From Pleurocapsa sp. PCC 7319 (GTDB lineage Bacteria > Cyanobacteriota > Cyanobacteriia > Cyanobacteriales > Xenococcaceae): DNA of 64,000 nucleotides. The position numbers and the translations under genes are program-made. This document shows, in pieces, positions 1 through 64,000 of this stretch. The stretch's first letter is position 1; each line of letters begins with the position of its first letter. The stretch lies in NCBI RefSeq assembly GCF_000332195.1, contig NZ_KB235922.1, positions 2,008,211 to 2,072,210 on the forward strand. The letters run 5' to 3'. The notes under the pieces were generated by a model. It was not told the DNA's origin, made no database searches, and saw only the letters and a list, made by a program, of their open reading frames with translations.

Positions 1-483
1 TTGAGCTGCCTGTCTAAATGCTCTGAGTAATCTTAAAGGATCTTCTTCCAAGTTGGCTGCAGAAACCATGCGTAAGATCCCCTGCTTGAGATCGGCTAAT
101 CCTCCCAAAGGATCTACAAGTTGTTGTGATTGGATATTATAGGCGATCGCATTGATTGTAAAGTCTCTTCTTTGAAGATCTGTTTCCAGGCTTCCCCCTT
201 CTTGGAGAGCCAGGTCTAGAGTTCCCTGGGGAAAAACGACCCTAGCAATCTCCCGCTCCCGATCTAAAATTACAAACCCAGCTTGATAGAGCTTAGCCAT
301 TTTTTGAGCTGTTGCAATGGCTTTTTCGGGTAAAACAAAATCTAAATCTACAGGAATTTTGTAACGTTGCAATAAAGCATCGCGCACCGAGCCACCGACT
401 AAATAAGCTGAGGTTGGCAAATTATTTACATCGCAGGGAAAATCTACAGCAGCCAAATATGATTTTATTTCTTCAACAGCCAT
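1..483 (-). CDS. CCA tRNA nucleotidyltransferase / poly(A) polymerase family, N-terminal part (cut by window edge)
   Basis: Reading the minus strand from an ATG at 483 gives an open frame to the window edge, so the C-terminal RNA-binding part is missing. The translated part carries the class II nucleotidyltransferase signatures: YLVGGSVRDALL, the metal-binding VDLDFVL, RRDFTINAIAYN, DPLGGLADL and EDPLRLLRAFR. These residues bind the nucleotide and metals when the enzyme adds or repairs the CCA end of tRNA. In cyanobacteria this family can be CCA-adding, A-adding or poly(A) polymerase, and the visible part does not separate them. It is transcribed away from ycf34. Confidence 0.92.
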   Translation of the reverse strand, partial: MAVEEIKSYLAAVDFPCDVNNLPTSAYLVGGSVRDALLQRYKIPVDLDFVLPEKAIATAQKMAKLYQAGFVILDREREIARVVFPQGTLDLALQEGGSLETDLQRRDFTINAIAYNIQSQQLVDPLGGLADLKQGILRMVSAANLEEDPLRLLRAFRQAAQ

Positions 484-568
484 TTAAATTTATATAAATT
501 AATTTTTCAATCAGGTTGCCGTCTAAGCTAGATTAACAATTAAAGCATGAAGCCTAGCGAGAAAAACT

Positions 569-817
569 ATGTGTATTTGCATTAACTGTAGTTATGTCGA
601 TCGTTGCGAAACATACAATGCAGTGGAAACCCAGCATCAACAACCTCATTTAACTGAAAATCCAACTTTTGAACCAGTTGAACCCACAATTAACGTCAAT
701 ATCCGCACCCAAGGCGAGACTATTGAAATGGAATGGGATGTAGTTGGCTGTCAAAGTTTTGTCGAGGAAATGGGTAGATGGTCAAAACTACGCCCTGGTG
801 AAGCTGTTCCAACTTAA
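569..817 (+). CDS. ycf34: Ycf34 family protein
   Basis: An 82-residue protein starting MCICINCSYVDRC, with cysteines at positions 2, 4, 7 and 13, followed by the HQQPHL segment typical of Ycf34. This small family is found in cyanobacteria and some plastids; in Synechocystis it has been reported to bind an iron-sulfur cluster and to affect photosynthetic electron flow. The clustered cysteines fit that. No strong ribosome-binding site is visible before the ATG. The gene is divergent from the tRNA nucleotidyltransferase gene, with 85 bp between them. Confidence 0.9.
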   Translation: MCICINCSYVDRCETYNAVETQHQQPHLTENPTFEPVEPTINVNIRTQGETIEMEWDVVGCQSFVEEMGRWSKLRPGEAVPT

Positions 818-914
818 TACAATAACTACAGATTTATCTTTAGTGTAATAATTGACACCTCTGCCCAATTCACGTCAAGATAAGAGAGAACATTAATGTT
901 TGTTAAGCCATTGA

Positions 915-1544
915 ATGTCACTTGAGCTGTTTACTTTAGATACTTTGCAAGAAGTCGCTCGCCTCTACGGTTACTGGGCGGTCTTCGTAGGAATTGCCTT
1001 GGAAAATACCGGGATTCCCTTACCTGGAGAAACCATTGTGATAGTTGGTGGTTTTTTAGCAGGTAGTGGTGAATTAAACTACGGACTAGTTTTGGCTACA
1101 GCGATCGCTGGTGCCGTTTTAGGCGATAGTTTTGGTTACTGGATTGGTAGAACTGGAGGCTGGCAGCTTTTAGTAAGAATTGGACGGATTTTTCGGATTC
1201 AAGAGCAACAGTTAGAACAGGCTAAAGACCGCTACAGTGAGAACGCGGTCAAAGCAGTGTTTTTTGGTCGTTTTATTACTATCTTAAGAATTTTTGCAGG
1301 TCCTCTGGCTGGCATTACCCGAATGCCCTATAAGCAGTTTTTACTATGTAATTTTGGTGGAGCAGCTGTCTGGGCAACTACGATTGTTAGCCTGTCTTAT
1401 TTCTTGGGTAAAGTTGTTGCTTTAGAGCAAATTGTTAGTTGGGTTGCTCAAGTTGGAGTAGGTGCCTTGCTACTAGTAATTGCGGTAGTATTGACTCCTA
1501 TTCTTTGGGAATATGGACAAAAGAAACTGCTCCAAAAAGATTAG
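915..1544 (+). CDS. DedA family membrane protein
   Basis: A 209-residue integral membrane protein of the DedA/SNARE-associated (VTT) family. Visible signatures are ENTGIPLPGETIVIVGG near residues 30-46, GDSFGYWIGRTGG near 71-83 and FFGRFITILRIFAGPLAG around 116-133, the last carrying the conserved arginines of the family. Several hydrophobic segments and a lysine-rich C-terminus fit an inner-membrane protein. Members are thought to act as lipid scramblases/transporters, including undecaprenyl-phosphate recycling, but this individual protein cannot be assigned a substrate. It converges with carB. Confidence 0.88.
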   Translation: MSLELFTLDTLQEVARLYGYWAVFVGIALENTGIPLPGETIVIVGGFLAGSGELNYGLVLATAIAGAVLGDSFGYWIGRTGGWQLLVRIGRIFRIQEQQLEQAKDRYSENAVKAVFFGRFITILRIFAGPLAGITRMPYKQFLLCNFGGAAVWATTIVSLSYFLGKVVALEQIVSWVAQVGVGALLLVIAVVLTPILWEYGQKKLLQKD

Positions 1545-1558
1545 TCCAAACTCTAGTC

Positions 1559-1578
1559 GGGCGAACTGCCCTTCGCCC
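1559..1578. terminator. GC-rich stem-loop between convergent dedA-like gene and carB
   Basis: GGGCGAA (1559-1565) and TTCGCCC (1572-1578) form a perfect 7-bp stem with a 6-nt loop in the short gap between two convergent genes. The same motif with an 8-bp stem occurs at 56420-56439, so it is also a dispersed repeat. It could act as a bidirectional terminator, although no clear T-run follows. Confidence 0.45.
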
Positions 1579-1603
1579 CTACGAACGCCGAACTCTAATT
1601 AAA

Positions 1604-4600
1604 TCATTGAAGATATTCTTGCAGTGCTTTAACTTCTAAAGGTTCAGATTGCAATGAACGAATTGCTGCTACGGTAGCTTTGGCTCCAGCGATCGTCGTA
1701 ATAATCGGCAGTTTATAATCTAGTGCCATCCGTCGAATTAATTGAGCATCTGTTTGGGATTCTTCTCCAGTGGGAGTATTGATAATTAATTGAATTTCAT
1801 TGTTTTTGATAGAGTCTACTACATGAGGTCGACCTTCATGGAGTTTGAGTATTAGATCTACATCTTGAATGCCATTAGCTTGTAAGGCTTTTTGCGTTCC
1901 CGCAGTAGCAATTATTTTGAAGCCTAAATCAATAAAGTCTTGCACTACAGGTACGATTGCTTGCTTATCTCGTTCATTCATCGAGACAAACACTGTACCT
2001 GACAAGGCTAAATTTACCCCTGCACCAATTTCAGCTTTAGCAAAGGCTTTCCCGAAATCGTTATCAATTCCCATTACTTCGCCTGTAGAACGCATTTCTG
2101 GTCCTAAGAGCGTGTCCGTGTTGGTGAATTTATTAAAGGGTAAGACCGCCTCTTTTACCGCAATATGTTTGGGAATAGTTTCGCTAGTTACTCCTTGAGA
2201 CTCTAAGCTTTCACCAGACATGACTAAAGACGCTACTTTAGCTAAGGGAACTCCAGTCGCTTTAGATACATAGGGAACGGTTCGAGACGCACGAGGATTA
2301 GCTTCAATGATAAATACCTGTTCTCCCTGAACAGCATACTGAATATTCATTAATCCCACTACCTTGAGGGCTTTAGCTAGTTTTTGCGTCCAGTCTCGGA
2401 TTGTAGCGATCGCTGATTCTGGTAGAGAATTATAGGGAATAGAACAAGCAGAATCTCCTGAATGTATTCCCGCCTGTTCAATATGTTCCATAATGCCGCC
2501 AATGACTACCTTGCCACCTCGATCGCATAAAGCATCTACATCCACTTCGATCGCATTTTCGAGAAATTTATCAATCAAAATGGGATGATCTGGTTCTACC
2601 TGAACTGCATAGGTCATATAGTGTTTTAAATCGGCATCAGAATAGACGATTTCCATGGCTCGTCCCCCTAAAACATAAGAAGGACGTACTACTACAGGAT
2701 AGGAAATACGATTGGCAATTTTTAGGGATTCTTCATAGCTACGGGCAATACCGTTAGGTGGCTGTCTAATATCTAATTCTCGTAGTATTTGCTCAAATCT
2801 TTCCCGATCTTCTGCTGCATCAATAGAATCGGGTGATGTCCCCCAAATTTTAGTAACTGGAGATTTACTTTTCTCCCCATCTTCTAAATAAGTTTGCAGA
2901 GGCACAGCTAATTTAAGAGGAGTTTGTCCGCCAAACTGGACGATAATCCCTGCGGGGTTTTCCGCTTCAATGATATTAAGCACATCTTCTTTCGTCAGAG
3001 GTTCAAAGTACAGGCGATCGCTGGTATCGTAATCCGTAGAAACAGTTTCGGGATTAGAGTTAACCATAATCGTTTCGTATCCTGCATCAGACAGAGCATA
3101 GGCAGCATGACAGCAACAATAGTCAAATTCAATTCCTTGCCCAATACGATTGGGACCCCCTCCCAAAATCATCACTTTAGGTTTATCTGAAGGAGTAATT
3201 TCGGACTCTCCTGCTTCGTAGGTGGAGTAGTAATAGGGAGTAAAGGCTTCAAATTCCGCTGCACAAGTATCTACTAATTTATAGACAGGTAAAATACCTA
3301 ATTCTTGACGATAAGCCCTTACTTCGTCTTCAGTGGTTCTGGTGGCAAAGGCAATTTGGCGATCGCTATATCCCTGTTGCTTAACGTAGCGCATCTGTGA
3401 CGATGAAATTTTATTGAGGGCAGTACCTTTAAGAAACTTCTCAGTCAGCAGTAGCTCTTGCATTTTATCTAAAAACCACATATCAATTGCCGTTAGCTCA
3501 TGGATTTCCTCTGGAGTCATCCCTAGCTTTAACCCTTGATAAATACTGAAAACCCTTTCAGGATTGGGAGTCCTTAGACTAGAACGTACATGAGGGATCG
3601 AAGGCAAAGTTTCCTGGCGATCGCAACCAAAACCATAGCGACCAGTCTCAAGAGATCTCAGAGCTTTCTGGAAAGATTCGTTAAAAGTTCTGCCAATTGC
3701 CATCGCTTCGCCAACAGACTTCATCTGTGTGGTGAGTATTGGTTGGGTACCAGGAAATTTTTCAAAGGCAAAACGGGGAATTTTGGTCACAACGTAATCA
3801 ATCGTGGGCTCAAAAGAAGCAGGGGTCTTTTGGGTAATGTCGTTAGGAATTTCATCTAGGGTATAGCCCACTGCTAATTTGGCAGCAAACTTGGCAATGG
3901 GAAAACCTGTGGCTTTAGAAGCTAGTGCCGAAGAACGAGAGACCCGAGGATTCATCTCAATCACAATCACTTCGCCATTAATCGGATTTACAGCAAACTG
4001 AATATTCGATCCCCCTGTTTCGACCCCAATCTCACGGATAATTGCCAGAGAATAATCCCGTAAACGCTGATATTCTTTATCGGTTAGAGTTTGGGCAGGA
4101 GCAACTGTAATCGAGTCTCCTGTATGAACCCCCATCGGATCAATATTTTCAATGGAACAGATAATCACGACATTATCTGCTAGATCTCGCATAACTTCTA
4201 GTTCGTATTCTTTCCAACCCAAAAGAGATTTATCAACTAGAATTTGACTAACAGGAGAAGCATCTAGACCTGCTGCCGAAATCTGCTCATATTCTTCTTG
4301 ATTGTAGGCAATCCCTCCCCCTGTTCCTCCCAGCGTAAATGCAGGACGAATAATTAAGGGATAACTGCCAATTTCTAGAGCAATTTTTTTCGCTTCTTCT
4401 ATGTTATTTGCAATACCCGAAGGACACATGGGAATTCCAATTTTCTCCATCGCCTCTTTGAATAGCAGACGATCTTCCGCTTTTTCTATAGCGGGTAACT
4501 TTGCTCCAATCAGTTCTACGCCATATTTAGCCAATACTCCACTTTTAGCTAAAGACACTGCCACATTTAAAGCAGTTTGCCCCCCCATAGTGGGTAACAA

Positions 4601-4855
4601 AGCGTCGGGCTGTTCCTGAATAATTACCTTCTCAACCATTTCAGGAGTTAAGGGTTCAATATAGGTGCGATTTGCCATTTCAGGATCGGTCATAATCGAA
4701 GCGGGATTGGAATTGACCAAAACAACTTCATATCCTTCTTCTCGTAAAGCTTTACAAGCCTGTGTTCCAGAATAGTCAAATTCACAGGCTTGTCCAATCA
4801 CAATGGGACCCGAACCAAGAAGTAAGATTTTGCGGAGATCGTCGCGACGGGGCAT
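1604..4855 (-). CDS. carB: Carbamoyl-phosphate synthase large subunit
   Basis: A 1083-residue protein close to the usual 1070-1100 length. It makes carbamoyl phosphate from bicarbonate, ATP and the ammonia delivered by CarA, for arginine and pyrimidine synthesis. It shows the characteristic internal duplication: two ATP-grasp halves, each opening with a related segment ([20 protein letters not shown] near residue 10 and [19 protein letters not shown] near 560), each with an EMNPR/EANPR metal site, and a C-terminal MGS-like regulatory domain ([18 protein letters not shown]). The ATG start gives MPRRDDLRK, usual for the family. No carA is seen next to it, as is common in cyanobacteria. Confidence 0.97.
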
Positions 4856-5298
4856 ATTACTCTGTCTTGTGCCTAACTTATACTGCTAGCGATTAATTGT
4901 ATAGTTTCTTGCCCCCATTAACAGTAGTCGCCTTGTCTGGATTTGATAACTTAAGACGATTTTTAAGTTTGAATACAGATTTATGTTGTTGTAGTCTACA
5001 TTAAGACATATTTATTGTTTGTCAGTCAAAAGCTAACCGTCAAAGCTTTATTTTTTTCTCATAATTTTCCCAACTAGGTTTTATTTTTTCATAATCACCT
5101 ATATTTTCTCTACCCAATTACCTAGACAGAAACAAGTAATTAAGGCATTAGTAGCATATTTGGCTGGAAGATTTACTGGATACCAAATCTGAATTTTCTA
5201 TTGCTATTTGTAACAATCCGCAGGGATCATTAATATTTGTTGATGATTGTTGACATAGTTGTTAGGTTGTGAATGTAAGTTCATAAGGAGGTTTAACT
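4856..5298. other. Intergenic, no gene recognised
   Basis: This 443-bp AT-rich spacer contains the promoter side of carB (near 4860-4900) and the leader of the small ORF at 5299. No tRNA, riboswitch or coding region was recognised by eye. Confidence 0.5.
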
Positions 5299-5409
5299 AT
5301 GACTTTATCACCTGATGCGATCGCTTTGATTACGGTTCTTATACTCGGCTATCTATTAGCTGTCAGTATTGGAACTTGGGCTTATTTTGCCAATGAAAAA
5401 AACTATTAA
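5299..5409 (+). CDS. 36-residue single-pass membrane microprotein
   Basis: An ATG at 5299 follows a perfect Shine-Dalgarno AAGGAGG at 5285-5291 with a 7-nt spacer, the best ribosome-binding site noticed in the window. The product starts MTLSPDAIALITVL, has about 22 continuous hydrophobic residues and ends in a polar tail (ANEKNY). Length and topology resemble the small subunits of photosystems, cytochrome b6f, NDH-1 or bd oxidase, but the sequence does not match one that I recognise. A strong stem-loop overlaps the stop codon, which supports an independent short transcript. Function is unknown. Confidence 0.7.
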   Translation: MTLSPDAIALITVLILGYLLAVSIGTWAYFANEKNY

Positions 5410-5439
5410 ACTTTTAGTCCCTTAAAAGTTTAATAGTTT
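5400..5439 (+). terminator. Perfect 17-bp stem-loop overlapping the stop codon of the microprotein ORF
   Basis: The arms 5400-5416 and 5423-5439 are exact reverse complements (17 bp) around a 6-nt loop (gtccct). The stem is AT-rich and contains the TAA of the preceding 36-codon ORF. It probably terminates or stabilises a short mRNA. Confidence 0.7.
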
Positions 5440-5546
5440 GAAAGTGAGATGAAACTAATCTGCAGCTAGCTAGTTTGCCAAAATTTTAGCTAGCTGTTAC
5501 TTAAAATATCTAATATTATAGCCATACTATTGAAGTGCAGTTAAAT

Positions 5547-6677
5547 TTAATCATTTTGTAAATTAACAAACCAATTAACAGTTTTGGGATTAACCCAACC
5601 TTTCTGTATAACAATTTCACCAAATTTACGCTTAGTCAGAGATTGTTGTTGTATAGTTTCTGATATTTGTTCAAGGTTAAGTAAACCAGCACTATTTAAA
5701 TAATCTCCCAGCCGCAGCTTATTAGCTTGATAAACTAACTGAGGTAAATAATTTACAAAGAAATTCACTGTTTCAGGCTTTAGTCGTCCTTGATTGATTA
5801 AAATTTCACCAAATCGATAATTATTATCTTTCTCTTGAATTTTTAATGCTTGTCTGATGTCTTGAGGCGAAAGTAAACCTGCCTGTTGTAAAATTTCCCC
5901 TAAAGGTAAATATTCTGTTTGCAAATGATGAGGAAATCTATATTGATTGATTTTCTGTTTGCTTACTAGCCATAACAAAGGTAGGCTATCAACTAAATAT
6001 CTTTTCCAGAGTCGATTGGGTTCGGTAAAAAGTCGATATAGCCACTCCAAACCAATTTCGCTCATTATCTTGGGCGCTCGTTTCGTGGTTCCCGCTTCAA
6101 AGTCAATTGTGGCACCAATAGCTAAAAAAATTTTTATCTTGTGTAATCGTTGCCGATACTTTGCAATCCATTTTTCTTGTTTAGGTGCGCCAACTCCTAC
6201 GGCCAAGACTGTCGCTTCAGAATGGTTAATGCGCTCAACAATTGCTTGGCATTCTGGTTCATTCTGTTCAAACCCAAATGAAGGGGAATAAGCACCCACA
6301 ATAATATCTCGTCCCACTTTCTGATTAATATTAACTAATGCCTGTTGAGCAACGCCTTCTTTAGCACCTAAGAGAAAGATTCGAATATCTTCGTTATATT
6401 TGTTGTATTCATAAAAGGCAGGAAACAAATCTGAACCCGAAATCTTCTCTTTAATCGGATTTCCTAAAAGAAAAGAAATATATTGCAAAATTTTGCTGTC
6501 ACAAACTCGATAATTGGAGTAATAATAAGCCTTTAATAATTCGCGATCGCTCTGTATTTGAACTAAGTGATCGACGTTTGGCGTAACAACAAAACCACCA
6601 TTGTAATTCAAGTCTGTTAATAATTCATGGATAGTAATATTGTGAATTGATACATTTAAAAAATCAACTACATCCAT
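5547..6677 (-). CDS. WecG/TagA/CpsF-family glycosyltransferase with two C-terminal MshEN-like repeats
   Basis: Residues 1 to about 245 are a GT26 (WecG/TagA/CpsF) glycosyltransferase: TPNVDHLVQIQ, a conserved Asp in VCDSKIL, IFLLGAKEGVA, AVGVGAPKQEKWI and the C-terminal LEWLYRLFTEPNRLWKRYL. Such enzymes move a sugar (often ManNAc or ManNAcA) from a UDP-sugar to a polyprenyl-linked glycan at the membrane. The usual family length is about 240-260 residues; here about 130 residues are added. The extension holds two similar units (PLGEILQQAGLLSPQDIRQAL... and RLGDYLNSAGLLNLEQISETI...), each ending in a related FGEI-to-NWFV segment. They resemble MshEN/GspE N-terminal domains, some of which bind cyclic di-GMP. 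Confidence 0.88.
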   Translation of the reverse strand: MDVVDFLNVSIHNITIHELLTDLNYNGGFVVTPNVDHLVQIQSDRELLKAYYYSNYRVCDSKILQYISFLLGNPIKEKISGSDLFPAFYEYNKYNEDIRIFLLGAKEGVAQQALVNINQKVGRDIIVGAYSPSFGFEQNEPECQAIVERINHSEATVLAVGVGAPKQEKWIAKYRQRLHKIKIFLAIGATIDFEAGTTKRAPKIMSEIGLEWLYRLFTEPNRLWKRYLVDSLPLLWLVSKQKINQYRFPHHLQTEYLPLGEILQQAGLLSPQDIRQALKIQEKDNNYRFGEILINQGRLKPETVNFFVNYLPQLVYQANKLRLGDYLNSAGLLNLEQISETIQQQSLTKRKFGEIVIQKGWVNPKTVNWFVNLQND

Positions 6678-6799
6678 TAGTTAATTTCTGCTTTTAAGCG
6701 TGATTGATTAAAAGTCAAGCTATTAATAATTAATAATCAAGTCAAGAAAATTATTACCTGAATAAAAGAATAATTCTTTTTACCTTACATTTTTAACTC

Positions 6800-6860
6800 T
6801 TGGTAAACTAGTTAACAATTATCTGTTTATTTCGTGATCTAGTTGACAATTAGATGTTTA
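6800..6860. repeat. 31-bp direct repeats, pair A
   Basis: A unit containing TTGGTAAACTAGTTAACAAT starts at 6800, and a degenerate second copy (CTAGTTGACAATTAGATGTTTA) lies at 6839-6860. Matching bases are 31 bp apart. Both copies end in TGTTTA. Confidence 0.7.
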
Positions 6861-6877
6861 ATCAGACTATTAATTTT

Positions 6878-6951
6878 GTATGGCTACTTATAAATAATCA
6901 ATGATGTATAAAACAAAAAAAGTTAGATTCATTAATAACATGAATTCTAAT
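6878..6951. repeat. Direct duplication, copy 1, with internal hairpin
   Basis: This segment, from GTATGGCTAC to GAATTCTAAT, matches 7371-7446 with a few substitutions. GTTAGATTCAT (6922-6932) and ATGAATTCTAAT (6940-6951) form an imperfect hairpin. Confidence 0.7.
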
Positions 6952-6975
6952 CGTTTTCCTTCTCATTTTCAACTT

Positions 6976-7036
6976 TTGGTAAACTAGTTAACAATTATGT
7001 GCTCAGTTGGTAAACTGGTTAACAATCATATGTTTA
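6976..7036. repeat. 31-bp direct repeats, pair B
   Basis: Two further copies of the same unit start at 6976 and 7007, again 31 bp apart. The second reads TTGGTAAACTGGTTAACAAT and ends with ATGTTTA. The spacing equals about three helical turns, so a protein could meet both copies on the same face of the DNA. Confidence 0.75.
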
Positions 7037-7137
7037 ATATCGTTTTACTTTTTAGTTGAGACAAATAACTACGATCAACTTTGATGTTAGATATTTAAGT
7101 AGGTAGGCAGAATAATTTATAAAACCATACTATTAAG

Positions 7138-7256
7138 CTGTTCCCTGTTCCCTGTTCCCTTCTTACGAAGTTTGCTTATGCTTGCGGTATCCCTTTGGGA
7201 CAAGCGGGGGAACCCCGCCACCGCAACTTCGCGCTGTTCCCTGTTCTCTTCCGTAG
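7138..7256. repeat. Palindromic element inside CTGTTCC heptamer repeats
   Basis: Tandem CTGTTCC units lie on both sides of a complex palindrome. Its outer arms are CGAAGTT and AACTTCG, and inside are GTATCCC/GGGAC and GCGGGG/CCCCGC stems. The GCGGTATCCC core recurs near 24432 and 59117, so this belongs to a dispersed palindromic family. Confidence 0.6.
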
Positions 7257-7370
7257 GCATTTTATATTTAATTACACTCACCTACTTAAAAACTGATAGC
7301 TGATAGCTAAAAAGGATGAATGATGTGTCTTAGCCAAAAACTTAAATCATATAAGAAGCCTATTGATTGA

Positions 7371-7446
7371 GTATAGCTACTTGTAATTAATCAATAATAT
7401 ATAAAACAAAAAGAAGTTAGATTCATCAATAAAATGAATTCTAACT
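7371..7446. repeat. Direct duplication, copy 2
   Basis: This is the second copy of the 6878-6951 segment, from GTATAGCTAC to CTAACTT. It lies just downstream of the minus-strand inositol-phosphate synthase gene. Confidence 0.7.
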
Positions 7447-7448
7447 TC
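7413..7448 (-). terminator. Hairpin downstream of inositol-phosphate synthase gene
   Basis: GAAGTTAGATTCAT (7413-7426) pairs with ATGAATTCTAACTTC (7434-7448) with a single bulged base and a 7-nt loop. It begins about 65 bp past the stop codon of the minus-strand gene at 7513, a plausible terminator. Confidence 0.55.
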
Positions 7449-7512
7449 TCTACTAAAATTGACGATTGATTAAAATCACCAACGTCAAACAAAATTCAAA
7501 AACCTATTGGGA

Positions 7513-8604
7513 TTATTCGCTAATAAATGCTTCGGTCATTTGATAAGCTTCATCATCGGTAAACTGTTGAGGTGGGTGCTTCATAAAGTAAGCTGAAGGA
7601 GCGGTCAGAACACCACCGATACCACGATCTAAGCCCAACTTGCAACAACGAATAGCATCAATTACGACTCCTGCTGAATTTGGAGAATCTTCTACCGAGA
7701 GTCTCATTTCTAAATTCATCGGTACATCGCCAAATAATTTACCTTCAATACGTATAAAAGCAACTTTATTATCTTTTTGCCAAGGGACATAATCACTTGG
7801 TCCAACATGTATATCTTCGTCTTCTAAGCGTTTAGCAATAACTCCTTGTACCGCTTCGGTTTTTGATTCTTTTTTAGAATCTAAGCGAGAACGGTCAAGC
7901 ATATTACGAAAATCAGTATTACCACCAGTATTCAATTGGTAGGTTCTCTCAACCTTAACACCGCGCTTTTTACAAAGATCGACTAAGGTACGGTGACTAA
8001 TAGTTGCTCCAAACTGAGACTTGATGTCATCGCCGATAATCGGAATCTGATGATGTTTAAATTTATCTGCCCAGAGAGGCTGGCTAGCGATAAATACGGG
8101 GATGCAGTTGACAAAAGCTACTCCCGCATCCAAAGCGCACTCAGCATAAAACTCTACTGCTTCTTGGGAGCCTACAGGAAGATAGTTAACCAGAACTTCT
8201 GCACCTGATTTCTGGAGACTACTGACAATATCAGTCTTCGATTGTTCTGGGCGATCGCTGATAATAAAGGTATATTTGGCATCAGCACCATTCATATGTG
8301 GTGCCACTCCGTCTAGTACGGCTCCCATCTCTACCTGAACCCCTGTCTGGGGGACATGGTCGCAAAAAACCTTAGTACAGTTGGGAGGAGCGAAAATTGC
8401 CTCAGCAACATCTTTTCCTACCTTACGTTGGTCAATATCAAAAGCGGCAACTATCTGAAGATCGTAGGGTTTATAGCCTCCAATATCCCAATGCATTAAG
8501 CCGATCGCCTCTGATGCTTGTTTGCCTTTATAATATTCAATTCCCTGTATGAGAGAACTGGCACAGTTCCCCACACCTACTATTGCAATTTTTATACTCC
8601 CCAC
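7513..8604 (-). CDS. ino1: Inositol-3-phosphate synthase (myo-inositol-1-phosphate synthase)
   Basis: A 363-residue enzyme converting glucose 6-phosphate to inositol 3-phosphate with NAD. The N-terminal Rossmann motif IVGVGNCASSLIQG, the QIVAAFDID segment, the LNTGGNTDFRNMLD motif and the C-terminal NSAGVVIDAIRCCKLG match the short actinobacterial/archaeal/cyanobacterial form rather than the longer eukaryotic one. It is divergent from the fatty-acyl-AMP ligase gene; the 75-bp space between the starts must hold both promoters. Inositol phosphate could feed lipid or osmolyte synthesis here; that link is inference. Confidence 0.93.
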   Translation of the reverse strand: MGSIKIAIVGVGNCASSLIQGIEYYKGKQASEAIGLMHWDIGGYKPYDLQIVAAFDIDQRKVGKDVAEAIFAPPNCTKVFCDHVPQTGVQVEMGAVLDGVAPHMNGADAKYTFIISDRPEQSKTDIVSSLQKSGAEVLVNYLPVGSQEAVEFYAECALDAGVAFVNCIPVFIASQPLWADKFKHHQIPIIGDDIKSQFGATISHRTLVDLCKKRGVKVERTYQLNTGGNTDFRNMLDRSRLDSKKESKTEAVQGVIAKRLEDEDIHVGPSDYVPWQKDNKVAFIRIEGKLFGDVPMNLEMRLSVEDSPNSAGVVIDAIRCCKLGLDRGIGGVLTAPSAYFMKHPPQQFTDDEAYQMTEAFISE

Positions 8605-8679
8605 GATTTAACCTTACCTCCATTATTGGACTACATTATAGGGAAATCTTACAGTCATTGTTTAAAGAATGGTAAACGA

Positions 8680-10467
8680 ATGGTAAATAATTCCACCATA
8701 GTAAATGTTCTACTTAAGAGATCGGTAAACCAACCAAACCAAACTGCCTATACTTTTCTAGCCGACGGCGAAAATGAATCGGGTAGCTGTACTTATCAAG
8801 AATTGGATCTACAGGCACGGGCGATCGCGGTTCAACTATTAACCAAAGTCAAACCAGGCGATCGTGCTTTATTGGTTTATCCCTACACTGCCGGATTAGA
8901 ATTTATTGCTAGCTTTTTAGGTTGTCTTTATGCTGGAGTTATTGCCGTCACCGACTACCCTCGACAACATATTAAATCTCTCAATCAATATCAAGATCGG
9001 ATTATCGATTGTCAAGCAGCGATCGCATTAACCACTCAAGAATTTGCGGATCGGGTCAAGGGACAGTTTATTGCCAACCCAAGTATGGCTCTAAAACTGA
9101 AAGCATTACCTTGGATTGCCAGTGATCGAGTTGATCTAGATTTAGCTGCCAAGTGGCAACAGCCAAATATTACGAGTAATACTTTAGCCTATTTACAATA
9201 CACTTCTGGTTCTACAGGACAGCCCAAAGGAGTGATGATAACCCATGGCAATGTACTACACAACTCAGAAGTAATTTATCAATCTTTTGGACACCACGAT
9301 CGGACGAAAATTTTGATGTGGTTGCCAATGTTTCATGATATGGGGCTAGTTGGTGGGGTCATGCAGCCTTTGTATACAGGTTTACCCGCAGTTTTAATGT
9401 CCCCGATCGCCCTAGCACAAAAGCCTTTTCTTTGGTTACAAGCAATGTCTCGTTACCAAATTACCACTAGTGGTGGACCTAACTTTGCCTACGATTTGCT
9501 GTGTCAAAAAGTTACTGATGAACAAAGAGCTAGTCTGGATTTAAGCAATTGGGAGGTAGCTTTTGCTGGTGCTGAACCAGTACGGGCAGAAACTTTAGCC
9601 AAATTTGTAGAACTATATCAGCCCTGCGGGTTTAGAAAAGAAGCTTTTTATCCCTGCTATGGCATGGCTGAGGCGACATTATTTATTACAGGAGGAAATG
9701 CCCGAAAACAACCTATCATTACCCATATAGATAAAACAGCCTTGACTGAAGATCAAGTTGTCAGCGTAACTCCAGACCATCCCAACGCTAAAGCTGTGGT
9801 TAGTTGTGGCTATTCTTGGTTGGGAGACGAAATTATTATTGTCGATCCAGAAACTAAAACTCTTTGCGATGGCGTTGGGGAAATTTGGACAGTAGGTAAA
9901 GGTATTGCTCTAGGCTATTGGCAAAGGGATGAACAGACTAAAAACACTTTTCAAGCTACTTTAGCTAATAATCCTGACCAAACTTATCTTCGCACGGGGG
10001 ATCTAGGCTTTATTAAAGATGGAGAACTTTATATTACGGGGCGCATCAAAGATATGATGATTCTCTGGGGACGTAATCATTATCCCCAACACATTGAAGA
10101 AACTGTCGAAAGTTGTCATCCTGCCTTACGTCCCAATCATGGTGCTGCCTTCAGTATAGAAGTGAATGGAGAAGAACAACTTGTAATTGCTCACGAGATT
10201 AATCGTACTGACCTCCGCAATCTTAACGCTGAAGAAGTGATTGGCGCAATTCGTCTTGCTGTTGGTGAACAAAACCTTGCCAATGTCTTTGCTGTAGCGC
10301 TACTTAAAACTGGTAGCATCCCCAAAACTTCTAGCGGAAAAATCCAACGTCGCGCCTGTCAGAGTATGTTCCTCGATGGCAGTTTAAATACAGTGGCACA
10401 CTGGCAACAGTCAGAAATCCCTGATACTGATATTACTGATTTGGCGGGACAGTTTTTTAGTGATTAA
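8680..10467 (+). CDS. Fatty-acyl-AMP ligase (FAAL) of the acyl-adenylate-forming superfamily
   Basis: A 595-residue ANL-superfamily enzyme that activates a fatty acid as acyl-AMP. Motifs in order are YTSGSTGQPKGVMITHGN (A3), LPMFHDMGLVGGVMQPL, the FAAL-typical PCYGMAEATLFITGG, YLRTGDLGF (A7), GRIKDMMILWGRNHYPQHIE (A8) and the catalytic lysine region PKTSSGKIQRR. The HDMGLVGG and RNHYPQ segments favour FAAL over acyl-CoA synthetase. The frame stays open upstream to 8518, but that stretch overlaps the divergent ino1 gene and is not homologous, so the ATG at 8680 (MVNNSTIVN) is chosen. No acyl carrier protein gene is adjacent. Confidence 0.9.
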   Translation: MVNNSTIVNVLLKRSVNQPNQTAYTFLADGENESGSCTYQELDLQARAIAVQLLTKVKPGDRALLVYPYTAGLEFIASFLGCLYAGVIAVTDYPRQHIKSLNQYQDRIIDCQAAIALTTQEFADRVKGQFIANPSMALKLKALPWIASDRVDLDLAAKWQQPNITSNTLAYLQYTSGSTGQPKGVMITHGNVLHNSEVIYQSFGHHDRTKILMWLPMFHDMGLVGGVMQPLYTGLPAVLMSPIALAQKPFLWLQAMSRYQITTSGGPNFAYDLLCQKVTDEQRASLDLSNWEVAFAGAEPVRAETLAKFVELYQPCGFRKEAFYPCYGMAEATLFITGGNARKQPIITHIDKTALTEDQVVSVTPDHPNAKAVVSCGYSWLGDEIIIVDPETKTLCDGVGEIWTVGKGIALGYWQRDEQTKNTFQATLANNPDQTYLRTGDLGFIKDGELYITGRIKDMMILWGRNHYPQHIEETVESCHPALRPNHGAAFSIEVNGEEQLVIAHEINRTDLRNLNAEEVIGAIRLAVGEQNLANVFAVALLKTGSIPKTSSGKIQRRACQSMFLDGSLNTVAHWQQSEIPDTDITDLAGQFFSD

Positions 10468-10534
10468 TTTGGCGATTAGATTAATTGTTAGTTAGAGCGG
10501 CTTTATACATAATTGCTGAATTAAAACCTGAAAA

Positions 10535-11020
10535 ATGACTATGCAAAAAGAGACAAATATTCGACCTGTCAGGCAAAATGATCTACCCGCTTTAAAAACA
10601 GTAATTAAAGCTAATGACTTGTTTCCTCCAGATATGCTGGATGAGATGATAGCGGGCTATTTTCATAAGGAAGATATCAATGAGTTTTGGTTGACTTACG
10701 AAAATGAGAAGCCTGTGGCGATCGCCTACTACGCCCCAGAGAAAATGACCGAGGGAACTTGGAATTTATATTTGATTGCTGTCCATCCTGACTACCAAGG
10801 ACAAGGTGTTGGCACTGCCATGATGAATTATATTGAGGAGGTTTTAGCAAAGCGAGGAGAGCGAGTTTTGCTAGTAGAAACTTCTGGGTTAGCCAGTTTT
10901 GAGGATACTCGCAAGTTTTATCGTAAATGCGGTTATGAAGAGGAAGCGCGAATTCGCGAATTTTATCAAGCGGGAGAAGATAAGATTATATTTCGTAAAT
11001 CTTTGATCGATAATCACTAA
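10535..11020 (+). CDS. GNAT family N-acetyltransferase
   Basis: A 161-residue protein with the GNAT fold. The acetyl-CoA binding loop is in LYLIAVHPDYQGQGVGTAMM near residues 78-97 (Q-x-x-G-x-G), followed by YIEEVLAKRG and the FYRKCGYEEEARI C-terminal pattern. The substrate is unknown. It sits 67 bp after the FAAL gene and 15 bp before a CarS-like membrane protein, so the three are probably co-transcribed. The start may be the first ATG or the one two codons later. Confidence 0.88.
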   Translation: MTMQKETNIRPVRQNDLPALKTVIKANDLFPPDMLDEMIAGYFHKEDINEFWLTYENEKPVAIAYYAPEKMTEGTWNLYLIAVHPDYQGQGVGTAMMNYIEEVLAKRGERVLLVETSGLASFEDTRKFYRKCGYEEEARIREFYQAGEDKIIFRKSLIDNH

Positions 11021-11035
11021 TATTTTGAGCTACTG

Positions 11036-11584
11036 ATGGATTGGATACAGTTTTTTATCCCAGATACTTTAAATTTACTTTGGCTAGCAATAGGTTTATT
11101 TTTAGCTGGTGTAATTGAAGCTTTTTTATGGAAAACTAGTGTTTTTCAATTATTAAATATTCCCATTCAAACTCAATGGTTTGGAGCGAATAAAAAGTGG
11201 CGTGGATTAGTTAGCTTACCCTTAGCTATGGTCGCCAGCGTTTTCCTATTACAGTTGCTTGAAAAATTGCTGCCGAGATTATCTCAAGATGTAATTTTAT
11301 TTTCTAATTTTAATCTTTTAGAATTTGGCTTATTAGTAGGACTTATTTTTAACCTCTCAGAATTACCAAATTCCTTTGTCAAACGTCGCTTAGATATTCC
11401 CCCTGGAGATGAAAGCAGCAAAATTTTTTATTTCATTGATCATATGGATTCAACCTATGGAGTGTTGCTTCTTTGGTATTTCTATTTTCACTTTCCCTTA
11501 CACTTTATAATTACTGGTTTAGTTGTTACGCCATTATTATTCATGGGCGCGACAGAATTGCGTAAAAAACTAGGATTAAAGTGA
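11036..11584 (+). CDS. CDP-archaeol synthase (CarS)-like membrane cytidylyltransferase
   Basis: A 182-residue, multi-pass membrane protein. NKKWRGLVSLPLAM resembles the GxxKxxRG region, and ELPNSFVKRRLDIPPGD followed by IDHMDSTYG matches the C-terminal signature of CdsA/CarS enzymes, which transfer CMP from CTP to a lipid phosphate and use aspartates to hold magnesium. The CarS (DUF46) branch is best known from archaea, with bacterial homologues of mostly unknown substrate. The link with FAAL and GNAT suggests a modified-lipid pathway. The exact lipid is unknown. Confidence 0.72.
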   Translation: MDWIQFFIPDTLNLLWLAIGLFLAGVIEAFLWKTSVFQLLNIPIQTQWFGANKKWRGLVSLPLAMVASVFLLQLLEKLLPRLSQDVILFSNFNLLEFGLLVGLIFNLSELPNSFVKRRLDIPPGDESSKIFYFIDHMDSTYGVLLLWYFYFHFPLHFIITGLVVTPLLFMGATELRKKLGLK

Positions 11585-11737
11585 ATTCGGAGTTCGGAAT
11601 TCGGAGTTCGGAGTTATGATTTTTTCCAAGAGATAATCAGAGATTAAGACATCTAAAAACCGATGAATTTCTGAGTTTTTAGTTTTGTCTAACTCACGTA
11701 ACTTAGCCCTCAGACATCCGTTGTCAACTATTACCAT
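11576..11737 (-). pseudogene. Possible small ORF or gene remnant
   Basis: A 53-codon frame begins MVIVDNGCLRAKLREL and continues with HRFLDVLISDYLLEKI, a protein-like composition, then runs into GAACTCC-type repeat DNA and overlaps the end of the CarS-like gene. In-frame codons upstream of the ATG also look coding (KEVFLEERGFKPR) before a stop in repeat DNA. It therefore looks like the relic of a longer gene trapped between repeats. No family recognised. Confidence 0.35.
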
Positions 11738-11960
11738 CGTTCTGGGTTTAAAGCCTCTTTCTTCTAGGAAGACTTCTTTTAGTAATTAGTAATTAGTAAT
11801 TAGTAGTCAATTTGAACTAAAAACTAAAAACTAAAAACTAAAAACTAAAAACCAGAATCACCGACTCTTTAGGGCGGTGAGGAGTCAAAAAGATATTGAT
11901 CCAAAGCTGATAACTTAGAGCTTAGAGCTTAAAGCTTAGAGCTATTTAAAACTGCTAGAT
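11582..11960. repeat. Cluster of short tandem repeats
   Basis: Several simple repeats lie in one 430-bp spacer: GGAGTTC/GGAATTC heptamers (11586-11615), AGTAATT units (about 11779-11803), AACTAAA-type octamers (about 11816-11850) and AGCTTAGAG/AGCTTAAAG units (about 11925-11942). A GACTC...GAGTC inverted repeat with GGCGGTGAGGAGTC lies near 11860-11888; a related TGACTCCTCACC sequence is found at 37125. Confidence 0.7.
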
Positions 11961-12014
11961 ATGCATCTAAGTTGCTATGATCGTAGACTGAGATTAAATT
12001 GACGATAAAGCCCT

Positions 12015-12977
12015 GTGGAAATAACTTTTTTAGGTACCAGTTCTGGAGTTCCAACGCGATCGCGTAATGTATCTAGTGTAGCTCTCCGACTTCCCCAACG
12101 CGCTGAAGTGTGGCTATTGGATTGCGGTGAGGGAACACAGCATCAACTACAGCGAAGCGACATTAAAAGTTCTCAAATTCGGCGCATTTTTGTTACCCAT
12201 ATGCACGGCGACCATACTTTTGGCTTAATGGGGTTAATAGCTAGCTGTGGTTTAGCTGGTAGTGGTCAACCAATCGATATCTACGGTCCTGAAGGTTTAA
12301 AAGAGTATCTCCAGACTACAGCCAAATACTCCTATATCAATTTTGGTTCTCGGTTAAATATTCATACAGTTAAACCAGGATTAGTCTATGAAGACAATGA
12401 ATTTAGTGTTAGCTGTCAGCTGCTAAAACACCGTGTACCTGCTCACGGCTATCGCATTGTCGAGAAAAATCGTCCTGGGATGTTTAATCTAGACAAAGCA
12501 AAAGCCTTGGGAATTCGCCCAGGTCCTATTTACGGTCAACTCAAACAAGGTTTAGTAGTTACTCTAGATGATGGTCGTAAGATCAGCGGTAAGGATCTTT
12601 GCGGTAAGCCAGAAATAGGACGTAAAGTAGTTTACTGTACTGATACAGTATTTTGTGATGCTGCGGTAGAATTAGCCCAGGATGCTGATGTTTTGATTCA
12701 TGAAGCAACTTTTGCCCACCAAGATGCAGAAATGGCGTTTGAAAAAATGCACTCCACTAGTACGATGGCAGCACAAGTAGCTTTGCTAGCAGGTGTAAAA
12801 AAATTAATCTTGACTCACTTTAGCCCACGTTATGCCTTTGGCAATCCGATTCAGTTAGATGATTTAAAACGAGAAGCACGAGCAATTTTTCCCAATACCA
12901 AGTTGGCTTATGATTTTTATTCCTATGAAGTTCCCAGACGTAGAGAGGCAAAAGAAAAAGTTAAAGTAGCAAATTAA
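12015..12977 (+). CDS. rnz: Ribonuclease Z (tRNA 3' processing endonuclease)
   Basis: A 320-residue metallo-beta-lactamase-fold nuclease that trims tRNA 3' ends. The zinc motif THMHGDH is at residues 61-67, further ligands are seen in CTDT (Asp) and LTHFSPRY (His), and the HEATF/HSTS motif region is present. The start is GTG at 12015, giving the family-typical N-terminus MEITFLGTSSG; no better ATG exists upstream in frame. Length is normal for the short bacterial form. Confidence 0.95.
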   Translation: MEITFLGTSSGVPTRSRNVSSVALRLPQRAEVWLLDCGEGTQHQLQRSDIKSSQIRRIFVTHMHGDHTFGLMGLIASCGLAGSGQPIDIYGPEGLKEYLQTTAKYSYINFGSRLNIHTVKPGLVYEDNEFSVSCQLLKHRVPAHGYRIVEKNRPGMFNLDKAKALGIRPGPIYGQLKQGLVVTLDDGRKISGKDLCGKPEIGRKVVYCTDTVFCDAAVELAQDADVLIHEATFAHQDAEMAFEKMHSTSTMAAQVALLAGVKKLILTHFSPRYAFGNPIQLDDLKREARAIFPNTKLAYDFYSYEVPRRREAKEKVKVAN

Positions 12978-13125
12978 GAATATCAATAAATATCTCTAAA
13001 CTACGACTAACTAAGCAAATGGTAGAATTATTACAAGTTATTAAAGATAGTTTTCTAACTGGGCAATCAAAACTTAGAGAACAATTATTAAATAGATAAA
13101 ATACTGATAAATCATAAAAATTACT

Positions 13126-15972
13126 ATGCTAAAGAGACTGCTGGGCGATCCTAATGCACGCAAACTAAAGAAATTCCAGCCCTTGGTGGCAGAAATCAAC
13201 CTCATTGAAGAGGAGATCAAGGACTTATCTGATGATGATTTAAAAGCCAAGACGCTAGAATTTCGAGAGCAGATTGCTAAGGCGAGAAATGATGAAGAAA
13301 TCAAAGAAATTCTTGAGGATCTTTTGCCTGAAGCTTTTGCTGTAGTTAGAGAAGCTGCTATTCGTGTTTTGGGGATGCGTCACTACGACGTGCAGTTGCT
13401 TGGAGGCATAGTTCTACACAAAGGACAAATCGCCGAGATGAAAACGGGTGAAGGTAAAACCCTGGTGTGTACTCTTCCAGCATATCTTAATGGTTTGACA
13501 GGTAAAGGAGTTCACGTTGTCACGGTAAATGACTATTTGGCAAGAAGAGATGCCGAGTGGATGGGACAAGTCCATCGTTTCTTGGGTTTGACTGTAGGAC
13601 TAATCCAATCGGGGATGAGTCCTGCTGAAAGAAAGAAAAATTATGCCTGTGATATTACTTACACCACTAACAGTGAGTTGGGTTTTGATTTTTTAAGGGA
13701 TAATATGGCTGTGTCTATGGAAGAAGTAGTGCAGCGTCCTTTTAACTACTGCGTAATTGATGAAGTAGATTCGGTATTAATTGACGAAGCGAGGACTCCC
13801 CTTATCATTTCCGGGCAGGTAGAGCGTCCTACGGAGAAATATCTTCAGGCAGCACAGATAGCCGCTCAGTTAATAAGGCAAGATGAAGACTACGATGAAG
13901 AAGTTAGCGGTGATGAAGGTATCGGCGACTATGAAGTAGATGAAAAAGCTCGCAATATTTTAATGACTGATGAAGGCTTTGCTCGTGCCGAAGAACTTTT
14001 AGGAGTAAGCGATTTATACGATCCGGAAAATCCTTGGGCACACTATATCTCCAACGCAATTAAAGCCAAAGAACTCTTTACCAAAGATGTGAACTATATG
14101 GTACGTAATGACGAGATTGTAATCGTCGATGAGTTTACGGGTAGGGTTCTGGCAGGAAGGCGCTGGAGTGATGGCTTGCATCAGGCAATTGAAGCTAAAG
14201 AAGAAGTGCCGATTCAAAAAGAGACTCAAACTTTGGCTAGTATTACCTATCAAAACTTCTTTTTGCTTTATCCTACCTTAGCCGGGATGACTGGTACGGC
14301 TAAGACTGAAGAAACTGAATTTGAAAAGGTTTATAACCTGCAAGTCACCATTATTCCCACTAATTTACCTTCCAGACGAGCCGATCTTTCTGATGTGGTT
14401 TATAAAAAGGAAATTGGTAAATGGCAGGCTGTAGCAGAAGATTGCTCTAATATGCACGAAAAAGGTCGTCCTGTTTTGGTTGGTACAACTAGTGTAGAAA
14501 AATCTGAGTTAATCTCTCAACTGTTGCAGCAAAAAGGCATTGAACATAACCTACTCAATGCTAAACCCGAAAATGTGGAACGGGAATCAGAAATTGTAGC
14601 TCAAGCTGGTCGAAAAACTGCTGTCACCATCGCCACTAACATGGCAGGGCGAGGAACAGATATTATCTTGGGTGGTAATGCCGATTATATGGCACGTTTA
14701 AAAGTGCGTGAATATTTGATGCCTAAAATAGTAGCCCCCGAGGATGATAGTCTCATGGCAAATGTCCCAGGAATTGACATGAGCAAAAACTCTGCTAAAG
14801 GTTTTGCTCCCGATGGCAGTGGCAAGAAAGTTAAAACCTGGAAAGCATCTCCTCAAATCTTTCCCACAGAACTATCGTCTGAAGCAGAAAATATGCTCAA
14901 GGAAACGGTTAAATTTGCCGTACAGCAATACGGAGAACAAAGTTTACCTGAACTAGAAGCCGAGGAAAAAATTGCCGTGGCAGCCGAAAATGCGCCAGTA
15001 GACGATCCTGTTCTACAAAAATTGCGCGAAGTTTACAAAGTAATTCGTAAAGAGTACGATAAATTCACGGACGCTGAACATGAAGAAGTGATTGCTAACG
15101 GTGGACTGCACGTTATTGGTACAGAACGGCACGAATCCCGTCGGGTAGATAATCAATTGCGAGGTCGGGCAGGTAGACAGGGCGACCCTGGATCGACTAG
15201 ATTTTTCCTCAGCTTACAAGATAATCTTTTGCGAATCTTTGGTGGCGATCGCGTGGAAAAATTAATGAATATGATGCGGGTTGAAGACGATATGCCCATT
15301 GAGTCGAAAATGCTCACCAACTCCCTGGAAGGGGCGCAAAAGAAAGTGGAAACTTTCTACTACGATACTCGTAAACAAGTCTTTGAATATGACGAGGTAA
15401 TGAATAACCAACGTCGTGCTATCTATGCTGAACGTCGTCGGGTATTAGAGGGTTTAGACCTCAAAGAGCAGGTAATTCAATATGCCGAAAAAACTATGGG
15501 AGAGATTGTTGATGCCTATGTCAACCCTGAATTACCCCCTGAAGAGTGGAAGCTAGACAAGATGGTGGATAAAGCGAAGGAATTTATCTATCTCCTAGAA
15601 GACGTTGAACCTGTTCATCTCGAAGACATGACTGTCAATGAGATGAAAAACTTCCTCTGCGAAGAAGTCCGTAAAGCTTACGATATCAAGGAAAATCAAA
15701 TCGACAGTATGCAGCCTGGGTTGATGCGTCAGGCAGAAAGGTTCTTTATTCTGCAACAAATTGATACCCTCTGGCGCGAACATTTACAGGCGATGGATGC
15801 TCTGCGAGAGTCAATAGGTTTACGGGGTTATGGACAGAAAGATCCGTTAATCGAATACAAGCAAGAGGGTTATGAAATGTTCTTGGAAATGATGATTGAT
15901 ATTCGTCGTAATGTCGTTTATTCTCTGTTCCAATTCCAACCCCAACCTCAACCACAGCCTCAAGCAGTATAA
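13126..15972 (+). CDS. secA: Preprotein translocase ATPase SecA
   Basis: A 948-residue motor protein that drives export through SecYEG into periplasm and thylakoid lumen. It has the Walker A sequence TGEGKT (residues 107-112), the DEVD box in [16 protein letters not shown], the TMAGRGTDI motif and [12 protein letters not shown], followed by the helical wing and scaffold domains. The C-terminus ends in a PQ-repeat tail and lacks the cysteine-rich zinc-binding segment of E. coli SecA, as is usual in cyanobacteria. Single gene, no obvious operon. Confidence 0.97.
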
Positions 15973-16074
15973 AACGAGGGATGAGGAATATGAACAAATA
16001 GACTAGGTGTAATTAATAAATCTGAACATCGCTGTACTTTGTTGGTAATTGATCCTTCAAAACTATATTTGTCT

Positions 16075-16296
16075 CTGGGGGAACTTTCCCCCAGACCCTC
16101 CTCGCGCATTCCCTTGCCCAGATAACGCTCCTGGGTAAACGCCTGACGGTGGCGCTGTGAGACAGTCCGTTGGCGGGGTACGATGCGGCCATACGCTTGG
16201 CCTTTGTCCCGCTTGAAGGAACTGTTGAACCCTTTAGGGGGTCGCTCGTCTTCGTAACTAAAGTTCAGTCAAGATATCTGCCTTGCTAGTTAATTA
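16075..16296. repeat. Dispersed repeat element with conserved ends, copy A
   Basis: It begins CTGGGGGAACTTTCCCCCA and ends with CTTCGTAACT, AAGTTCAGTCAAGATATCT and TTGCTAGTTAATT. The same two ends bound a shorter element at 59091-59216, while the centres differ. The left end is itself a hairpin (GGGGGAA/TTCCCCC). No coding capacity is seen. It fills the space between the convergent secA and cation-efflux genes. Confidence 0.7.
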
Positions 16297-16323
16297 AATT
16301 TAGTTGGTTTGAGTAGTAATTTC

Positions 16324-17274
16324 CTATAATGGTTGCTTGAGATGAGATTCTAAGAGCTGGATATTTTCATATGGCTCTAGCTGAATAGTAGCGTGAACCG
16401 AACCGTACTTCTCCTGAAGTTTATGTTCGACTTTTTCCACAATTTCGTAGGCTGCCTTAATTTCTCGCGGAGCAACAACGAGATGCATCTCAATAAATAT
16501 TTCTTGACCAACAACTCCTCTGGACGTGATGGAATGACAGTTAAGCACCCCATAAACATCCATCACAATGTCCATGATTTCCTTGGCGGGAATGGCGACG
16601 CGATCGCTTAAAAAGGGAATATTTTCACTGATTACTTCCCAGGCACTCCAGAATATCAAACCTGCCACCATAAAAGCTAAAACAACATCTAGCCATAGCA
16701 AACCTAAACGAACTCCTAACATCCCAATTAAGAGAACAACTGTAATCCAAACATCGCTCAAGGTGTGTTTAGCATCAGCTTGCAATAGCCTACTATCAAG
16801 ATCTTTACCTCTTTTAGCTTCGTACAAAGCAACGATAATATTAATGATCAACACGCCAATCATCATCATTAAATTAAGATTGCTTACTGTCAGAGATTCT
16901 GGATCCAAGGGAACAAAAAGACGTTTTAAAGCTGAACCAAAGATTTCAGTTCCAGCTACAATCAAGAAGCCGGCAACACCCAATGCACCCAAAGACTCAA
17001 ACTTAGAATGTCCGTAGGGATGATCCCAATCTGGTTTCGGGTTGGCAAGACGCATCGCAATTAAACCCAAAACATTGCTAGCACTGTCTGAAAGTGAGTG
17101 CAGGGCATCAGCCAACAAGCTGAGAGAACCCATTGCCAAACCTAGGCTAAATTTTGTTTCCAATACCAGCAAATTCAAGCCCAATGTTATGTACAGAACA
17201 TTTTGAATTGAATTTTGCCTTTGAGCTAGTCGCTCATCGAATTGTACCTGAAAGTCGCTCATCATCTTAGCCAA
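16324..17274 (-). CDS. Cation diffusion facilitator family transporter
   Basis: A 316-residue CDF protein exporting divalent metal ions (Zn, Fe, Co or Mn) in exchange for protons. Six membrane segments are followed by a cytosolic domain (residues about 220-310). Metal-site signatures are DALHSLSDS in helix 2 and DAKHTLSDV in helix 5, with the DHPYGHSKFE loop. The HxxxD pattern at both sites is usual for the Zn/Fe-type branch, but the metal cannot be assigned with confidence. Confidence 0.92.
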   Translation of the reverse strand: MAKMMSDFQVQFDERLAQRQNSIQNVLYITLGLNLLVLETKFSLGLAMGSLSLLADALHSLSDSASNVLGLIAMRLANPKPDWDHPYGHSKFESLGALGVAGFLIVAGTEIFGSALKRLFVPLDPESLTVSNLNLMMMIGVLIINIIVALYEAKRGKDLDSRLLQADAKHTLSDVWITVVLLIGMLGVRLGLLWLDVVLAFMVAGLIFWSAWEVISENIPFLSDRVAIPAKEIMDIVMDVYGVLNCHSITSRGVVGQEIFIEMHLVVAPREIKAAYEIVEKVEHKLQEKYGSVHATIQLEPYENIQLLESHLKQPL

Positions 17275-17346
17275 GTTTGTATAGCTCAGTTTCTAATTTT
17301 ACTAGTAAATATTGGGATTTTCCATGTTATTTAAGTGATCTTAAAA

Positions 17347-18177
17347 TCAGGAACGACCATTTCTATAGTTTGACTCCAGGGGAGAAGATACCCAACTAGC
17401 CGCACTTATTTCTACTTTTGCCTTTAGAATAGCCAATACTTGTTGTATTTTGATTGAACCGGTGTTGTTATTATCAGAGACTAGATTAACCTCAATTTCA
17501 ACTTCGGGAAAAATTTTGTTATTATTGGCAAACTTTTTACTACTGATACCAGTGGGGATTAATTTCTCTTCTTTGAGTAATTGAACTAACATAGCCAATA
17601 CCTCAATTTCTTTTTCTGCGGGGCAAATTACTTGGCAATAATACCGAACTTCATTGTAAGTAGTTGGTATTGATTGTTCAATTACCTCTATTTTGGGCTT
17701 GGTCGTTATGCTAGATGCTGCTGCATCATTGTTTTTTTTGCTTATTTCTTCTTTTGTTATGTCTTCTTCTATGTTGGGGATAAATTCTTTTTCGGCTGTT
17801 TCAAACAGCAAATTAGCGAAAACTAACGCTAGCCCACCACAATAAGCAGGGAGAAAATAACCGAAACCTACTAGAGAACCTACCGCTCCTGCACACCATA
17901 ATTTGAATACTTGATTAATACTTTGAGGATCAGTTTGTTTTTGCCAAACAATACCTGCACTAACAATACTGATGCCAATAATCAACTGAGAGGAAAATAT
18001 AGTTTCTGAGTTCAAGCTGGCGAGTATAGCAAACAAAGCTGCTCCCACTGCTATTTGAGTGTTAGATTTAATGAATTTTCTGGTGAGATACCATCTTTTT
18101 TCGATCGCAATGGCACTGCCGAGAATAAAAGCAAATAATAGACGTACTGCTATCTCTTGCCAGCTTATGGTGTCCAT
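17347..18177 (-). CDS. MgtC/SapB family membrane protein with long C-terminal domain
   Basis: Residues 1 to about 130 show the MgtC/SapB pattern: RLLFAFILGSAIAIEKRW, NTQIAVGAALFAILAS, GISIVSAGIVW and LWCAGAVGSLVGFGYFLP. A 60-residue polar linker follows and then an alpha/beta C-terminal domain (from RYYCQVICPAEKEIEVLAMLV) resembling the ACT-like tail of MgtC proteins. The family influences magnesium homeostasis and ATP-synthase activity in other bacteria; the role here is unknown. It lies 72 bp upstream (on the minus strand) of the cation transporter, with which it may be co-transcribed. Confidence 0.8.
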   Translation of the reverse strand: MDTISWQEIAVRLLFAFILGSAIAIEKRWYLTRKFIKSNTQIAVGAALFAILASLNSETIFSSQLIIGISIVSAGIVWQKQTDPQSINQVFKLWCAGAVGSLVGFGYFLPAYCGGLALVFANLLFETAEKEFIPNIEEDITKEEISKKNNDAAASSITTKPKIEVIEQSIPTTYNEVRYYCQVICPAEKEIEVLAMLVQLLKEEKLIPTGISSKKFANNNKIFPEVEIEVNLVSDNNNTGSIKIQQVLAILKAKVEISAASWVSSPLESNYRNGRS

Positions 18178-18515
18178 GAGATTATGTCAGAGTTCCTCTA
18201 ATTATGTTTAAACTAATTAATAAGAGATTGTCCTCAGGCTTTTCAGAGTATTGATCCCCAAAAACAAGAATTGATCCCCAACTTGCAAGTTGCTTCTCTA
18301 ATATCCTATCCTTGTTACAATCAGATAGCAATAAGCAGTGATAATTGACTATAGATAAGTAAATTCTAAGCTGTAAGCCATAAGCTCTAAGCTTTTTGGG
18401 CTCATTTTTCCGCCAACTTCGTTATGATTTAACGTAAATCATGGTTTTTCGCTCAACTGCACCAGAAGTGTTTCAGCTTATCTCGAATTCAGGTTAATTT
18501 ACCTTAGGCGTATAA
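18178..18515. other. Intergenic with small repeats
   Basis: ATTGATCCCCAA occurs twice (18249-18282 region) followed by a perfect 14-bp palindrome CAACTTGCAAGTTG (18279-18292). AAGCT-type short repeats lie near 18368-18395. No gene was recognised. Confidence 0.5.
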
Positions 18516-19175
18516 TTATTGCTCTGAAGTAATCTTCACAGAAGGAAACATTTCATTTTCTACAGATTCAGCATAATTATCATACTGATCTATACTCGCT
18601 TGAAAAGTTAAGGTATAGATGCGATCGCCATTGAATATCCAAATTTGCAGATTTTTTAATTCCTCATTATTATCTGGGTTTCTAGCAAAGTAAATTACTT
18701 TATGAGCTGGTTTGTGGTCAAACTGAATCGGACGAGAATCAAGAATTTTAGCTTGAGGTAATTGGGTAATTAAATAAACAGTATTAGTCGTATATTCATC
18801 TAAGGATTTGGATTGAGGAGACTTCTCAACCTTAATGGTTAATTTTGGAACAACCAATAAGGACTCACTTTTTTGGGGCGTAAATTTAGCTATGGTTCCC
18901 CAATCTTGATTTGGTTGATTAAGTTCCCAACTAGAAGGATATTTCATCTCAACCCCATGAGTAGAATGGCGATAGAGTAAAGAGAATTGAGCCCGATCTG
19001 TTTCGTAGTAATCAGTATCTAGTGCTTGATTAAGAGAACTTTCCAAGTGCCAATAATAATATCCGGCTCCCGCAACAACTATTAATAAAGTTCCACTGCC
19101 CAAAATAGTTTTTAAGTTCGACACTTTACTTTTCAACTTAAGACTTAATTCTCTAAACCTAGCGGATCTATTCAT
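18516..19175 (-). CDS. PsbP-like domain membrane-anchored protein
   Basis: A 219-residue protein with one N-terminal membrane segment (LLIVVAGAGYYYWHL, about residues 30-45) and a soluble domain with a PsbP-like pattern: VEMKYPSSWELNQPN, KLTIKVEKSPQSKSLDEYT and KVIYFARN followed by RIYTLTFQAS. The C-terminal half is related in layout to the extracytoplasmic domain of the kinase at 29750 (VDYPQGWSRVDQ, KYVIYQGKD, QIYSIIYTA). Function is unknown. It may sit on the outer face of the plasma or thylakoid membrane. Confidence 0.7.
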   Translation of the reverse strand: MNRSARFRELSLKLKSKVSNLKTILGSGTLLIVVAGAGYYYWHLESSLNQALDTDYYETDRAQFSLLYRHSTHGVEMKYPSSWELNQPNQDWGTIAKFTPQKSESLLVVPKLTIKVEKSPQSKSLDEYTTNTVYLITQLPQAKILDSRPIQFDHKPAHKVIYFARNPDNNEELKNLQIWIFNGDRIYTLTFQASIDQYDNYAESVENEMFPSVKITSEQ

Positions 19176-19204
19176 CAGTGAATATGAATAGATATGCCAG
19201 CGAA

Positions 19205-20713
19205 TTATCCGCCCAAACCAATCCGACTGGCTAAACCAGAGCTAAGAGGAATCAAAGTTGCCAACATCAAAAACAGTGCCAGCAATCCCCAAGCCGCTCG
19301 AGTATCATCAGGTTCAGTTAATTCATTTTTTACAGGACGTTCTAAATCTCGTTGCAGAAATAAAATTAACACCGCCCAATACAGTGGAATAGGATTACTA
19401 GGATTAAATAAGGCAATCAACCCTAAGATAATTAGAGTAGCTACAGTAGTACGTCGAGCAGTTTTACGACCGTAAATTCCATGAACAATTCTGCCTCCAT
19501 CTAATTTGCCTGCAGGTAAAAGGTTTAATGCCGTAATTACTAAGCCCAACCATCCAACTACCACCAAAGGATTAATATCGACTACCGCCGCTTCTAAAGA
19601 CGAACCTAAAATGACCTTAGCCAAAGTACCAACTAAGATTGAGCCTCTAAAAAATTCGGTGGGCAATTGAAACAAACTGCCGGGGTGAGATAAAGTCAAA
19701 CCAGAGACCAGTAGTACTAAAGAGATAATTCCAGCAGTAGCTGGTCCTGCAAAAGAAATATCAAATAAAGCTGTACGATTGGGTAACAAAGATTCAAAAC
19801 GAGTAATTGCCCCAAAAGAGCCAATTTGCCAGGTGGGTAAAAAGAAGGGAATACTGAGACGAATATTGTAACGATTAGCTACAACTCGATGACCAATTTC
19901 ATGGGCTATTAATACAGCCCAAAGTCCGAGACTCAGAGGAATAGCCTCACTATAACGTCCAAAGTCACTAAATAAATCAAAACCCTGTAATAAGCTGGCT
20001 GCTTCAAGGCTAGTAAGAATTGTGCCCACGAACAAAACTAAAGCTAAGTTTTTCTGAGCCAGAGTAGTAGTATCCGGGTCATTTGTCTTGGGTAAAATTA
20101 CAACTACTGGCTTTTCTTCGGGACTTTCTACCAGAAATAAACGATATTTATCTTGGAAAATTCCTTCTAGCTTTTGATTCATTTTGGAGTGGGCTATATC
20201 TGGTTCTCCTCGGAGATTACCTTTAAAAATTGCTCCATCTTGATAGGGTATGGTTTCGGTAGCAAAAAAGGTATCAATGCCAAATATTGCTTTTAATTGC
20301 GCCAAATCCTCATCAGGAATCGGTAATATTTCCTGTGATGGATTATTGTCCAATTCTGAAGTGGTTGGAGGTTGAGCTGGCTCTTCCGTAGTTTCTGCTT
20401 CTTTTTCAATTCTTTCTGCCGCTTTTTGCTGCAATATAGCTTCTTGTCCTGCCGCTCTAAGCTGTCTGCCTAACCAGATATAAACGGCAATGGAAGCTAT
20501 TAATAAAAATAATATGCCTACTAAATTGAGATATATTCCCACCGCAAAGAGACCAAAGAATAACAGCCAGGGACTCATCAGTACAATTGACTGTAACCAA
20601 GCGAGAATTCCTAACCGACCATAACCTTTTGCTCTGTTATAACCTAAAGTTAGGATGGCGATCGCAGCAGCAACAATGATAAAAGTGACAATAGATTCTG
20701 ATCCATTCAACAT
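19205..20713 (-). CDS. Site-2 protease family (M50, EGY-like) membrane metalloprotease
   Basis: A 502-residue intramembrane protease. Two N-terminal membrane helices and a coiled charged linker are followed by a soluble region (residues 135-215) and the M50 core. The zinc site HEIGH is at 271-275, and the second ligand is in NLLPAGKLDGGRIVHG. The arrangement, including the FGAITRFESLLPNRTALFD segment, matches the cyanobacterial/plastid EGY group rather than RseP, since there is no PDZ domain. Substrate is unknown. Confidence 0.9.
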   Translation of the reverse strand: MLNGSESIVTFIIVAAAIAILTLGYNRAKGYGRLGILAWLQSIVLMSPWLLFFGLFAVGIYLNLVGILFLLIASIAVYIWLGRQLRAAGQEAILQQKAAERIEKEAETTEEPAQPPTTSELDNNPSQEILPIPDEDLAQLKAIFGIDTFFATETIPYQDGAIFKGNLRGEPDIAHSKMNQKLEGIFQDKYRLFLVESPEEKPVVVILPKTNDPDTTTLAQKNLALVLFVGTILTSLEAASLLQGFDLFSDFGRYSEAIPLSLGLWAVLIAHEIGHRVVANRYNIRLSIPFFLPTWQIGSFGAITRFESLLPNRTALFDISFAGPATAGIISLVLLVSGLTLSHPGSLFQLPTEFFRGSILVGTLAKVILGSSLEAAVVDINPLVVVGWLGLVITALNLLPAGKLDGGRIVHGIYGRKTARRTTVATLIILGLIALFNPSNPIPLYWAVLILFLQRDLERPVKNELTEPDDTRAAWGLLALFLMLATLIPLSSGLASRIGLGG

Positions 20714-20877
20714 TAGTTATTTAAGTATTTATTAGTAGAGTAAATTAAATTGACCTTCAAAAACAGTGTTTAAATTATTTTGTTTATTATTTTATTATCT
20801 CGGAATTTCTCATTGAAGAAGGAGAAAGCAAATAAGAAATAAGGTGTGTGCGTAATTGTTTCCACCCACCTAGGTAT

Positions 20878-21792
20878 TTACTGCTCTGACAGCACCGAGC
20901 GTAAATCTCCTTGATGTTGATCTAAGAGAGCTGCGCCTGAAGTGGCATCTAAACCTGTCCAGTGCATCAGGAGAGCCAATTTAACTTTTTTAGCACTTTT
21001 TTCCAGTAAAACTCCGGCTTCTTGACGATTCAGTTCAGTTAAGTCTTCAATAATACGTAGAGCGCGATCGTGCAATTTATCATTCGTCACTGCCACATCG
21101 ATCATCCGATTGCCATACACTTTGCCATAACGTACCATTGCTCCAGTCGAAATAATATTTAGTGCCATTTTGGTCGCAGTACCTGCTTTGAGTCTAGTTG
21201 AACCAGCGAGAATCTCTGGACCTACCAGAAGACGAATATCAATATCAGCATCAATGGGAACTTGCTCAGCACTGACACAACTCATAGCGACAGTTGTTGC
21301 TCCTCTAGCTTTAGCCTCTTGTAATGCTCCATGAACAAAGGGAGTTGTTCCCCCTGCAGTAATCCCAATTACTACGTCTAAATTGGTTATTTGGTTGTCA
21401 GCGATCGCCTGTTGACCATCTGGGGCAAGATCTTCTAAAGCTTCGGAACTTTTGATCAGAGCGGCTGTACCACCTGCTAAAATTCCTTGGACTAATTCTG
21501 GAGCCGTACAAAAGGTGGGAGGACATTCCGCTGCATCCAAAACACCTAATCTTCCACTAGTGCCAGCACCAACATAAAATAGTCTCCCATTTTGTTTGAG
21601 GGCAGCCGCAACAGCGTCTATAGTCTGAGCTAGAGGTATACGAGCCTTAGCGATCGCCTCTATAGTTTTGGTGTCTTCTTGATTAAATAAATCGACTATT
21701 TCTAGTGTAGATAAACTATCTAGATCCTTACTCTGGGGATTAATCTGTTCCGTTAACAGATGTCCTCTGGACTGTAAATTATCCATTGCCAT
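20878..21792 (-). CDS. murQ: N-acetylmuramic acid 6-phosphate etherase
   Basis: A 304-residue SIS-domain enzyme that cleaves the lactyl ether of MurNAc 6-phosphate in peptidoglycan recycling. Signatures are the N-terminal SRGHLLTEQINPQS, YVGAGTSGRLGVLDAAECPP, GITAGGTTPFVHGAL and AGTATKMALNIIST. It is 30 bp downstream of the DUF3110 gene on the same strand. The start is MAMDN or the second Met. Confidence 0.96.
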   Translation of the reverse strand: MAMDNLQSRGHLLTEQINPQSKDLDSLSTLEIVDLFNQEDTKTIEAIAKARIPLAQTIDAVAAALKQNGRLFYVGAGTSGRLGVLDAAECPPTFCTAPELVQGILAGGTAALIKSSEALEDLAPDGQQAIADNQITNLDVVIGITAGGTTPFVHGALQEAKARGATTVAMSCVSAEQVPIDADIDIRLLVGPEILAGSTRLKAGTATKMALNIISTGAMVRYGKVYGNRMIDVAVTNDKLHDRALRIIEDLTELNRQEAGVLLEKSAKKVKLALLMHWTGLDATSGAALLDQHQGDLRSVLSEQ

Positions 21793-21822
21793 GATTGATT
21801 ACTGATTACTTGTTCTTGTAAC

Positions 21823-22212
21823 TTATAACAGTCCTTCTAACTGACGACGAATACGATCAAGCTCTTCATTAGGCATCGATTCGGCCTCTACATCTTCAGA
21901 TTCAGAAACAGATTTTTCTGACTCTTGCTCCCAGTCAAGTTCTTCGACATTTTTTTCGGGAGGGATTTCTAGTTGTCCGGACTCAACTATTTTCCATTCG
22001 TAATCAGCCTGACGGCAAAATTGCTCCACTTCTTCTGAATCAATTGCTTCTACTGTTGCTTCAGGAAAATCTTGAGCTTCTAATAAACCTGCATAACGCA
22101 ATGCATCATCTTTTGCTTGGAACATTAAGATAGTGTTGCGTTCACCAATTTGGACTGTATGAATTCCCTCATTATCAGTTCCCGCATTGAATAGTAAAAT
22201 GTGCACCAGCAT
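21823..22212 (-). CDS. DUF3110 domain protein
   Basis: A 129-residue cyanobacterial protein. The first 90 residues (MLVHILLFNAGTDNEGIHTV, MFQAKDDALRYAGLLEAQDF, VEAIDSEEVEQFCRQA) match the DUF3110 pattern of cyanobacteria and plant plastids. The tail is very acidic. It precedes murQ closely and is probably co-transcribed. Function unknown. Confidence 0.87.
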   Translation of the reverse strand: MLVHILLFNAGTDNEGIHTVQIGERNTILMFQAKDDALRYAGLLEAQDFPEATVEAIDSEEVEQFCRQADYEWKIVESGQLEIPPEKNVEELDWEQESEKSVSESEDVEAESMPNEELDRIRRQLEGLL

Positions 22213-22393
22213 ATTAATTCACACTAAATTTATGGGTTTATGCCAATTACACCATAAATTTACTTTCAATATAAATACGTTTGCCAATATTAATAATAGA
22301 CTGAGATTTTACCTGTCAGCAGCACAAAGTAATAGAGACGATACAAAGTAAATATCGTCTCTGGAAATCAAATCTATTAAAGTTTGCTAATGC

Positions 22394-22870
22394 TTAGTTT
22401 CTAGTTAACCACTTCTGGGCGTTGAGACGCTGCACCGTATACATAACTATCAATTCTAGTGTAACTCTCCTCTCATCAATCATAAAAGATTCGATGGTGC
22501 TGGGACTATTACCATAGGTGGCATAGGAAAAAGCTTTCTGACCCTTAATGCTTTCATCAGGGAAATAAAGATTAAATTGACGAGTTCCACCCTGCCATTT
22601 TCCAACCACCTGCCAGCAAGGCTCGTTAGGATTTGCTCCCTTAATTGGCACTCCCTGTTCTACAAATGACAACTCTACGTCTTCAATCCCTTCCTTAGCC
22701 ATTGCCTCCTTGAGTGCAGGAAGATAATGCTCTTGAATAAATTCACTGAAGGGCTTATCTTCTAATTTCGGAGGTTTCTTAGCTTTTGCCGCCTTGGCAG
22801 CAGGTTTAGCAGGAGCCTTTTGTGCTGCTGGTTTTGCTTTCTCTTGTTCCTTATTTGTTTCCTCTGCCAT
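22394..22870 (-). CDS. DUF2996 domain protein
   Basis: A 158-residue cyanobacterial protein. An Ala/Lys/Pro-rich N-terminus (about residues 10-40) precedes the conserved DUF2996 part with CWQVVGKWQGGTRQFNLYF and ESFMIDERRVTLELI. Homologues occur in cyanobacteria and plastids; a plant relative has been linked to thylakoid ATP-synthase assembly, but I cannot confirm orthology. Separated by 181 bp from DUF3110. Confidence 0.85.
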   Translation of the reverse strand: MAEETNKEQEKAKPAAQKAPAKPAAKAAKAKKPPKLEDKPFSEFIQEHYLPALKEAMAKEGIEDVELSFVEQGVPIKGANPNEPCWQVVGKWQGGTRQFNLYFPDESIKGQKAFSYATYGNSPSTIESFMIDERRVTLELIVMYTVQRLNAQKWLTRN

Positions 22871-22959
22871 GTCTTACCAAATTTACAGCTTGAGCTAAAG
22901 TTTTAGTTGACTGTAATTTTATCACGGCTTCCAAGTCTAGTAAGTAAACAGTATTTGGA

Positions 22960-23110
22960 TAGCCCAGTTCCCTCCAGTGACATCCTCCCAACACTGAATT
23001 ATTTTATCGCTTTCGCTCTAAAATTATTACAGTGTGGGCTTCCATTATCGCTAATGGATCTTGCTCCCCTACTATCCAAAGATAGGTTGCGCCACTTATC
23101 TACAACCAAG
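22960..23110 (-). ncRNA. Putative omega (guide) RNA scaffold at tnpB 3' end
   Basis: Two compact stem-loops lie within the 3' end of tnpB: CCATTA/TAATGG with loop TCGC (23042-23057) and CTATC/GATAG with loop CAAA (23072-23085). In known TnpB systems the right-end RNA overlaps the end of the gene and its 3' end carries the guide. The exact end of the element is not defined by the sequence alone. Confidence 0.45.
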
Positions 23111-24297
23111 TTGCCCGACAGTACGACTTGAGAGCCAATTTCTTGCTTTTCGGGAGTCCCCCGATACGTTTCTCTACCTCGGTTACAGATTTCCTGACCA
23201 GAGGCAATATCCCTGTTGACAACATAATTACATTCATGACACTCACTTAGTCGAACCCTTAGATCCTTTCTGACTTCAGAGCGACAATTAGGGCAAACCT
23301 GGCTAGTGCCACGATGATCAACCCGACCGACAAAGACATCTCGTTTCTGGGCTACATATTCTAATATGTCTCGCAATTTTCCCCAACCAGCGTCTATCGT
23401 ATGCTTACCTAACATCCCTTTCGCCATAATACGAAAGTCACAATCTTCAACGTAGATTGTATCTGCCATATCACACAGTTTATGGGCAAGTTGGAACTGA
23501 TAGTCAGATCGCCTGAATGCTATATAGTTATGTTGTTTAGCTACTTTTAGTTGAGCTTTTTCATAGTTTTTCCCTCGTTTCTTTTTTCTTGACAGACGCT
23601 TTTGTAGCACTTTCAGCCGACGATAGGCTGTCTTGAAAAACTTGGGTCGCTTCTCTATATATCCATCGCTTGTTGCCACGTAGGACAACAAGCCGACATC
23701 AACACCGATTGCGTGACCATGAGGTACGGGACTAGGAAGCTCAATATCTGATTCTATCGCTACCACTGCAAACCAACCTATTGCCTTTTTCAGTACTCTG
23801 ACTTGCTTGATAACAAAACCTTCAGGGATTGGTCTATGTAGGTTGATTTGTACTTTTCCTAATTTAGGTAGTTGAATTTGCCAATCACTCACTGGGTTGG
23901 TTTTGAACTGAGGAAACAACATTGACTTCATTTGTCCATACTTCTTAAAGCGTGGGAAGCCATAACCTCTAGCTTGGAATGAATCCCAACTATCATGCAA
24001 TCGTCTAATATTGGTTTGCAATACTTGTGACGGTACAGCTTGGAGTCGTGAAAATTTCTTCTTGGCTTTTGGTAAGTTGTTTTGCTGTTGGTGGTAGCTA
24101 GGGAACGGATAATCCGCAGCCATCATATATTCTGATTCTAAACTACACCTATCGAGAGAACATTTTCGACTGGCTATCCAATCTTTTAGTTCTCTGAGAG
24201 CATAGTTATAGCTGACACGGCAAGTTTCCAGCCACTCATCGAGTAGCTCAACTTGTTCATTATCAGGATAGATGCGATAGCGATAGTTGAGAATCAT
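22999..24297 (-). mobile_element. tnpB: TnpB (IS200/IS605-type RNA-guided nuclease), solitary
   Basis: A 432-residue TnpB. The RuvC-like active site is complete: Asp200 in GVDVG, Glu284 in YVEDCDF and Asp363 in NRDIASGQ. The zinc ribbon has Cys335, Cys338, Cys353 and Cys356. No TnpA lies beside it, so the element could move only with a transposase from elsewhere. The last ~50 codons, including two hairpins, probably double as the guide (omega) RNA scaffold. The protein is probably an active nuclease judged by residues alone. Confidence 0.9.
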
Positions 24298-24410
24298 CTG
24301 ACTATTCTACCACTATCTCTTAGCAATGGTAAACCTGCCCCACTGCGCCGCTCAGTTCGCTTTCATGAGGGGCTGTCGCCTGTGGTTTCCCAGGCGTTTA
24401 TAAGCTCCGT

Positions 24411-24475
24411 CCCAACGCTAAGTGCTATATGCGAAGCGGTATCCCTTTAGGGACATCCTTGGCACTATAGCGTGG
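24411..24475. repeat. Large imperfect hairpin upstream of tnpB
   Basis: GTCCCAACGCTAAGTGC pairs imperfectly with GGCACTATAGCGTGGGAC, enclosing a smaller TCCCTTTAGGGA hairpin preceded by GCGAAGCGGTA. The core is shared with repeats near 7190 and 59115. It could be the left end of the TnpB element or an independent palindromic repeat. Confidence 0.5.
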
Positions 24476-24504
24476 GACTTTCCCCTCACAGGTGTTAAAA
24501 ATAC

Positions 24505-24873
24505 TTAAGTATTTACCGATACCCAAGATGAGAAGGCTTCTCTAAAGAAGAAGTAAGCATCCCAAATGCAATAGCTATACAATCCCATCAAAGCAACAGT
24601 AATTATTAGCTTTCTATCAGTAGCTTGTCCTTGACTCACATAAGATAACCAATAAATCATAAAAGGTGTTGTCAAATAGCAAAAAAATCCATATCCAAAA
24701 GATTTAAATAATAGCTTGATGGGAGAAAAACTGATAGTAGTTGATAATTTAATAATTACTAATAAGGATAATATTCCTGCAATAAACTGTACAATGCTAT
24801 TTTTAAATAGCAAAAATAATATAATGTTTTTATCATCTTGAGAGCTTTTCATAATAAGACGCATACTTCCCAC
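24505..24873 (-). CDS. Hypothetical membrane protein
   Basis: A 122-residue protein with three or four predicted hydrophobic segments (IVQFIAGILSLLVIIKL, GYGFFCYLTTPFMIYWL, LIITVALMGLYSYCIW). No family is recognised. The start could be a later Met (MKSSQDD at 24852). It lies between tnpB and the sulfotransferase gene, is AT-rich like its surroundings, and may be strain-specific. Confidence 0.55.
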   Translation of the reverse strand: MGSMRLIMKSSQDDKNIILFLLFKNSIVQFIAGILSLLVIIKLSTTISFSPIKLLFKSFGYGFFCYLTTPFMIYWLSYVSQGQATDRKLIITVALMGLYSYCIWDAYFFFREAFSSWVSVNT

Positions 24874-25081
24874 TTTAAGTACAGGATACTTATTTGAGTC
24901 AAAGTATCATTATGTAATTATACGCAGGAGTTAATCTAAATTATTTAAAGAATTTAAGAAGTTTTCCCAGAAAATATGTAGCTCGTATATGAACATCAAA
25001 AAATCCCCGACTTTTCTATCTAGTCAAAAAAGTTCGGAAAAAGTAGTGTATTAAGCAATTAATTATCAATGCTGCCTTAAG

Positions 25082-26572
25082 CTACCAATTAAAAATTATT
25101 TCCAAATACTCTTCTAATCGCTTATTGTGGGGCTCAAAAAAGTTACTTAATTGCTCTTGAATATCTTCTCCAACTTGAGAATATGACCCAATATTATATG
25201 TTTGATAATTATCTATGGCTATATTAGATAAATTCAAAAACTCAAATACTTGCTGCATTGATTGAGCTGTATTATTGAAGAAATTCTCACTTTTGATAAT
25301 CAATAACTGCTCTTTGGGAAATATCTTCAGCCAACGTTTTAATTTATAGTAATAAAGGCTCTGTAATAAAGGACCTCCGTGGTAAGACAATTCTAATTCA
25401 GTTTTCTGCTTAAATCTTTCTGTTTCTCTCTTGATTACTTCCAGTAATGACTGGTGATTACGCCCTGTTTTTTTATTTTGATAATAGTCAGAGATAGATC
25501 GCTCTACAGGATTGCGAAGCATCACAATTAATTTAATATCTGGAGCAAAATCTCGAATTCTTTGCGCAACGTGAGGCAAAAAGAAATAGCTAGGTGAAGC
25601 TTCTCCTGTTATGAGATCGCGGCGATCGCTAATGGCAGGAAATTGAGCTAAATACCATTCATAGCCGTAAGCAAAGTTTTTATCAAAAAAACGTAGCTCT
25701 TTTTTATTAGGTAATAATACTTGGGGATGATAGCCTAGATAGTTATATAAAGAAGTAGTCCCACATTTCCCGGCACCAATAATTATAAAATCTGGGGCTT
25801 GTTTTTTCTTAACTGACCAATTAGCTTGAGCAAGATCGGGGTGATTGTTAACAGTTTTAATATAAATTGCTCGACGAGAGATGGAGATCGCTTCTGCCAA
25901 ATTACCTTGATAGGTTAAAACTTCAGCTAAATTAGTCAAGGCATCAGATAAATTAGGATGCTTAACTAATATTTGTCGATAGAAACTAATTAAGCGATTA
26001 CATAATTCTAATTTGAGATCTACATATCTCAGAGATATATAAGCTGGAGAGTAAGTAGGATTAAGTTCAATCGCTCGACAAAAACAAGTGATTGCTTCTT
26101 GATTTAAACCTTGATTTCTGAAAGACTTACCTAAACGGAATTGTAATTGATGATCTTGAGGGTCTAATTTAACTGCCTGCCGAAAACAGATAAGAGCTCG
26201 ATCAATTAAACCTTGTTGAACTAACGCCTCGCCCAAATTGTAATAAAACTGTGGCTCCTGCTGATTAAGAGCTACTGCTTGAGAAAAAGCTTTAACCGCA
26301 TTATCAGTTTGTTCTAATTTTAATAATGCTGTACCTAAATTATTATAAGATTTATCATGCTCTGGTTTTATCAGAATAGCCTGCTGAAAGTATTTTGCTG
26401 CTTCCTGATATTGTTGCTGCTTTAGAAAAACTGCTCCTAAATTAAAATAAAGATCCCAACGATTAGGTTGTATTTGAATTGCTTTCTGAAAATTTACTTG
26501 AGCTTCTTGCCATTTATTTTGATTTATCTTTTCTTGTGCTAACTTGAGATATTCTGCAACAGCTTGATTCAT
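25082..26572 (-). CDS. TPR-repeat sulfotransferase
   Basis: Residues 1 to about 245 hold six or seven TPR units (for example LYFNLGAVFLKQQQYQEAAK and SYNNLGTALLKLEQTDNAVK). The rest is a PAPS-dependent sulfotransferase: the 5'-phosphosulfate loop in IGAGKCGTTSLYNYL (residues 266-279), GEASPSYFF, and the 3'-phosphate site VMLRNPVERSISDYY. It should transfer sulfate to a glycan or peptide. It is 107 bp downstream of a BcsA-like synthase on the same strand, which suggests sulfation of an exported polysaccharide (inference). Confidence 0.88.
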   Translation of the reverse strand: MNQAVAEYLKLAQEKINQNKWQEAQVNFQKAIQIQPNRWDLYFNLGAVFLKQQQYQEAAKYFQQAILIKPEHDKSYNNLGTALLKLEQTDNAVKAFSQAVALNQQEPQFYYNLGEALVQQGLIDRALICFRQAVKLDPQDHQLQFRLGKSFRNQGLNQEAITCFCRAIELNPTYSPAYISLRYVDLKLELCNRLISFYRQILVKHPNLSDALTNLAEVLTYQGNLAEAISISRRAIYIKTVNNHPDLAQANWSVKKKQAPDFIIIGAGKCGTTSLYNYLGYHPQVLLPNKKELRFFDKNFAYGYEWYLAQFPAISDRRDLITGEASPSYFFLPHVAQRIRDFAPDIKLIVMLRNPVERSISDYYQNKKTGRNHQSLLEVIKRETERFKQKTELELSYHGGPLLQSLYYYKLKRWLKIFPKEQLLIIKSENFFNNTAQSMQQVFEFLNLSNIAIDNYQTYNIGSYSQVGEDIQEQLSNFFEPHNKRLEEYLEIIFNW

Positions 26573-26679
26573 AAAAATAGGTAAGGTAAATACAAATTAT
26601 CAGCAACCAATTTTTAGACAATTGATTGTCCATGCTATAGGTAGCTTTACCAGTTAAATTTTGGCGTTTGCATTCAAGC

Positions 26680-28950
26680 TTAGAGCGACAAAGAGATTTG
26701 AGCCACATTAATGGCGTTGATTTTAGGATTGCGTTCAAATAATACCTTAGGTCTTAACAGGATTTTGAATAGTAACCAAAGAGAATGCAACTCTCCTGGA
26801 GTATTTTTTCTTTTCCATTGTCCAGGACGGCAAAATAAAAGAGCAACCAGTTTTCTTTCTTGTTCTAAATTTAGAGTTGTAAAACTCACCCGAACATTAT
26901 GGAAATCCTCACTGATTTCCGCAGCAGTAATTTCCCCTGACAGAGTAATATTCTCTTCTAAAATTGATATGTTTACCGGTATAGTTTCACCTGGAATTAA
27001 TTTGTCTATTCCTGTTTGGGTTAAAGATATATCTGCTCCCGTTTGCGAAATACGAGTAGTTACCCCCCAAAAGGTTTTGGGTTCGCCATTTACTAGTTTC
27101 AACTCTAATTTAACTAGTCGTCGTAAATTAAACCATTCATTAAGATCCGGCTTGGGAACGTCTAGTAAAATGAGCAATGCCGCCCCAATAGATACTAAAT
27201 TATAAGTACTCCAAATCCAACCTAAGTTTAACCCTCTCATTTTTTCAGCCATTTCAGGGGAGTCGTGCATTGCAGCTAAGGCACAAGCACATAAATTTGA
27301 CCATAAACTAATGGCAGTAAATACAAAGAGAATTAGTAAAGGAAAAGCTAATTTCCAATTAAAAGAAAAGCGATCGCTTTTGGTACCTTTGGGCGTAACC
27401 TTAAACCCAGTAGAAAAAGGATTAAGCATAACTTGAATTACCGTTGCTGCCAGAGGAAAAGCCAAGACCAAACCATAGATTCCAGATAAAATAGCCGAGC
27501 GCGATCGATAATTAAGCCAAGAAAAGACTGTTAGCTGAGTCACATAATAAGGTAAAAAGAAAAAGAGAAATTCATCAGTAGTGGCTCGAATCGGAATGAT
27601 ATTTAAAAAAGCATAAGCTAAAGGCATTAAGAGGAAAAATACACTAGCGATACTGGTAAACCAATGTAGCAGACCTTCTAAATGAGCTAGTCTTTGCAAG
27701 GGATTTAAACCAGGAATAGTTAAAGGATTAGATTTAATAAAAAAAGCTTGTAAAGTTCCCCTCGCCCACCGTAATCTCTGAGTTGCATGAGCAGCAATAT
27801 TCTCTGCTGCCAAACCAGCACTAAGTTTTTCATCAATATAGGCAAGACGATAACCTTGGGCAGATAAACGTATTCCTGTAAAGTAATCTTCGCTTAAAGA
27901 ATCGGTCACAAAACCGCCAATAGATTCTAGGGCTTGGCGACGCACGACAAATGAAGTACCAGAACAAACTACACTTCCTGCCCCATCTTTAATTGGCTGT
28001 AGTTGACGATAAAATACTTCTTCTTCGGGAGTTAAAATATCCTCTAAACCAAGATTTCGAGCAATAGGATCAGTATTGTAAAAACTTTGGGGAGTTTGGA
28101 CTAAAGCCAGATTTTCATCTTGGAAAAAGCCTAAAGTACGTTGGAGAAAATTTTGAGTGGGGATAAAGTCAGCATCAAAAATAGCAATGAATTCACCGTC
28201 AGTTAAAAGAATAGCATGATTAATATTACCTGCCTTAGCATGATCATTATTAGGACGAGTCAGATATTTACAACCTAATTCAGCTGCTAACTGAGCAATC
28301 TGAGGTCTTCTCGTATCGTCAAGTAGATAAACTGTTTTTGGTTCATAGTTAATTGCCTGACAACCAATAACAGTCCGACGTAAAATAAATTCTGGCTCAT
28401 CATAAGTAGGAATGAAAATATCTACTTGTGGTTGAAAAGTGCCGTCAAGTACTGATGTTGATAAGATATCTACTTCTCGCTGTCGATTTTTAACTTTTAG
28501 CATTAGAAATAACTGAAGACTATTGCTAAAGAGAACAAACATTTCCAGAACAAATAGAGTAATACTAAATGTTCCATCTAAAGGATTACTAAGATTCAAA
28601 GTAGAAAGCGATCGCCATTGAATATAATGAACAGTTAAAATTAATAAAATTGCTACAACTACAAATCTTGACCAAGCTCGCGGTTTAGGAGAAACTTTGG
28701 TAATTGCCAATACTAAAATAAATATTACAATTGATGGCAATAGTAAAAACCTACTCATAACCATTGGTGCTTCTACCCACATAGGGGGCTGTTCCTGCAG
28801 CAGATTTAAGTAAGCAAAAATATCTTCAATTACTCTGAAACCAATTGCCCAAGAGAGAACAATTAATCCTCCAAGCAAGACAATTCCCAACAAAAATAAA
28901 GTAGCTAATTGTGGTTTAATAGTTTGGGTTTTGATTTTATTAGTAGTCAT
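26680..28950 (-). CDS. bcsA: Cellulose synthase-like (BcsA-type) glycosyltransferase with PilZ domain
   Basis: A 756-residue GT2 membrane synthase making a beta-glucan, probably cellulose, from UDP-sugar. The D,D,D,QxxRW signature is complete: Asp211/212, DAD at 259-261, SED at 353-355 and QRLRW at 391-395. Membrane helices flank the catalytic part. A PilZ-like domain begins near residue 605, but the c-di-GMP motifs look degenerate: RRLVK instead of RxxxR, and RISQTG where D/NxSxxG is expected. No bcsB or bcsZ is nearby, as in many cyanobacteria. Cellulose versus another beta-glucan is not settled. Confidence 0.86.
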   Translation of the reverse strand: MTTNKIKTQTIKPQLATLFLLGIVLLGGLIVLSWAIGFRVIEDIFAYLNLLQEQPPMWVEAPMVMSRFLLLPSIVIFILVLAITKVSPKPRAWSRFVVVAILLILTVHYIQWRSLSTLNLSNPLDGTFSITLFVLEMFVLFSNSLQLFLMLKVKNRQREVDILSTSVLDGTFQPQVDIFIPTYDEPEFILRRTVIGCQAINYEPKTVYLLDDTRRPQIAQLAAELGCKYLTRPNNDHAKAGNINHAILLTDGEFIAIFDADFIPTQNFLQRTLGFFQDENLALVQTPQSFYNTDPIARNLGLEDILTPEEEVFYRQLQPIKDGAGSVVCSGTSFVVRRQALESIGGFVTDSLSEDYFTGIRLSAQGYRLAYIDEKLSAGLAAENIAAHATQRLRWARGTLQAFFIKSNPLTIPGLNPLQRLAHLEGLLHWFTSIASVFFLLMPLAYAFLNIIPIRATTDEFLFFFLPYYVTQLTVFSWLNYRSRSAILSGIYGLVLAFPLAATVIQVMLNPFSTGFKVTPKGTKSDRFSFNWKLAFPLLILFVFTAISLWSNLCACALAAMHDSPEMAEKMRGLNLGWIWSTYNLVSIGAALLILLDVPKPDLNEWFNLRRLVKLELKLVNGEPKTFWGVTTRISQTGADISLTQTGIDKLIPGETIPVNISILEENITLSGEITAAEISEDFHNVRVSFTTLNLEQERKLVALLFCRPGQWKRKNTPGELHSLWLLFKILLRPKVLFERNPKINAINVAQISLSL

Positions 28951-29313
28951 TTATAATTGCACCATATTTTTCATCAAAACTAATTTTGAAGTAGTCGCCA
29001 TCACCATTTAGCTATTAGCTTTGTACAGTAGACTAATCTTGATGTTTAAACGTTTTTTTTCTCAAAAATAATATATGATTGATAAATGAGTTAAAGCTGA
29101 AAATGAAGTTAATATTTAGTATCTATTAGTATCTATTCAACCCACCACAATTCTGTAACTTTTGGAATTCCAAAAGTAGCAAAAAAGGTAGTTGATCCTA
29201 AAGTCTAAAATAGTTATTATTCGTATACTCGTGAAATTCAAGAGAGTTATTTAGTTAAAAAGCGATTAGCAAAACCCTAATCGCCTATTTAACCAAAAAG
29301 AGTTGTAATTACT
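28951..29313. other. Intergenic, no gene recognised
   Basis: This 363-bp AT-rich gap contains the promoter side of the BcsA-like gene and the downstream side of the HicB gene. A TTAGTATCTA direct repeat lies near 29119-29140. Nothing else was recognised; in particular no HicA toxin gene. Confidence 0.5.
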
Positions 29314-29535
29314 CTAAGTAACTAGTGAAGATATTGTAAAAGTATTAGGTTCTGGTAAAGATTCTCCTTGAGATACAGATGATTCAACCAATGATGCCAA
29401 AACTTTCTGGGCGTTTTCTAATGCCTGTTCATAAGACGTTCCCTGGGTATTACAATTTCCCCACTCTGGAAGACTAGCAACAAAACATTCATCTTTTTCA
29501 GACCACTGAATAACTATTGAGTAATTATCATTCAT
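29314..29535 (-). CDS. HicB-like antitoxin, orphan
   Basis: A 73-residue protein with the HicB fold pattern: YSIVIQWSEKDECFVASLPEW, then GTSYEQALENAQKVLASLVE. HicB antitoxins bind and silence HicA mRNA interferases, but no HicA gene is seen on either side, so this may be an orphan or act on a partner elsewhere. The DNA-binding tail seen in longer HicB proteins is absent. Confidence 0.8.
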   Translation of the reverse strand: MNDNYSIVIQWSEKDECFVASLPEWGNCNTQGTSYEQALENAQKVLASLVESSVSQGESLPEPNTFTISSLVT

Positions 29536-29749
29536 TATTATTTAATTCCCATAATTTAATGTAAGGTCGTATTGATCATCTCTGTTATAACCTAGGTCAT
29601 TAGACCTACTGCAAAATAATTTCTATTTATCTTGAGCTAGTTAGAATCAAAATCAGCAACTTAAGACTTAATAGTATTTTGCGGAGAAGGTTAGAAAATA
29701 ATATTAAAATGACAGACATTTAAATTTAAATTCTTGATAAGTCGGTTTG

Positions 29750-31246
29750 ATGTCTGAAAACCTTGTCGGCAAGAAGCTTAGAGAACGCTACGATCTTCAA
29801 AAAAACCTTGGTAGCGGTGGTTTTGGCACTATCTATTTAGCTAAAGATACAACTACTGCCATTGGTGGTACGTATGTTGTCAAGCATTTTTCACCTAGCT
29901 ATACTAATGAAGCTCAGTTAGTTACAGGAATGCGCTTGTTTAGACAAGAGGCTGCCAGTTTACAAAAGTTAGGTAAGCATTCTCAAATTCCTAACATTAT
30001 TGACTTCTTTGAAGAAGATAATAATTTTTTTCTAATTCAAGAATTTATCGAAGGTCAAAACTTAGATCAAGAATTAGCTGAAGTTAAATATTTTGATCAA
30101 TCTCAAACAATAAAGTTATTAACTGATACTTTAGAAGTTCTCAAATTTATTCATCAAGCAGGATATATCCATCGAGATATAAAACCTTCTAATTTAATCA
30201 GAAATCGTTTTGATAATCGATTTTTTGTGATTGATTTTGGTGCTGTTAAAGAGAAAATAAATCCCCAAAATATTGGTGTTCAAGGAGAGCTTGTTCTTAC
30301 TGTGGGTATCTTGAGTCCAGGTTATACTCCCGATGAACAATTACATGGTAGACCAGAATTTTGTAGTGATATCTATGCTTTGGGAATGGTTGCAATTCAG
30401 GCTTTAACTGGAGTGCATCCCCGCATCTTACTAAGAAATATCAACTTAGATTTAATGTGGCGCGATCACCTTCAACTTCATCTTGATTATCATCCCCATT
30501 TTTTAGATGTAATTGAGAGAATGGTCAAGCAAAAATGGCAACAACGCTATCAATCTGCTATTTCCGTTTTAGAAGATCTGAATAAAATGAATCTTCTTCA
30601 GATTTCTGTTTCTGCAATACCGACCAAACAGCCAACATTATCAGCAGTATCTGATATCCAGGTACAAGAAACATCATTTAGTCCAATTCAATTTTCCAAA
30701 AATTCAAATTTAATTAAATATTTATCTGGTTCAGGAATACTTGTATTAATTGCTATTCCGTTATTTTTACTGCTTAGTAATTCACGACTCGGTAAATTTA
30801 TTACTTACGAAAATAAATTTATTAAAGTTGACTATCCTCAAGGATGGTCAAGAGTAGATCAAAGCAATTTTTTGAATACCAGTGTTAGTTTTATTTCCCC
30901 TCATGAAAGTAGTTCAGATAGATTTCGAGAAAGAGTAACTGTAGTCATGAAAAATTCATCAAGACCTTTATCTTTAACTCAGTATACAAACCAGGCAGTA
31001 GCCCAAATAGAAAGTTTATCTAACTTTATTCTGGCACCACCCAGACCAACAAACTTAGGACGTAGTGAAGCGAAATACGTAATTTATCAGGGAAAAGATA
31101 AAAATATAGATGTTAAGAGGCATGAGGTTTGGACAGTAAATTATGATCAAATATATAGCATCATTTATACTGCTGAACCTGATAGGTTTAATAAGTTCTT
31201 ACCCAGAGCTGAAAAGATAATTGAATCTCTAGAAATTAAGAATTAA
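29750..31246 (+). CDS. Membrane Ser/Thr protein kinase with PsbP-like sensor domain
   Basis: A 498-residue Hanks-type kinase. The glycine loop GSGGFG is at 21-26, Lys45 in VVKHF, HRDIKPSN at 141 and DFG at 162. A membrane helix at about 321-345 leads to an extracytoplasmic PsbP-like domain (VDYPQGWSRVDQ, RFRERVTVVMKN, QIYSIIYTA). The ATG at 29750 is preferred over the overlapping TTG one codon upstream. It converges with another kinase gene, with 14 bp between the stop codons. The ligand is unknown. Confidence 0.9.
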   Translation: MSENLVGKKLRERYDLQKNLGSGGFGTIYLAKDTTTAIGGTYVVKHFSPSYTNEAQLVTGMRLFRQEAASLQKLGKHSQIPNIIDFFEEDNNFFLIQEFIEGQNLDQELAEVKYFDQSQTIKLLTDTLEVLKFIHQAGYIHRDIKPSNLIRNRFDNRFFVIDFGAVKEKINPQNIGVQGELVLTVGILSPGYTPDEQLHGRPEFCSDIYALGMVAIQALTGVHPRILLRNINLDLMWRDHLQLHLDYHPHFLDVIERMVKQKWQQRYQSAISVLEDLNKMNLLQISVSAIPTKQPTLSAVSDIQVQETSFSPIQFSKNSNLIKYLSGSGILVLIAIPLFLLLSNSRLGKFITYENKFIKVDYPQGWSRVDQSNFLNTSVSFISPHESSSDRFRERVTVVMKNSSRPLSLTQYTNQAVAQIESLSNFILAPPRPTNLGRSEAKYVIYQGKDKNIDVKRHEVWTVNYDQIYSIIYTAEPDRFNKFLPRAEKIIESLEIKN

Positions 31247-31260
31247 AAATTTCTGGTAGC

Positions 31261-32532
31261 TTAAAGATCTTTTCTAAATCCTTCTCCCTGATTTATTCTT
31301 TCTGTGGGAGAACTAGGTAGTTCATTTGGGGAGTCAGGGGTATTTGGTTGATTGTCGGTTATGGGTTGTCGAATAAATAAATACATGCCACCCATGATTG
31401 CTACTCCACAAGCGATCGCCACCCCCAAAATTTTTCTGTTCTTGGATTTTCCTGCAGGTTGCGCAGGTTCAGAAATATTTTCGTAATTAGCATCGGGAAA
31501 AGGACGAATTTTGGAGGCTACAGCCTGAGAATTTTGGGGAGCGGGGAAGTTCGAAGTTTGCCCAATTATGTAATGTGAAGTGCCACCATCGATAACCGAT
31601 GTGGGTGGTAGTCCATTGTCAATAGTTGGTGAAGCAGAAACTGGTGTTAGATTATGAAATTCAGTCGAACTTGAGGAAGAAGGCTCATTAGCTGACGCAG
31701 AATCAGACTTACTAATGGTTTTGTCTAACAAGGGAGTTAAAGCTTGCAATACTTCTTCAGCAGACTGGTAACGATCTTTAAAGTGATAGCGAGTTATTTT
31801 CGTCAAGATTTCAGCCAATTGGGGACTAATATCCGCTAAAGATTCCCAGATTAGCTCCCCTTCATCATCCTCTTCCAAATCTAGAGGTTCAACTCCTGTT
31901 AATGCCTGTATGCAAATTATACCTAAAGCATATAAGTCACTGGTAGGACGGGGTTTGCCCCTGGCTTGTTCGGTAGGCATATAGCCTTGTGTACCTACTG
32001 GCACTGTCAATTGACCGATATTGGTTTGCCCGTTAAGCACGTTTTTTACAGTGCCAAAATCTACCAACACAAGTTTGTGATCGGAGTTACGACGAATCAG
32101 ATTATCCGGTTTAATATCGCGATGAATCACTCCCTTAGCATGAATATATTTAAGAATATTCAGACTATCGTTCAATAATTCAATAATCTGAGCTTCAGAC
32201 CAAACATGACTCGGATTCAGTTCTTTTCCTAGAGTTTGTCCCTCAATGTATTGTTGTACCAGATAAAACTTCTCTTCTTCTTCAAAGTAGGCTAACAGTT
32301 TAGGAATTTGGTCGTGATTCCCCAGATTATGTAATGTTGAGGCTTCTGTCTTAAATAACCGTCGAGCTACAGCCAAAAATTTTGGATCTTCGATACTGGG
32401 ATAAAGCTGTTTAACGACACATTTAACTTTACTTGGTAGTTGGATATCTTCCGCAAGGTAAGTTCTGCCAAATCCTCCACTGGCAATATAATCAATAATT
32501 TTATAACGAGAGGCTAGTATTTTTCCCTTCAC
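31261..32532 (-). CDS. Ser/Thr protein kinase with C-terminal membrane anchor
   Basis: A 423-residue Hanks-type kinase: SGGFGRTYLAED, catalytic Lys41 in VVKQLYP, HRDIKPDNLIRR, VDFGTVK and the PVGTQGYMPTEQARG activation segment. A Ser/Pro-rich linker (about 275-365) precedes a membrane helix (about 368-388) and a short polar tail. It is related to the convergent neighbour at 29750 over the kinase domain but lacks its PsbP-like sensor. It lies 123 bp after cinA on the same strand. Confidence 0.9.
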   Translation of the reverse strand: MKGKILASRYKIIDYIASGGFGRTYLAEDIQLPSKVKCVVKQLYPSIEDPKFLAVARRLFKTEASTLHNLGNHDQIPKLLAYFEEEEKFYLVQQYIEGQTLGKELNPSHVWSEAQIIELLNDSLNILKYIHAKGVIHRDIKPDNLIRRNSDHKLVLVDFGTVKNVLNGQTNIGQLTVPVGTQGYMPTEQARGKPRPTSDLYALGIICIQALTGVEPLDLEEDDEGELIWESLADISPQLAEILTKITRYHFKDRYQSAEEVLQALTPLLDKTISKSDSASANEPSSSSSTEFHNLTPVSASPTIDNGLPPTSVIDGGTSHYIIGQTSNFPAPQNSQAVASKIRPFPDANYENISEPAQPAGKSKNRKILGVAIACGVAIMGGMYLFIRQPITDNQPNTPDSPNELPSSPTERINQGEGFRKDL

Positions 32533-32655
32533 AGTTGAGAGTGGAGCTGAATTCCCTTACATTTACGATACACAGTGATGACAATGCAAATTAGTTATAA
32601 CTGATTATACTAGTTCACCATGACAAAGATATCTTTAAATTTCGATCCTGGTTGC

Positions 32656-33924
32656 TCAAAAATACTCTTGCTCTACCTTCTTGATTAGGCTTCTGCGTAG
32701 AAGATCGAGTGCAGAACAAGAACTTAAATGACGGATTAAACTACGTCCCCGACCTTTACCAAAACGATATTCTTTAATAATAGTTTGATTATTAGGAGTA
32801 GCCAACCCAATGTAAACTAAGCCTACGGGTTTATTTTCCGTATCTCCAGTAGGACCAGCTATTCCAGTAATGCTAATACCCCAGTCAGTCTGCATAAGCC
32901 TTTTTACTCCCAATGCCATTTGTTTGGCAATAATCTCACTTACTGCACCGTGTTGCATTAGATCTGGTTCATTAACATTCAATTGCCCCGTTTTAACTTG
33001 GTTGGCATAGGCAATTATTCCTCCTAAAAAATAGCTGGAACTACCAGGAATTTCTGTTAGCATAGCGCCCAAACCTCCCCCCGTACAGGATTCAGCTACG
33101 CTTAAAGTTTGTTGTGCATCTTGTAGTAACTTTCCAACTACAGAAGCCAAGGTATCATCATTGCTACCAAAATAATTAAGTCCCGCAATATTTTTAATTT
33201 CTGTTGTGACAGGCTTAATTAGAGACTCTGCTTGAGTTTTTGAAGCAGCTTTTGCTGCAACCCGAAGACGAACTTCTCCTTTACCAGCGTAGGGAGCAAC
33301 TGTAGGATTATCTGAATCAAATAGATGAGCTACTTTTTCAGCTAAAGCAGACTCACCAATACCCCGAAAACGCATCATTTCACTATAAATGATATTTTTA
33401 CCCCAACCCTCTTGTTTCAAAAAGGGAACAGCAGTTTCTTGCCACATTCGATGCATTTCTGAGGGAACCCCAGGAAAAGTCATAATTGAGATACCGTCTT
33501 GCGGTTGCCAAATGATACCTGGGGCGGTTCCAGTTGGATTAGGTAGGGTGATTGCCCCTTGAGGCACAAGTGCTTGTTTACGATTACTGGGAGTCATCTT
33601 TCGTCCCACAGAAGCAAATTTTCGACTAATATCTTCGATAATTGCCGGATCTTCTATCAGAGAAACACTAAAAAAACTGGCGATCGCTTCTGTAGTTAAA
33701 TCATCGGGGGTAGGTCCTAAACCACCTGTAAAAATTAAAATTGAAGATCTTGATATTGCTGTCTGCAAAACTTGGTGAATACGAGATAAATTATCCCCAA
33801 CAACCGTTTGATAGTAATGGGGAATACCTAATTTTGCTAGCTCTTGGGCTAAATACTGGCAGTTTGTATTTAAAATATCTCCCAAGAGCAATTCTGTACC
33901 GATACAAATAATCTCTGCACTCAT
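32656..33924 (-). CDS. cinA: CinA family protein (nicotinamide-nucleotide amidase, with MoCF domain)
   Basis: A 422-residue two-domain CinA. The N-terminal molybdopterin-binding-like domain has IICIGTELLLGDI and FTGGLGPTPDD; the C-terminal amidase domain has LSVAESCTGGGLGAML and ISITGIAGPTGDTENKPVG. Such proteins deamidate nicotinamide mononucleotide (and hydrolyse ADP-ribose in some species). It is transcribed in the same direction as glyA and the WecA-like gene upstream, with 57 bp to the latter. Confidence 0.94.
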   Translation of the reverse strand: MSAEIICIGTELLLGDILNTNCQYLAQELAKLGIPHYYQTVVGDNLSRIHQVLQTAISRSSILIFTGGLGPTPDDLTTEAIASFFSVSLIEDPAIIEDISRKFASVGRKMTPSNRKQALVPQGAITLPNPTGTAPGIIWQPQDGISIMTFPGVPSEMHRMWQETAVPFLKQEGWGKNIIYSEMMRFRGIGESALAEKVAHLFDSDNPTVAPYAGKGEVRLRVAAKAASKTQAESLIKPVTTEIKNIAGLNYFGSNDDTLASVVGKLLQDAQQTLSVAESCTGGGLGAMLTEIPGSSSYFLGGIIAYANQVKTGQLNVNEPDLMQHGAVSEIIAKQMALGVKRLMQTDWGISITGIAGPTGDTENKPVGLVYIGLATPNNQTIIKEYRFGKGRGRSLIRHLSSCSALDLLRRSLIKKVEQEYF

Positions 33925-33981
33925 TAATTTTCTAAGTTTTGTCTAATGTTAATTACTCATTGTTGACAGTTGATCTTTAAA

Positions 33982-35031
33982 TTACTTACGATTTCGACTA
34001 TCTCGCCAGACTTGCCAAACTTGCCAAACTAAAATCATAGTTGCTCCGATCGCATAGCCCCAACCACTGGGAATATTGGAAAAACCCAAAGCTAAGCTGC
34101 CAACCCAGAAAGTTAAGGTATAAATAAACAAAACGGTTTGACGTTGAGAGATGCCAGACTTGAGTAGCCAGTGATGTAGATGGCTTTTATCGGCAATGAA
34201 GGGAGATTTCCCCTTACTGATACGAGAGAAAATAACTGTCGACATATCTATAATTGGGACCGCCAAAATTAAATAGGGCAGTAAAACGGCTGTAATTGCA
34301 GTAGTTTTAACTAAGCCAATGATCCCTACCGCTGCCAAGGTGAAGCCCATAAAATAAGCTCCTCCATCCCCCATAAAAATTTGAGCAGGATTAAAGTTAT
34401 AGCGCAGAAAACCTAACGCACCTCCTGCTAAAGCCGCAGCTACTAAAGCCGCGGCAGGTTGATCCATGAATAAAGTTACTACCAACATGACAAAGGCAGC
34501 AATACCGGATACTCCAGCCGCTAAACCATCAACTCCATCCATCCAATTGATAGCATTAGCCATGCCTACTAACCAAATCACGGTAATGGGTAAACTAAGC
34601 CAATAAATTTTGATTAGGGAATAAACGGGAAAAGAAATAAAATCTATGCGAACTCCCATATACCAACAGCCAGTTGCCACCACAATCTGCATTAGTAATC
34701 GTGAGAGAGGAGTGAGATTAAATATGTCATCAGCAAAACCAATCCCAAAATAGAATATGCTGCCAATGATAACCACCCAGAGTTCTGTTACTTTGTGGGG
34801 CGCTAAGCTAGAAAATCCACCTATTAGCCAAATAGTGGCTAGGGCAGCAATTGTTCCTGCAAAAATTGACACCCCGCCAACACGAACAACAGGGTTTTTG
34901 TGTATCTTTCTGGCATTTGGTCGATCAACTATACCTAACTTGAGACCAAGAGTCTTGACATCTGGTATCGTCCACAGCACAAAGGTCACAGAAGTTAGAA
35001 AGGCGATCAGATGATATAGTTCAACAGGCAT
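33982..35031 (-). CDS. WecA/TagO/MraY-family undecaprenyl-phosphate sugar-1-phosphate transferase
   Basis: A 349-residue polytopic membrane enzyme that starts lipid-linked glycan synthesis by moving a sugar phosphate to undecaprenyl phosphate. The family motifs are KIHKNPVVRVGGVSIF, FADDIFNLTPLSRLLMQI, NAINWMDGVDGLAAGV and NPAQIFMGDGGAYFMGF, with the conserved aspartates. The motif pattern is that of the WecA/TagO branch (UDP-GlcNAc type) rather than MraY proper. It could supply the substrate for WecG-type transferases such as the one at 5547, but there is no direct linkage. Confidence 0.9.
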   Translation of the reverse strand: MPVELYHLIAFLTSVTFVLWTIPDVKTLGLKLGIVDRPNARKIHKNPVVRVGGVSIFAGTIAALATIWLIGGFSSLAPHKVTELWVVIIGSIFYFGIGFADDIFNLTPLSRLLMQIVVATGCWYMGVRIDFISFPVYSLIKIYWLSLPITVIWLVGMANAINWMDGVDGLAAGVSGIAAFVMLVVTLFMDQPAAALVAAALAGGALGFLRYNFNPAQIFMGDGGAYFMGFTLAAVGIIGLVKTTAITAVLLPYLILAVPIIDMSTVIFSRISKGKSPFIADKSHLHHWLLKSGISQRQTVLFIYTLTFWVGSLALGFSNIPSGWGYAIGATMILVWQVWQVWRDSRNRK

Positions 35032-35129
35032 CTGAGTTTAAGAGTTCTCGAACTGCTAGTAAGAATATAAGCTTTGTCTGGCACAAATTTAGTCATAGTT
35101 GATGACTAGAATTTGCTATTAATTTGACC

Positions 35130-36413
35130 TTAGATTTTGGCTGGTACTGGAATTTGTAAATAGGGATAAAGAGGGAAGCGATCGCATAAAGCTGCTACCC
35201 GACGTAAACAATCCTTTTGAATAGTCTCATCTTCTGGGTTAAGTAGTTTGTCAGCAATAATATTAGCAATCTCTTGGAATTCTGTCGTTCCCATACCTCT
35301 AGTAGTCATAGCGGGAGAACCCAAACGTAGACCGCTAGTAACAAAGGGAGATTCGGGATCGAAGGGAACAGTATTTTTATTGGCTGTGATCTGGATTTGG
35401 CTAACTAATGCATCTGCCTTTTTACCAGTCATGCTAATACTACGCAAGTCAACCAAGATTAAGTGGTTATCAGTACCATCAGATACTAGCTTAAACTCTC
35501 TGTTTTTAAATCCTTCTGCCATTGCCTGAGCATTGGCAATTACCTGAGCCGAATATTCTTTAAATTCTGGTTTGAGGGCTTCGCCAAAAGCTACTGCTTT
35601 AGCTGCAATGACGTGTTCTAAAGGACCACCTTGGGTACCAGGGAATACGGCTTTATTCAGTTTTTTGCCTAGTTCAGAATCGCGAGTCAAAATTAGTCCA
35701 CCTCTGGGACCTCGAAGAGTTTTGTGGGTGGTAGTAGTTACAACATCACAGTGGGGGACAGGATTAGGATGATGACCAGTTGCTACTAAACCAGCAATAT
35801 GAGCAATATCCGCTAGTAAATAAGCCCCAATTTCATCGGCGATCGCTCTAAATTTAATAAAATCAATTGTACGAGGATAGGCAGAATAACCACAAATAAT
35901 AAGTTTAGGACGTTCCTTAAGAGCTAGTTCTCTAATCTGGTCAAAGTCCAGCTGTTCTGTCTCTTGATTGACACCATATTGAACTACTTTAAACCACTTA
36001 CCTGATACATTGACTGGTGAGCCATGGGTTAGATGCCCACCATGGGATAAATCCATCCCCATAATGGTGTCACCGGGGTTTAGTAACGTCAGAAATACAG
36101 CAAAGTTAGCCTGTGCGCCAGAATGGGGTTGAACGTTTGCCATAGCTGCACCAAAGAGTTCCTTGGCACGATTGATCGCTAGCTGTTCAGCCCGATCAAT
36201 AAATTCGCAACCTCCATAGTAGCGTTTACCGGGCAAGCCTTCGGCATACTTATTAGTTAAGACTGAACCCTGTGCAGCCAATACAGCAGGAGAGGTGAAG
36301 TTTTCACTGGCGATTAATTCCAAGTGGGATCTTTGGCGTTTCAATTCCAAACCGATGATTTCAGAAATTTCTGAATCTGTCTGAGCGAGAAAATCTAAAT
36401 TAGTTTGAGTCAC
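35130..36413 (-). CDS. glyA: Serine hydroxymethyltransferase
   Basis: A 427-residue PLP enzyme interconverting serine and glycine with tetrahydrofolate. Signatures are [41 protein letters not shown] and the PLP-lysine motif [13 protein letters not shown]. Length and N-terminus are normal. It may lead a run of same-strand genes (WecA-like, cinA, kinase). Confidence 0.97.
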
Positions 36414-36924
36414 AATCTGATTCTGTAATGGTGTGAATGAGTATTATCTATGCTATCTAATTCAGTCAATACTGAAAATATTATCTAGAAGATAGTTGTC
36501 TAGATCTAAGCACATCAAACAACAGAATATCTTGACTGTTTGCAATCAAAATTGCAACCCATAATTGATAATTCCTTGAAATAAAATAAAAGTTATTAAA
36601 ACAAGTTAAATTTAATTATTGTATTTTGCAGCATTTGGAGATCACAAATGCAATTTTATTTGGTTTTTGTTTCTTTGTAATTGCCAAATTAAAATTAGCG
36701 ATCTGTCTATTCGTTTTCTTGGACTTTGACTAAACGTCATTATCTTACCCTCGTTGTTCAGTAGTACTAAAATACCAAATAATTAAACTGTGCTGATTAT
36801 CTATTATTTGGTTAAAAAGACAACTAAAAATTGGTAATTTTAACTGTTAAGCTATATAGCAAAAATTGGAATAATAGCTAGGAAAAAACTAGAATTGAAA
36901 TATAGCCACTGGAGGATCATCATA
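36414..36924. other. Intergenic, no gene recognised
   Basis: This 511-bp AT-rich gap separates the divergent glyA and the small Cys-rich gene at 36925. Nothing coding or clearly structured was recognised apart from the ribosome-binding site GGAGG at 36911-36915. Confidence 0.5.
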
Positions 36925-37122
36925 ATGGTAATTATGATTGCAGATGAACAAATCTTGTCAGCAAAACAAGTATGCCAAAATTGTTTGATGGCAGATCATA
37001 GCGGCTTGCCTAGATGGCGTGGAGATCAGCTGGGCTGTGGCAAAGCTTTACAGAAATCCAACTCCAGGCAAGCAACTGTTTATAAGTGCCAGATGGGATT
37101 TAATGTCACCCAAGTTGATTAA
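36925..37122 (+). CDS. Small conserved-looking Cys-rich protein, function unknown
   Basis: The frame opens at 36895, but a good Shine-Dalgarno GGAGG at 36911-36915 places the start at the ATG at 36925 (9-nt spacer). The product has 65 residues: MVIMIADEQILSAKQVCQNC, then GLPRWRGDQLGCGKAL and YKCQMGF. Four cysteines in a CxxC...C...C pattern suggest a bound metal. I do not recognise a named family. The gene stands alone and is followed by repeat-like DNA. Confidence 0.65.
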   Translation: MVIMIADEQILSAKQVCQNCLMADHSGLPRWRGDQLGCGKALQKSNSRQATVYKCQMGFNVTQVD

Positions 37123-37124
37123 TT

Positions 37125-37373
37125 GTTGACTCCTCACCATGATAAATGGACGATGATTCGTAGGTTAAAGAGAAAAGGGAAAAGGGAAAAAAATTAATCC
37201 TTTCCCCCTTAACCTTTTAACCTTTACCCTTTCCCCAGTCGTCATAAATGACGGGGCTTTACATTGTGCCCTTGTCCTAAAGGATACCCTAAAGGGTTCA
37301 GCAGTTTCTTTAAGCGGAGGAACCCCGCCAACGAACTGCTTCACCGCTCCGCATATGGTAAACCCATTTATTA
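37125..37373. repeat. Palindrome-rich, MITE-like segment
   Basis: Between two genes lie a TGACTCCTCACC start, a CCAT/ATGG hairpin, a polypurine AAAGGGAAAAGGGAAA tract mirrored by TTAACCTTT/CCCTTTCCCC pyrimidine repeats, a perfect CGTCA-TAAA-TGACG hairpin (about 37240-37253) and a GGATACC/CTTTAGG-type palindrome with GGCGGGGTT-like stems. No ORF is found. It resembles a non-autonomous or decayed insertion element. Confidence 0.5.
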
Positions 37374-37473
37374 AATGGTCACACCGATTGAACTAAAAGT
37401 AATAGGCAACTACGCTATCCTATTGGTTTATGATGCTGCAAAATTGTACTTCTAAATTGAGGGGATAATTCAT

Positions 37474-37959
37474 ATGGTATGGCGTGGTTCAACAGATTTT
37501 AAAGACCGCTTTTTCGGAGCAGCCGTCTATCTCTTTGCTATCTATGATGCAATGGCTTTAGGAGGAGGTTTACTTCAGATTCCGGCTCTACTGCCTTTAT
37601 TCCAACTGTTACAATTGCTATTACTTCCCATAAGTTTAATTTACGGTATTTTCAACACCATCATTCCATTAGGGTTTGGTAGTTTAGTAATTTTCTTTAT
37701 TCTATTTTTAGCAGTGGTAAGAAATGAAAAAATTGCCTATTTCATTCGCTTTAACACCTTGCAATCTATCTTATTTGGCATTGCCATATCTTTAATTCAG
37801 ATTGTTTTCGGCACTTTAGGCGCACTGGCTATAATCGGCAGTGCGGTTTTTGTTGTAGCTACTGCGGCTAGCATTTTTTGTATGGTGCAATGTATTCTAG
37901 GTCGCTATCCCGAAATTCCTTCGATTTCTGATGTTGTTTACAGTCAATTACCCAGATAA
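37474..37959 (+). CDS. Tic20 family membrane protein
   Basis: A 161-residue protein with four membrane segments and the Tic20 pattern: DRFFGAAVYLFAIYDAMALG, a proline-containing loop, NEKIAYFIRFNTLQSILFGI and a C-terminal QCILGRYPEIPSISD. Cyanobacterial Tic20 homologues are relatives of the plastid import channel; their own role is unclear. An upstream GAGGGG sequence 9 nt before the ATG is a fair ribosome-binding site. Confidence 0.87.
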   Translation: MVWRGSTDFKDRFFGAAVYLFAIYDAMALGGGLLQIPALLPLFQLLQLLLLPISLIYGIFNTIIPLGFGSLVIFFILFLAVVRNEKIAYFIRFNTLQSILFGIAISLIQIVFGTLGALAIIGSAVFVVATAASIFCMVQCILGRYPEIPSISDVVYSQLPR

Positions 37960-38089
37960 TCCAGATATTACTGCGCTTTTTACATGAGTAGACTAAACCT
38001 AAAATTTAGGATAGCTGATAGCTACAAACTAATTAATTATCAGCGGAGTCTATCCAATTGAAAACAGCTATAAGTGAGAAAATCATCGA

Positions 38090-38878
38090 TTAGAAGATTT
38101 GATCGCTGGTCATAGCAACTTGATTTGATAAACAGCCAATGCCTTCAATTTCTACTCGAATAGAATCTCCCTGTTTCATTGCTCCTATTCCCTCGGGAGT
38201 TCCGGTCAAAATAATGTCTCCTGGAGTTAGGGTCATCACCTGAGAAATATAAGAAACTAAGATATCAGGACCAAACACCATATTGTCAATCGAAGCAGAT
38301 TGACAAGGAAGATCGCTGTCATTGAGGAAAGTCTGAATCTTGGCTTCAACACTTAATTCGCGGACAATCCAAGGTCCTAAAGGACAAAAAGTATCAAATC
38401 CTTTGGCTCTTGTCCACTGTCCATCTTTTTTTTGTAGATCTCTGGCTGTAACATCGTTAGCAATTGTATAACCCCAAATGCTTTTGGCTGCTTGTTCAGG
38501 ACTCACATTATGGCAGCGATCGCCAATTACCAAAGCCAATTCGCCTTCATAATCAACTCGTCGAGACTGGAGAGGATAGTAAATGTCTTGACCATTGGCA
38601 ATAATAGTCGTCGGGGGTTTAAGAAATAATAAAGGTTCTTGGGGAACTGGTGTTCCCATTTCGGCAGCGTGTTTGAGATAGTTTTTGCCTACCGCTACTA
38701 TTTTAGAAGGTACGCAGGGAGCTAGTAGTTGATAAGTATCTAACTCTTGTTCCATATCTGTTGCTTGCCCTCCTAACCAAGGTGGAGCATCGTAAATGGC
38801 CACACTGCGATTGGGCTGGAGTACACCATAATAAATTTGTTCACGATCGGTTTTTATGCGGACATAGCGTTGTGCCAT
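38090..38878 (-). CDS. Fumarylacetoacetate hydrolase family protein
   Basis: A 262-residue FAH-fold enzyme. The metal-binding acidic residues lie in RVDYEGELALVIG, and further signatures are GYTIANDVTARDLQ, FDTFCPLGPWI and ILTGTPEGIGAM. Such proteins act as acylpyruvate hydrolases, oxaloacetate decarboxylases/tautomerases or isomerases. The sequence does not decide among these. Confidence 0.9.
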   Translation of the reverse strand: MAQRYVRIKTDREQIYYGVLQPNRSVAIYDAPPWLGGQATDMEQELDTYQLLAPCVPSKIVAVGKNYLKHAAEMGTPVPQEPLLFLKPPTTIIANGQDIYYPLQSRRVDYEGELALVIGDRCHNVSPEQAAKSIWGYTIANDVTARDLQKKDGQWTRAKGFDTFCPLGPWIVRELSVEAKIQTFLNDSDLPCQSASIDNMVFGPDILVSYISQVMTLTPGDIILTGTPEGIGAMKQGDSIRVEIEGIGCLSNQVAMTSDQIF

Positions 38879-39088
38879 AACAAAATCATGCTCAAAAATT
38901 GATTATCGGACAAGATTAAACTAAAAGTTTAACAATGGTAACAGTGGAAAACGCAATGTCGGAGATTACCTCCAATATTTCAGCTGTCCGTCTGCTTTGA
39001 GATAGCTCAATTTTAAGTTAATCTGCATACTTCAAGAATTAAAATACTGGCAATTGAGCCTCTAATAATAGTAAGATTATAAGTCCTT

Positions 39089-39153
39089 GCTTTCTATATA
39101 AATCACCAGATTATGGCAAGTGCTACTAATAAATCTGGTCTTTCATAGAAAGC
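39089..39153 (+). promoter_or_regulatory. Structured 5' leader of rpsF (possible S6:S18 autoregulatory element)
   Basis: Two nested perfect stems occur just before rpsF: an outer 9-bp stem GCTTTCTAT (39089-39097)/ATAGAAAGC (39145-39153) and an inner 8-bp stem ACCAGATT (39105-39112)/AATCTGGT (39132-39139). A CCG follows directly after the outer stem. In many bacteria rpsF mRNA leaders carry a hairpin and CCG motif bound by the S6:S18 complex, so this is a candidate feedback element. The match to that motif is my inference. Confidence 0.6.
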
Positions 39154-39181
39154 CGTCTTGTCCACAAGGAAAGTATTAATT

Positions 39182-39544
39182 ATGAGCAATAGTTACGAAA
39201 TGATGTATATTCTTCGTCCTGATTCGTCTGAAGATCAGGTTGGAGATTCAATTAACAAGTATAAAAACTACCTCAGTGAGCACGGTGCAGATCAGATTGA
39301 AATTCAAGTTAGAGGAAAAAGGAGACTAGCTTATCCAGTTGGTAGATATCAAGATGGTATCTACGTGCAAATGAATTACCAGGCTGATGGAACTCAGATT
39401 GCTCCCCTGGAAAGGATGATGCGTTTAAGTGAAGATGTAATTCGTTACCTAAGTCTAAAACTCAAAAAACGAGCTGTTGCTGCAGTGGCTAACGTAGAAT
39501 CTTCTGAACCTGGAGAAGAAATAGAAGAACCGGAGAACGTTTAA
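39182..39544 (+). CDS. rpsF: 30S ribosomal protein S6
   Basis: A 120-residue S6: SNSYEMMYILRPD at the N-terminus, then IEIQVRGKRRLAYPV and DGIYVQMNYQADG, with an acidic tail (EEIEEPENV). The frame extends upstream to a TTG at 39158, but the ATG at 39182 lies 10 nt after an AAGGA and gives the normal N-terminus. It binds 16S rRNA together with S18. It converges closely with the MOSC gene (15 bp). Confidence 0.95.
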   Translation: MSNSYEMMYILRPDSSEDQVGDSINKYKNYLSEHGADQIEIQVRGKRRLAYPVGRYQDGIYVQMNYQADGTQIAPLERMMRLSEDVIRYLSLKLKKRAVAAVANVESSEPGEEIEEPENV

Positions 39545-39559
39545 CTCTTTGAGCATCTA

Positions 39560-40408
39560 TTAGTATCTGGTTTTAATCACCTGGAGGCGATCGCCTAAGC
39601 GAATTATTCCTTTATCGTGAGGAACCATATTTACTCCAAACATAACCCCTTGTTCACTTAACTGTCTAAAGGTTCCCAGTGTATTTAGGGGTTCTTTTAA
39701 TTGATTTTTGGCACCGTCTTGTTGGTCAATGGTAGTAATAATGCAACGACTACAGGGTTTTACTACTGTGAATTGAATATCGCCAATTTGAATTATGCTC
39801 CATTTGTCTTCAATAAAAGGTTCTGTTGTTTCAATGACAATATTTGGGCGAAAGCGATTCATCGGTATTGCTTGCTTCTGTTGTTGGTGAATTTCGACAA
39901 TCCTATGATTTAATTCTTCTAAGGAGGCAGTAGCAGTAAGCATTACTGGATAATTATCGGCGAAATTAACTGAATGCTCACGATCGAGAGAATATTTTTT
40001 GTCTAATAGGCGAACGTGCTGGGGAGATTGTCTTACCAAACGGCAGAACTTGCCATTGTCCATATCTAAGAGCTGATGAAACCACTGTGCTACTTCATCT
40101 CCCTGATCGATTGCTATGAGACGGTCTCGCCAAAGCTCTACTTCTCTGATGGCTCCACTTAAGGTAGGAGTAAAAGTCAAAGGAGGAAGGCTTTCATCTT
40201 GAAGCCGAAGGATAATATTCTGTTCAACAATTTCTACTTTTACTTTGGCTAATTGAGGATACTGTCTTTGAGTTAAAAATTTACCCTTACCAGAAACTAG
40301 CATCAGGTAACGATCTTTAAGAAAACCTTGAATTCCGACTTCGGCTTGTTTTGTTGCAATTCCCTGACAGGATTTAAGAGGATAAACACACAGTTCCGAG
40401 ACAATCAT
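39560..40408 (-). CDS. MOSC domain protein (YcbX/mARC-like)
   Basis: A 282-residue protein with an N-terminal MOSC_N beta-barrel (VSELCVYPLKSCQGIATKQA, GFLKDRYLMLVSGKGKFLTQ) and a MOSC domain (RFRPNIVIET, KPCSRCIITTID with the conserved cysteine that would bind the molybdenum cofactor). Relatives reduce N-hydroxylated compounds using Moco. No ferredoxin domain is fused, unlike E. coli YcbX. Confidence 0.9.
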   Translation of the reverse strand: MIVSELCVYPLKSCQGIATKQAEVGIQGFLKDRYLMLVSGKGKFLTQRQYPQLAKVKVEIVEQNIILRLQDESLPPLTFTPTLSGAIREVELWRDRLIAIDQGDEVAQWFHQLLDMDNGKFCRLVRQSPQHVRLLDKKYSLDREHSVNFADNYPVMLTATASLEELNHRIVEIHQQQKQAIPMNRFRPNIVIETTEPFIEDKWSIIQIGDIQFTVVKPCSRCIITTIDQQDGAKNQLKEPLNTLGTFRQLSEQGVMFGVNMVPHDKGIIRLGDRLQVIKTRY

Positions 40409-40748
40409 AAGCTTTGGTAAATTGGCAAAAATAAGGCAGAGAATTTATGTAGGTAATCATTTTGCCCCCATCGTTTCCAGATAATTACCTCAATGCAAGA
40501 TAGCAAGATAGATAGGTGGTTGTCATCGCTGTTCTCTCTGTTTTGTAAGGCAAAATTTTCGATTCGTCCACTTTTGTTCTCAAAAGTCATTGTTTATTGA
40601 CATCTTTACCCTAAAAATTATTGCAATGAATATTTTGCTTTAGTATAGTGCTAAATCTTAATCTCTGAAAAAAGCAGCTCTAGTTAAGCATAATTAAATT
40701 AAACATGCCATAGTCAACTGCATTTTAGATCGCCAAACGTAATTTTGT

Positions 40749-42014
40749 TCAACAATCAAATTCAATTGATCTGGTTGTTGTCTCTAAATAGTCGACGATC
40801 GCCTTAGCAATTTGATCTTTGCCGATTACTTTTTGTAGTTCACGATCTTGAGTTACTAAATAGGCAACTTGCGCTCCTAATTCTACTTGTTCTTCCCCTC
40901 GATTTGCTACAACCATTTGATAACCTTGTCGTAATCGTTGCTGGGCAATGGCGATTAATTCTTCGTGGCTAATATTTTCTTGATATTTAAACGTAATCAT
41001 TCCTAGCTCAGGGAATTTTGCTTTTACTAAGGCAATTACTTTTTGAGTAGCAACTAAATTGATTGTTTGTATAGCTCCTCCGCTGGGAATTTTACCTGGA
41101 AATACTTGCTCGGGTTGATAGTCAGCAACGGCAGCCGAAAAAATACCAACACGATATCGTTGCTGCTGTAATTCTTTCATTACCTCCGTAAGATACTCAT
41201 CATAGGTTGTCACAATTTGCTGAGGAAGATAACTAGGGGGCAAATAACTTCCTTGTCCCAGAATTAATTTTACGTTTGCTCCCCGAAGATATAATTCTTC
41301 GGCAATGCAAGTGCCTAATTTACCCGTAAAACGATTGGTGAGACGACGGATATTATCTATTGGAACGGGAGTCGGACCTCCTGTCACCAAAATAGGGATG
41401 TTTTTCAGAGAAGATGAACTTACGGCGCGACAGACGGCACAAGCGATCGCCTTTTCTGCGGGCAAATTGTTTTTACCATTAGCAATCTGTGGCGGAATAA
41501 TCCCAACTCCCATCTGATGTAACTTTTGAAGAGATTCAGTCAAAATGGAATTGTGAAGGCTACCGTGCATGGTAGGAGCCAGCAAAATTTGAGTTTTTCC
41601 CTGTTCCATTCTGCCAATAGCCGAACCTAAAGCAGCAGTGACTACTCCATCTGCTATGCCATTACTTATCTTATTAATAGTGTTATAGGTGGCAGGAGCA
41701 ACTAAATAAGCTGAAAACGGATTATCGTCGCTGAGATGTTCTGCTGCCGCCGTTAATTTAGTAATTACTGGATTTGTAGTACTCCACTCCAAAGCATCAA
41801 TTGTGGTGTACCTTAAAGCTTCCTGTGATACGAACGCCACCACATCTGCCCCCTGACGACGCAATGTCCGGGCAATTAGCGGAGCCTTCATGGCGGCGAT
41901 ACTACCTGTAACCAATAAGGCAATTCGTTGATGCTGAAGATGAGTTGATTCTAAAGCAACTTGGCGATCGCCCAATGTTGATTCTGGAGGTGGCTGAAAA
42001 TCCCAACTGTTCAT
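40749..42014 (-). CDS. coaBC: Bifunctional phosphopantothenoylcysteine decarboxylase / phosphopantothenate-cysteine ligase
   Basis: A 421-residue enzyme for coenzyme A synthesis. The CoaC half is a flavoprotein (LLVTGSIAAMKAPLIARTLR, VAPATYNTINKISNGIADG). The CoaB half follows from ILVTGGPTPVPIDNIRRLTN and contains AAVADYQPEQ. The ATG at 42014 is preferred over an in-frame TTG two codons upstream. An N-terminal extension of about 30 residues before the flavin fold is seen. Both active-site regions look complete. Confidence 0.93.
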   Translation of the reverse strand: MNSWDFQPPPESTLGDRQVALESTHLQHQRIALLVTGSIAAMKAPLIARTLRRQGADVVAFVSQEALRYTTIDALEWSTTNPVITKLTAAAEHLSDDNPFSAYLVAPATYNTINKISNGIADGVVTAALGSAIGRMEQGKTQILLAPTMHGSLHNSILTESLQKLHQMGVGIIPPQIANGKNNLPAEKAIACAVCRAVSSSSLKNIPILVTGGPTPVPIDNIRRLTNRFTGKLGTCIAEELYLRGANVKLILGQGSYLPPSYLPQQIVTTYDEYLTEVMKELQQQRYRVGIFSAAVADYQPEQVFPGKIPSGGAIQTINLVATQKVIALVKAKFPELGMITFKYQENISHEELIAIAQQRLRQGYQMVVANRGEEQVELGAQVAYLVTQDRELQKVIGKDQIAKAIVDYLETTTRSIEFDC

Positions 42015-42162
42015 AATCAAGTATTAAGTTAAGGCTGAAAAATAAACTGCTAGCTTAAACAAATTAACAATTACCAATATCTGTAATAAAAATTTATTTT
42101 TTCGATCTTGTATCTGACAAAAATTGAGTTACTTTAGAGTTGTCTTAAATTGGGGTTACTCT

Positions 42163-42441
42163 GTGAATTCTACCTCGTCTACACGCAACAACAATTCAGC
42201 TAAAGCTAAAGCTAGAGCCAAAGATACCGATATGATGTTTTTTGATCCAACATTAATCAAAGCAGCCAGAAACATTTACCGCAATTACTGTAGTTTAAAT
42301 ATGAGAGCAGATATTCAACCAATGGGAGTAGTTATTAATCGAGATAATCATCGAGGACAATTAGCCTTCAGAGCCAAACCCATACTGTTGCCCAGAGAGT
42401 ATTTTATTTCGATTAAACAAATTGAAGCGGAAATATATTAA
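42163..42441 (+). CDS. Hypothetical protein upstream of the prepilin peptidase gene
   Basis: The frame opens with a TTG at 42124, but the GTG at 42163 is a better start because the translated part before it looks like leader sequence. The product has about 92 residues: a Ser/Asn/Lys-rich N-terminus, then FFDPTLIKAARNIYRNYCSL and LAFRAKPILLPREYF. No family recognised. It is 19 bp before the prepilin peptidase gene and probably shares its transcript. Confidence 0.6.
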   Translation: MNSTSSTRNNNSAKAKARAKDTDMMFFDPTLIKAARNIYRNYCSLNMRADIQPMGVVINRDNHRGQLAFRAKPILLPREYFISIKQIEAEIY

Positions 42442-42460
42442 TTTAAACAAACACTAAATT

Positions 42461-43279
42461 ATGGAAACGCTGGCTAAGGCGATCACCCTCTTTACTGCAT
42501 TTACCTTCGGCGCCTGCATTGGTAGTTTCTTAAATGTTGTTGTCTATCGCATACCTGCAAATATATCTTTAATTTATCCTCCCTCCCGATGTCCTAATTG
42601 TCTCCACAGATTAGGTATAACTGAGAACGTTCCAGTGTTTGGCTGGTTGTGGCTTAAAGGGCGTTGCCGATGGTGCCAAGTTAAAATATCTAGTCGTTAT
42701 CCGGTCGTCGAAGCAGTTACAGGAAGCATCTTCATGACAGTTTTCTGGCGATTTGGTTACTCAATCCAAACTATCGGTTATTGCGTTTTTTTCTCCTGGT
42801 TATTATCTCTTTCTCTAATTGATTTGGATACTATGACTTTGCCTGCTCCCTTAACTAAGTCGGGGTTAGTTTTAGGGCTAGTTTTTCAAGGATTTGTGGG
42901 TTGGCAAATTGCCCAGGGACCAGGAGTCGCTAATCAATTAATGTTTGGTGTTAGTGGTGCAGTTTTAGGAATTTGGTTATTAGAAATTATTGCGCTCGTA
43001 GGTTCAATTGCATTAGGACAACAAGCCATGGGAGATGGTGACGGCAAACTTATGGCAACTATTGGGGCTTGGATTGGCTGGAAATATGTTTTAGTCTCCA
43101 GCTTTATCGCCTGCGGCATTGGCTCAATTATTGGCGGTAGTGCGATCGCCCTGGGCATAATTGGCAAAAAACAACCAATGCCTTTTGGTCCTTGTTTAGC
43201 CTTAGGTGGTGCTTTGAGTCTATTTTTCGGCGACGCAATTATTAATGCTTACGTCAATACATTTTTTAATGGAATATAG
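42461..43279 (+). CDS. pilD: Type IV prepilin peptidase / N-methyltransferase
   Basis: A 272-residue A24-family membrane protease that cleaves and methylates type IV pilins. The N-terminal methylase part carries the CPNC...CRWC zinc cysteines (residues about 45-75), and the catalytic aspartates lie in LIDLDTMTLP and the GDGDGKLMA motif. Eight membrane helices are expected. It serves pilus-based motility and DNA uptake; the pilin genes are not in this window. Confidence 0.94.
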   Translation: METLAKAITLFTAFTFGACIGSFLNVVVYRIPANISLIYPPSRCPNCLHRLGITENVPVFGWLWLKGRCRWCQVKISSRYPVVEAVTGSIFMTVFWRFGYSIQTIGYCVFFSWLLSLSLIDLDTMTLPAPLTKSGLVLGLVFQGFVGWQIAQGPGVANQLMFGVSGAVLGIWLLEIIALVGSIALGQQAMGDGDGKLMATIGAWIGWKYVLVSSFIACGIGSIIGGSAIALGIIGKKQPMPFGPCLALGGALSLFFGDAIINAYVNTFFNGI

Positions 43280-43308
43280 TTCTAAGCTATTAGCTATTAG
43301 CTATTAAT
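43280..43308. repeat. Short AGCTATT tandem repeats
   Basis: About three AGCTATT units (AAGCTATTAGCTATTAGCTA) follow the prepilin peptidase gene. The same family occurs at 45971-45999. Confidence 0.6.
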
Positions 43309-43370
43309 TTTTGATTTCTTGTTCTTGGTTCTATCCTTAATTAAAGCATTGAGCAACTGGAAAGAACTTA

Positions 43371-44903
43371 ATGAGTATGACAGAGCAAGGAAAAGTTTAT
43401 TTAGTTGGTGCTGGAGTAGGCAACCAAGATTATTTAACTTTCAGAGGTCAAGAATTAATTAGTACAGCCGAAATTCTCATTTATGATGCCCTGGTAGACG
43501 AGGCGTTGCTCAGTTTAACTTCTGAAAACTGTCTTCGACTGTGTGTCGGTAAACGTGGGGGACAAGTTAGCACTCCCCAAGAGAAAATCAATCAATTATT
43601 GGTGGCTTACTGTCTCCAAGGTAAACAGGTGGTCAGGTTAAAAAGTGGCGATCCTTTCATTTTTGGACGTGCCAATGAGGAAATAGCAGCACTACAAACA
43701 GCAAATTGTAGCTATGAAATCGTCCCAGGTATTTCTTCTGTATTAGCTGCGCCCTTACTAGCTGGAATCCCCCTAACTGATAAAGAGTTAAGTCGCTATT
43801 TTGTAGTCATTAGTGGACATCAGCCCGAACAATTAAACTGGTCTGCCTTGGCAAAGATTGATACTTTAGTAATTCTTATGGGTGGACGTTCTCTCCCCTC
43901 AATAATTCAGTCTTTAATTGACAATGGGCGATCGCGGCTAGAACCAATTGCCATCATTCGTAACTGTGGACGATCACAACAACAAGTTTTTCAGGGTACT
44001 TTAACCGATATAGTAGAAACAACCCGAGGAGTATCTCTTTCTCCCGCAGTAATTGTTATTGGTGAAGTCGTGAAACTTAGTAATCAGGATGCCCAGAAAG
44101 TCATCCCCTCTCTCCACCCTCTTGCAAACAAAACAATTCTTGTTACTCGTGCTGAGTCGCAATCGAGTAAATTTACTAAGCTGCTACAGCAACAAGGAGC
44201 AAAGGTAGTAGAGATGCCCGCTTTAGCTATAACCCCTCCTTCCAGTTGGCACGAGTTAGATCAGGCGATCGCCAATATAGCTCAATTTCAATGGTTGATT
44301 TTGACTTCTGCTAATGGTGTGAATTACTTTTTTGAGCGTCTAGAAAATTTAGGTTATGATGCCCGTATTTTGGGAGGAGTTAAAATCGCAGTTGTAGGTC
44401 GTAAAACCGCCGCAGTATTACAAAAAAGACAGCTCAATCCTGATTTCATTCCCCCAAACTATGTAGCGGATTCTCTAGCAGCTAATTTCCCCGAAGAGCT
44501 GACTGCGAAAAAAATTCTCTTTCCCCGGGTGGAAACTGGTGGTCGAGAAGTATTAGTTAGAGAATTGACCAGTAAAGGGGGCGAAGTGATTGAAGTGGCA
44601 GCATACCAATCTAAATGTCCCGAACAGATAGAACAGACTGCGTGGAAGGCATTGCAACAACGGCAAATTGACGTGGTAACTTTTGCTAGTTCTAAAACAG
44701 TCAGGAACTTTTACCAATTATTGCAACAGCAATTATCATCTGCTGAGGCTGTGCAATCTCTGTTAGAAAATATTTGCCTTGCTTCTATTGGACCACAAAC
44801 ATCAAAAACTTGTCACGAATTACTGGGTAGATTCGATTTAGAAGCGAAGGAATATACTTTAGAGGGATTAACAACAGCGATCGCCAATTATAACTTTGGT
44901 TAA
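43371..44903 (+). CDS. cobA-hemD: Fused uroporphyrinogen-III C-methyltransferase / uroporphyrinogen-III synthase
   Basis: A 510-residue fusion. Residues 1 to about 245 form the SUMT domain (VYLVGAGVGNQDYLTFRGQE, RLKSGDPFIFGRANEE, VPGISSVLAAPLLAGIPLT), which makes precorrin-2/dihydrosirohydrochlorin for siroheme and B12. Residues about 255-505 are a HemD domain (ILVTRAESQSSKFTKLL, LTSANGVNYFFERL, VVTFASSKTVRNFYQLL), which closes the tetrapyrrole ring for heme and chlorophyll. The fusion puts the branch point on one chain. The start is MSMTEQ or the Met two codons later. Confidence 0.94.
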   Translation: MSMTEQGKVYLVGAGVGNQDYLTFRGQELISTAEILIYDALVDEALLSLTSENCLRLCVGKRGGQVSTPQEKINQLLVAYCLQGKQVVRLKSGDPFIFGRANEEIAALQTANCSYEIVPGISSVLAAPLLAGIPLTDKELSRYFVVISGHQPEQLNWSALAKIDTLVILMGGRSLPSIIQSLIDNGRSRLEPIAIIRNCGRSQQQVFQGTLTDIVETTRGVSLSPAVIVIGEVVKLSNQDAQKVIPSLHPLANKTILVTRAESQSSKFTKLLQQQGAKVVEMPALAITPPSSWHELDQAIANIAQFQWLILTSANGVNYFFERLENLGYDARILGGVKIAVVGRKTAAVLQKRQLNPDFIPPNYVADSLAANFPEELTAKKILFPRVETGGREVLVRELTSKGGEVIEVAAYQSKCPEQIEQTAWKALQQRQIDVVTFASSKTVRNFYQLLQQQLSSAEAVQSLLENICLASIGPQTSKTCHELLGRFDLEAKEYTLEGLTTAIANYNFG

Positions 44904-45058
44904 TGTTAGAAATCATATATTCAATTGTGTGTTTCTTATTTGTCTCCATTACAATCAGCTAAACTATAAGTGACGCTATAATTCATTTTTCTGACTACAC
45001 TAAATATAGAAAAATAAATATTGCTTATAGTGGCGCATGTAAAGGAAAAAAGTACTTA

Positions 45059-45895
45059 ATGTCTAATTTAGAACCAAGAAGGACACCAATAAGTAAAGTA
45101 AGTAGACAACCGAGCTACAACAGTAGCCCCTCAAGCTACAATAGTGAACACCCTTTCAAAGATAGTGCGCTAGGTTTAGTATCTACTACCAGTTTTCCGG
45201 CAATTGTTGGTACGGCAGACATGATGTTAAAGTCATCAGAAGTAACGATGGTAGGTTACGAAAAAATAGGTAGTGGTTACTGCACTGCTGTGGTTAGAGG
45301 TAATATTGCCGATGTTAGATTAGCCGTGGAAGAAGGAGCGAAAACTGCCGAGAAATTTGGTCAGTTGGCTTCTAAGCTAGTAATTGCTCGTCCTATGCCT
45401 AATTTAGAAGCTATTTTCCCGATTGGTAGTCATTTGGTTGAATTAACTCAAAAGAGACGGGGTTATAGTCGCTTGAGCAACCGCTCCATTGGTTTATTAG
45501 AGACTAGAGGTTTTCCCGCTATGGTTGGTGGTGCTGATGCCATGTTAAAATCAGCCGATGTGCAGTTATCTTCTTACGAAAAAATTGGCGATGGCTTATG
45601 TACAGCTATAATCCGAGGTTCAATTGCTAATGTAGCGATCGCGATTGAAGCAGGAATGCAAGAGGCGGAGCGTATTGGTGAACTACACGCTGTCATGATA
45701 ATTCCCAGACTGCTGGAAGATTTGGAACATACTCTGCCAGTGGCAAGTTACTGGATGGATGAGCAAGAACCTTTACCTGTTCTGCTACCCAAAGAAGTGA
45801 AACAGAAAGAGAAAGAACTAGTAGAATTACCTCAAGCTGATACTCAACCAATGTCAGTTCCCCTCAAGAGAACTGTCGAGATTGAAGAACTCTAG
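45059..45895 (+). CDS. ccmO: Carboxysome shell protein CcmO (tandem BMC domains)
   Basis: A 278-residue shell protein with two BMC domains. Each carries a related pattern: LGLVSTTSFPAIVGTADMML, then GSGYCTAVVRGNIADV, in the first (residues about 40-125); and IGLLETRGFPAMVGGADAML, then GLCTAIIRGSIANV, in the second (about 140-230). This is the CcmO layout of beta-carboxysomes, which forms pseudohexameric tiles needed for assembly. The ccmKLMN genes are not adjacent, as often found. An AAAGGA lies 12 nt before the ATG. Confidence 0.95.
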   Translation: MSNLEPRRTPISKVSRQPSYNSSPSSYNSEHPFKDSALGLVSTTSFPAIVGTADMMLKSSEVTMVGYEKIGSGYCTAVVRGNIADVRLAVEEGAKTAEKFGQLASKLVIARPMPNLEAIFPIGSHLVELTQKRRGYSRLSNRSIGLLETRGFPAMVGGADAMLKSADVQLSSYEKIGDGLCTAIIRGSIANVAIAIEAGMQEAERIGELHAVMIIPRLLEDLEHTLPVASYWMDEQEPLPVLLPKEVKQKEKELVELPQADTQPMSVPLKRTVEIEEL

Positions 45896-45970
45896 ACAAT
45901 GATCATTTTTGCGTTTTATAGAACAGATTTTCACAAATTTTCAATAGTATTGAAGTGTTGATTAAAAGGC

Positions 45971-46013
45971 TGATAGCTGATAGCTAATAGCTAATAGCTG
46001 ACCGCGAAGCGGT
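45971..46013. repeat. TGATAGC/TAATAGC tandem repeats and ACCGC-GAA-GCGGT hairpin
   Basis: Four short tandem units (45971-45999) are followed by a 5-bp hairpin (46001-46013) and then TTT, between the convergent ccmO and hflX genes. The hairpin may serve as a terminator; GCGAAGCGGT also matches the core of the dispersed palindromes. Confidence 0.5.
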
Positions 46014-46019
46014 TTGAAG

Positions 46020-47726
46020 TCAATCACCTAATCCCGCATAGTCAACCAATAAAGATAACTTTTGGCGTAAAGTTTCTAGTCCTAGGCGATCGCTGGCAGA
46101 TATAAATAAAGCCAGAGGAAATTCTTCTTTTGCTTGGGCTAGTGTTTCGCTATCTACCCGATCTAATTTGTTGAAAACCAATAATATAGGACCTGGGGCA
46201 ATGGGCATTTCACCGAGAATTTCCATTACCGAACGGATTTGATGTTCCCAAGCAGGATGGGATAAGTCGACGACGTGAATTAAAGCGTCAGCCTCAGTCA
46301 CTTCTTCCAAGGTTGCTCTAAAGGCATCAACCAGAGGAGGAGGTAGTTGTTGAATAAAACCTACTGTATCCGTCAATAGAATATTAGTTGGTTCACTGGT
46401 ATCAGCATGAGGAATTGATAATCGGCGAGTTGTGGGGTCAAGAGTAGCAAATAGCTGGTTGGCTACATATACTTCAGAATTAGTTAAAGCATTGATGAGA
46501 GTTGATTTGCCAGCATTAGTATAACCGACGATCGCTACATTGGGAACATCTTTTTTCTGACGTTGATGACGCATTCGCGAGCGATGTGCCTGTAATTGAG
46601 TCACGTCTCTCTGTAAACGAGCAATTCGCTTCTGAATACTTCTTCTTTCTGTCTCTAGCTTGGTTTCACCTGGTCCTCTGGTACCAATACCACCCCCCAG
46701 ACGAGACATTGCTTGTCCTCTGCCCACCAAACGAGGCAACATATATTCTAATTGTGCTAGTTCTACTTGGAGCTTACCGGCACGAGATTGAGCGCGCTGG
46801 GCGAAGATATCGAGAATAATTTCCGTGCGATCGACGACTCGTACCCCAAACTGACTTTCGAGGTTACGTATTTGGGCTGGGGAAAGAGAACGATCAAACG
46901 CCACTAAATTTGCTCCAACTGTTTGTACCCTTAGAGCGATTTCTTGAACTTTTCCCTCTCCCACAAGAGTTTGAGGATGAGGACGCGATCGCTTTTGGCG
47001 GATAGTTTGTAATACTTCTCCTCCGGCGGTGTTTACTAACCCCATCAATTCATTTAAACCATCTTCAAATTCCTGTTCGGAGGTCTGCTCAACCCATAAA
47101 CCGACTAAAATAACGCGATCGTGGCTAATATCTACCTGTTGAGCCACATATTCTCGCTCAAACTCAGCTTCGAGACCTTCTACCAGATCCAAAAAATCCT
47201 GTTCACTAAGTACATCGAGACTAATCGGTTCCGATACTGACCAATATTCTTGGTTTTCAGAATTGGCTTCAAACTGAGGTAATAAATGAGCCAGATAAGT
47301 ATTGTGAATATAGCCTGTTGCTCCCCCACCCCGTTTTAATTTACCTGTACCTGTTAGAGTCAATAGGGCTAAGGCATCCAGTCTTTGACAGACCATAGCA
47401 GTTAGGCTCGATTCCTTGGGGGGTTCGGCTTTAAGCTTGGTAGCAATACAACGAATTCCCGAGAGACGTTTAGCACCGTAACGAGGCAATTCTAGTGGCG
47501 GAATTTGGGTCTGACGAGCATTACCTACTCCTACTCGAATTACTTGTCCGCGTCGATTAATATAAGTACAGACTGGTTGATTGATCTCAGTGCTAATAGC
47601 AGCTAATCGTTGGGCAAACTCAGGTGTAACGACAATATCCCCAGGCAACTTTTGATGATAAAGTTTTTTTAGCTGCTTGATCTGACTGGATTTTAATCCT
47701 TTATATTTACCGTATATAGTATCGAT
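46020..47726 (-). CDS. hflX: GTPase HflX; 5' end without a conventional start codon
   Basis: A ribosome-associated GTPase. The N-terminal HflX domain (LSPAQIRNLESQFGVRVVDR, QAMSRLGGGIGTRGPGE) precedes the G domain with GYTNAGKSTL (Walker A), DTVGF and NKLD. The longest frame from an accepted start begins at a TTG at 47648 (MPGDIVVTPEF). Coding-like sequence with the family's N-terminal pattern (DTIYGKYKGLKSSQIKQL) continues 26 codons upstream to an ATC at 47724-47726, preceded by AGGA with an 8-nt spacer. The frame upstream has no ATG, GTG or TTG before a TAG. The ATC is therefore proposed as the start; TTG is the alternative. Confidence 0.85.
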   Translation of the reverse strand: MDTIYGKYKGLKSSQIKQLKKLYHQKLPGDIVVTPEFAQRLAAISTEINQPVCTYINRRGQVIRVGVGNARQTQIPPLELPRYGAKRLSGIRCIATKLKAEPPKESSLTAMVCQRLDALALLTLTGTGKLKRGGGATGYIHNTYLAHLLPQFEANSENQEYWSVSEPISLDVLSEQDFLDLVEGLEAEFEREYVAQQVDISHDRVILVGLWVEQTSEQEFEDGLNELMGLVNTAGGEVLQTIRQKRSRPHPQTLVGEGKVQEIALRVQTVGANLVAFDRSLSPAQIRNLESQFGVRVVDRTEIILDIFAQRAQSRAGKLQVELAQLEYMLPRLVGRGQAMSRLGGGIGTRGPGETKLETERRSIQKRIARLQRDVTQLQAHRSRMRHQRQKKDVPNVAIVGYTNAGKSTLINALTNSEVYVANQLFATLDPTTRRLSIPHADTSEPTNILLTDTVGFIQQLPPPLVDAFRATLEEVTEADALIHVVDLSHPAWEHQIRSVMEILGEMPIAPGPILLVFNKLDRVDSETLAQAKEEFPLALFISASDRLGLETLRQKLSLLVDYAGLGD

Positions 47727-47859
47727 AGGCGTAATCCTAATATCAATAGATGTGTTTAAAGATACTATGATTTTAGCTATTTTAGCTGCTGCCCGTCCCT
47801 ATAGATAGATATTGAGTCATAACTTGTAACTTAGTTAATTAACATTCTTTGCTCTTGTC

Positions 47860-47967
47860 ATGGTCAAAATTATTAGTCGACAATCGCTAGGTAAACAATC
47901 GGTTTATGACATCGGCGTAGCTAAAGATCATAATTTTCTCTTGGCTAATGGAATGGTAGCATCTAAT
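47860..47967 (+). other. DnaE split intein, C-terminal part (IntC)
   Basis: This 36-residue segment has the block-[10 protein letters not shown] motif and the terminal Asn followed by Cys+1. The usual penultimate residue of this intein family is Ala/Ser here rather than His, as in other DnaE split inteins. Confidence 0.93.
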
Positions 47968-49206
47968 TGTTTTAACAAGTCCCATTCTACTGCCTATGCC
48001 TACGTGACTTATCAGACTGCTTATCTTAAGGCTAACTATCCCGTAGAATATATGTCAGCTTTACTGACAGCTAGTAGTGGCACTCAGGATAAAGTCGATA
48101 AATATCGGGAAAACGCCCAAAAAATGGGCATTACTATTCAACCACCTGATATCAACTGCTCAGAAGAAGAGTTTACACCCTTAGACAATAACAATATTCT
48201 GTTTGGCTTATCGGCAGTCAAAAATTTAGGACAGGGGGCGATCGAAAATATACTGCAAGCCAGAAAGGCAGATGGCAAATTTAAATCTCTAGCGGATTTT
48301 TGTGAACGGGTAGAACTACGTACCGTCAACCGTCGAGCATTGGAAACACTAATTTATTGTGGTGCCTTTGATCGAGTTCAAGCCAACCGCAGGCAGCTAA
48401 TTAATGATATTGATGTCGTAATTTCTTGGGCGCAAAAACGCAATAAAGAAAAAGCTAGCGGACAACTAAATCTGTTTGACATGATGAACAGTGGTCAAGA
48501 TGATAGCCAAACCCAAGATACCTTTGAGCAGGCACCCAGCACCCCCACCGTAGAAGATTTTCCTCTTCAAGAAAAGCTTCATTTAGAAAAAGAATATATT
48601 GGCTTTTACATCAGCGATCATCCTCTCAAAGCGGTTCACCAAGCAGCACAAATCCTATCCCCAATTAATCTCTCTGAATTGTCGGAACAAAAAGCTAAGC
48701 AAAAAGTAAGTGCCGTGGTCATGCTCAACTCTGTCAGGAAAATCATCACCAAAAAAGGTGATCCCATGGCTTTTGTCCAGATGGAAGACATTACAGGTGA
48801 AGCGGAAGGAACTATATTTCCCAGTACCTACAATGAGTTGGAGTCACTATTGGTAGAAGGTAAACAACTAATCGTTTGGGGGAAAGCCCAGCAGCGAAAT
48901 GATAAATATCAGTTAATTATTGATGATGCTGAAGCGATTGAACAAGTAAAAATGATTATGTTGGAAATTACGCCCGAGCAAGCTTTAGATCGAGCAAAAA
49001 GCAGTTATCTTAAACAAATTTTAGAGAAGCAAACTGCAGAAACAAATAAATTCAAAATTCCTGTTATTGCGGCGATTGGTACTGGCAAACAAAGACAATT
49101 TATTCGCTTTGGACAAAAGTTCTGGGTACAAAATCAGAGTCAAACTATAGCATCTTTACAAGAGGCAGGATTCAGAGTGCATTGCGAATCTTTAATTTCT
49201 GACTGA
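47860..49206 (+). CDS. dnaE: Split DnaE: C-terminal intein half plus C-terminal part of DNA polymerase III alpha
   Basis: Codons 1-36 are the C-terminal half of the cyanobacterial DnaE split intein ([18 protein letters not shown], then [16 protein letters not shown]), ending in Asn at 47965-47967. The next residue is the essential Cys of the extein ([12 protein letters not shown]), so trans-splicing should join this piece to an N-terminal DnaE made elsewhere. The extein continues through the polymerase fingers/HhH region ([14 protein letters not shown]) and the OB-fold ([14 protein letters not shown]). Catalytic Asp residues lie in the missing half. Confidence 0.96.
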
Positions 49207-49505
49207 TTTTACTTAATATCTTATAGTTGTTTAGTGTTACTGATGTCATTAAGGATCAAAATTAGATTCTTTTTGAAACATTGAATATCATTGCTGATCG
49301 ATTATTTTAGATTAAAATGTAGAAGATAGATAGAATCATTGCCAAGAATAAATGTCAATTTTAGCAGACAGATGTAATATCAATTAAACACGTTTTTTTT
49401 AAACATTTTTTTGTATTTTTGACGAAGCAATAAAAACTATCACAAATATTTTATATTGCTAGACTCGAATATCAATATTCAGATATAAAAATATAATTCA
49501 ACCAG

Positions 49506-50045
49506 ATGGCTGATAAAAAATCCAAACTAACCTTAGTCGAGTTAAATAAAGCAGATTTAGCAAAAGGTAGACATGTCTTAATTGTCGAGTCTCCTGAATC
49601 ACGGCGAGCAGTCTCTCTTAATGTCAATGTATTTTCCATGGGTCGTCATCCAAATAACGATCTTATCCTGAACGATCCCCTTGCTTCTAGACATCATGCC
49701 ACTGTAGCTTGGATGAGATATACGGATGATCGACTTAAAAGTGATTATTCTTACTGGATTATTGATGGCAAAGGAAAAAGAAAGAGAAGCCGTAATGGTA
49801 TTATTGTTAATGGCAAAAAAAAATCTCTACACCGCTTAACTTCTGGCGATACTGTTCATATTGGCAACAATATCAAAATTTCTTATAGTTACATTGCTTA
49901 TAGTACAGATAATAGCCAGTTCTTAAATTACTGCAATGAAGAAAAAGCAGAATATAATCCTATTTTCACTAATGATAAATCTTATAAAGAAACTGCCATT
50001 GTAGATGATCCTGGGTTTATTGAAGACACTATTGTCAAAGATTAG
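49506..50045 (+). CDS. FHA domain protein
   Basis: A 179-residue protein. The FHA domain (residues about 20-130) has MGRHPNNDLIL, then DPLASRHHATV and NGIIVNG, i.e. the phosphothreonine-binding Arg, Ser and His residues. The C-terminal 50 residues are not recognised. Such proteins read Thr phosphorylation; the two Ser/Thr kinases near 30-32 kb are possible writers, but no direct link is visible. Confidence 0.87.
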   Translation: MADKKSKLTLVELNKADLAKGRHVLIVESPESRRAVSLNVNVFSMGRHPNNDLILNDPLASRHHATVAWMRYTDDRLKSDYSYWIIDGKGKRKRSRNGIIVNGKKKSLHRLTSGDTVHIGNNIKISYSYIAYSTDNSQFLNYCNEEKAEYNPIFTNDKSYKETAIVDDPGFIEDTIVKD

Positions 50046-50192
50046 TATTAACTCGATTTGAAGACTTGATCTTTGATTTATTGATTAGAGTTAGCGAAAA
50101 GTTTTAGATTCGTAATTCAGAAAATCGTTTAATATTACCAAGCAGTTTGGTTGTTCGATATGCTAACAGTCCAGATAAGCTGAGATTTTATT

Positions 50193-50567
50193 TCAGATCG
50201 TAATTTCCCAACCGCTGCCGAGCCAAATATTATATTTTTGAAAACTTTTGGCAATCAAGCTATGTAGAGCGAAAGCAAAGCCATAGTCCCAAATTTGAAT
50301 TTCCAGATCTGTCTTTCTTGGTAAGGCTTCAATTCTAATTGGTATATTGATAGGCAAATTCTGATAAGCGTGTTTGCCTGCATTGGTAAAACCTACGGCT
50401 AAAGTCAACCTACACTGTAGCCAATCGCGATCGGGTATAAAATCAAGATAAATTTGATTAAATTGACTCAATACTCGGTCTAATGCCTTCAAATCACTTA
50501 AGACTTCAATGCTAATTGTTCGTAGTACTTTCAACTTGTACTTCACTTCAATGAAAAAAACAGGCAA
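50193..50567 (-). pseudogene. Anti-sigma factor kinase (RsbW-like), degenerate and probably frameshifted
   Basis: The frame matches the HATPase/RsbW pattern of cyanobacteria: WLQCRLTLAVGFTNAGKHAY with the ATP-binding Asn62, then PIRIE and LEIQIWDYG. The conserved N-box Glu is replaced by Val58. The frame stops at 124 residues in GSGWEITI, where the family has a GGRGLxIM segment. Reading on after a 2-nt shift gives RSEIKSQLIWT, resembling the family's C-terminal strand. Without functional N- and G2-boxes kinase activity is unlikely. Confidence 0.65.
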
Positions 50568-50815
50568 AAATATTGCTACAGTATGTGTTTTATGATGATT
50601 GTCTGCTTAATTTTTGGATTACGTCATGGTAGTGTAATTTTCATCCGACTTATGTTTTCCCTTTTTTTTTAGTATCCTCAAAGATATGATTAATTGGAAT
50701 TAATATCCTCAGTTTAACAATGCTAAGTGGCTTTTTGCTCAGAGATTATTCAGTCGTTATTAGGCAGTAATTGCCATAAACTTCGGTCATAAGACAGGAA
50801 AACTACGATTTTACT

Positions 50816-51949
50816 ATGGCTCAAATTCTGATTATTGACGATGACTCCACAACTCAACTGCTTTTAGAGAGAACTCTAAGTCTGCAGGGCTATGATATTA
50901 CTTTGGCAAGTGATGGAGAGGAAGGTTTAATTAAAGCAAAGACCATTTGCCCAGCATTGATTATTTGTGATTGGATTATGCCTCGTAAAAATGGCTTAGA
51001 AGTATGTCGTCAAATCAAATCTACTGCTGAATTATCGACTACTTTTTTTATTTTATTGACTTCTTTAGATTCGATAGAAGATCGAGTTAAAGGTTTAGAT
51101 GCTGGAGCAGACGATTTTTTGTGTAAGCCTATTGAAATGAATGAGCTTAAAGCTAGAGTTAGGGCTGGGTTGAGACTGCATCAGTTAAGTAGAGATCTGC
51201 AAACTCAAAAACAATTACTAGAAGCAGAATTGGCTGAGGCAGCAGAGTATGTAAGTACTATTTTGCCTGAACCGCTACAACATCCTTCTCTTAGTATTGA
51301 TGTTTGCTTTATTCCTTCACGACAATTAGGAGGAGATAGTTTTGATTATTTTTGGTTAGACGATCGCCATATTGTCTTTTATTTATTAGATGTTTCTGGA
51401 CATGGTTTAAGAGCTTCTTTACCATCTTTAGCTGTGGTTAATTTACTGAGATCACGAGGTTTGAGTAATGTAGATTACTATCAACCAGATTCAGTTTTAA
51501 GCGGGTTAAACCAAGCTTTCCAAATGAGCGATCGCAATGATAAGTATTTTACTATTTGGTATGGTGTTTATGATCGATTTAGTCGCAGCCTAACTTATTC
51601 AAGTGCAGGGCATCCTCCAGCGATTTTGTTGCCGCCAACAAAGAAGGGCTCAGAGCAACGTCTTAAAACTCCAGGAGTACCAGTGGGGATGTTTCCTGAC
51701 ATCAAATATGTCAATGCTTCTTGTCAAATCGTAGCCAATTCTAGCTTATATTTGTTCAGTGATGGACTTTATGATATTGAGCAAAAAGCTAGTAGTCACT
51801 GGGGATTAGATCGATTAATTAATTTACTTCATAAGTATCAAACTACACCAAAACGAGATTTGAAGCGTTTGTTGCAGTACATAAGAACCTGGCATCCCAA
51901 TTTTCAATTTGAAGATGATTTATCCATCTTACAAATAGATTTTTCTTGA
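50816..51949 (+). CDS. Response regulator with PP2C (SpoIIE/RsbU-type) phosphatase domain
   Basis: A 377-residue protein. Residues 1-122 are a receiver (IIDDDSTTQLL, phospho-Asp in CDWIMPRKNG, Lys in KPIEMNE), then a short coiled linker, then a PP2C-like phosphatase (LGGDSFDYFWLD, DVSGHGLRASLPS, SSAGHPPAILL, LFSDGLYD) with its metal-binding Asps intact. It would dephosphorylate a STAS antagonist in a partner-switching circuit, such as the one at 51994. An ATG at 50816 follows a weak AGGA-containing leader. Confidence 0.92.
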   Translation: MAQILIIDDDSTTQLLLERTLSLQGYDITLASDGEEGLIKAKTICPALIICDWIMPRKNGLEVCRQIKSTAELSTTFFILLTSLDSIEDRVKGLDAGADDFLCKPIEMNELKARVRAGLRLHQLSRDLQTQKQLLEAELAEAAEYVSTILPEPLQHPSLSIDVCFIPSRQLGGDSFDYFWLDDRHIVFYLLDVSGHGLRASLPSLAVVNLLRSRGLSNVDYYQPDSVLSGLNQAFQMSDRNDKYFTIWYGVYDRFSRSLTYSSAGHPPAILLPPTKKGSEQRLKTPGVPVGMFPDIKYVNASCQIVANSSLYLFSDGLYDIEQKASSHWGLDRLINLLHKYQTTPKRDLKRLLQYIRTWHPNFQFEDDLSILQIDFS

Positions 51950-51993
51950 TACATTGGAAGTAGGTCAGCTATACTCGAAGGAATCTGAAGAAC

Positions 51994-52317
51994 TTACTGT
52001 TGTTGTAAATGCTTAGTAAATTCTTCGCGGTTCTCACAGATAGAAAAGTAGCTATCCATACTAGTCAGCTCAAACAACATTTTAATTTGCTCATTAATCG
52101 AACATAAGAACAGCTTAACGCCAGCAGCGTTCATTGTTTTCAAGGCTTTAACCAAAGCTCCTAGACCAGAACTGTCCATAAAAGTGACATTGCTGAAATC
52201 AACTAAAATAAAGTTTACGCCGCTTTCTATATGTTGCTCTATTTGACGTTGAAACTTAGCAGTTTTAGTTCCGTCTAAAATCCCTTCAGGTTCAAGTATC
52301 TGAACAACAGAATTCAT
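51994..52317 (-). CDS. STAS-domain anti-sigma factor antagonist (RsbV-like)
   Basis: A 107-residue STAS protein: VQILEPEGILDGTKTAKFQR, FILVDFSNVTFMDSSGLGAL. The phosphorylatable serine in DSSGLGAL is present. In partner switching the dephosphorylated form binds and removes the anti-sigma kinase. It is convergent with the phosphatase gene (44 bp between stops). Confidence 0.93.
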   Translation of the reverse strand: MNSVVQILEPEGILDGTKTAKFQRQIEQHIESGVNFILVDFSNVTFMDSSGLGALVKALKTMNAAGVKLFLCSINEQIKMLFELTSMDSYFSICENREEFTKHLQQQ

Positions 52318-52580
52318 ATAGTAAAAGTTATTTAATAATTGGAAGCATTAGCCAGTATAACAAAAGAACCAAAATATAACGAGAGTTAATTACTATCAAA
52401 GGTAATACAATAGGTGCTGATTAAACGATCTTTAACCACCTAAATGAGAGGTAAAAGGAGGAAGATTTTCGTTGCCCATTCATGCCATAGGTTCACTATT
52501 TTTAGTATTTATAGTTTATTAGGCTATTTTCAACTTAGACTAATCTTACGCAATTGTTAGAACAAGGAATTATAAATTTA

Positions 52581-54257
52581 ATGGAAGCATATGATGCGAT
52601 CGTTATTGGTGCGGGTCATAACGGACTTGTTTGTGCCGCCTACTTGCTCAATGCTGGCTATAGCGTCTTATTATTAGAAAAACGAGCTGTTCCTGGTGGT
52701 GCTGCCACTACAGAAGAAGCACTACCAGAAAGCGCGCCTGGCTTTAAGTTTAATCTCTGTGCCATTGACCATGAATTTATCTTTCTTGGTCCAATTATCG
52801 AAGAACTACAGCTTCAGCGGTACGGTTTAAAATATCTTACCTGTGACCCCCATACATTTTGCCCCCATCCCGATGGCAAGTACTTTTTAGCTCATCAATC
52901 TTTAGCCAAAACTCAAGCCTCGATCGCCCGCTACAGTAAAAGAGATGCTGCTAAATACGGAGAATTTATTAATTATTGGTCAAAATTAATGAGTGCGATC
53001 GCACCTTTTTTTAATGCACCACCCCAATCTATTTTAGGCATTGCTCAAGGTTACAAAGGTAAAAATATAGCTGACGTTCTAGCGATCGCAGGTTCTAAAG
53101 ACAAGGCGTTGAACTTTATTCGTACCATGATTACCGCGCCCGAAGATTTACTCCATGAATACTTTGATACTGAGTTAGTTAAAGCTCCCTTAGCGAGATT
53201 AGCTGCAGAAATTGGTGCTCCCCCTTCCCAGAAAGGTATTACAGCAGGGTTAATGATGTTAGCGATGCGTCATCATCCAGGAATGGCTCGTCCCCAAGGT
53301 GGTACAGGGGCATTAACTCAAGCCTTGGTCAAACTTGTCACAGCCAAAGGGGGCAAGATTCTTACCGAACAAATGGTTCAGGAAGTAATAGTGGACGATA
53401 ATCGTGCCGTTGGGGTTAAAGTTGCGGGGGGTCAAGAATATCGGGCTAGTCGAGCAGTCATTTCTAATATTGATGTGCGGAGGTTGTTTTTGCAGTTAAT
53501 TGCTCCTGATGTGGTTAATCCCAACTTAAGAGAAAAAGTTGATCGTCGCCTTACTAATAATAATGAAACTATTCTCAAAATAGACTGTGCTTTATCGGAA
53601 GCACCCCGTTTTACAGCTTACGATCGCGATGATAACGAGCATCTAATTGGTACAGTATTAATTGCTGATTCTATGGCTCATGTAGAACAAGCTCATGCTT
53701 TAGCAACTATGGGGCAAATTCCTGATGCTAATCCCTCAATGTATCTTGATATTCCTTCGATTTTAGATCCTACTCTGGCTCCAGAAGGAAAACATACCCT
53801 TTGGATTGAATTTTTTGCCCCCTACCAAATCGCCGGGAAAGAAGGAACAGGACTACACGGTACGGGATGGACAGACGAACTCAAAAACCAGGTTGCCGAT
53901 AACGTAATTAATAAGCTAGCTGACTATGCACCTAATATTAAAGATTCAATTATTGCTCGCCGAGTAGAAAGCCCTGCCGAATTAGGAGAGAGATTAGGTT
54001 CCTATAAAGGTAACTACTATCATCTGGATATGACCTTAGATCAAATGATCTTTTTACGTCCTTTACCTGAAATAGCTAACTACACCACACCAATCAAAAA
54101 CCTTTATCTTACAGGGGCAGGAACTCATCCAGGAGGATCAATTTCAGGAATGCCTGGACGTAACTGTGCCCGTGTATTTTTAAACCAGCAACAGCCTTTA
54201 GTCAAAGCACAACAATCAGTTAGTTCTATTTTGCGATCGCTTTTGGGCATCGATTAA
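52581..54257 (+). CDS. crtO: Beta-carotene ketolase CrtO
   Basis: A 558-residue FAD-dependent desaturase-like enzyme that puts keto groups on beta-carotene (echinenone, canthaxanthin). The FAD site is AIVIGAGHNGLVCAAYLL near the N-terminus. Long stretches resemble Synechocystis CrtO, for example NRCAIDHEFIFLGP-like AIDHEFIFLGP, PPSQKGITAGLMMLAMRHH and HPGGSISGMPGRNCARVFL. The frame opens at a TTG (52554), but the ATG at 52581 gives the family N-terminus. Related enzymes (bacterial P-oxygenases) are the alternative; the resemblance to CrtO is strong. Confidence 0.93.
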   Translation: MEAYDAIVIGAGHNGLVCAAYLLNAGYSVLLLEKRAVPGGAATTEEALPESAPGFKFNLCAIDHEFIFLGPIIEELQLQRYGLKYLTCDPHTFCPHPDGKYFLAHQSLAKTQASIARYSKRDAAKYGEFINYWSKLMSAIAPFFNAPPQSILGIAQGYKGKNIADVLAIAGSKDKALNFIRTMITAPEDLLHEYFDTELVKAPLARLAAEIGAPPSQKGITAGLMMLAMRHHPGMARPQGGTGALTQALVKLVTAKGGKILTEQMVQEVIVDDNRAVGVKVAGGQEYRASRAVISNIDVRRLFLQLIAPDVVNPNLREKVDRRLTNNNETILKIDCALSEAPRFTAYDRDDNEHLIGTVLIADSMAHVEQAHALATMGQIPDANPSMYLDIPSILDPTLAPEGKHTLWIEFFAPYQIAGKEGTGLHGTGWTDELKNQVADNVINKLADYAPNIKDSIIARRVESPAELGERLGSYKGNYYHLDMTLDQMIFLRPLPEIANYTTPIKNLYLTGAGTHPGGSISGMPGRNCARVFLNQQQPLVKAQQSVSSILRSLLGID

Positions 54258-54336
54258 AATTCTCCCTTAAGATGATAGCTTCGAGTTATTTCAGGGAACT
54301 CTAACTCTATGTAGTACTAATTCCTGGCTCGGTTTC

Positions 54337-56199
54337 TTGAATACAACTCAAGCTCAAAATTCTCTTACTAATATTCTTATCGTTGATGATACCCCAGATA
54401 ATTTGGATTTGCTGGCTGCTATTCTTCAAAAACGGGGTTATCAGACTATTTGTGTTGATAATGGTGTGGAAGCAATCAAAATTGCGCAATCTGGTTGGGC
54501 TGAACTAATTTTATTAGATATTCAGATGCCCGATCTCGATGGCTATCAGGTATGTACACAACTTAAATCAGCAGATCAAACTAAGGATATTCCAGTTATA
54601 TTCATTAGCGCTTTAGATGATTTTGCTGATAAGAAGAAAGCCTTTCAAGTTGGGGGAGTAGACTACATCAATAAACCCTTTGAAATTAAAGAGGTTGTGG
54701 TTAGAGTTGCCAATCAAATGGCGATTCAGTCTAGCAAGAGTAAGATTATTGAACTTAATAGCCAACTAGAACAAAAGGTTAAAGAGCGTACCGCTGAATT
54801 AGAAGAGAGTAATCAGCACCTGCAACAAGAAATCAATCGCCGTCAACAAGCTCAAGATAGATTGTTAAAGATGGCTCTCAATGATCCTATAACTGGTTTT
54901 GCCAATCGCAATTCTTTTAGTAGTAGGCTCAAACAAGCTTTAAAAACTAGCGAAAAACATCCTGATTATTTTTTTGCAGTTATTCTACTCGAATGTGATC
55001 GCTTTAAGCAGATTAAACGTACCCTGAGTCATATTGATAGTAATCAGCTATTAATGGCAATAGCTCATGCCCTAGATTCTTGTTTGCCTGAATCAGCTTT
55101 ATTGAGTCGGTTAGAAGGTGAAGAGTTTGCCATTTTTTTGGATCGGATTCAAGATGAAAATGATGCGATCGTCATAGTGGAGAAAATTCAACATAAACTA
55201 ACTAAACCTTTTGACATTAAACGACGCCAAATATTAATTAATGCCAATATTGGTATAGTGATCGGTAATCAAGATTATCAAGATATAGATCGTTTATTTA
55301 ATGATGCCGAGATTGCTATGCAGCAAGCTCTAGAACTTGAAGGCGATCGCTATCAGGTATTTAAGCCAGAAATGTATATTCAACTCCAAGAAGATAGAGA
55401 GTTTGCTAATCATGAAATCGCATTAATACAAGCAATTAAACGTCAAGAATTTATTAATTATTATTTACCCATTACATCTTTAAGAAAGCATAATGTAATT
55501 GAATTAGAAGCTTTAGTTCGTTGGTATCATCCCCAAAAAGGCATGATTTCGCCACATGATTTTATTATGGAAGCAGAAGAGATGGGATTGATGAATTCCA
55601 TCGGCAACTTAGTTTTAAAACAAGCTTGCAAACATATTAAATACTGGCAACAAAGTAATAAAAATCAACAGAATTTGGGTATTTGTATCAACTTATCGAC
55701 TAAACAATTTTTTCATTCTGGCTTGATCTCTAAAGTTGATTTAATCTTACGTAAAACAAAAATACAGGGAAAACACCTTAAATTTGATATTCCTGAATTG
55801 GCAATTATCGAGAATTCCACAATTGCCCTCAAGATTTTACAAGAGTTAAAAAAACGTCAGGTTAAACTCAGTTTAGATAATTTCGGGATTGGTTATTCTT
55901 CCTTAACCTGTCTGCATCGCTTTCCTTTTGATGAACTAAAAATAGACCGTTCTTTATTTGCTCATATTGGTCAAAAAACCCCAAATTTAGAACTGGAAAC
56001 ATCTGCTACCCTTTTACTTAAGCAGATTATTACCATCGCCCATCAACTGAATATGGTGGTTACAGCTACAGGAATAGAAAATAATTATCAGCTAAATTTA
56101 CTCAAAGATCTAGGATGCGATCGTGGACAAGGACATCTAATTTCTCAATTACTAGATCCAGATTCCGTCGAACAATTTCTCATAAACTTCTATCAATAA
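54337..56199 (+). CDS. Response regulator with degenerate GGDEF and EAL domains
   Basis: A 620-residue protein starting at a TTG (MNTTQAQNS), preferred for lack of an ATG upstream. Residues about 10-130 are a receiver (ILIVDDTPDNLDLL, phospho-Asp in LLDIQMPDLDGY, Lys in NKPFEI). A coiled coil follows, then GGDEF (175-335), whose signature reads EGEEF, so cyclase activity is doubtful. The EAL domain (355-615) has LEALVRWYHPQ and NLSTKQF, but DDFGTGYSS is LDNFGIGYSS, with one metal-binding Asp changed to Asn. It may be a binding-only or adaptor protein in c-di-GMP signalling. Confidence 0.88.
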   Translation: MNTTQAQNSLTNILIVDDTPDNLDLLAAILQKRGYQTICVDNGVEAIKIAQSGWAELILLDIQMPDLDGYQVCTQLKSADQTKDIPVIFISALDDFADKKKAFQVGGVDYINKPFEIKEVVVRVANQMAIQSSKSKIIELNSQLEQKVKERTAELEESNQHLQQEINRRQQAQDRLLKMALNDPITGFANRNSFSSRLKQALKTSEKHPDYFFAVILLECDRFKQIKRTLSHIDSNQLLMAIAHALDSCLPESALLSRLEGEEFAIFLDRIQDENDAIVIVEKIQHKLTKPFDIKRRQILINANIGIVIGNQDYQDIDRLFNDAEIAMQQALELEGDRYQVFKPEMYIQLQEDREFANHEIALIQAIKRQEFINYYLPITSLRKHNVIELEALVRWYHPQKGMISPHDFIMEAEEMGLMNSIGNLVLKQACKHIKYWQQSNKNQQNLGICINLSTKQFFHSGLISKVDLILRKTKIQGKHLKFDIPELAIIENSTIALKILQELKKRQVKLSLDNFGIGYSSLTCLHRFPFDELKIDRSLFAHIGQKTPNLELETSATLLLKQIITIAHQLNMVVTATGIENNYQLNLLKDLGCDRGQGHLISQLLDPDSVEQFLINFYQ

Positions 56200-56507
56200 C
56201 TATTCTTAAGTGGAAGTAACCTCGCTCCCGCCTGAAGGTAGGAAGCTTTACCCCAACCTCTCCTAAAGGATGAGGGGATCTCAGAACTTATTATGAGAAA
56301 GAAGCCAATTCACATCAGGTGAAAATTTTTCCTAACCAGCTAATATTGCGTTACCCTCATACAAGTTGAATATGTTATGTCAATTTGGAAAATACTTGAG
56401 ATACACAATATTGTCGTAAGGGCGAACCGCCGTTCGCCCCTACAAATAATCTGTCTTACCTAAAAACTGAAATGATATTACTTGGTGTGTGAGGGTTTAT
56501 AGATACA
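56200..56507. other. Intergenic with a repeat hairpin
   Basis: The perfect 8-bp hairpin GGGCGAAC (56420-56427)/GTTCGCCC (56432-56439) with loop CGCC is the same repeat found at 1559-1578. A CTCCTAAAGGATGAGGGGATCT-like imperfect palindrome lies near 56260. No gene recognised. Confidence 0.55.
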
Positions 56508-58088
56508 ATGCGAGCTTTACTAATTTATCCAGTCTTTCCTCAAACCTTTTGGTCTTATGACAAAATTCTAGAACTAGTTGACCGCAAAGTACTACTACCA
56601 CCTTTGGGGATGCTTACTGTGGCGGCAATCTTACCTCAAGATTGGGAATTTAAACTGGTTGACCGCAACATTAGGGACGTTACCGAAGCAGAATGGGGGT
56701 GGGCAGAATTAGTGATCTTTTCTGCCATGATTGTGCAAAAACAAGATTTATTAGAGCAAATCAAAGAAGCAAAAAGACGGAATAAATTAGTTGCCGTGGG
56801 TGGTCCTTATTCTACTTCTTTACCAGATGAACCAAAGGGTGCGGGAGCAGACTTTTTAATCTTAGATGAAGGCGAAATTACCCTTCCGATGTTTGTTGAA
56901 GCGATCGCGCAAGGAAAAACTAGTGGTATTTTTCGTACTACAGAAAAGCCTGATGTCACTATAACACCTATCCCTCGCTACGATTTATTAGAATTGGATG
57001 CCTATGATTCTATGTCGGTTCAATTTTCTCGGGGATGTCCTTTTCAGTGTGAATTCTGCGATATTATTGTCCTTTATGGTCGTAAACCTCGCACCAAAAA
57101 ACCATTACAACTTCTCCAAGAATTAGATTATCTTTATGAATTGGGTTGGCGAAGATCAATCTTTATGGTGGATGATAACTTTATCGGCAATAAACGCAAC
57201 GTTAAATTGCTGCTGAAAGAATTAAAAACTTGGCAAGAAGAACATCAATATCCCTTTGATTTTAATACTGAGGCTTCTGTAGATTTAGCTGCCGATCCCG
57301 AACTAATGGAATTAATGGTGCAGTGTAATTTTAACGCCGTCTTTTTAGGCATCGAAACCCCAGACGAATCTAGTTTGCAACTAACTAAAAAGTTCCAAAA
57401 TACCCGTAGTTCTCTAGCCGATACTGTAGATAAAATGATTCAGGCAGGATTACGTCCTATGGCAGGATTTATCATTGGCTTTGACGGTGAGAAAAAAGGT
57501 GCAGGTCAGAGAATTATTGATTTTGTAGAGGAAGCAGCTATCCCCACAGCGATGTTCGGGATGTTGCAAGCTCTACCCTTAACTGCTTTGTGGGAACGTT
57601 TGGAAAAAGAAAATCGTTTACGAGACAGCACCAGAAAAGATATCAATCAAACTACCTTGATGAACTTTATTCCCACTCGTCCCATTGAAGACATTGCTCA
57701 GGAATACATCGAAGCATTTTGGACACTATATGAACCCAAAAGGTATTTAGATCGTGTATATCGTTGTTTCCTTAAATTGGGCGTTCCCAAGCATGAATCC
57801 TCCTTTACAATGCCCAATTGGGTAGATATCAGAGCTTTAGGCATCGTCATCTGGCGACAGGGTTTTAAACGTAGTACTCGTTGGCAGTTTTGGCATCATC
57901 TATTTGGTATTTTGCGCCATAATCCTGGGGTTTGGGAACATTACCTAACTATGTGCGCTCACAACGAACATTTTTTAGAATATCGCCAAATTGTGCGAGA
58001 TGAAATTGAAGCCCAGTTAGCAGAATTCCAAGCACAGGAAAAACAATTGCAACAAGTTCCTTCTGAAAAGATAGATGCGATTGCGTAG
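56508..58088 (+). CDS. B12-binding radical SAM protein with DUF4070-like C-terminus
   Basis: A 526-residue protein. Residues 1 to about 140 form a cobalamin-binding-like Rossmann domain (PPLGMLTVAAILP, KLVDRNIRD, VAVGGPYSTS). The radical SAM cluster site is Cys177, Cys181, Cys184 in RGCPFQCEFC. The C-terminal region (RPIEDIAQEYIEAFWTLYEP) resembles DUF4070, found in B12-dependent methylases such as the hopanoid enzyme HpnP. Hopanoid methylation is possible but not shown, as no hopanoid genes are beside it. The cobalamin role is inferred from the domain only. Confidence 0.85.
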   Translation: MRALLIYPVFPQTFWSYDKILELVDRKVLLPPLGMLTVAAILPQDWEFKLVDRNIRDVTEAEWGWAELVIFSAMIVQKQDLLEQIKEAKRRNKLVAVGGPYSTSLPDEPKGAGADFLILDEGEITLPMFVEAIAQGKTSGIFRTTEKPDVTITPIPRYDLLELDAYDSMSVQFSRGCPFQCEFCDIIVLYGRKPRTKKPLQLLQELDYLYELGWRRSIFMVDDNFIGNKRNVKLLLKELKTWQEEHQYPFDFNTEASVDLAADPELMELMVQCNFNAVFLGIETPDESSLQLTKKFQNTRSSLADTVDKMIQAGLRPMAGFIIGFDGEKKGAGQRIIDFVEEAAIPTAMFGMLQALPLTALWERLEKENRLRDSTRKDINQTTLMNFIPTRPIEDIAQEYIEAFWTLYEPKRYLDRVYRCFLKLGVPKHESSFTMPNWVDIRALGIVIWRQGFKRSTRWQFWHHLFGILRHNPGVWEHYLTMCAHNEHFLEYRQIVRDEIEAQLAEFQAQEKQLQQVPSEKIDAIA

Positions 58089-58313
58089 CCTGGACAGAGC
58101 CCAATCGCTTAGCCCGAAAGTAGTTCAATCGCCTATTTTGAAACGAATCCAATGCAATAATCAAAACAGAGAATTAGCTAAGACAACACTCACGCACAGT
58201 CTTAAAAGTTAGATTCGATTTTTAGGGAAGTATTGCCATAGAGAAAACAAAAAGCTAGCTTAGACTCTGCTACCCTTGGTTTTGTTTCCAGAGCATAATA
58301 GGCGATCGCCCTA

Positions 58314-58742
58314 ATGAATATTTTTCTTGACCTGCTTGCCAAATTTGAATCAGATTTTAAAGCAAAAAATCATTCTAAAGAATATAGTTTTAAAAAGATC
58401 TTTAAGGATGTAACTTATAAAAAAATATCTATCAAACAAAATCATCTGTGGTTATTAAGTTACGATCTAGGAATGTTTTCTTATAAGCAATTAATCAGCT
58501 TATTATATTTAAAAAATATTATTGATTATAAAGGAACTATCGATATAACTCTTGATGCTAATTCAGTTGAAAATTTTGAGCTTCCAGAAAAAGAATTATA
58601 TGAAAATAGTTCTAGATTCCATGTGGAATATAAATTTTATCTACCCTACAAAATTCAACATAACCAAGATGAATTTAAGATGATAAGAGAAATTTGCTAC
58701 ATTGAAATTGTTAGTATGAAATCAATTACAAAAGATATTTAA
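58314..58742 (+). CDS. Hypothetical protein, AT-rich orphan
   Basis: A 142-residue protein (MNIFLDLLAKFESDF, then LWLLSYDLGMFSYKQLISLLYL, EFKMIREICYIEIVSM) with a mixed alpha/beta look and many Lys, Ile and Asn residues. No family recognised. The coding region is much more AT-rich than its neighbours, and there is no neighbour to suggest a role. Recent transfer or relaxed selection are both possible. Confidence 0.5.
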   Translation: MNIFLDLLAKFESDFKAKNHSKEYSFKKIFKDVTYKKISIKQNHLWLLSYDLGMFSYKQLISLLYLKNIIDYKGTIDITLDANSVENFELPEKELYENSSRFHVEYKFYLPYKIQHNQDEFKMIREICYIEIVSMKSITKDI

Positions 58743-59354
58743 TTGACTTTCTCTTCATCTACAAGCTAATCACCTAACAGAAGTATCCAAAAGTATAGAC
58801 ATATGGTCATTATTCATTTGCCACTTTTCATGACATGGCAATTCAAATTTAAAGACTCCAAACTTAGGCAAATTTTCATTAAAATGTGGTTTGAGCTATT
58901 TTCAGGCGATCGCCATTTTGCATAATCAGTTAAAATTTACCACTTCTAGCAAACCACCTCACAACCGCAGCAATAATAATAAAAGCTATTTGTCGCCCCT
59001 TTTTTATTTTATGACTTTAGTCCTTAAGACGGATTTTATCTTTTAGAGCATAACCGAATCATAATAATCCTTAAAAACCAAACTTTTCTACTGGGGGAAC
59101 TTTCCCCCATATGCGAAGCGGTATCCTTTAGGAGACCCCCTGTTGGGGAAGTGACGGCTTCCCCAAGCCCCTTCGTAACTGAAGTTCAGTCAAGATATCT
59201 ATTTTGCTAGTTAATTTTTACTTGAAATGATGGGTTTGATTCGCATAAGACGTAGTTTGGTTACTTTGATCAAAAAAATAAAAAAAGCTCGCTTCGCTCG
59301 CTTAAAAGGAAAAAGAAAAAAGTGCATAGGGCAAGAGTGAAAGAGAGCAAAGGG
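58743..59354. other. 612-bp spacer with dispersed repeats
   Basis: No gene was recognised. It contains the repeat element at 59091-59216, a GCTCGCTTCGCTCGCTT direct repeat (59287-59303) and T/A runs. In particular no reverse transcriptase or template repeat was found. Confidence 0.55.
59091..59216. repeat. Dispersed repeat element with conserved ends, copy B
   Basis: It shares its left end (CTGGGGGAACTTTCCCCCA) and right end (CTTCGTAACT, AAGTTCAGTCAAGATATCT, TTGCTAGTTAATT) with 16075-16296, but is about 96 bp shorter. Its centre has GCGAAGCGGTATCC and a GACCCCC/GGGGAAG-type palindrome. Confidence 0.7.
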
Positions 59355-61277
59355 CTATGTAGTCCTGGGGACGACACACACAACACGGAAACCGATATTG
59401 TCGTCACGGTTATCGCGCGTAGTGTAGTTGCGGTACGCACAACGGCAGAGGCCAGGATAGAAGGACCATGAACCACCGCGTATTACTTTTGTACCACTGC
59501 ATGACAACCATGCAGCACCATCCTGAGGTACGCCATTATAATTTTCGTTCCAATCATCAGCACACCATTCCCAAACATTACCATGCATATCATACAAACC
59601 AAAAGCATTGGGTGGAAAACTTTGTATCGAAGTAGTTTTTCCTCGAAATTTTCCTTTTGGCTCATTGGCAAAATTCCCTGGATAAACTTTGCCCTTATAC
59701 TCCCAATCGGTTCCTCGATAATTCGCTAAGTCTGTAGTGATAGTTGCGCCAAAATAAAACGGCGTATCCGTTCCTGCGCGACAAGCATATTCCCACTCTG
59801 CTTCACTAGGTAAACGATAATCTCGATCAGTTTCATTGGATAAACGAGCGCAAAATTCTACTGCATCATCCCAAGACACTTGTTCTACAGGTAAATTGTC
59901 ATCTTTAAAGTGAGATGGGTTTGATTCTAAATCTCGCAATACTTTATCCATCTCAGCAACAACTCGCCATTGAGCTTGAGTGACGGGATATCTTCCCATC
60001 AGGAGACTTGGGATATTAGCCTTGTGTCGAGGTCTTTCCCTCTTATAGCCTTCCCAATTATATTTTTTACACAGTCTAGCTATTTCCTCGTCATCTGTTC
60101 CCATCAGAAACTCTCCCCCAGATATAGAAACCATTTCCAAGGTGACGCCATTACCTAAATCTTCCCTAAAAACATCTGCTTCTTTCTTAATTCTGCTGTT
60201 TTCTATTCCTCTATCATCAACTGTAGTAACCTCGAAGGTAATTGTTTTAGTTCGGATTTGGATTTCTGCTTGTTCCAGAATAGCTTTAGAAATTTCCTCT
60301 ACTTCTAAATCACTTAATTTAAGGCTTGTCTGCAAATCTTTTAGTTGCTGCTCAAGTTGCTCATTAAAGGGGTAATATCCCTGTTCAATAGTTTGTCGTA
60401 ATACAGTTTGATAATCTTTTTTTGCTTGCTCGATTTTCCCTAATTCTGCTTCCAAAATATTATTGGCTTCTGATTCTGATATTCCTTGCTCCTTAGCAAA
60501 TGTGGCTAATTGAAACTTGGCAATAGGTGTTAAATTGCGGTCTGCTAAATACTCTTTGATTCGTTCTTGATATTCTTGAATAGAATTTGTGTTTGTTGTA
60601 ATGGTCTTATTGTGAATAGGTTGATTATTGGTTAGAGTGATATTTTGAGGAACATTTATGGTCTTTTTGAGTAAAATTGGCTTGAGATGTTCTGATAAAG
60701 TTGCTTGAGATTCAACCTTTTCAAAATCAACAGGGATCATCTTGCGATTTGGATCGGAAGTACTGGACAACTCGAACAAAATAGCGCTACGACCGAATTT
60801 AAAGGCATCATCAATAGTTCTACCGTAGCCCAAACCATCGTAAAAACCAGTTGCAAAAAAAATTGCTAAATCATCTAATACTGTATGCCTCATCCCAATG
60901 ACGTAATCGATGTGTCTCACAATCGATTTAGCTTGTATTTCTGCATAACAAGCGTTTAATAAAACACATTTGATACTAGGAAATAGAGAGAATAAATCAG
61001 CTAGAGCTTCTCCTGTAGCTGGTTTTGCTTCGCCCACTTCATTTTCTAATACTAAACCTGTATCTCCTTCTCCATGTCCAGAAAAATGAACAATATCTGG
61101 ATTTTCTTCTAGTAAAGCACGGCGCAAATCTTGGGGACGCACTGCCCACCTTTGAACAAATTCAAACTTATCGGCTAATCTCGATCTTTTTAATCCTTCT
61201 TTTATTTCTCTCGCTTCTTTCCCTAAATTTAAGCGACTGGTTGACTGGGGATTGGATGCCAGAAAGAGAATCTTCAT
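59355..61277 (-). CDS. CHAT-domain protease fused to FGE-sulfatase (SUMF1) C-type lectin domain, paralogue 1
   Basis: A 640-residue protein. The caspase-like CHAT domain (residues 1-190) has His68 in HFSGHG and Cys110 in LLNACYA, the catalytic dyad. A helical linker of about 150 residues follows, then the FGE-sulfatase/SUMF1 domain (about 385-640) starting LEMVSISGGEFLMG. The C-terminal end has a putative variable region (residues 605-626, DNA 59400-59465) between RGGSW and NIGFR, see findings. Compared with its tandem copy at 61726 it has the longer linker (ERIKEYLADRNLTPIAKFQL). Confidence 0.9.
   Translation of the reverse strand: MKILFLASNPQSTSRLNLGKEAREIKEGLKRSRLADKFEFVQRWAVRPQDLRRALLEENPDIVHFSGHGEGDTGLVLENEVGEAKPATGEALADLFSLFPSIKCVLLNACYAEIQAKSIVRHIDYVIGMRHTVLDDLAIFFATGFYDGLGYGRTIDDAFKFGRSAILFELSSTSDPNRKMIPVDFEKVESQATLSEHLKPILLKKTINVPQNITLTNNQPIHNKTITTNTNSIQEYQERIKEYLADRNLTPIAKFQLATFAKEQGISESEANNILEAELGKIEQAKKDYQTVLRQTIEQGYYPFNEQLEQQLKDLQTSLKLSDLEVEEISKAILEQAEIQIRTKTITFEVTTVDDRGIENSRIKKEADVFREDLGNGVTLEMVSISGGEFLMGTDDEEIARLCKKYNWEGYKRERPRHKANIPSLLMGRYPVTQAQWRVVAEMDKVLRDLESNPSHFKDDNLPVEQVSWDDAVEFCARLSNETDRDYRLPSEAEWEYACRAGTDTPFYFGATITTDLANYRGTDWEYKGKVYPGNFANEPKGKFRGKTTSIQSFPPNAFGLYDMHGNVWEWCADDWNENYNGVPQDGAAWLSCSGTKVIRGGSWSFYPGLCRCAYRNYTTRDNRDDNIGFRVVCVVPRTT
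59359..59375. promoter_or_regulatory. Hairpin at the 3' end of CHAT-FGE paralogue 1
   Basis: GTAGTCC (59359-59365) and GGACGAC (59369-59375) form a 7-bp stem with one mismatch and a 3-nt loop. It begins 1 nt inside the coding strand from the stop codon and matches the position of a hairpin in the second paralogue. Confidence 0.6.
59400..59465 (-). other. Putative DGR-type variable region, paralogue 1
   Basis: These 22 codons lie between the conserved RGGSW and NIGFR codons. Their variable codons are compared with paralogue 2 in the findings. Confidence 0.65.
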
Positions 61278-61438
61278 CTAGGAGAAGGTTATCTGAAGAG
61301 ATACAGAAATATTCTAACTCGATTTGAGTGATTATACTTCGGTCACTACTATAACTTGAACATCAATAAATTCTGTAAGGTTGAATCTTCTCTGAACTCC
61401 GAACTCCGAATTCTAAACTCCGAACTCCGAACTCACAT
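61278..61438. other. Spacer with GAACTCC heptamer repeats
   Basis: The part next to the CHAT-FGE start is similar to the region upstream of paralogue 2 (see findings). It continues into GAACTCC/GAATTCT heptamers at 61391-61433, the reverse complement of the GGAGTTC repeats at 11586. Confidence 0.6.
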
Positions 61439-61629
61439 TTATTCCTTGTCTAATCCTGCCAAACCCCAACCTGCGATCGCTTTGGCGATCGCATCTCGAC
61501 TAGCTTCTGCGCCAAATCCCCAAGCTAGGAGAGAAAAATAATCTCTAAAAGGGCGATCGCCAAAAGTTTCATTCTCGATATACTATTCACTAAAGCCAGC
61601 TCCAACTAACAACAGGAGAGCGATCGCCT
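61439..61629 (-). pseudogene. Remnant of a protein-coding gene with an in-frame stop
   Basis: Reading the minus strand gives AIALLLVGAGFSE, a TAG, then YIENETFGDRPFRDYFSLLAWG and on to AEASRDAIAKAIAGWGLAGL before TAA at 61439. A related tail is found at 63361-63480. The first part is cut off and the frame carries a stop, so it is a gene remnant; family unknown. Confidence 0.6.
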
Positions 61630-61725
61630 ATGGCGGTGAGCTTCGCTCAATCGCAAGACTGCAGTGGGCGGAACCCAATCGCCCGCTAAATAGAAAAGAA
61701 GTGCAGAGTGCAACAGGGTAAAAGA

Positions 61726-63306
61726 CTATGTTGCTCTAAGAGCAACGCATGCAATACGAAAACCGATATTGTTGCTACGGAGGTCGCGGGGAAAGCTGAA
61801 GCGAACCGCTGAACGGCAGACATGAGGCTCGTTGAGCCATGAACCACCGCGTATTATTTTATGGTTACTAGTTTTTAATGACCAAGCACTGCCGTCGTGA
61901 GGTGCGCCATCATAATTTTTGTGCCAATCATCAGCACACCATTCCCAGAGATTCCCATGCATATCGTATAGACCAAAAGCATTCGGTGGAAATATTCCTA
62001 CTTCTGTGGTTTCTTTTCGATATTCTCCTTTAGGTTCCTTAGCAAAATTCCCTGAATAAACTTTATCCCCATAATCCCAATCGCTTCCTCGATAATTCGC
62101 CAAGTTCGTTGTGATTGTTGCCCCAAAATAAAACGGGGTATTAGTTCCGGCGCGACAAGTGTATTCCCACTCTGCTTCACTAGGTAAACGATAATCTAGA
62201 CCAGTTCTATTGGATAAACGAGCGCAAAATTCCACTGCATCATTCCAACACACTTTTTCCACAGGTAAATTGTCATCTTGAAAGTGAGAAGGTTTTGGTT
62301 CTAAATCCCGCGATACTTTATTCATACTGGCAACAACTTGCCATTGGCTTTGAGTGACGGGGTATCGTCCCATTAAGAAACTAGGAATATTAACCTTGTG
62401 TTGTGGTCTTTCACAGTGAAACCATTCTATATCATGAATTTTGCAGAGTCTTGCTATTTCCTCATCATCTGTTCCCATCAGAAACTCTCCCCCAGGAATA
62501 GAAACCATTTCTAAGGTGACACCTTTACCTAAATCTTCGCTAAAAACTTCCGCTTCTTTGGTGATTCTGCCTGATAGATAGTTCTGTATGCGATCGCGAT
62601 ATAGTTGAATATAATTTTTGCTTGATGTTTGAGGGGAATTTGCCATCTTCACTTCGTTAGAGAACGAAATATGCGGATTAAAATTGACTAATTTTTTCAG
62701 CAAAATTGGTTTCAGGTTCTCTGGTAAAGTTGATTTGTTCTCAGTATTGGTAAAGTCAACTGGAATCATTTGGCGAGTCTTATTAGAAAAACTCGAAAGT
62801 TCCCACAAAATAGCGTTACAACCTAATTCAAAGGCATCCTCAATATTTCTGCCATATCCCAACCCATCATAAAAACCAGTAGTAAAGGAGATCGCCGCAT
62901 CATCTAAAATAGTATTCTTCATGCCAATTACATAATCAACATGTTGCACAATGGCTTGAGCTTGAACTTCTGTATAACAAGCATTGAGCAACACACACTT
63001 GATACAGGGGAATTGTATGAATAAACCGACTAATGCTTCTCCTGTTGCTGGTTTAGGTTGTCCTGCCTTATCGACCAAAACTAGACCGGCACTTCCTTTT
63101 CCATGTCCCGAAAAGTGAACAATGTCTGGATTTTCTTCTAGTAAAGCCCGACGTAAATCTCTGGGACGTACTGCCCACCGTTGGATAAATTTAAACTTGT
63201 CCGCTAATTTAGATCTTTTTAATCCTTCTTCTATTTCTTCTGCTTCTTCCTCTAAACTCAACTGACTGGTTGACAGAGGATTTGAGGATAGAAAAAGAAT
63301 TTTCAT
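61726..63306 (-). CDS. CHAT-domain protease fused to FGE-sulfatase (SUMF1) C-type lectin domain, paralogue 2
   Basis: A 526-residue protein, close to paralogue 1 (the first 110 residues differ little). His68 and Cys110 of the CHAT dyad are present. The linker is short (QLYRDRIQNYLSGRITKEAE), then the SUMF1 domain starts LEMVSIPGGEFLMG. The putative variable region is residues 491-512 (DNA 61771-61836). It reads toward paralogue 1 and both have the same orientation. Confidence 0.9.
   Translation of the reverse strand: MKILFLSSNPLSTSQLSLEEEAEEIEEGLKRSKLADKFKFIQRWAVRPRDLRRALLEENPDIVHFSGHGKGSAGLVLVDKAGQPKPATGEALVGLFIQFPCIKCVLLNACYTEVQAQAIVQHVDYVIGMKNTILDDAAISFTTGFYDGLGYGRNIEDAFELGCNAILWELSSFSNKTRQMIPVDFTNTENKSTLPENLKPILLKKLVNFNPHISFSNEVKMANSPQTSSKNYIQLYRDRIQNYLSGRITKEAEVFSEDLGKGVTLEMVSIPGGEFLMGTDDEEIARLCKIHDIEWFHCERPQHKVNIPSFLMGRYPVTQSQWQVVASMNKVSRDLEPKPSHFQDDNLPVEKVCWNDAVEFCARLSNRTGLDYRLPSEAEWEYTCRAGTNTPFYFGATITTNLANYRGSDWDYGDKVYSGNFAKEPKGEYRKETTEVGIFPPNAFGLYDMHGNLWEWCADDWHKNYDGAPHDGSAWSLKTSNHKIIRGGSWLNEPHVCRSAVRFSFPRDLRSNNIGFRIACVALRAT
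61730..61746. promoter_or_regulatory. Hairpin at the 3' end of CHAT-FGE paralogue 2
   Basis: GTTGCTC (61730-61736) and GAGCAAC (61740-61746) form a perfect 7-bp stem (8 if the T-A of the loop pairs) at the same distance from the stop codon as in paralogue 1. Confidence 0.7.
61771..61836 (-). other. Putative DGR-type variable region, paralogue 2
   Basis: These 22 codons, between RGGSW and NIGFR, align without gaps to those at 59400-59465. Confidence 0.65.
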
Positions 63307-63360
63307 CTAAGAGAATATTATTTGAAGCAATACAGAAGTATTTTAACCTGATTCAAGTGA

Positions 63361-63480
63361 TTATTCTTTATCCAGTCCTGCCAAACCCCAACCCTCGATC
63401 GCCAAAGCGATCGCCTCTCGACTAGCCTCTGCAACAAATACCCAAACCAAAAACTCAGTAAACCTATACAGGATAAGCAT
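63361..63480 (-). pseudogene. Second copy of the gene remnant (tail part)
   Basis: The frame from ATG at 63480 (MLILYRFTEFLVWVF) ends EASREAIALAIEGWGLAGLDKE and TAA at 63361. The last ~22 residues match the remnant at 61439. It overlaps the end of the gene at 63464 in another frame. The match marks this as the duplicated segment upstream of each CHAT-FGE gene. Confidence 0.55.
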
Positions 63481-64000
63481 AATAGGCAATGCCTTCAAAA
63501 TCGTATGAGGGATTATTGTCGACAAAAACCCTCTCGTCTATATTTTCAGTAAAATAGTGTGTGCCGAGAGTTGGATTATAGAAACGATAGATGGGAATTG
63601 TTCCCTCTACTTCAGTTTGATAGGCATTGAATTGACTATCTTCAAAAACATAGCGATCTATATTATCGCGTACGAAATCTTTTTCTGTTGGAGAAATGGT
63701 ATAAAAATATGTTCCAGTATCTTGATTACGAAAACGAAATACTTCTTCTCCTCCTGTTAACGGGTCTACTGAAATGTGAGATGCACCCTCAAAATTGTAA
63801 TTAGTTGGTTCGTTTAGCAGTGATTCATATTCTAAGGGATCGGCAGTGTAAAGAGGTACACCTGATATGGGATCGACAAAGCGAAATACAGTAGAACCCA
63901 TCTGAGCGTTTTCATCAGTAGCAGTCCCCTCACTGTCTAGGGAATCAGAGGCAGTAGTAGTTGAAGAAGTACTACCAAATATCTCATCAAAGCTCGCTAG
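63464..64000 (-). CDS. DUF5648-like repeat protein, 5' end beyond window
   Basis: The frame is open to the window edge (codons before the Met at 63901 read LASFDEIFGS and on), so the protein is longer than the 178 residues seen. Three repeat units (YRFYNPTLGTHYFTENIDE, FRFRNQDTGTYFYTISPTEK and FRFVDPISGVPLYTADPLEY) resemble DUF5648, often found at the C-terminus of secreted or surface proteins. A Ser/Thr-rich stretch precedes them. Function unknown. Confidence 0.75.
   Translation of the reverse strand, partial: LASFDEIFGSTSSTTTASDSLDSEGTATDENAQMGSTVFRFVDPISGVPLYTADPLEYESLLNEPTNYNFEGASHISVDPLTGGEEVFRFRNQDTGTYFYTISPTEKDFVRDNIDRYVFEDSQFNAYQTEVEGTIPIYRFYNPTLGTHYFTENIDERVFVDNNPSYDFEGIAYYAYPV

Follow-up and report, generated by a model that had tools for sequence, protein, structure and literature searches.

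Two neighbouring genes of Pleurocapsa sp. PCC 7319, each joining a CHAT domain to an FGE/C-type-lectin domain (Table 1), are best explained as orphaned targets of a diversity-generating retroelement (DGR), a system of targeted hypermutation, probably frozen CHAT-fused sensors left after loss of the DGR cassette or acquired without it, a reading to which we assign a probability of about 0.77. Both lie in the window, the whole 64,000-nucleotide stretch of DNA that was analysed. DGR targets of this sort are already known, and the pair adds another member. Gene 1 and gene 2 alike match the Pfam families CHAT and FGE-sulfatase above cut-off (E = 3.5e-7 and 1.2e-56, respectively, for gene 1), with CHAT scores of 30.4 and 32.0 bits in the two genes against a curated cut-off of 24, and both CHAT domains present the SGHG and NAC motifs, which we take to be catalytic. 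The C-terminal domains belong to the family of the formylglycine-generating enzyme/SUMF1 (2aii, 1y1e; E about 1e-22). Catalysis of this kind by the two genes is unlikely, because the first of the two cysteines of 2aii, presumably its catalytic pair, aligns with a variable position occupied by Phe in gene 1 and, by position, by Asn in gene 2; gene 1, aligned to 2aii, does not possess both cysteines. The pair look like protease-linked sensors. The predicted structure of the FGE domain has a mean pLDDT of 67.9, with the variable region largely below 50.

Table 1. Features of the two CHAT–FGE genes and their flanks, in window coordinates.
Feature	Position	Strand	Description
Gene 1	59355..61277	minus	640 aa; CHAT protease-like domain, linker, C-terminal FGE/C-type-lectin domain
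Gene 2	61726..63306	minus	526 aa; CHAT and FGE/C-type-lectin domain
Variable region 1	59400..59465	minus	22 codons; near 3' end of gene 1
Variable region 2	61771..61836	minus	22 codons; near 3' end of gene 2
IMH-like stretch 3' of variable region 1	59365..59399	minus	35 leading bases equal to the G005 template, then divergence
Short hairpin GGACT(ACAT)AGCCC	59352..59365	minus	contains the stop codon; register shared with other variable regions
Alternative overlapping hairpin TGTCGTCC(CCA)GGACTACA	59358..59376	minus	one mismatch; shuffle p = 0.03 for this sequence, uncorrected
Perfect 7-bp hairpin GTTGCTC(TTA)GAGCAAC	61730..61746	minus	downstream of variable region 2; uncorrected p = 0.005 from shuffling of this sequence
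Remnant of upstream gene's 3' end	61439..61627		189 nt, 93% identical; precedes gene 1
Second remnant of same gene end	63360..63445		86 nt, 87% identical; precedes gene 2

The sequence-only reading had described gap-free 22-codon blocks flanked on either side by identical DNA, and their positions, alignment and flanks were reproduced, as were its counts of 15 codons differing between the blocks, 14 of them in amino acid; its tally of C or T at the end of 27 of the 30 variable codons was repeated by eye. The same residue occupies eight of the 22 block codons, of which seven are identical in DNA and the eighth is a silent GAT/GAC pair; its argument from the lack of silent change in unchanged codons is weak on its own. 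The 29 differing bases are distributed 13/10/6 over codon positions 1, 2 and 3. Blocks of this kind might also be the fast-evolving surface loop of ordinary, diverged FGE/SUMF1 paralogues with conserved framework residues, a reading that we regard as very improbable. It draws on the residues RGGSW, CR and GFR, which are common also to FGE genes outside DGR targets, and on silent-site homogenisation between the two window genes that is not significant (degenerate same-residue codons identical in 13/15 cases from GGSW to NIGF vs 217/321 over the compared portions of CHAT and FGE; p = 0.10).

Templates bearing AAC and AAT codons, as had been postulated from the letters of the window, do exist in relatives, and the mismatches of the window blocks are concentrated at the adenines of these templates, surrogates from other species of which eight were tried. 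The mismatch analysis was confined to strictly flanked blocks whose length is exactly 66 nt, namely 33 variable and eight template blocks; a wider listing comprises 51 in-frame blocks of 60-75 nt, and further templates of an earlier listing were left out of the mismatch analysis. In the pair test, the template of the same-genus genome G005 carries A at 21 of the 29 positions that differ between the window blocks and at 4 of the 37 that are equal (p = 2.8e-7), with p between 2.8e-7 and 0.001 over all eight templates. The target pairs of G005 itself gave p = 5.3e-8, 2.3e-4 and 1.3e-6, and three control pairs of non-DGR FGE genes gave 0.0175, 0.0065 and 0.96. Taken singly, variable region 1 mismatches the G005 template at 13/25 A and 4/41 non-A positions (p = 2.3e-4), and variable region 2 mismatches the G022 template at 15/25 and 4/41 (p = 2e-5), the A-versus-non-A p-values ranging from 2e-5 to 0.24 over the eight templates. 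Bias towards adenine is by itself unspecific because mismatches are also in excess at template A, though less strongly, in non-DGR FGE genes (p = 0.0027 to 0.67 over 24 tests), a point in favour of ordinary paralogues. The window blocks are set apart from such genes by the pair test and by their few mismatches at non-A positions: three non-DGR FGE genes mismatch the eight templates at 17-25 of 41-45 non-A positions, and the three G005 targets mismatch their own template at 4/41, 4/41 and 0/41, the first two values being those of the window blocks.

Gene 1 additionally bears a signature of template copying. From GGSW to the end, its degenerate same-residue codons are identical to those of the three G005 targets in 22/24, 21/23 and 21/22 cases, compared with 70/135, 55/113 and 51/111 upstream (p = 1.3e-4, 8.8e-5 and 6.5e-6, in tests that are not independent), and a like signature is seen among the targets of G005 itself. 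Gene 2, compared with two of the G005 targets, shows no such signature (11/17 vs 66/131, p = 0.20; 11/17 vs 56/119, p = 0.14), and neither does gene 1 when compared with gene 2 (p = 0.62). The 35-base identity of gene 1 to the template of another species covers third codon positions too, which also speaks against ordinary paralogues; that reading is largely refuted, and the comparisons support the blocks as DGR-written variable regions.

Downstream of its block, gene 2 agrees with the template over 11 bases only. Gene 1 retains the fresher template signature, and gene 2 looks to have been rewritten longer ago. An IMH-like stretch and a hairpin accompany gene 1 and a different hairpin accompanies gene 2, all with putative roles. 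A 3' hairpin is found in 16 of 30 variable regions and in none of the eight templates, a count that leaves three non-DGR FGE genes (L013, L014, L129) out of the 33 blocks; when right arms were swapped among sequences, 0 of 5000 shuffles reached the 15 of 30 observed in that test, a figure that ignores relatedness and is no true probability. The accessible text on the BPP-1 DGR target describes a comparable hairpin/cruciform, an inverted repeat directly 3' of the VR with the stop codon marked in it, as here; the BPP-1 hairpin has 7-10 bp with GRNA, whereas the cyanobacterial candidate has a 5-bp stem and a 4-nt ACAT-like loop (Guo et al. 2011, PMC3240598).

As orphaned DGR targets, the two genes would owe their variable ends to a past error-prone DGR reverse transcriptase (RT) that copied an adenine-rich template, which to judge from relatives read ...AAC AAC AAY CCT AAY AAC TGC CGT TCA GCG..., the mutated cDNA replacing the 3' end of each gene and randomising those residues of the FGE/C-type-lectin domain that presumably face the ligand. 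The cassette would now be lost, or would never have been acquired along with the genes, leaving a CHAT caspase-like protease coupled to a sensor of fixed specificity. Ligand binding might then lead to proteolysis or cell death, a signalling role for CHAT that we only infer.

The genome assembly (7.39 Mb in 10 contigs, 99.99% complete) gave no match at E<=0.001 to a profile of nine cyanobacterial DGR RTs. None of its five RVT_1 (PF00078) matches has the IGxxxSQ motif. Three are group II intron RTs with RVT_N/GIIM/HNH domains, namely two distinct RTs of which one occurs twice in identical form, and the remaining two are short fragments, of which one shows a QGG.CSP motif and the other is too short to include the motif region; PF00078 does detect the DGR RT of G005 (69 bits), whose motif is IGNLTSQ. 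The G005 template DNA matches the two blocks (E = 4.8e-32 and 3e-16), and the next match in the genome has E = 0.485; beyond base 34, the template tail finds there only a dispersed short repeat and matches of E = 0.02 or worse. The best match of the G005 bAvd query has E = 0.19, and the N-terminal part of the 936-aa G005 target returned nothing, an empty result that shows little. One template candidate (C7:1144914), a pattern match with two mismatches, was rejected, as the surrounding DNA is not template-like.

These searches bear upon the proposal of the sequence-only reading that the blocks are DGR variable regions serving as remote targets. The DGR origin still stands because the template survives in relatives, but the DGR placed elsewhere in the genome failed the refutation test put forward with it, neither RT nor template being found. 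The cassette is not found in the assembly, and therefore the two variants are probably frozen. We consider it quite unlikely that they are live remote targets whose RT and template are hidden in an assembly gap or on a replicon missing from the assembly, or disappeared from the sequenced culture alone. In favour of this, 221 kb of loci from the window's genome, counted with their overlaps, contain two runs of 100 N, gene 1 has kept its IMH-like stretch and hairpin, and remote targets of cyanobacterial DGRs are described in the accessible text of PMC7517822. Against these stands the failure to find RT, template, template tail or bAvd in a nearly complete genome; moreover, the cassette lies directly between or beside FGE targets in G005, G022 and G023, yet the loci of the seven FGE matches of the window's genome (about 1.5 kb flanks) contain no N run. 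There is a small chance that assembly gaps hide a cassette.

The G005 locus comprises caspase-EAD2, VMAP-C, an AAA_5 ATPase, two of its three FGE targets, bAvd, DGR RT, template and the third target. G005 is the one genome with a DGR RT among the 13 of the same genus searched, the window's included, and template-like DNA (E<=1e-6) occurs in 3 of the 13. This scarcity fits a sub-case of the orphaned-target reading, with overlapping odds, in which the genes were acquired horizontally and already diversified from a DGR-bearing cyanobacterium, the lineage itself never having had the cassette. The closest full-length relative of gene 1, among the matches listed from 60 genomes, likewise belongs to another genus (G018, 63% identity). 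However, the end of the gene 1 block matches the template and target of same-genus G005 and not those of G018, and we regard such an acquisition as rather unlikely.

Template-like DNA was found in 19 of the 60 genomes. Ten of these 19, among them the genome of the window, have no full-length RT of this family of DGRs. It is tentatively proposed, at somewhat less than even odds, that within this cyanobacterial order the RT has been lost repeatedly in separate lineages, the diversified FGE sensors persisting as fixed receptors; of such cases the window pair would be the cleanest because the other nine RT-less genomes with template-like DNA are drafts split into some 230 contigs or more. Damage to the RT in relatives supports the orphaned-target reading: the alignment to the template begins within the repeat in G026, where the expected place of the RT is taken by an IS605 OrfB gene, and in G015 a 46-aa RT piece adjoins an FGE target, although with a contig end near. 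G017 was set aside as a template without RT, its template being near a contig end so that the missing RT is uninformative. An RT next to a target in G001 (L121), a 632-aa ORF of 24.6% identity to the DGR RT, has a length and an N-terminus that led us to class it as a group II intron RT.

Among the closest known systems, the PCC 7120 paralogue all3226 has remnant TR-VR homology and no RT nearby, according to the accessible text of PMC7517822 (2020), where removal of the diversifying parts after selection of a good variant is also put forward. The proteins described there share with the window pair a C-terminal CLec module, a variable region at the 3' end and modular N-terminal domains including CHAT-like ones; the remote proteins among them were linked to a DGR present in their own genome (PMC7517822), whereas DGR components were not found genome-wide here. 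DGRs of multicellular bacteria diversify putative antigen sensors, and one target in the accessible text has CHAT and TIR domains, of which the window pair shares CHAT (Dore et al. 2024, PMC10907252). The G005 locus resembles the MoxR/VMAP ternary systems of cyanobacterial clade 5E, a likeness of system and not a tree-based RT clade (PMC10907252); no MoxR/VMAP gene was seen adjoining the window pair. The same source reports a locus at which no diversification was observed and further loci whose parts are disrupted, in a genome that retains several DGRs, unlike that of the window (PMC10907252).

If the cassette is truly gone, the pair would be a natural snapshot of DGR leftovers, two fixed variants of a protease-linked sensor that differ in apparent age. 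Setting orphans of this kind against live targets would reveal whether selection maintains a variant once it has been chosen, an idea put forward for cyanobacterial DGRs in PMC7517822. DGR surveys that begin from the RT can miss genuine targets of this kind. The FGE-type domain family of the window genes also includes Treponema denticola variable protein 1 (2y3c; E = 2.1e-19, matched by sequence only). We take this protein to be a DGR target without CHAT.

The window occupies C7:2008211-2072210 of a genome of 7,386,997 bases (10 contigs, completeness 99.99%). Close to its right end, two genes on the minus strand code for CHAT–FGE proteins (640 and 526 amino acids), each with a CHAT domain scoring above cut-off. 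The coordinates of their 22-codon blocks, the gap-free alignment and the identical flanking DNA, as put forward in the sequence-only reading, were all borne out on re-comparison of the window sequence, and a recount again gave 15 differing codons, 14 of them changing the amino acid.

The predicted template was sought in the genomes of relatives. The DGR locus of G005, a genome of the same genus, comprises caspase-EAD2, VMAP-C, an AAA_5 ATPase (presumably MoxR-like), two FGE targets, bAvd, an RT (IGNLTSQ), the template and a third FGE target. This template reads GAC AAC AAT CCT AAT AAC TGC CGT TCA GCG TAC CGC AAC AAC AAT ACC CGC GAT AAC CGT AAC AAC, is followed by AATATCGGTTT, and lines up with the window blocks codon by codon. 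Differences between the blocks had been expected at template adenines, and the G005 template indeed carries A at 21 of the 29 differing positions and at 4 of the 37 agreeing ones (p=2.8e-7). Across all eight templates collected, the same test gave p values of 2.8e-7 to 0.001; pairs of G005's own targets gave 5.3e-8, 2.3e-4 and 1.3e-6, and three control pairs of non-DGR FGE genes 0.0175, 0.0065 and 0.96.

Measured against its best single template, the gene 1 block mismatches at 13/25 adenines and 4/41 other bases (G005; p=2.3e-4), and the gene 2 block at 15/25 and 4/41 (genome G022; p=2e-5), with p rising across the eight templates to as much as 0.24 and 0.068, respectively. A weaker adenine excess also appears in three non-DGR FGE genes, two from the window's own genome and one from G022 (24 tests, p 0.0027 to 0.67), and therefore adenine bias alone would not settle a DGR origin. 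Mismatches at other bases number 17 to 25 of 41-45 in these three genes and 4/41, 4/41 and 0/41 in the three G005 targets compared with the template of their own genome.

A signature of copying was looked for in the identity of degenerate codons at shared residues, from GGSW to the end versus upstream. When gene 1 is set against the three G005 targets, such codons are identical at 22/24, 21/23 and 21/22 sites from GGSW onward, compared with 70/135, 55/113 and 51/111 upstream (p 1.3e-4, 8.8e-5 and 6.5e-6), and the G005 targets show the same among themselves (p 0.022, 2.7e-4 and 0.004). The signature is absent when gene 2 is compared with the two G005 targets that were tried (p 0.20, 0.14), and likewise between gene 1 and gene 2 (p 0.62) and between gene 1 and its relative in G018, a genome of another genus (p 0.63). 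Directly 3' of the block, the match to the G005 template extends for 35 bases in gene 1 and 11 in gene 2. These patterns suggest a more recent rewriting of gene 1 than of gene 2, with a template resembling that of G005 as the source.

Beginning 33-37 bases past the block, a hairpin with a 5-bp stem and a 4-nt loop, the stop codon lying within it (pairing assessed on the bottom strand, G·T permitted), occurs in 16/30 DGR-type variable regions, including gene 1, and in none of the eight templates or three non-DGR FGE genes. Its arms vary on both sides (GGACT/AGCCC, GTACT/AGCAC). Gene 2 lacks such a 5-bp hairpin and carries another inverted repeat, perfect and of 7 bp. Efficient homing in BPP-1 requires a hairpin at the same place, according to PMC3240598, and the cyanobacterial hairpin is a candidate for a homing signal. 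The sequence around and past the stop codon is conserved, often as ...ATAGCCCTTT..., and folds as a short hairpin in targets of several cyanobacteria.

Features of the two CHAT–FGE genes, their surroundings and related 3' ends (L285, extracted locus overlapping the right end of the window)
Feature	Position or loci	Strand	Remark
Gene 1	59355-61277	-	block 59400-59465
Gene 2	61726-63306	-	block 61771-61836
Remnant of upstream gene's 3' end, before gene 1	61439-61627		93% identical
Remnant of same upstream gene's 3' end, before gene 2	63360-63445		87% identical
Full-length gene whose 3' end is duplicated	L285:2996-4558	-	
GDSL lipase with C-terminal DUF5648	L285:1677-2822	-	overlaps window 63464-64000
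Variable-gene 3' ends with conserved sequence around and past the stop codon	L054, L055, L059, L064, L085, L091, L095, L097, L113, L115, L118, L148, L170, L223		

The DGR RT and template repeat sought genome-wide at the suggestion of the sequence-only reading were not found in the current assembly. The DGR RT profile had no match there; of the five RVT_1 matches, three are RVT_N/GIIM/HNH group II intron RTs (two distinct RTs, one of them present as two identical copies) and the other two are short fragments, and the same Pfam model recovers the G005 DGR RT at 69 bits. Template DNA matched the two blocks and nothing else below E 0.48, bAvd nothing below E 0.19, and the template's 3' tail the end of gene 1 and a dispersed short repeat, the rest being at E 0.02 or worse. 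Assembly gaps do exist (2 runs of 100 N across 221 kb of loci from this genome, with overlaps counted); the loci around the genome's seven FGE matches contain no N run (flanks of about 1.5 kb). The dispersed repeat, of ~28 nt and lying 3' of the G005 template (L113:9229-9256, query bases 200-227), recurs at many places in this genome and accounts for 24/32 matches of the tail; for 15 of these E is lower than 0.01.

Among the 60 genomes searched, a full-length RT of this DGR family (over 500 bits) is present in 12 and template-like DNA (E<=1e-6) in 19, ten of which have no full-length RT; G024, which belongs to these ten, gives a distant RT match at 120 bits. Draft assemblies of about 230 or more contigs make up nine of the ten, and four of these drafts are 81% complete or less. 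In G026 (L116:6824-8537) the template alignment begins inside the repeat, its 5' end missing, and an IS605 OrfB gene stands at the expected place of the RT, likely a case of cassette destruction. In G015 a 46-aa RT piece adjoins an FGE target, but a contig end lies no more than about 160 bases away, which may point to an assembly fault; together the two genomes probably show cassette damage. Since only G005 among 13 same-genus genomes carries the RT, cassette loss in the window's lineage and the gain of targets that came with no cassette are indistinguishable. A literature search of titles and abstract openings found no paper describing a genome that has DGR targets but lacks a DGR. The kind is already known, since PMC7517822 describes a paralogue showing remnant TR-VR homology and proposes removal of the diversifying parts, and PMC10907252 describes disrupted DGR loci; in the retrieved text of PMC7381351 the terms 'retroelement' and 'reverse transcriptase' do not occur.

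Alignment to the sequences of solved structures places a variable F of gene 1 at the position of the first catalytic cysteine of FGE, and activity as an FGE enzyme is thus unlikely. Among 25 solved sequences with a match, one is named as a variable protein: T. denticola variable protein 1 (2y3c), the likeness being that of the FGE domain by sequence (E 2.1e-19). A PADLOC search gives a 'chat' match for each protein (E 9.1e-11 for gene 1 and 5.9e-11 for gene 2), and gene 1 also gives two weak PDC-S48 matches. Both would most likely be protease-linked sensors of fixed specificity, a role that agrees with PMC10907252 and PMC7517822.

Remnants of one upstream gene's 3' end precede both genes, and local duplication has therefore shaped the site. 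At the DNA level gene 1 and gene 2 are only 72% identical in the CHAT part and 82% in the FGE part, below the values for the remnants (93% and 87%), which look younger than the split between the two genes. The GDSL lipase separates gene 2 from the gene with the duplicated end and may occupy the place of a third copy.
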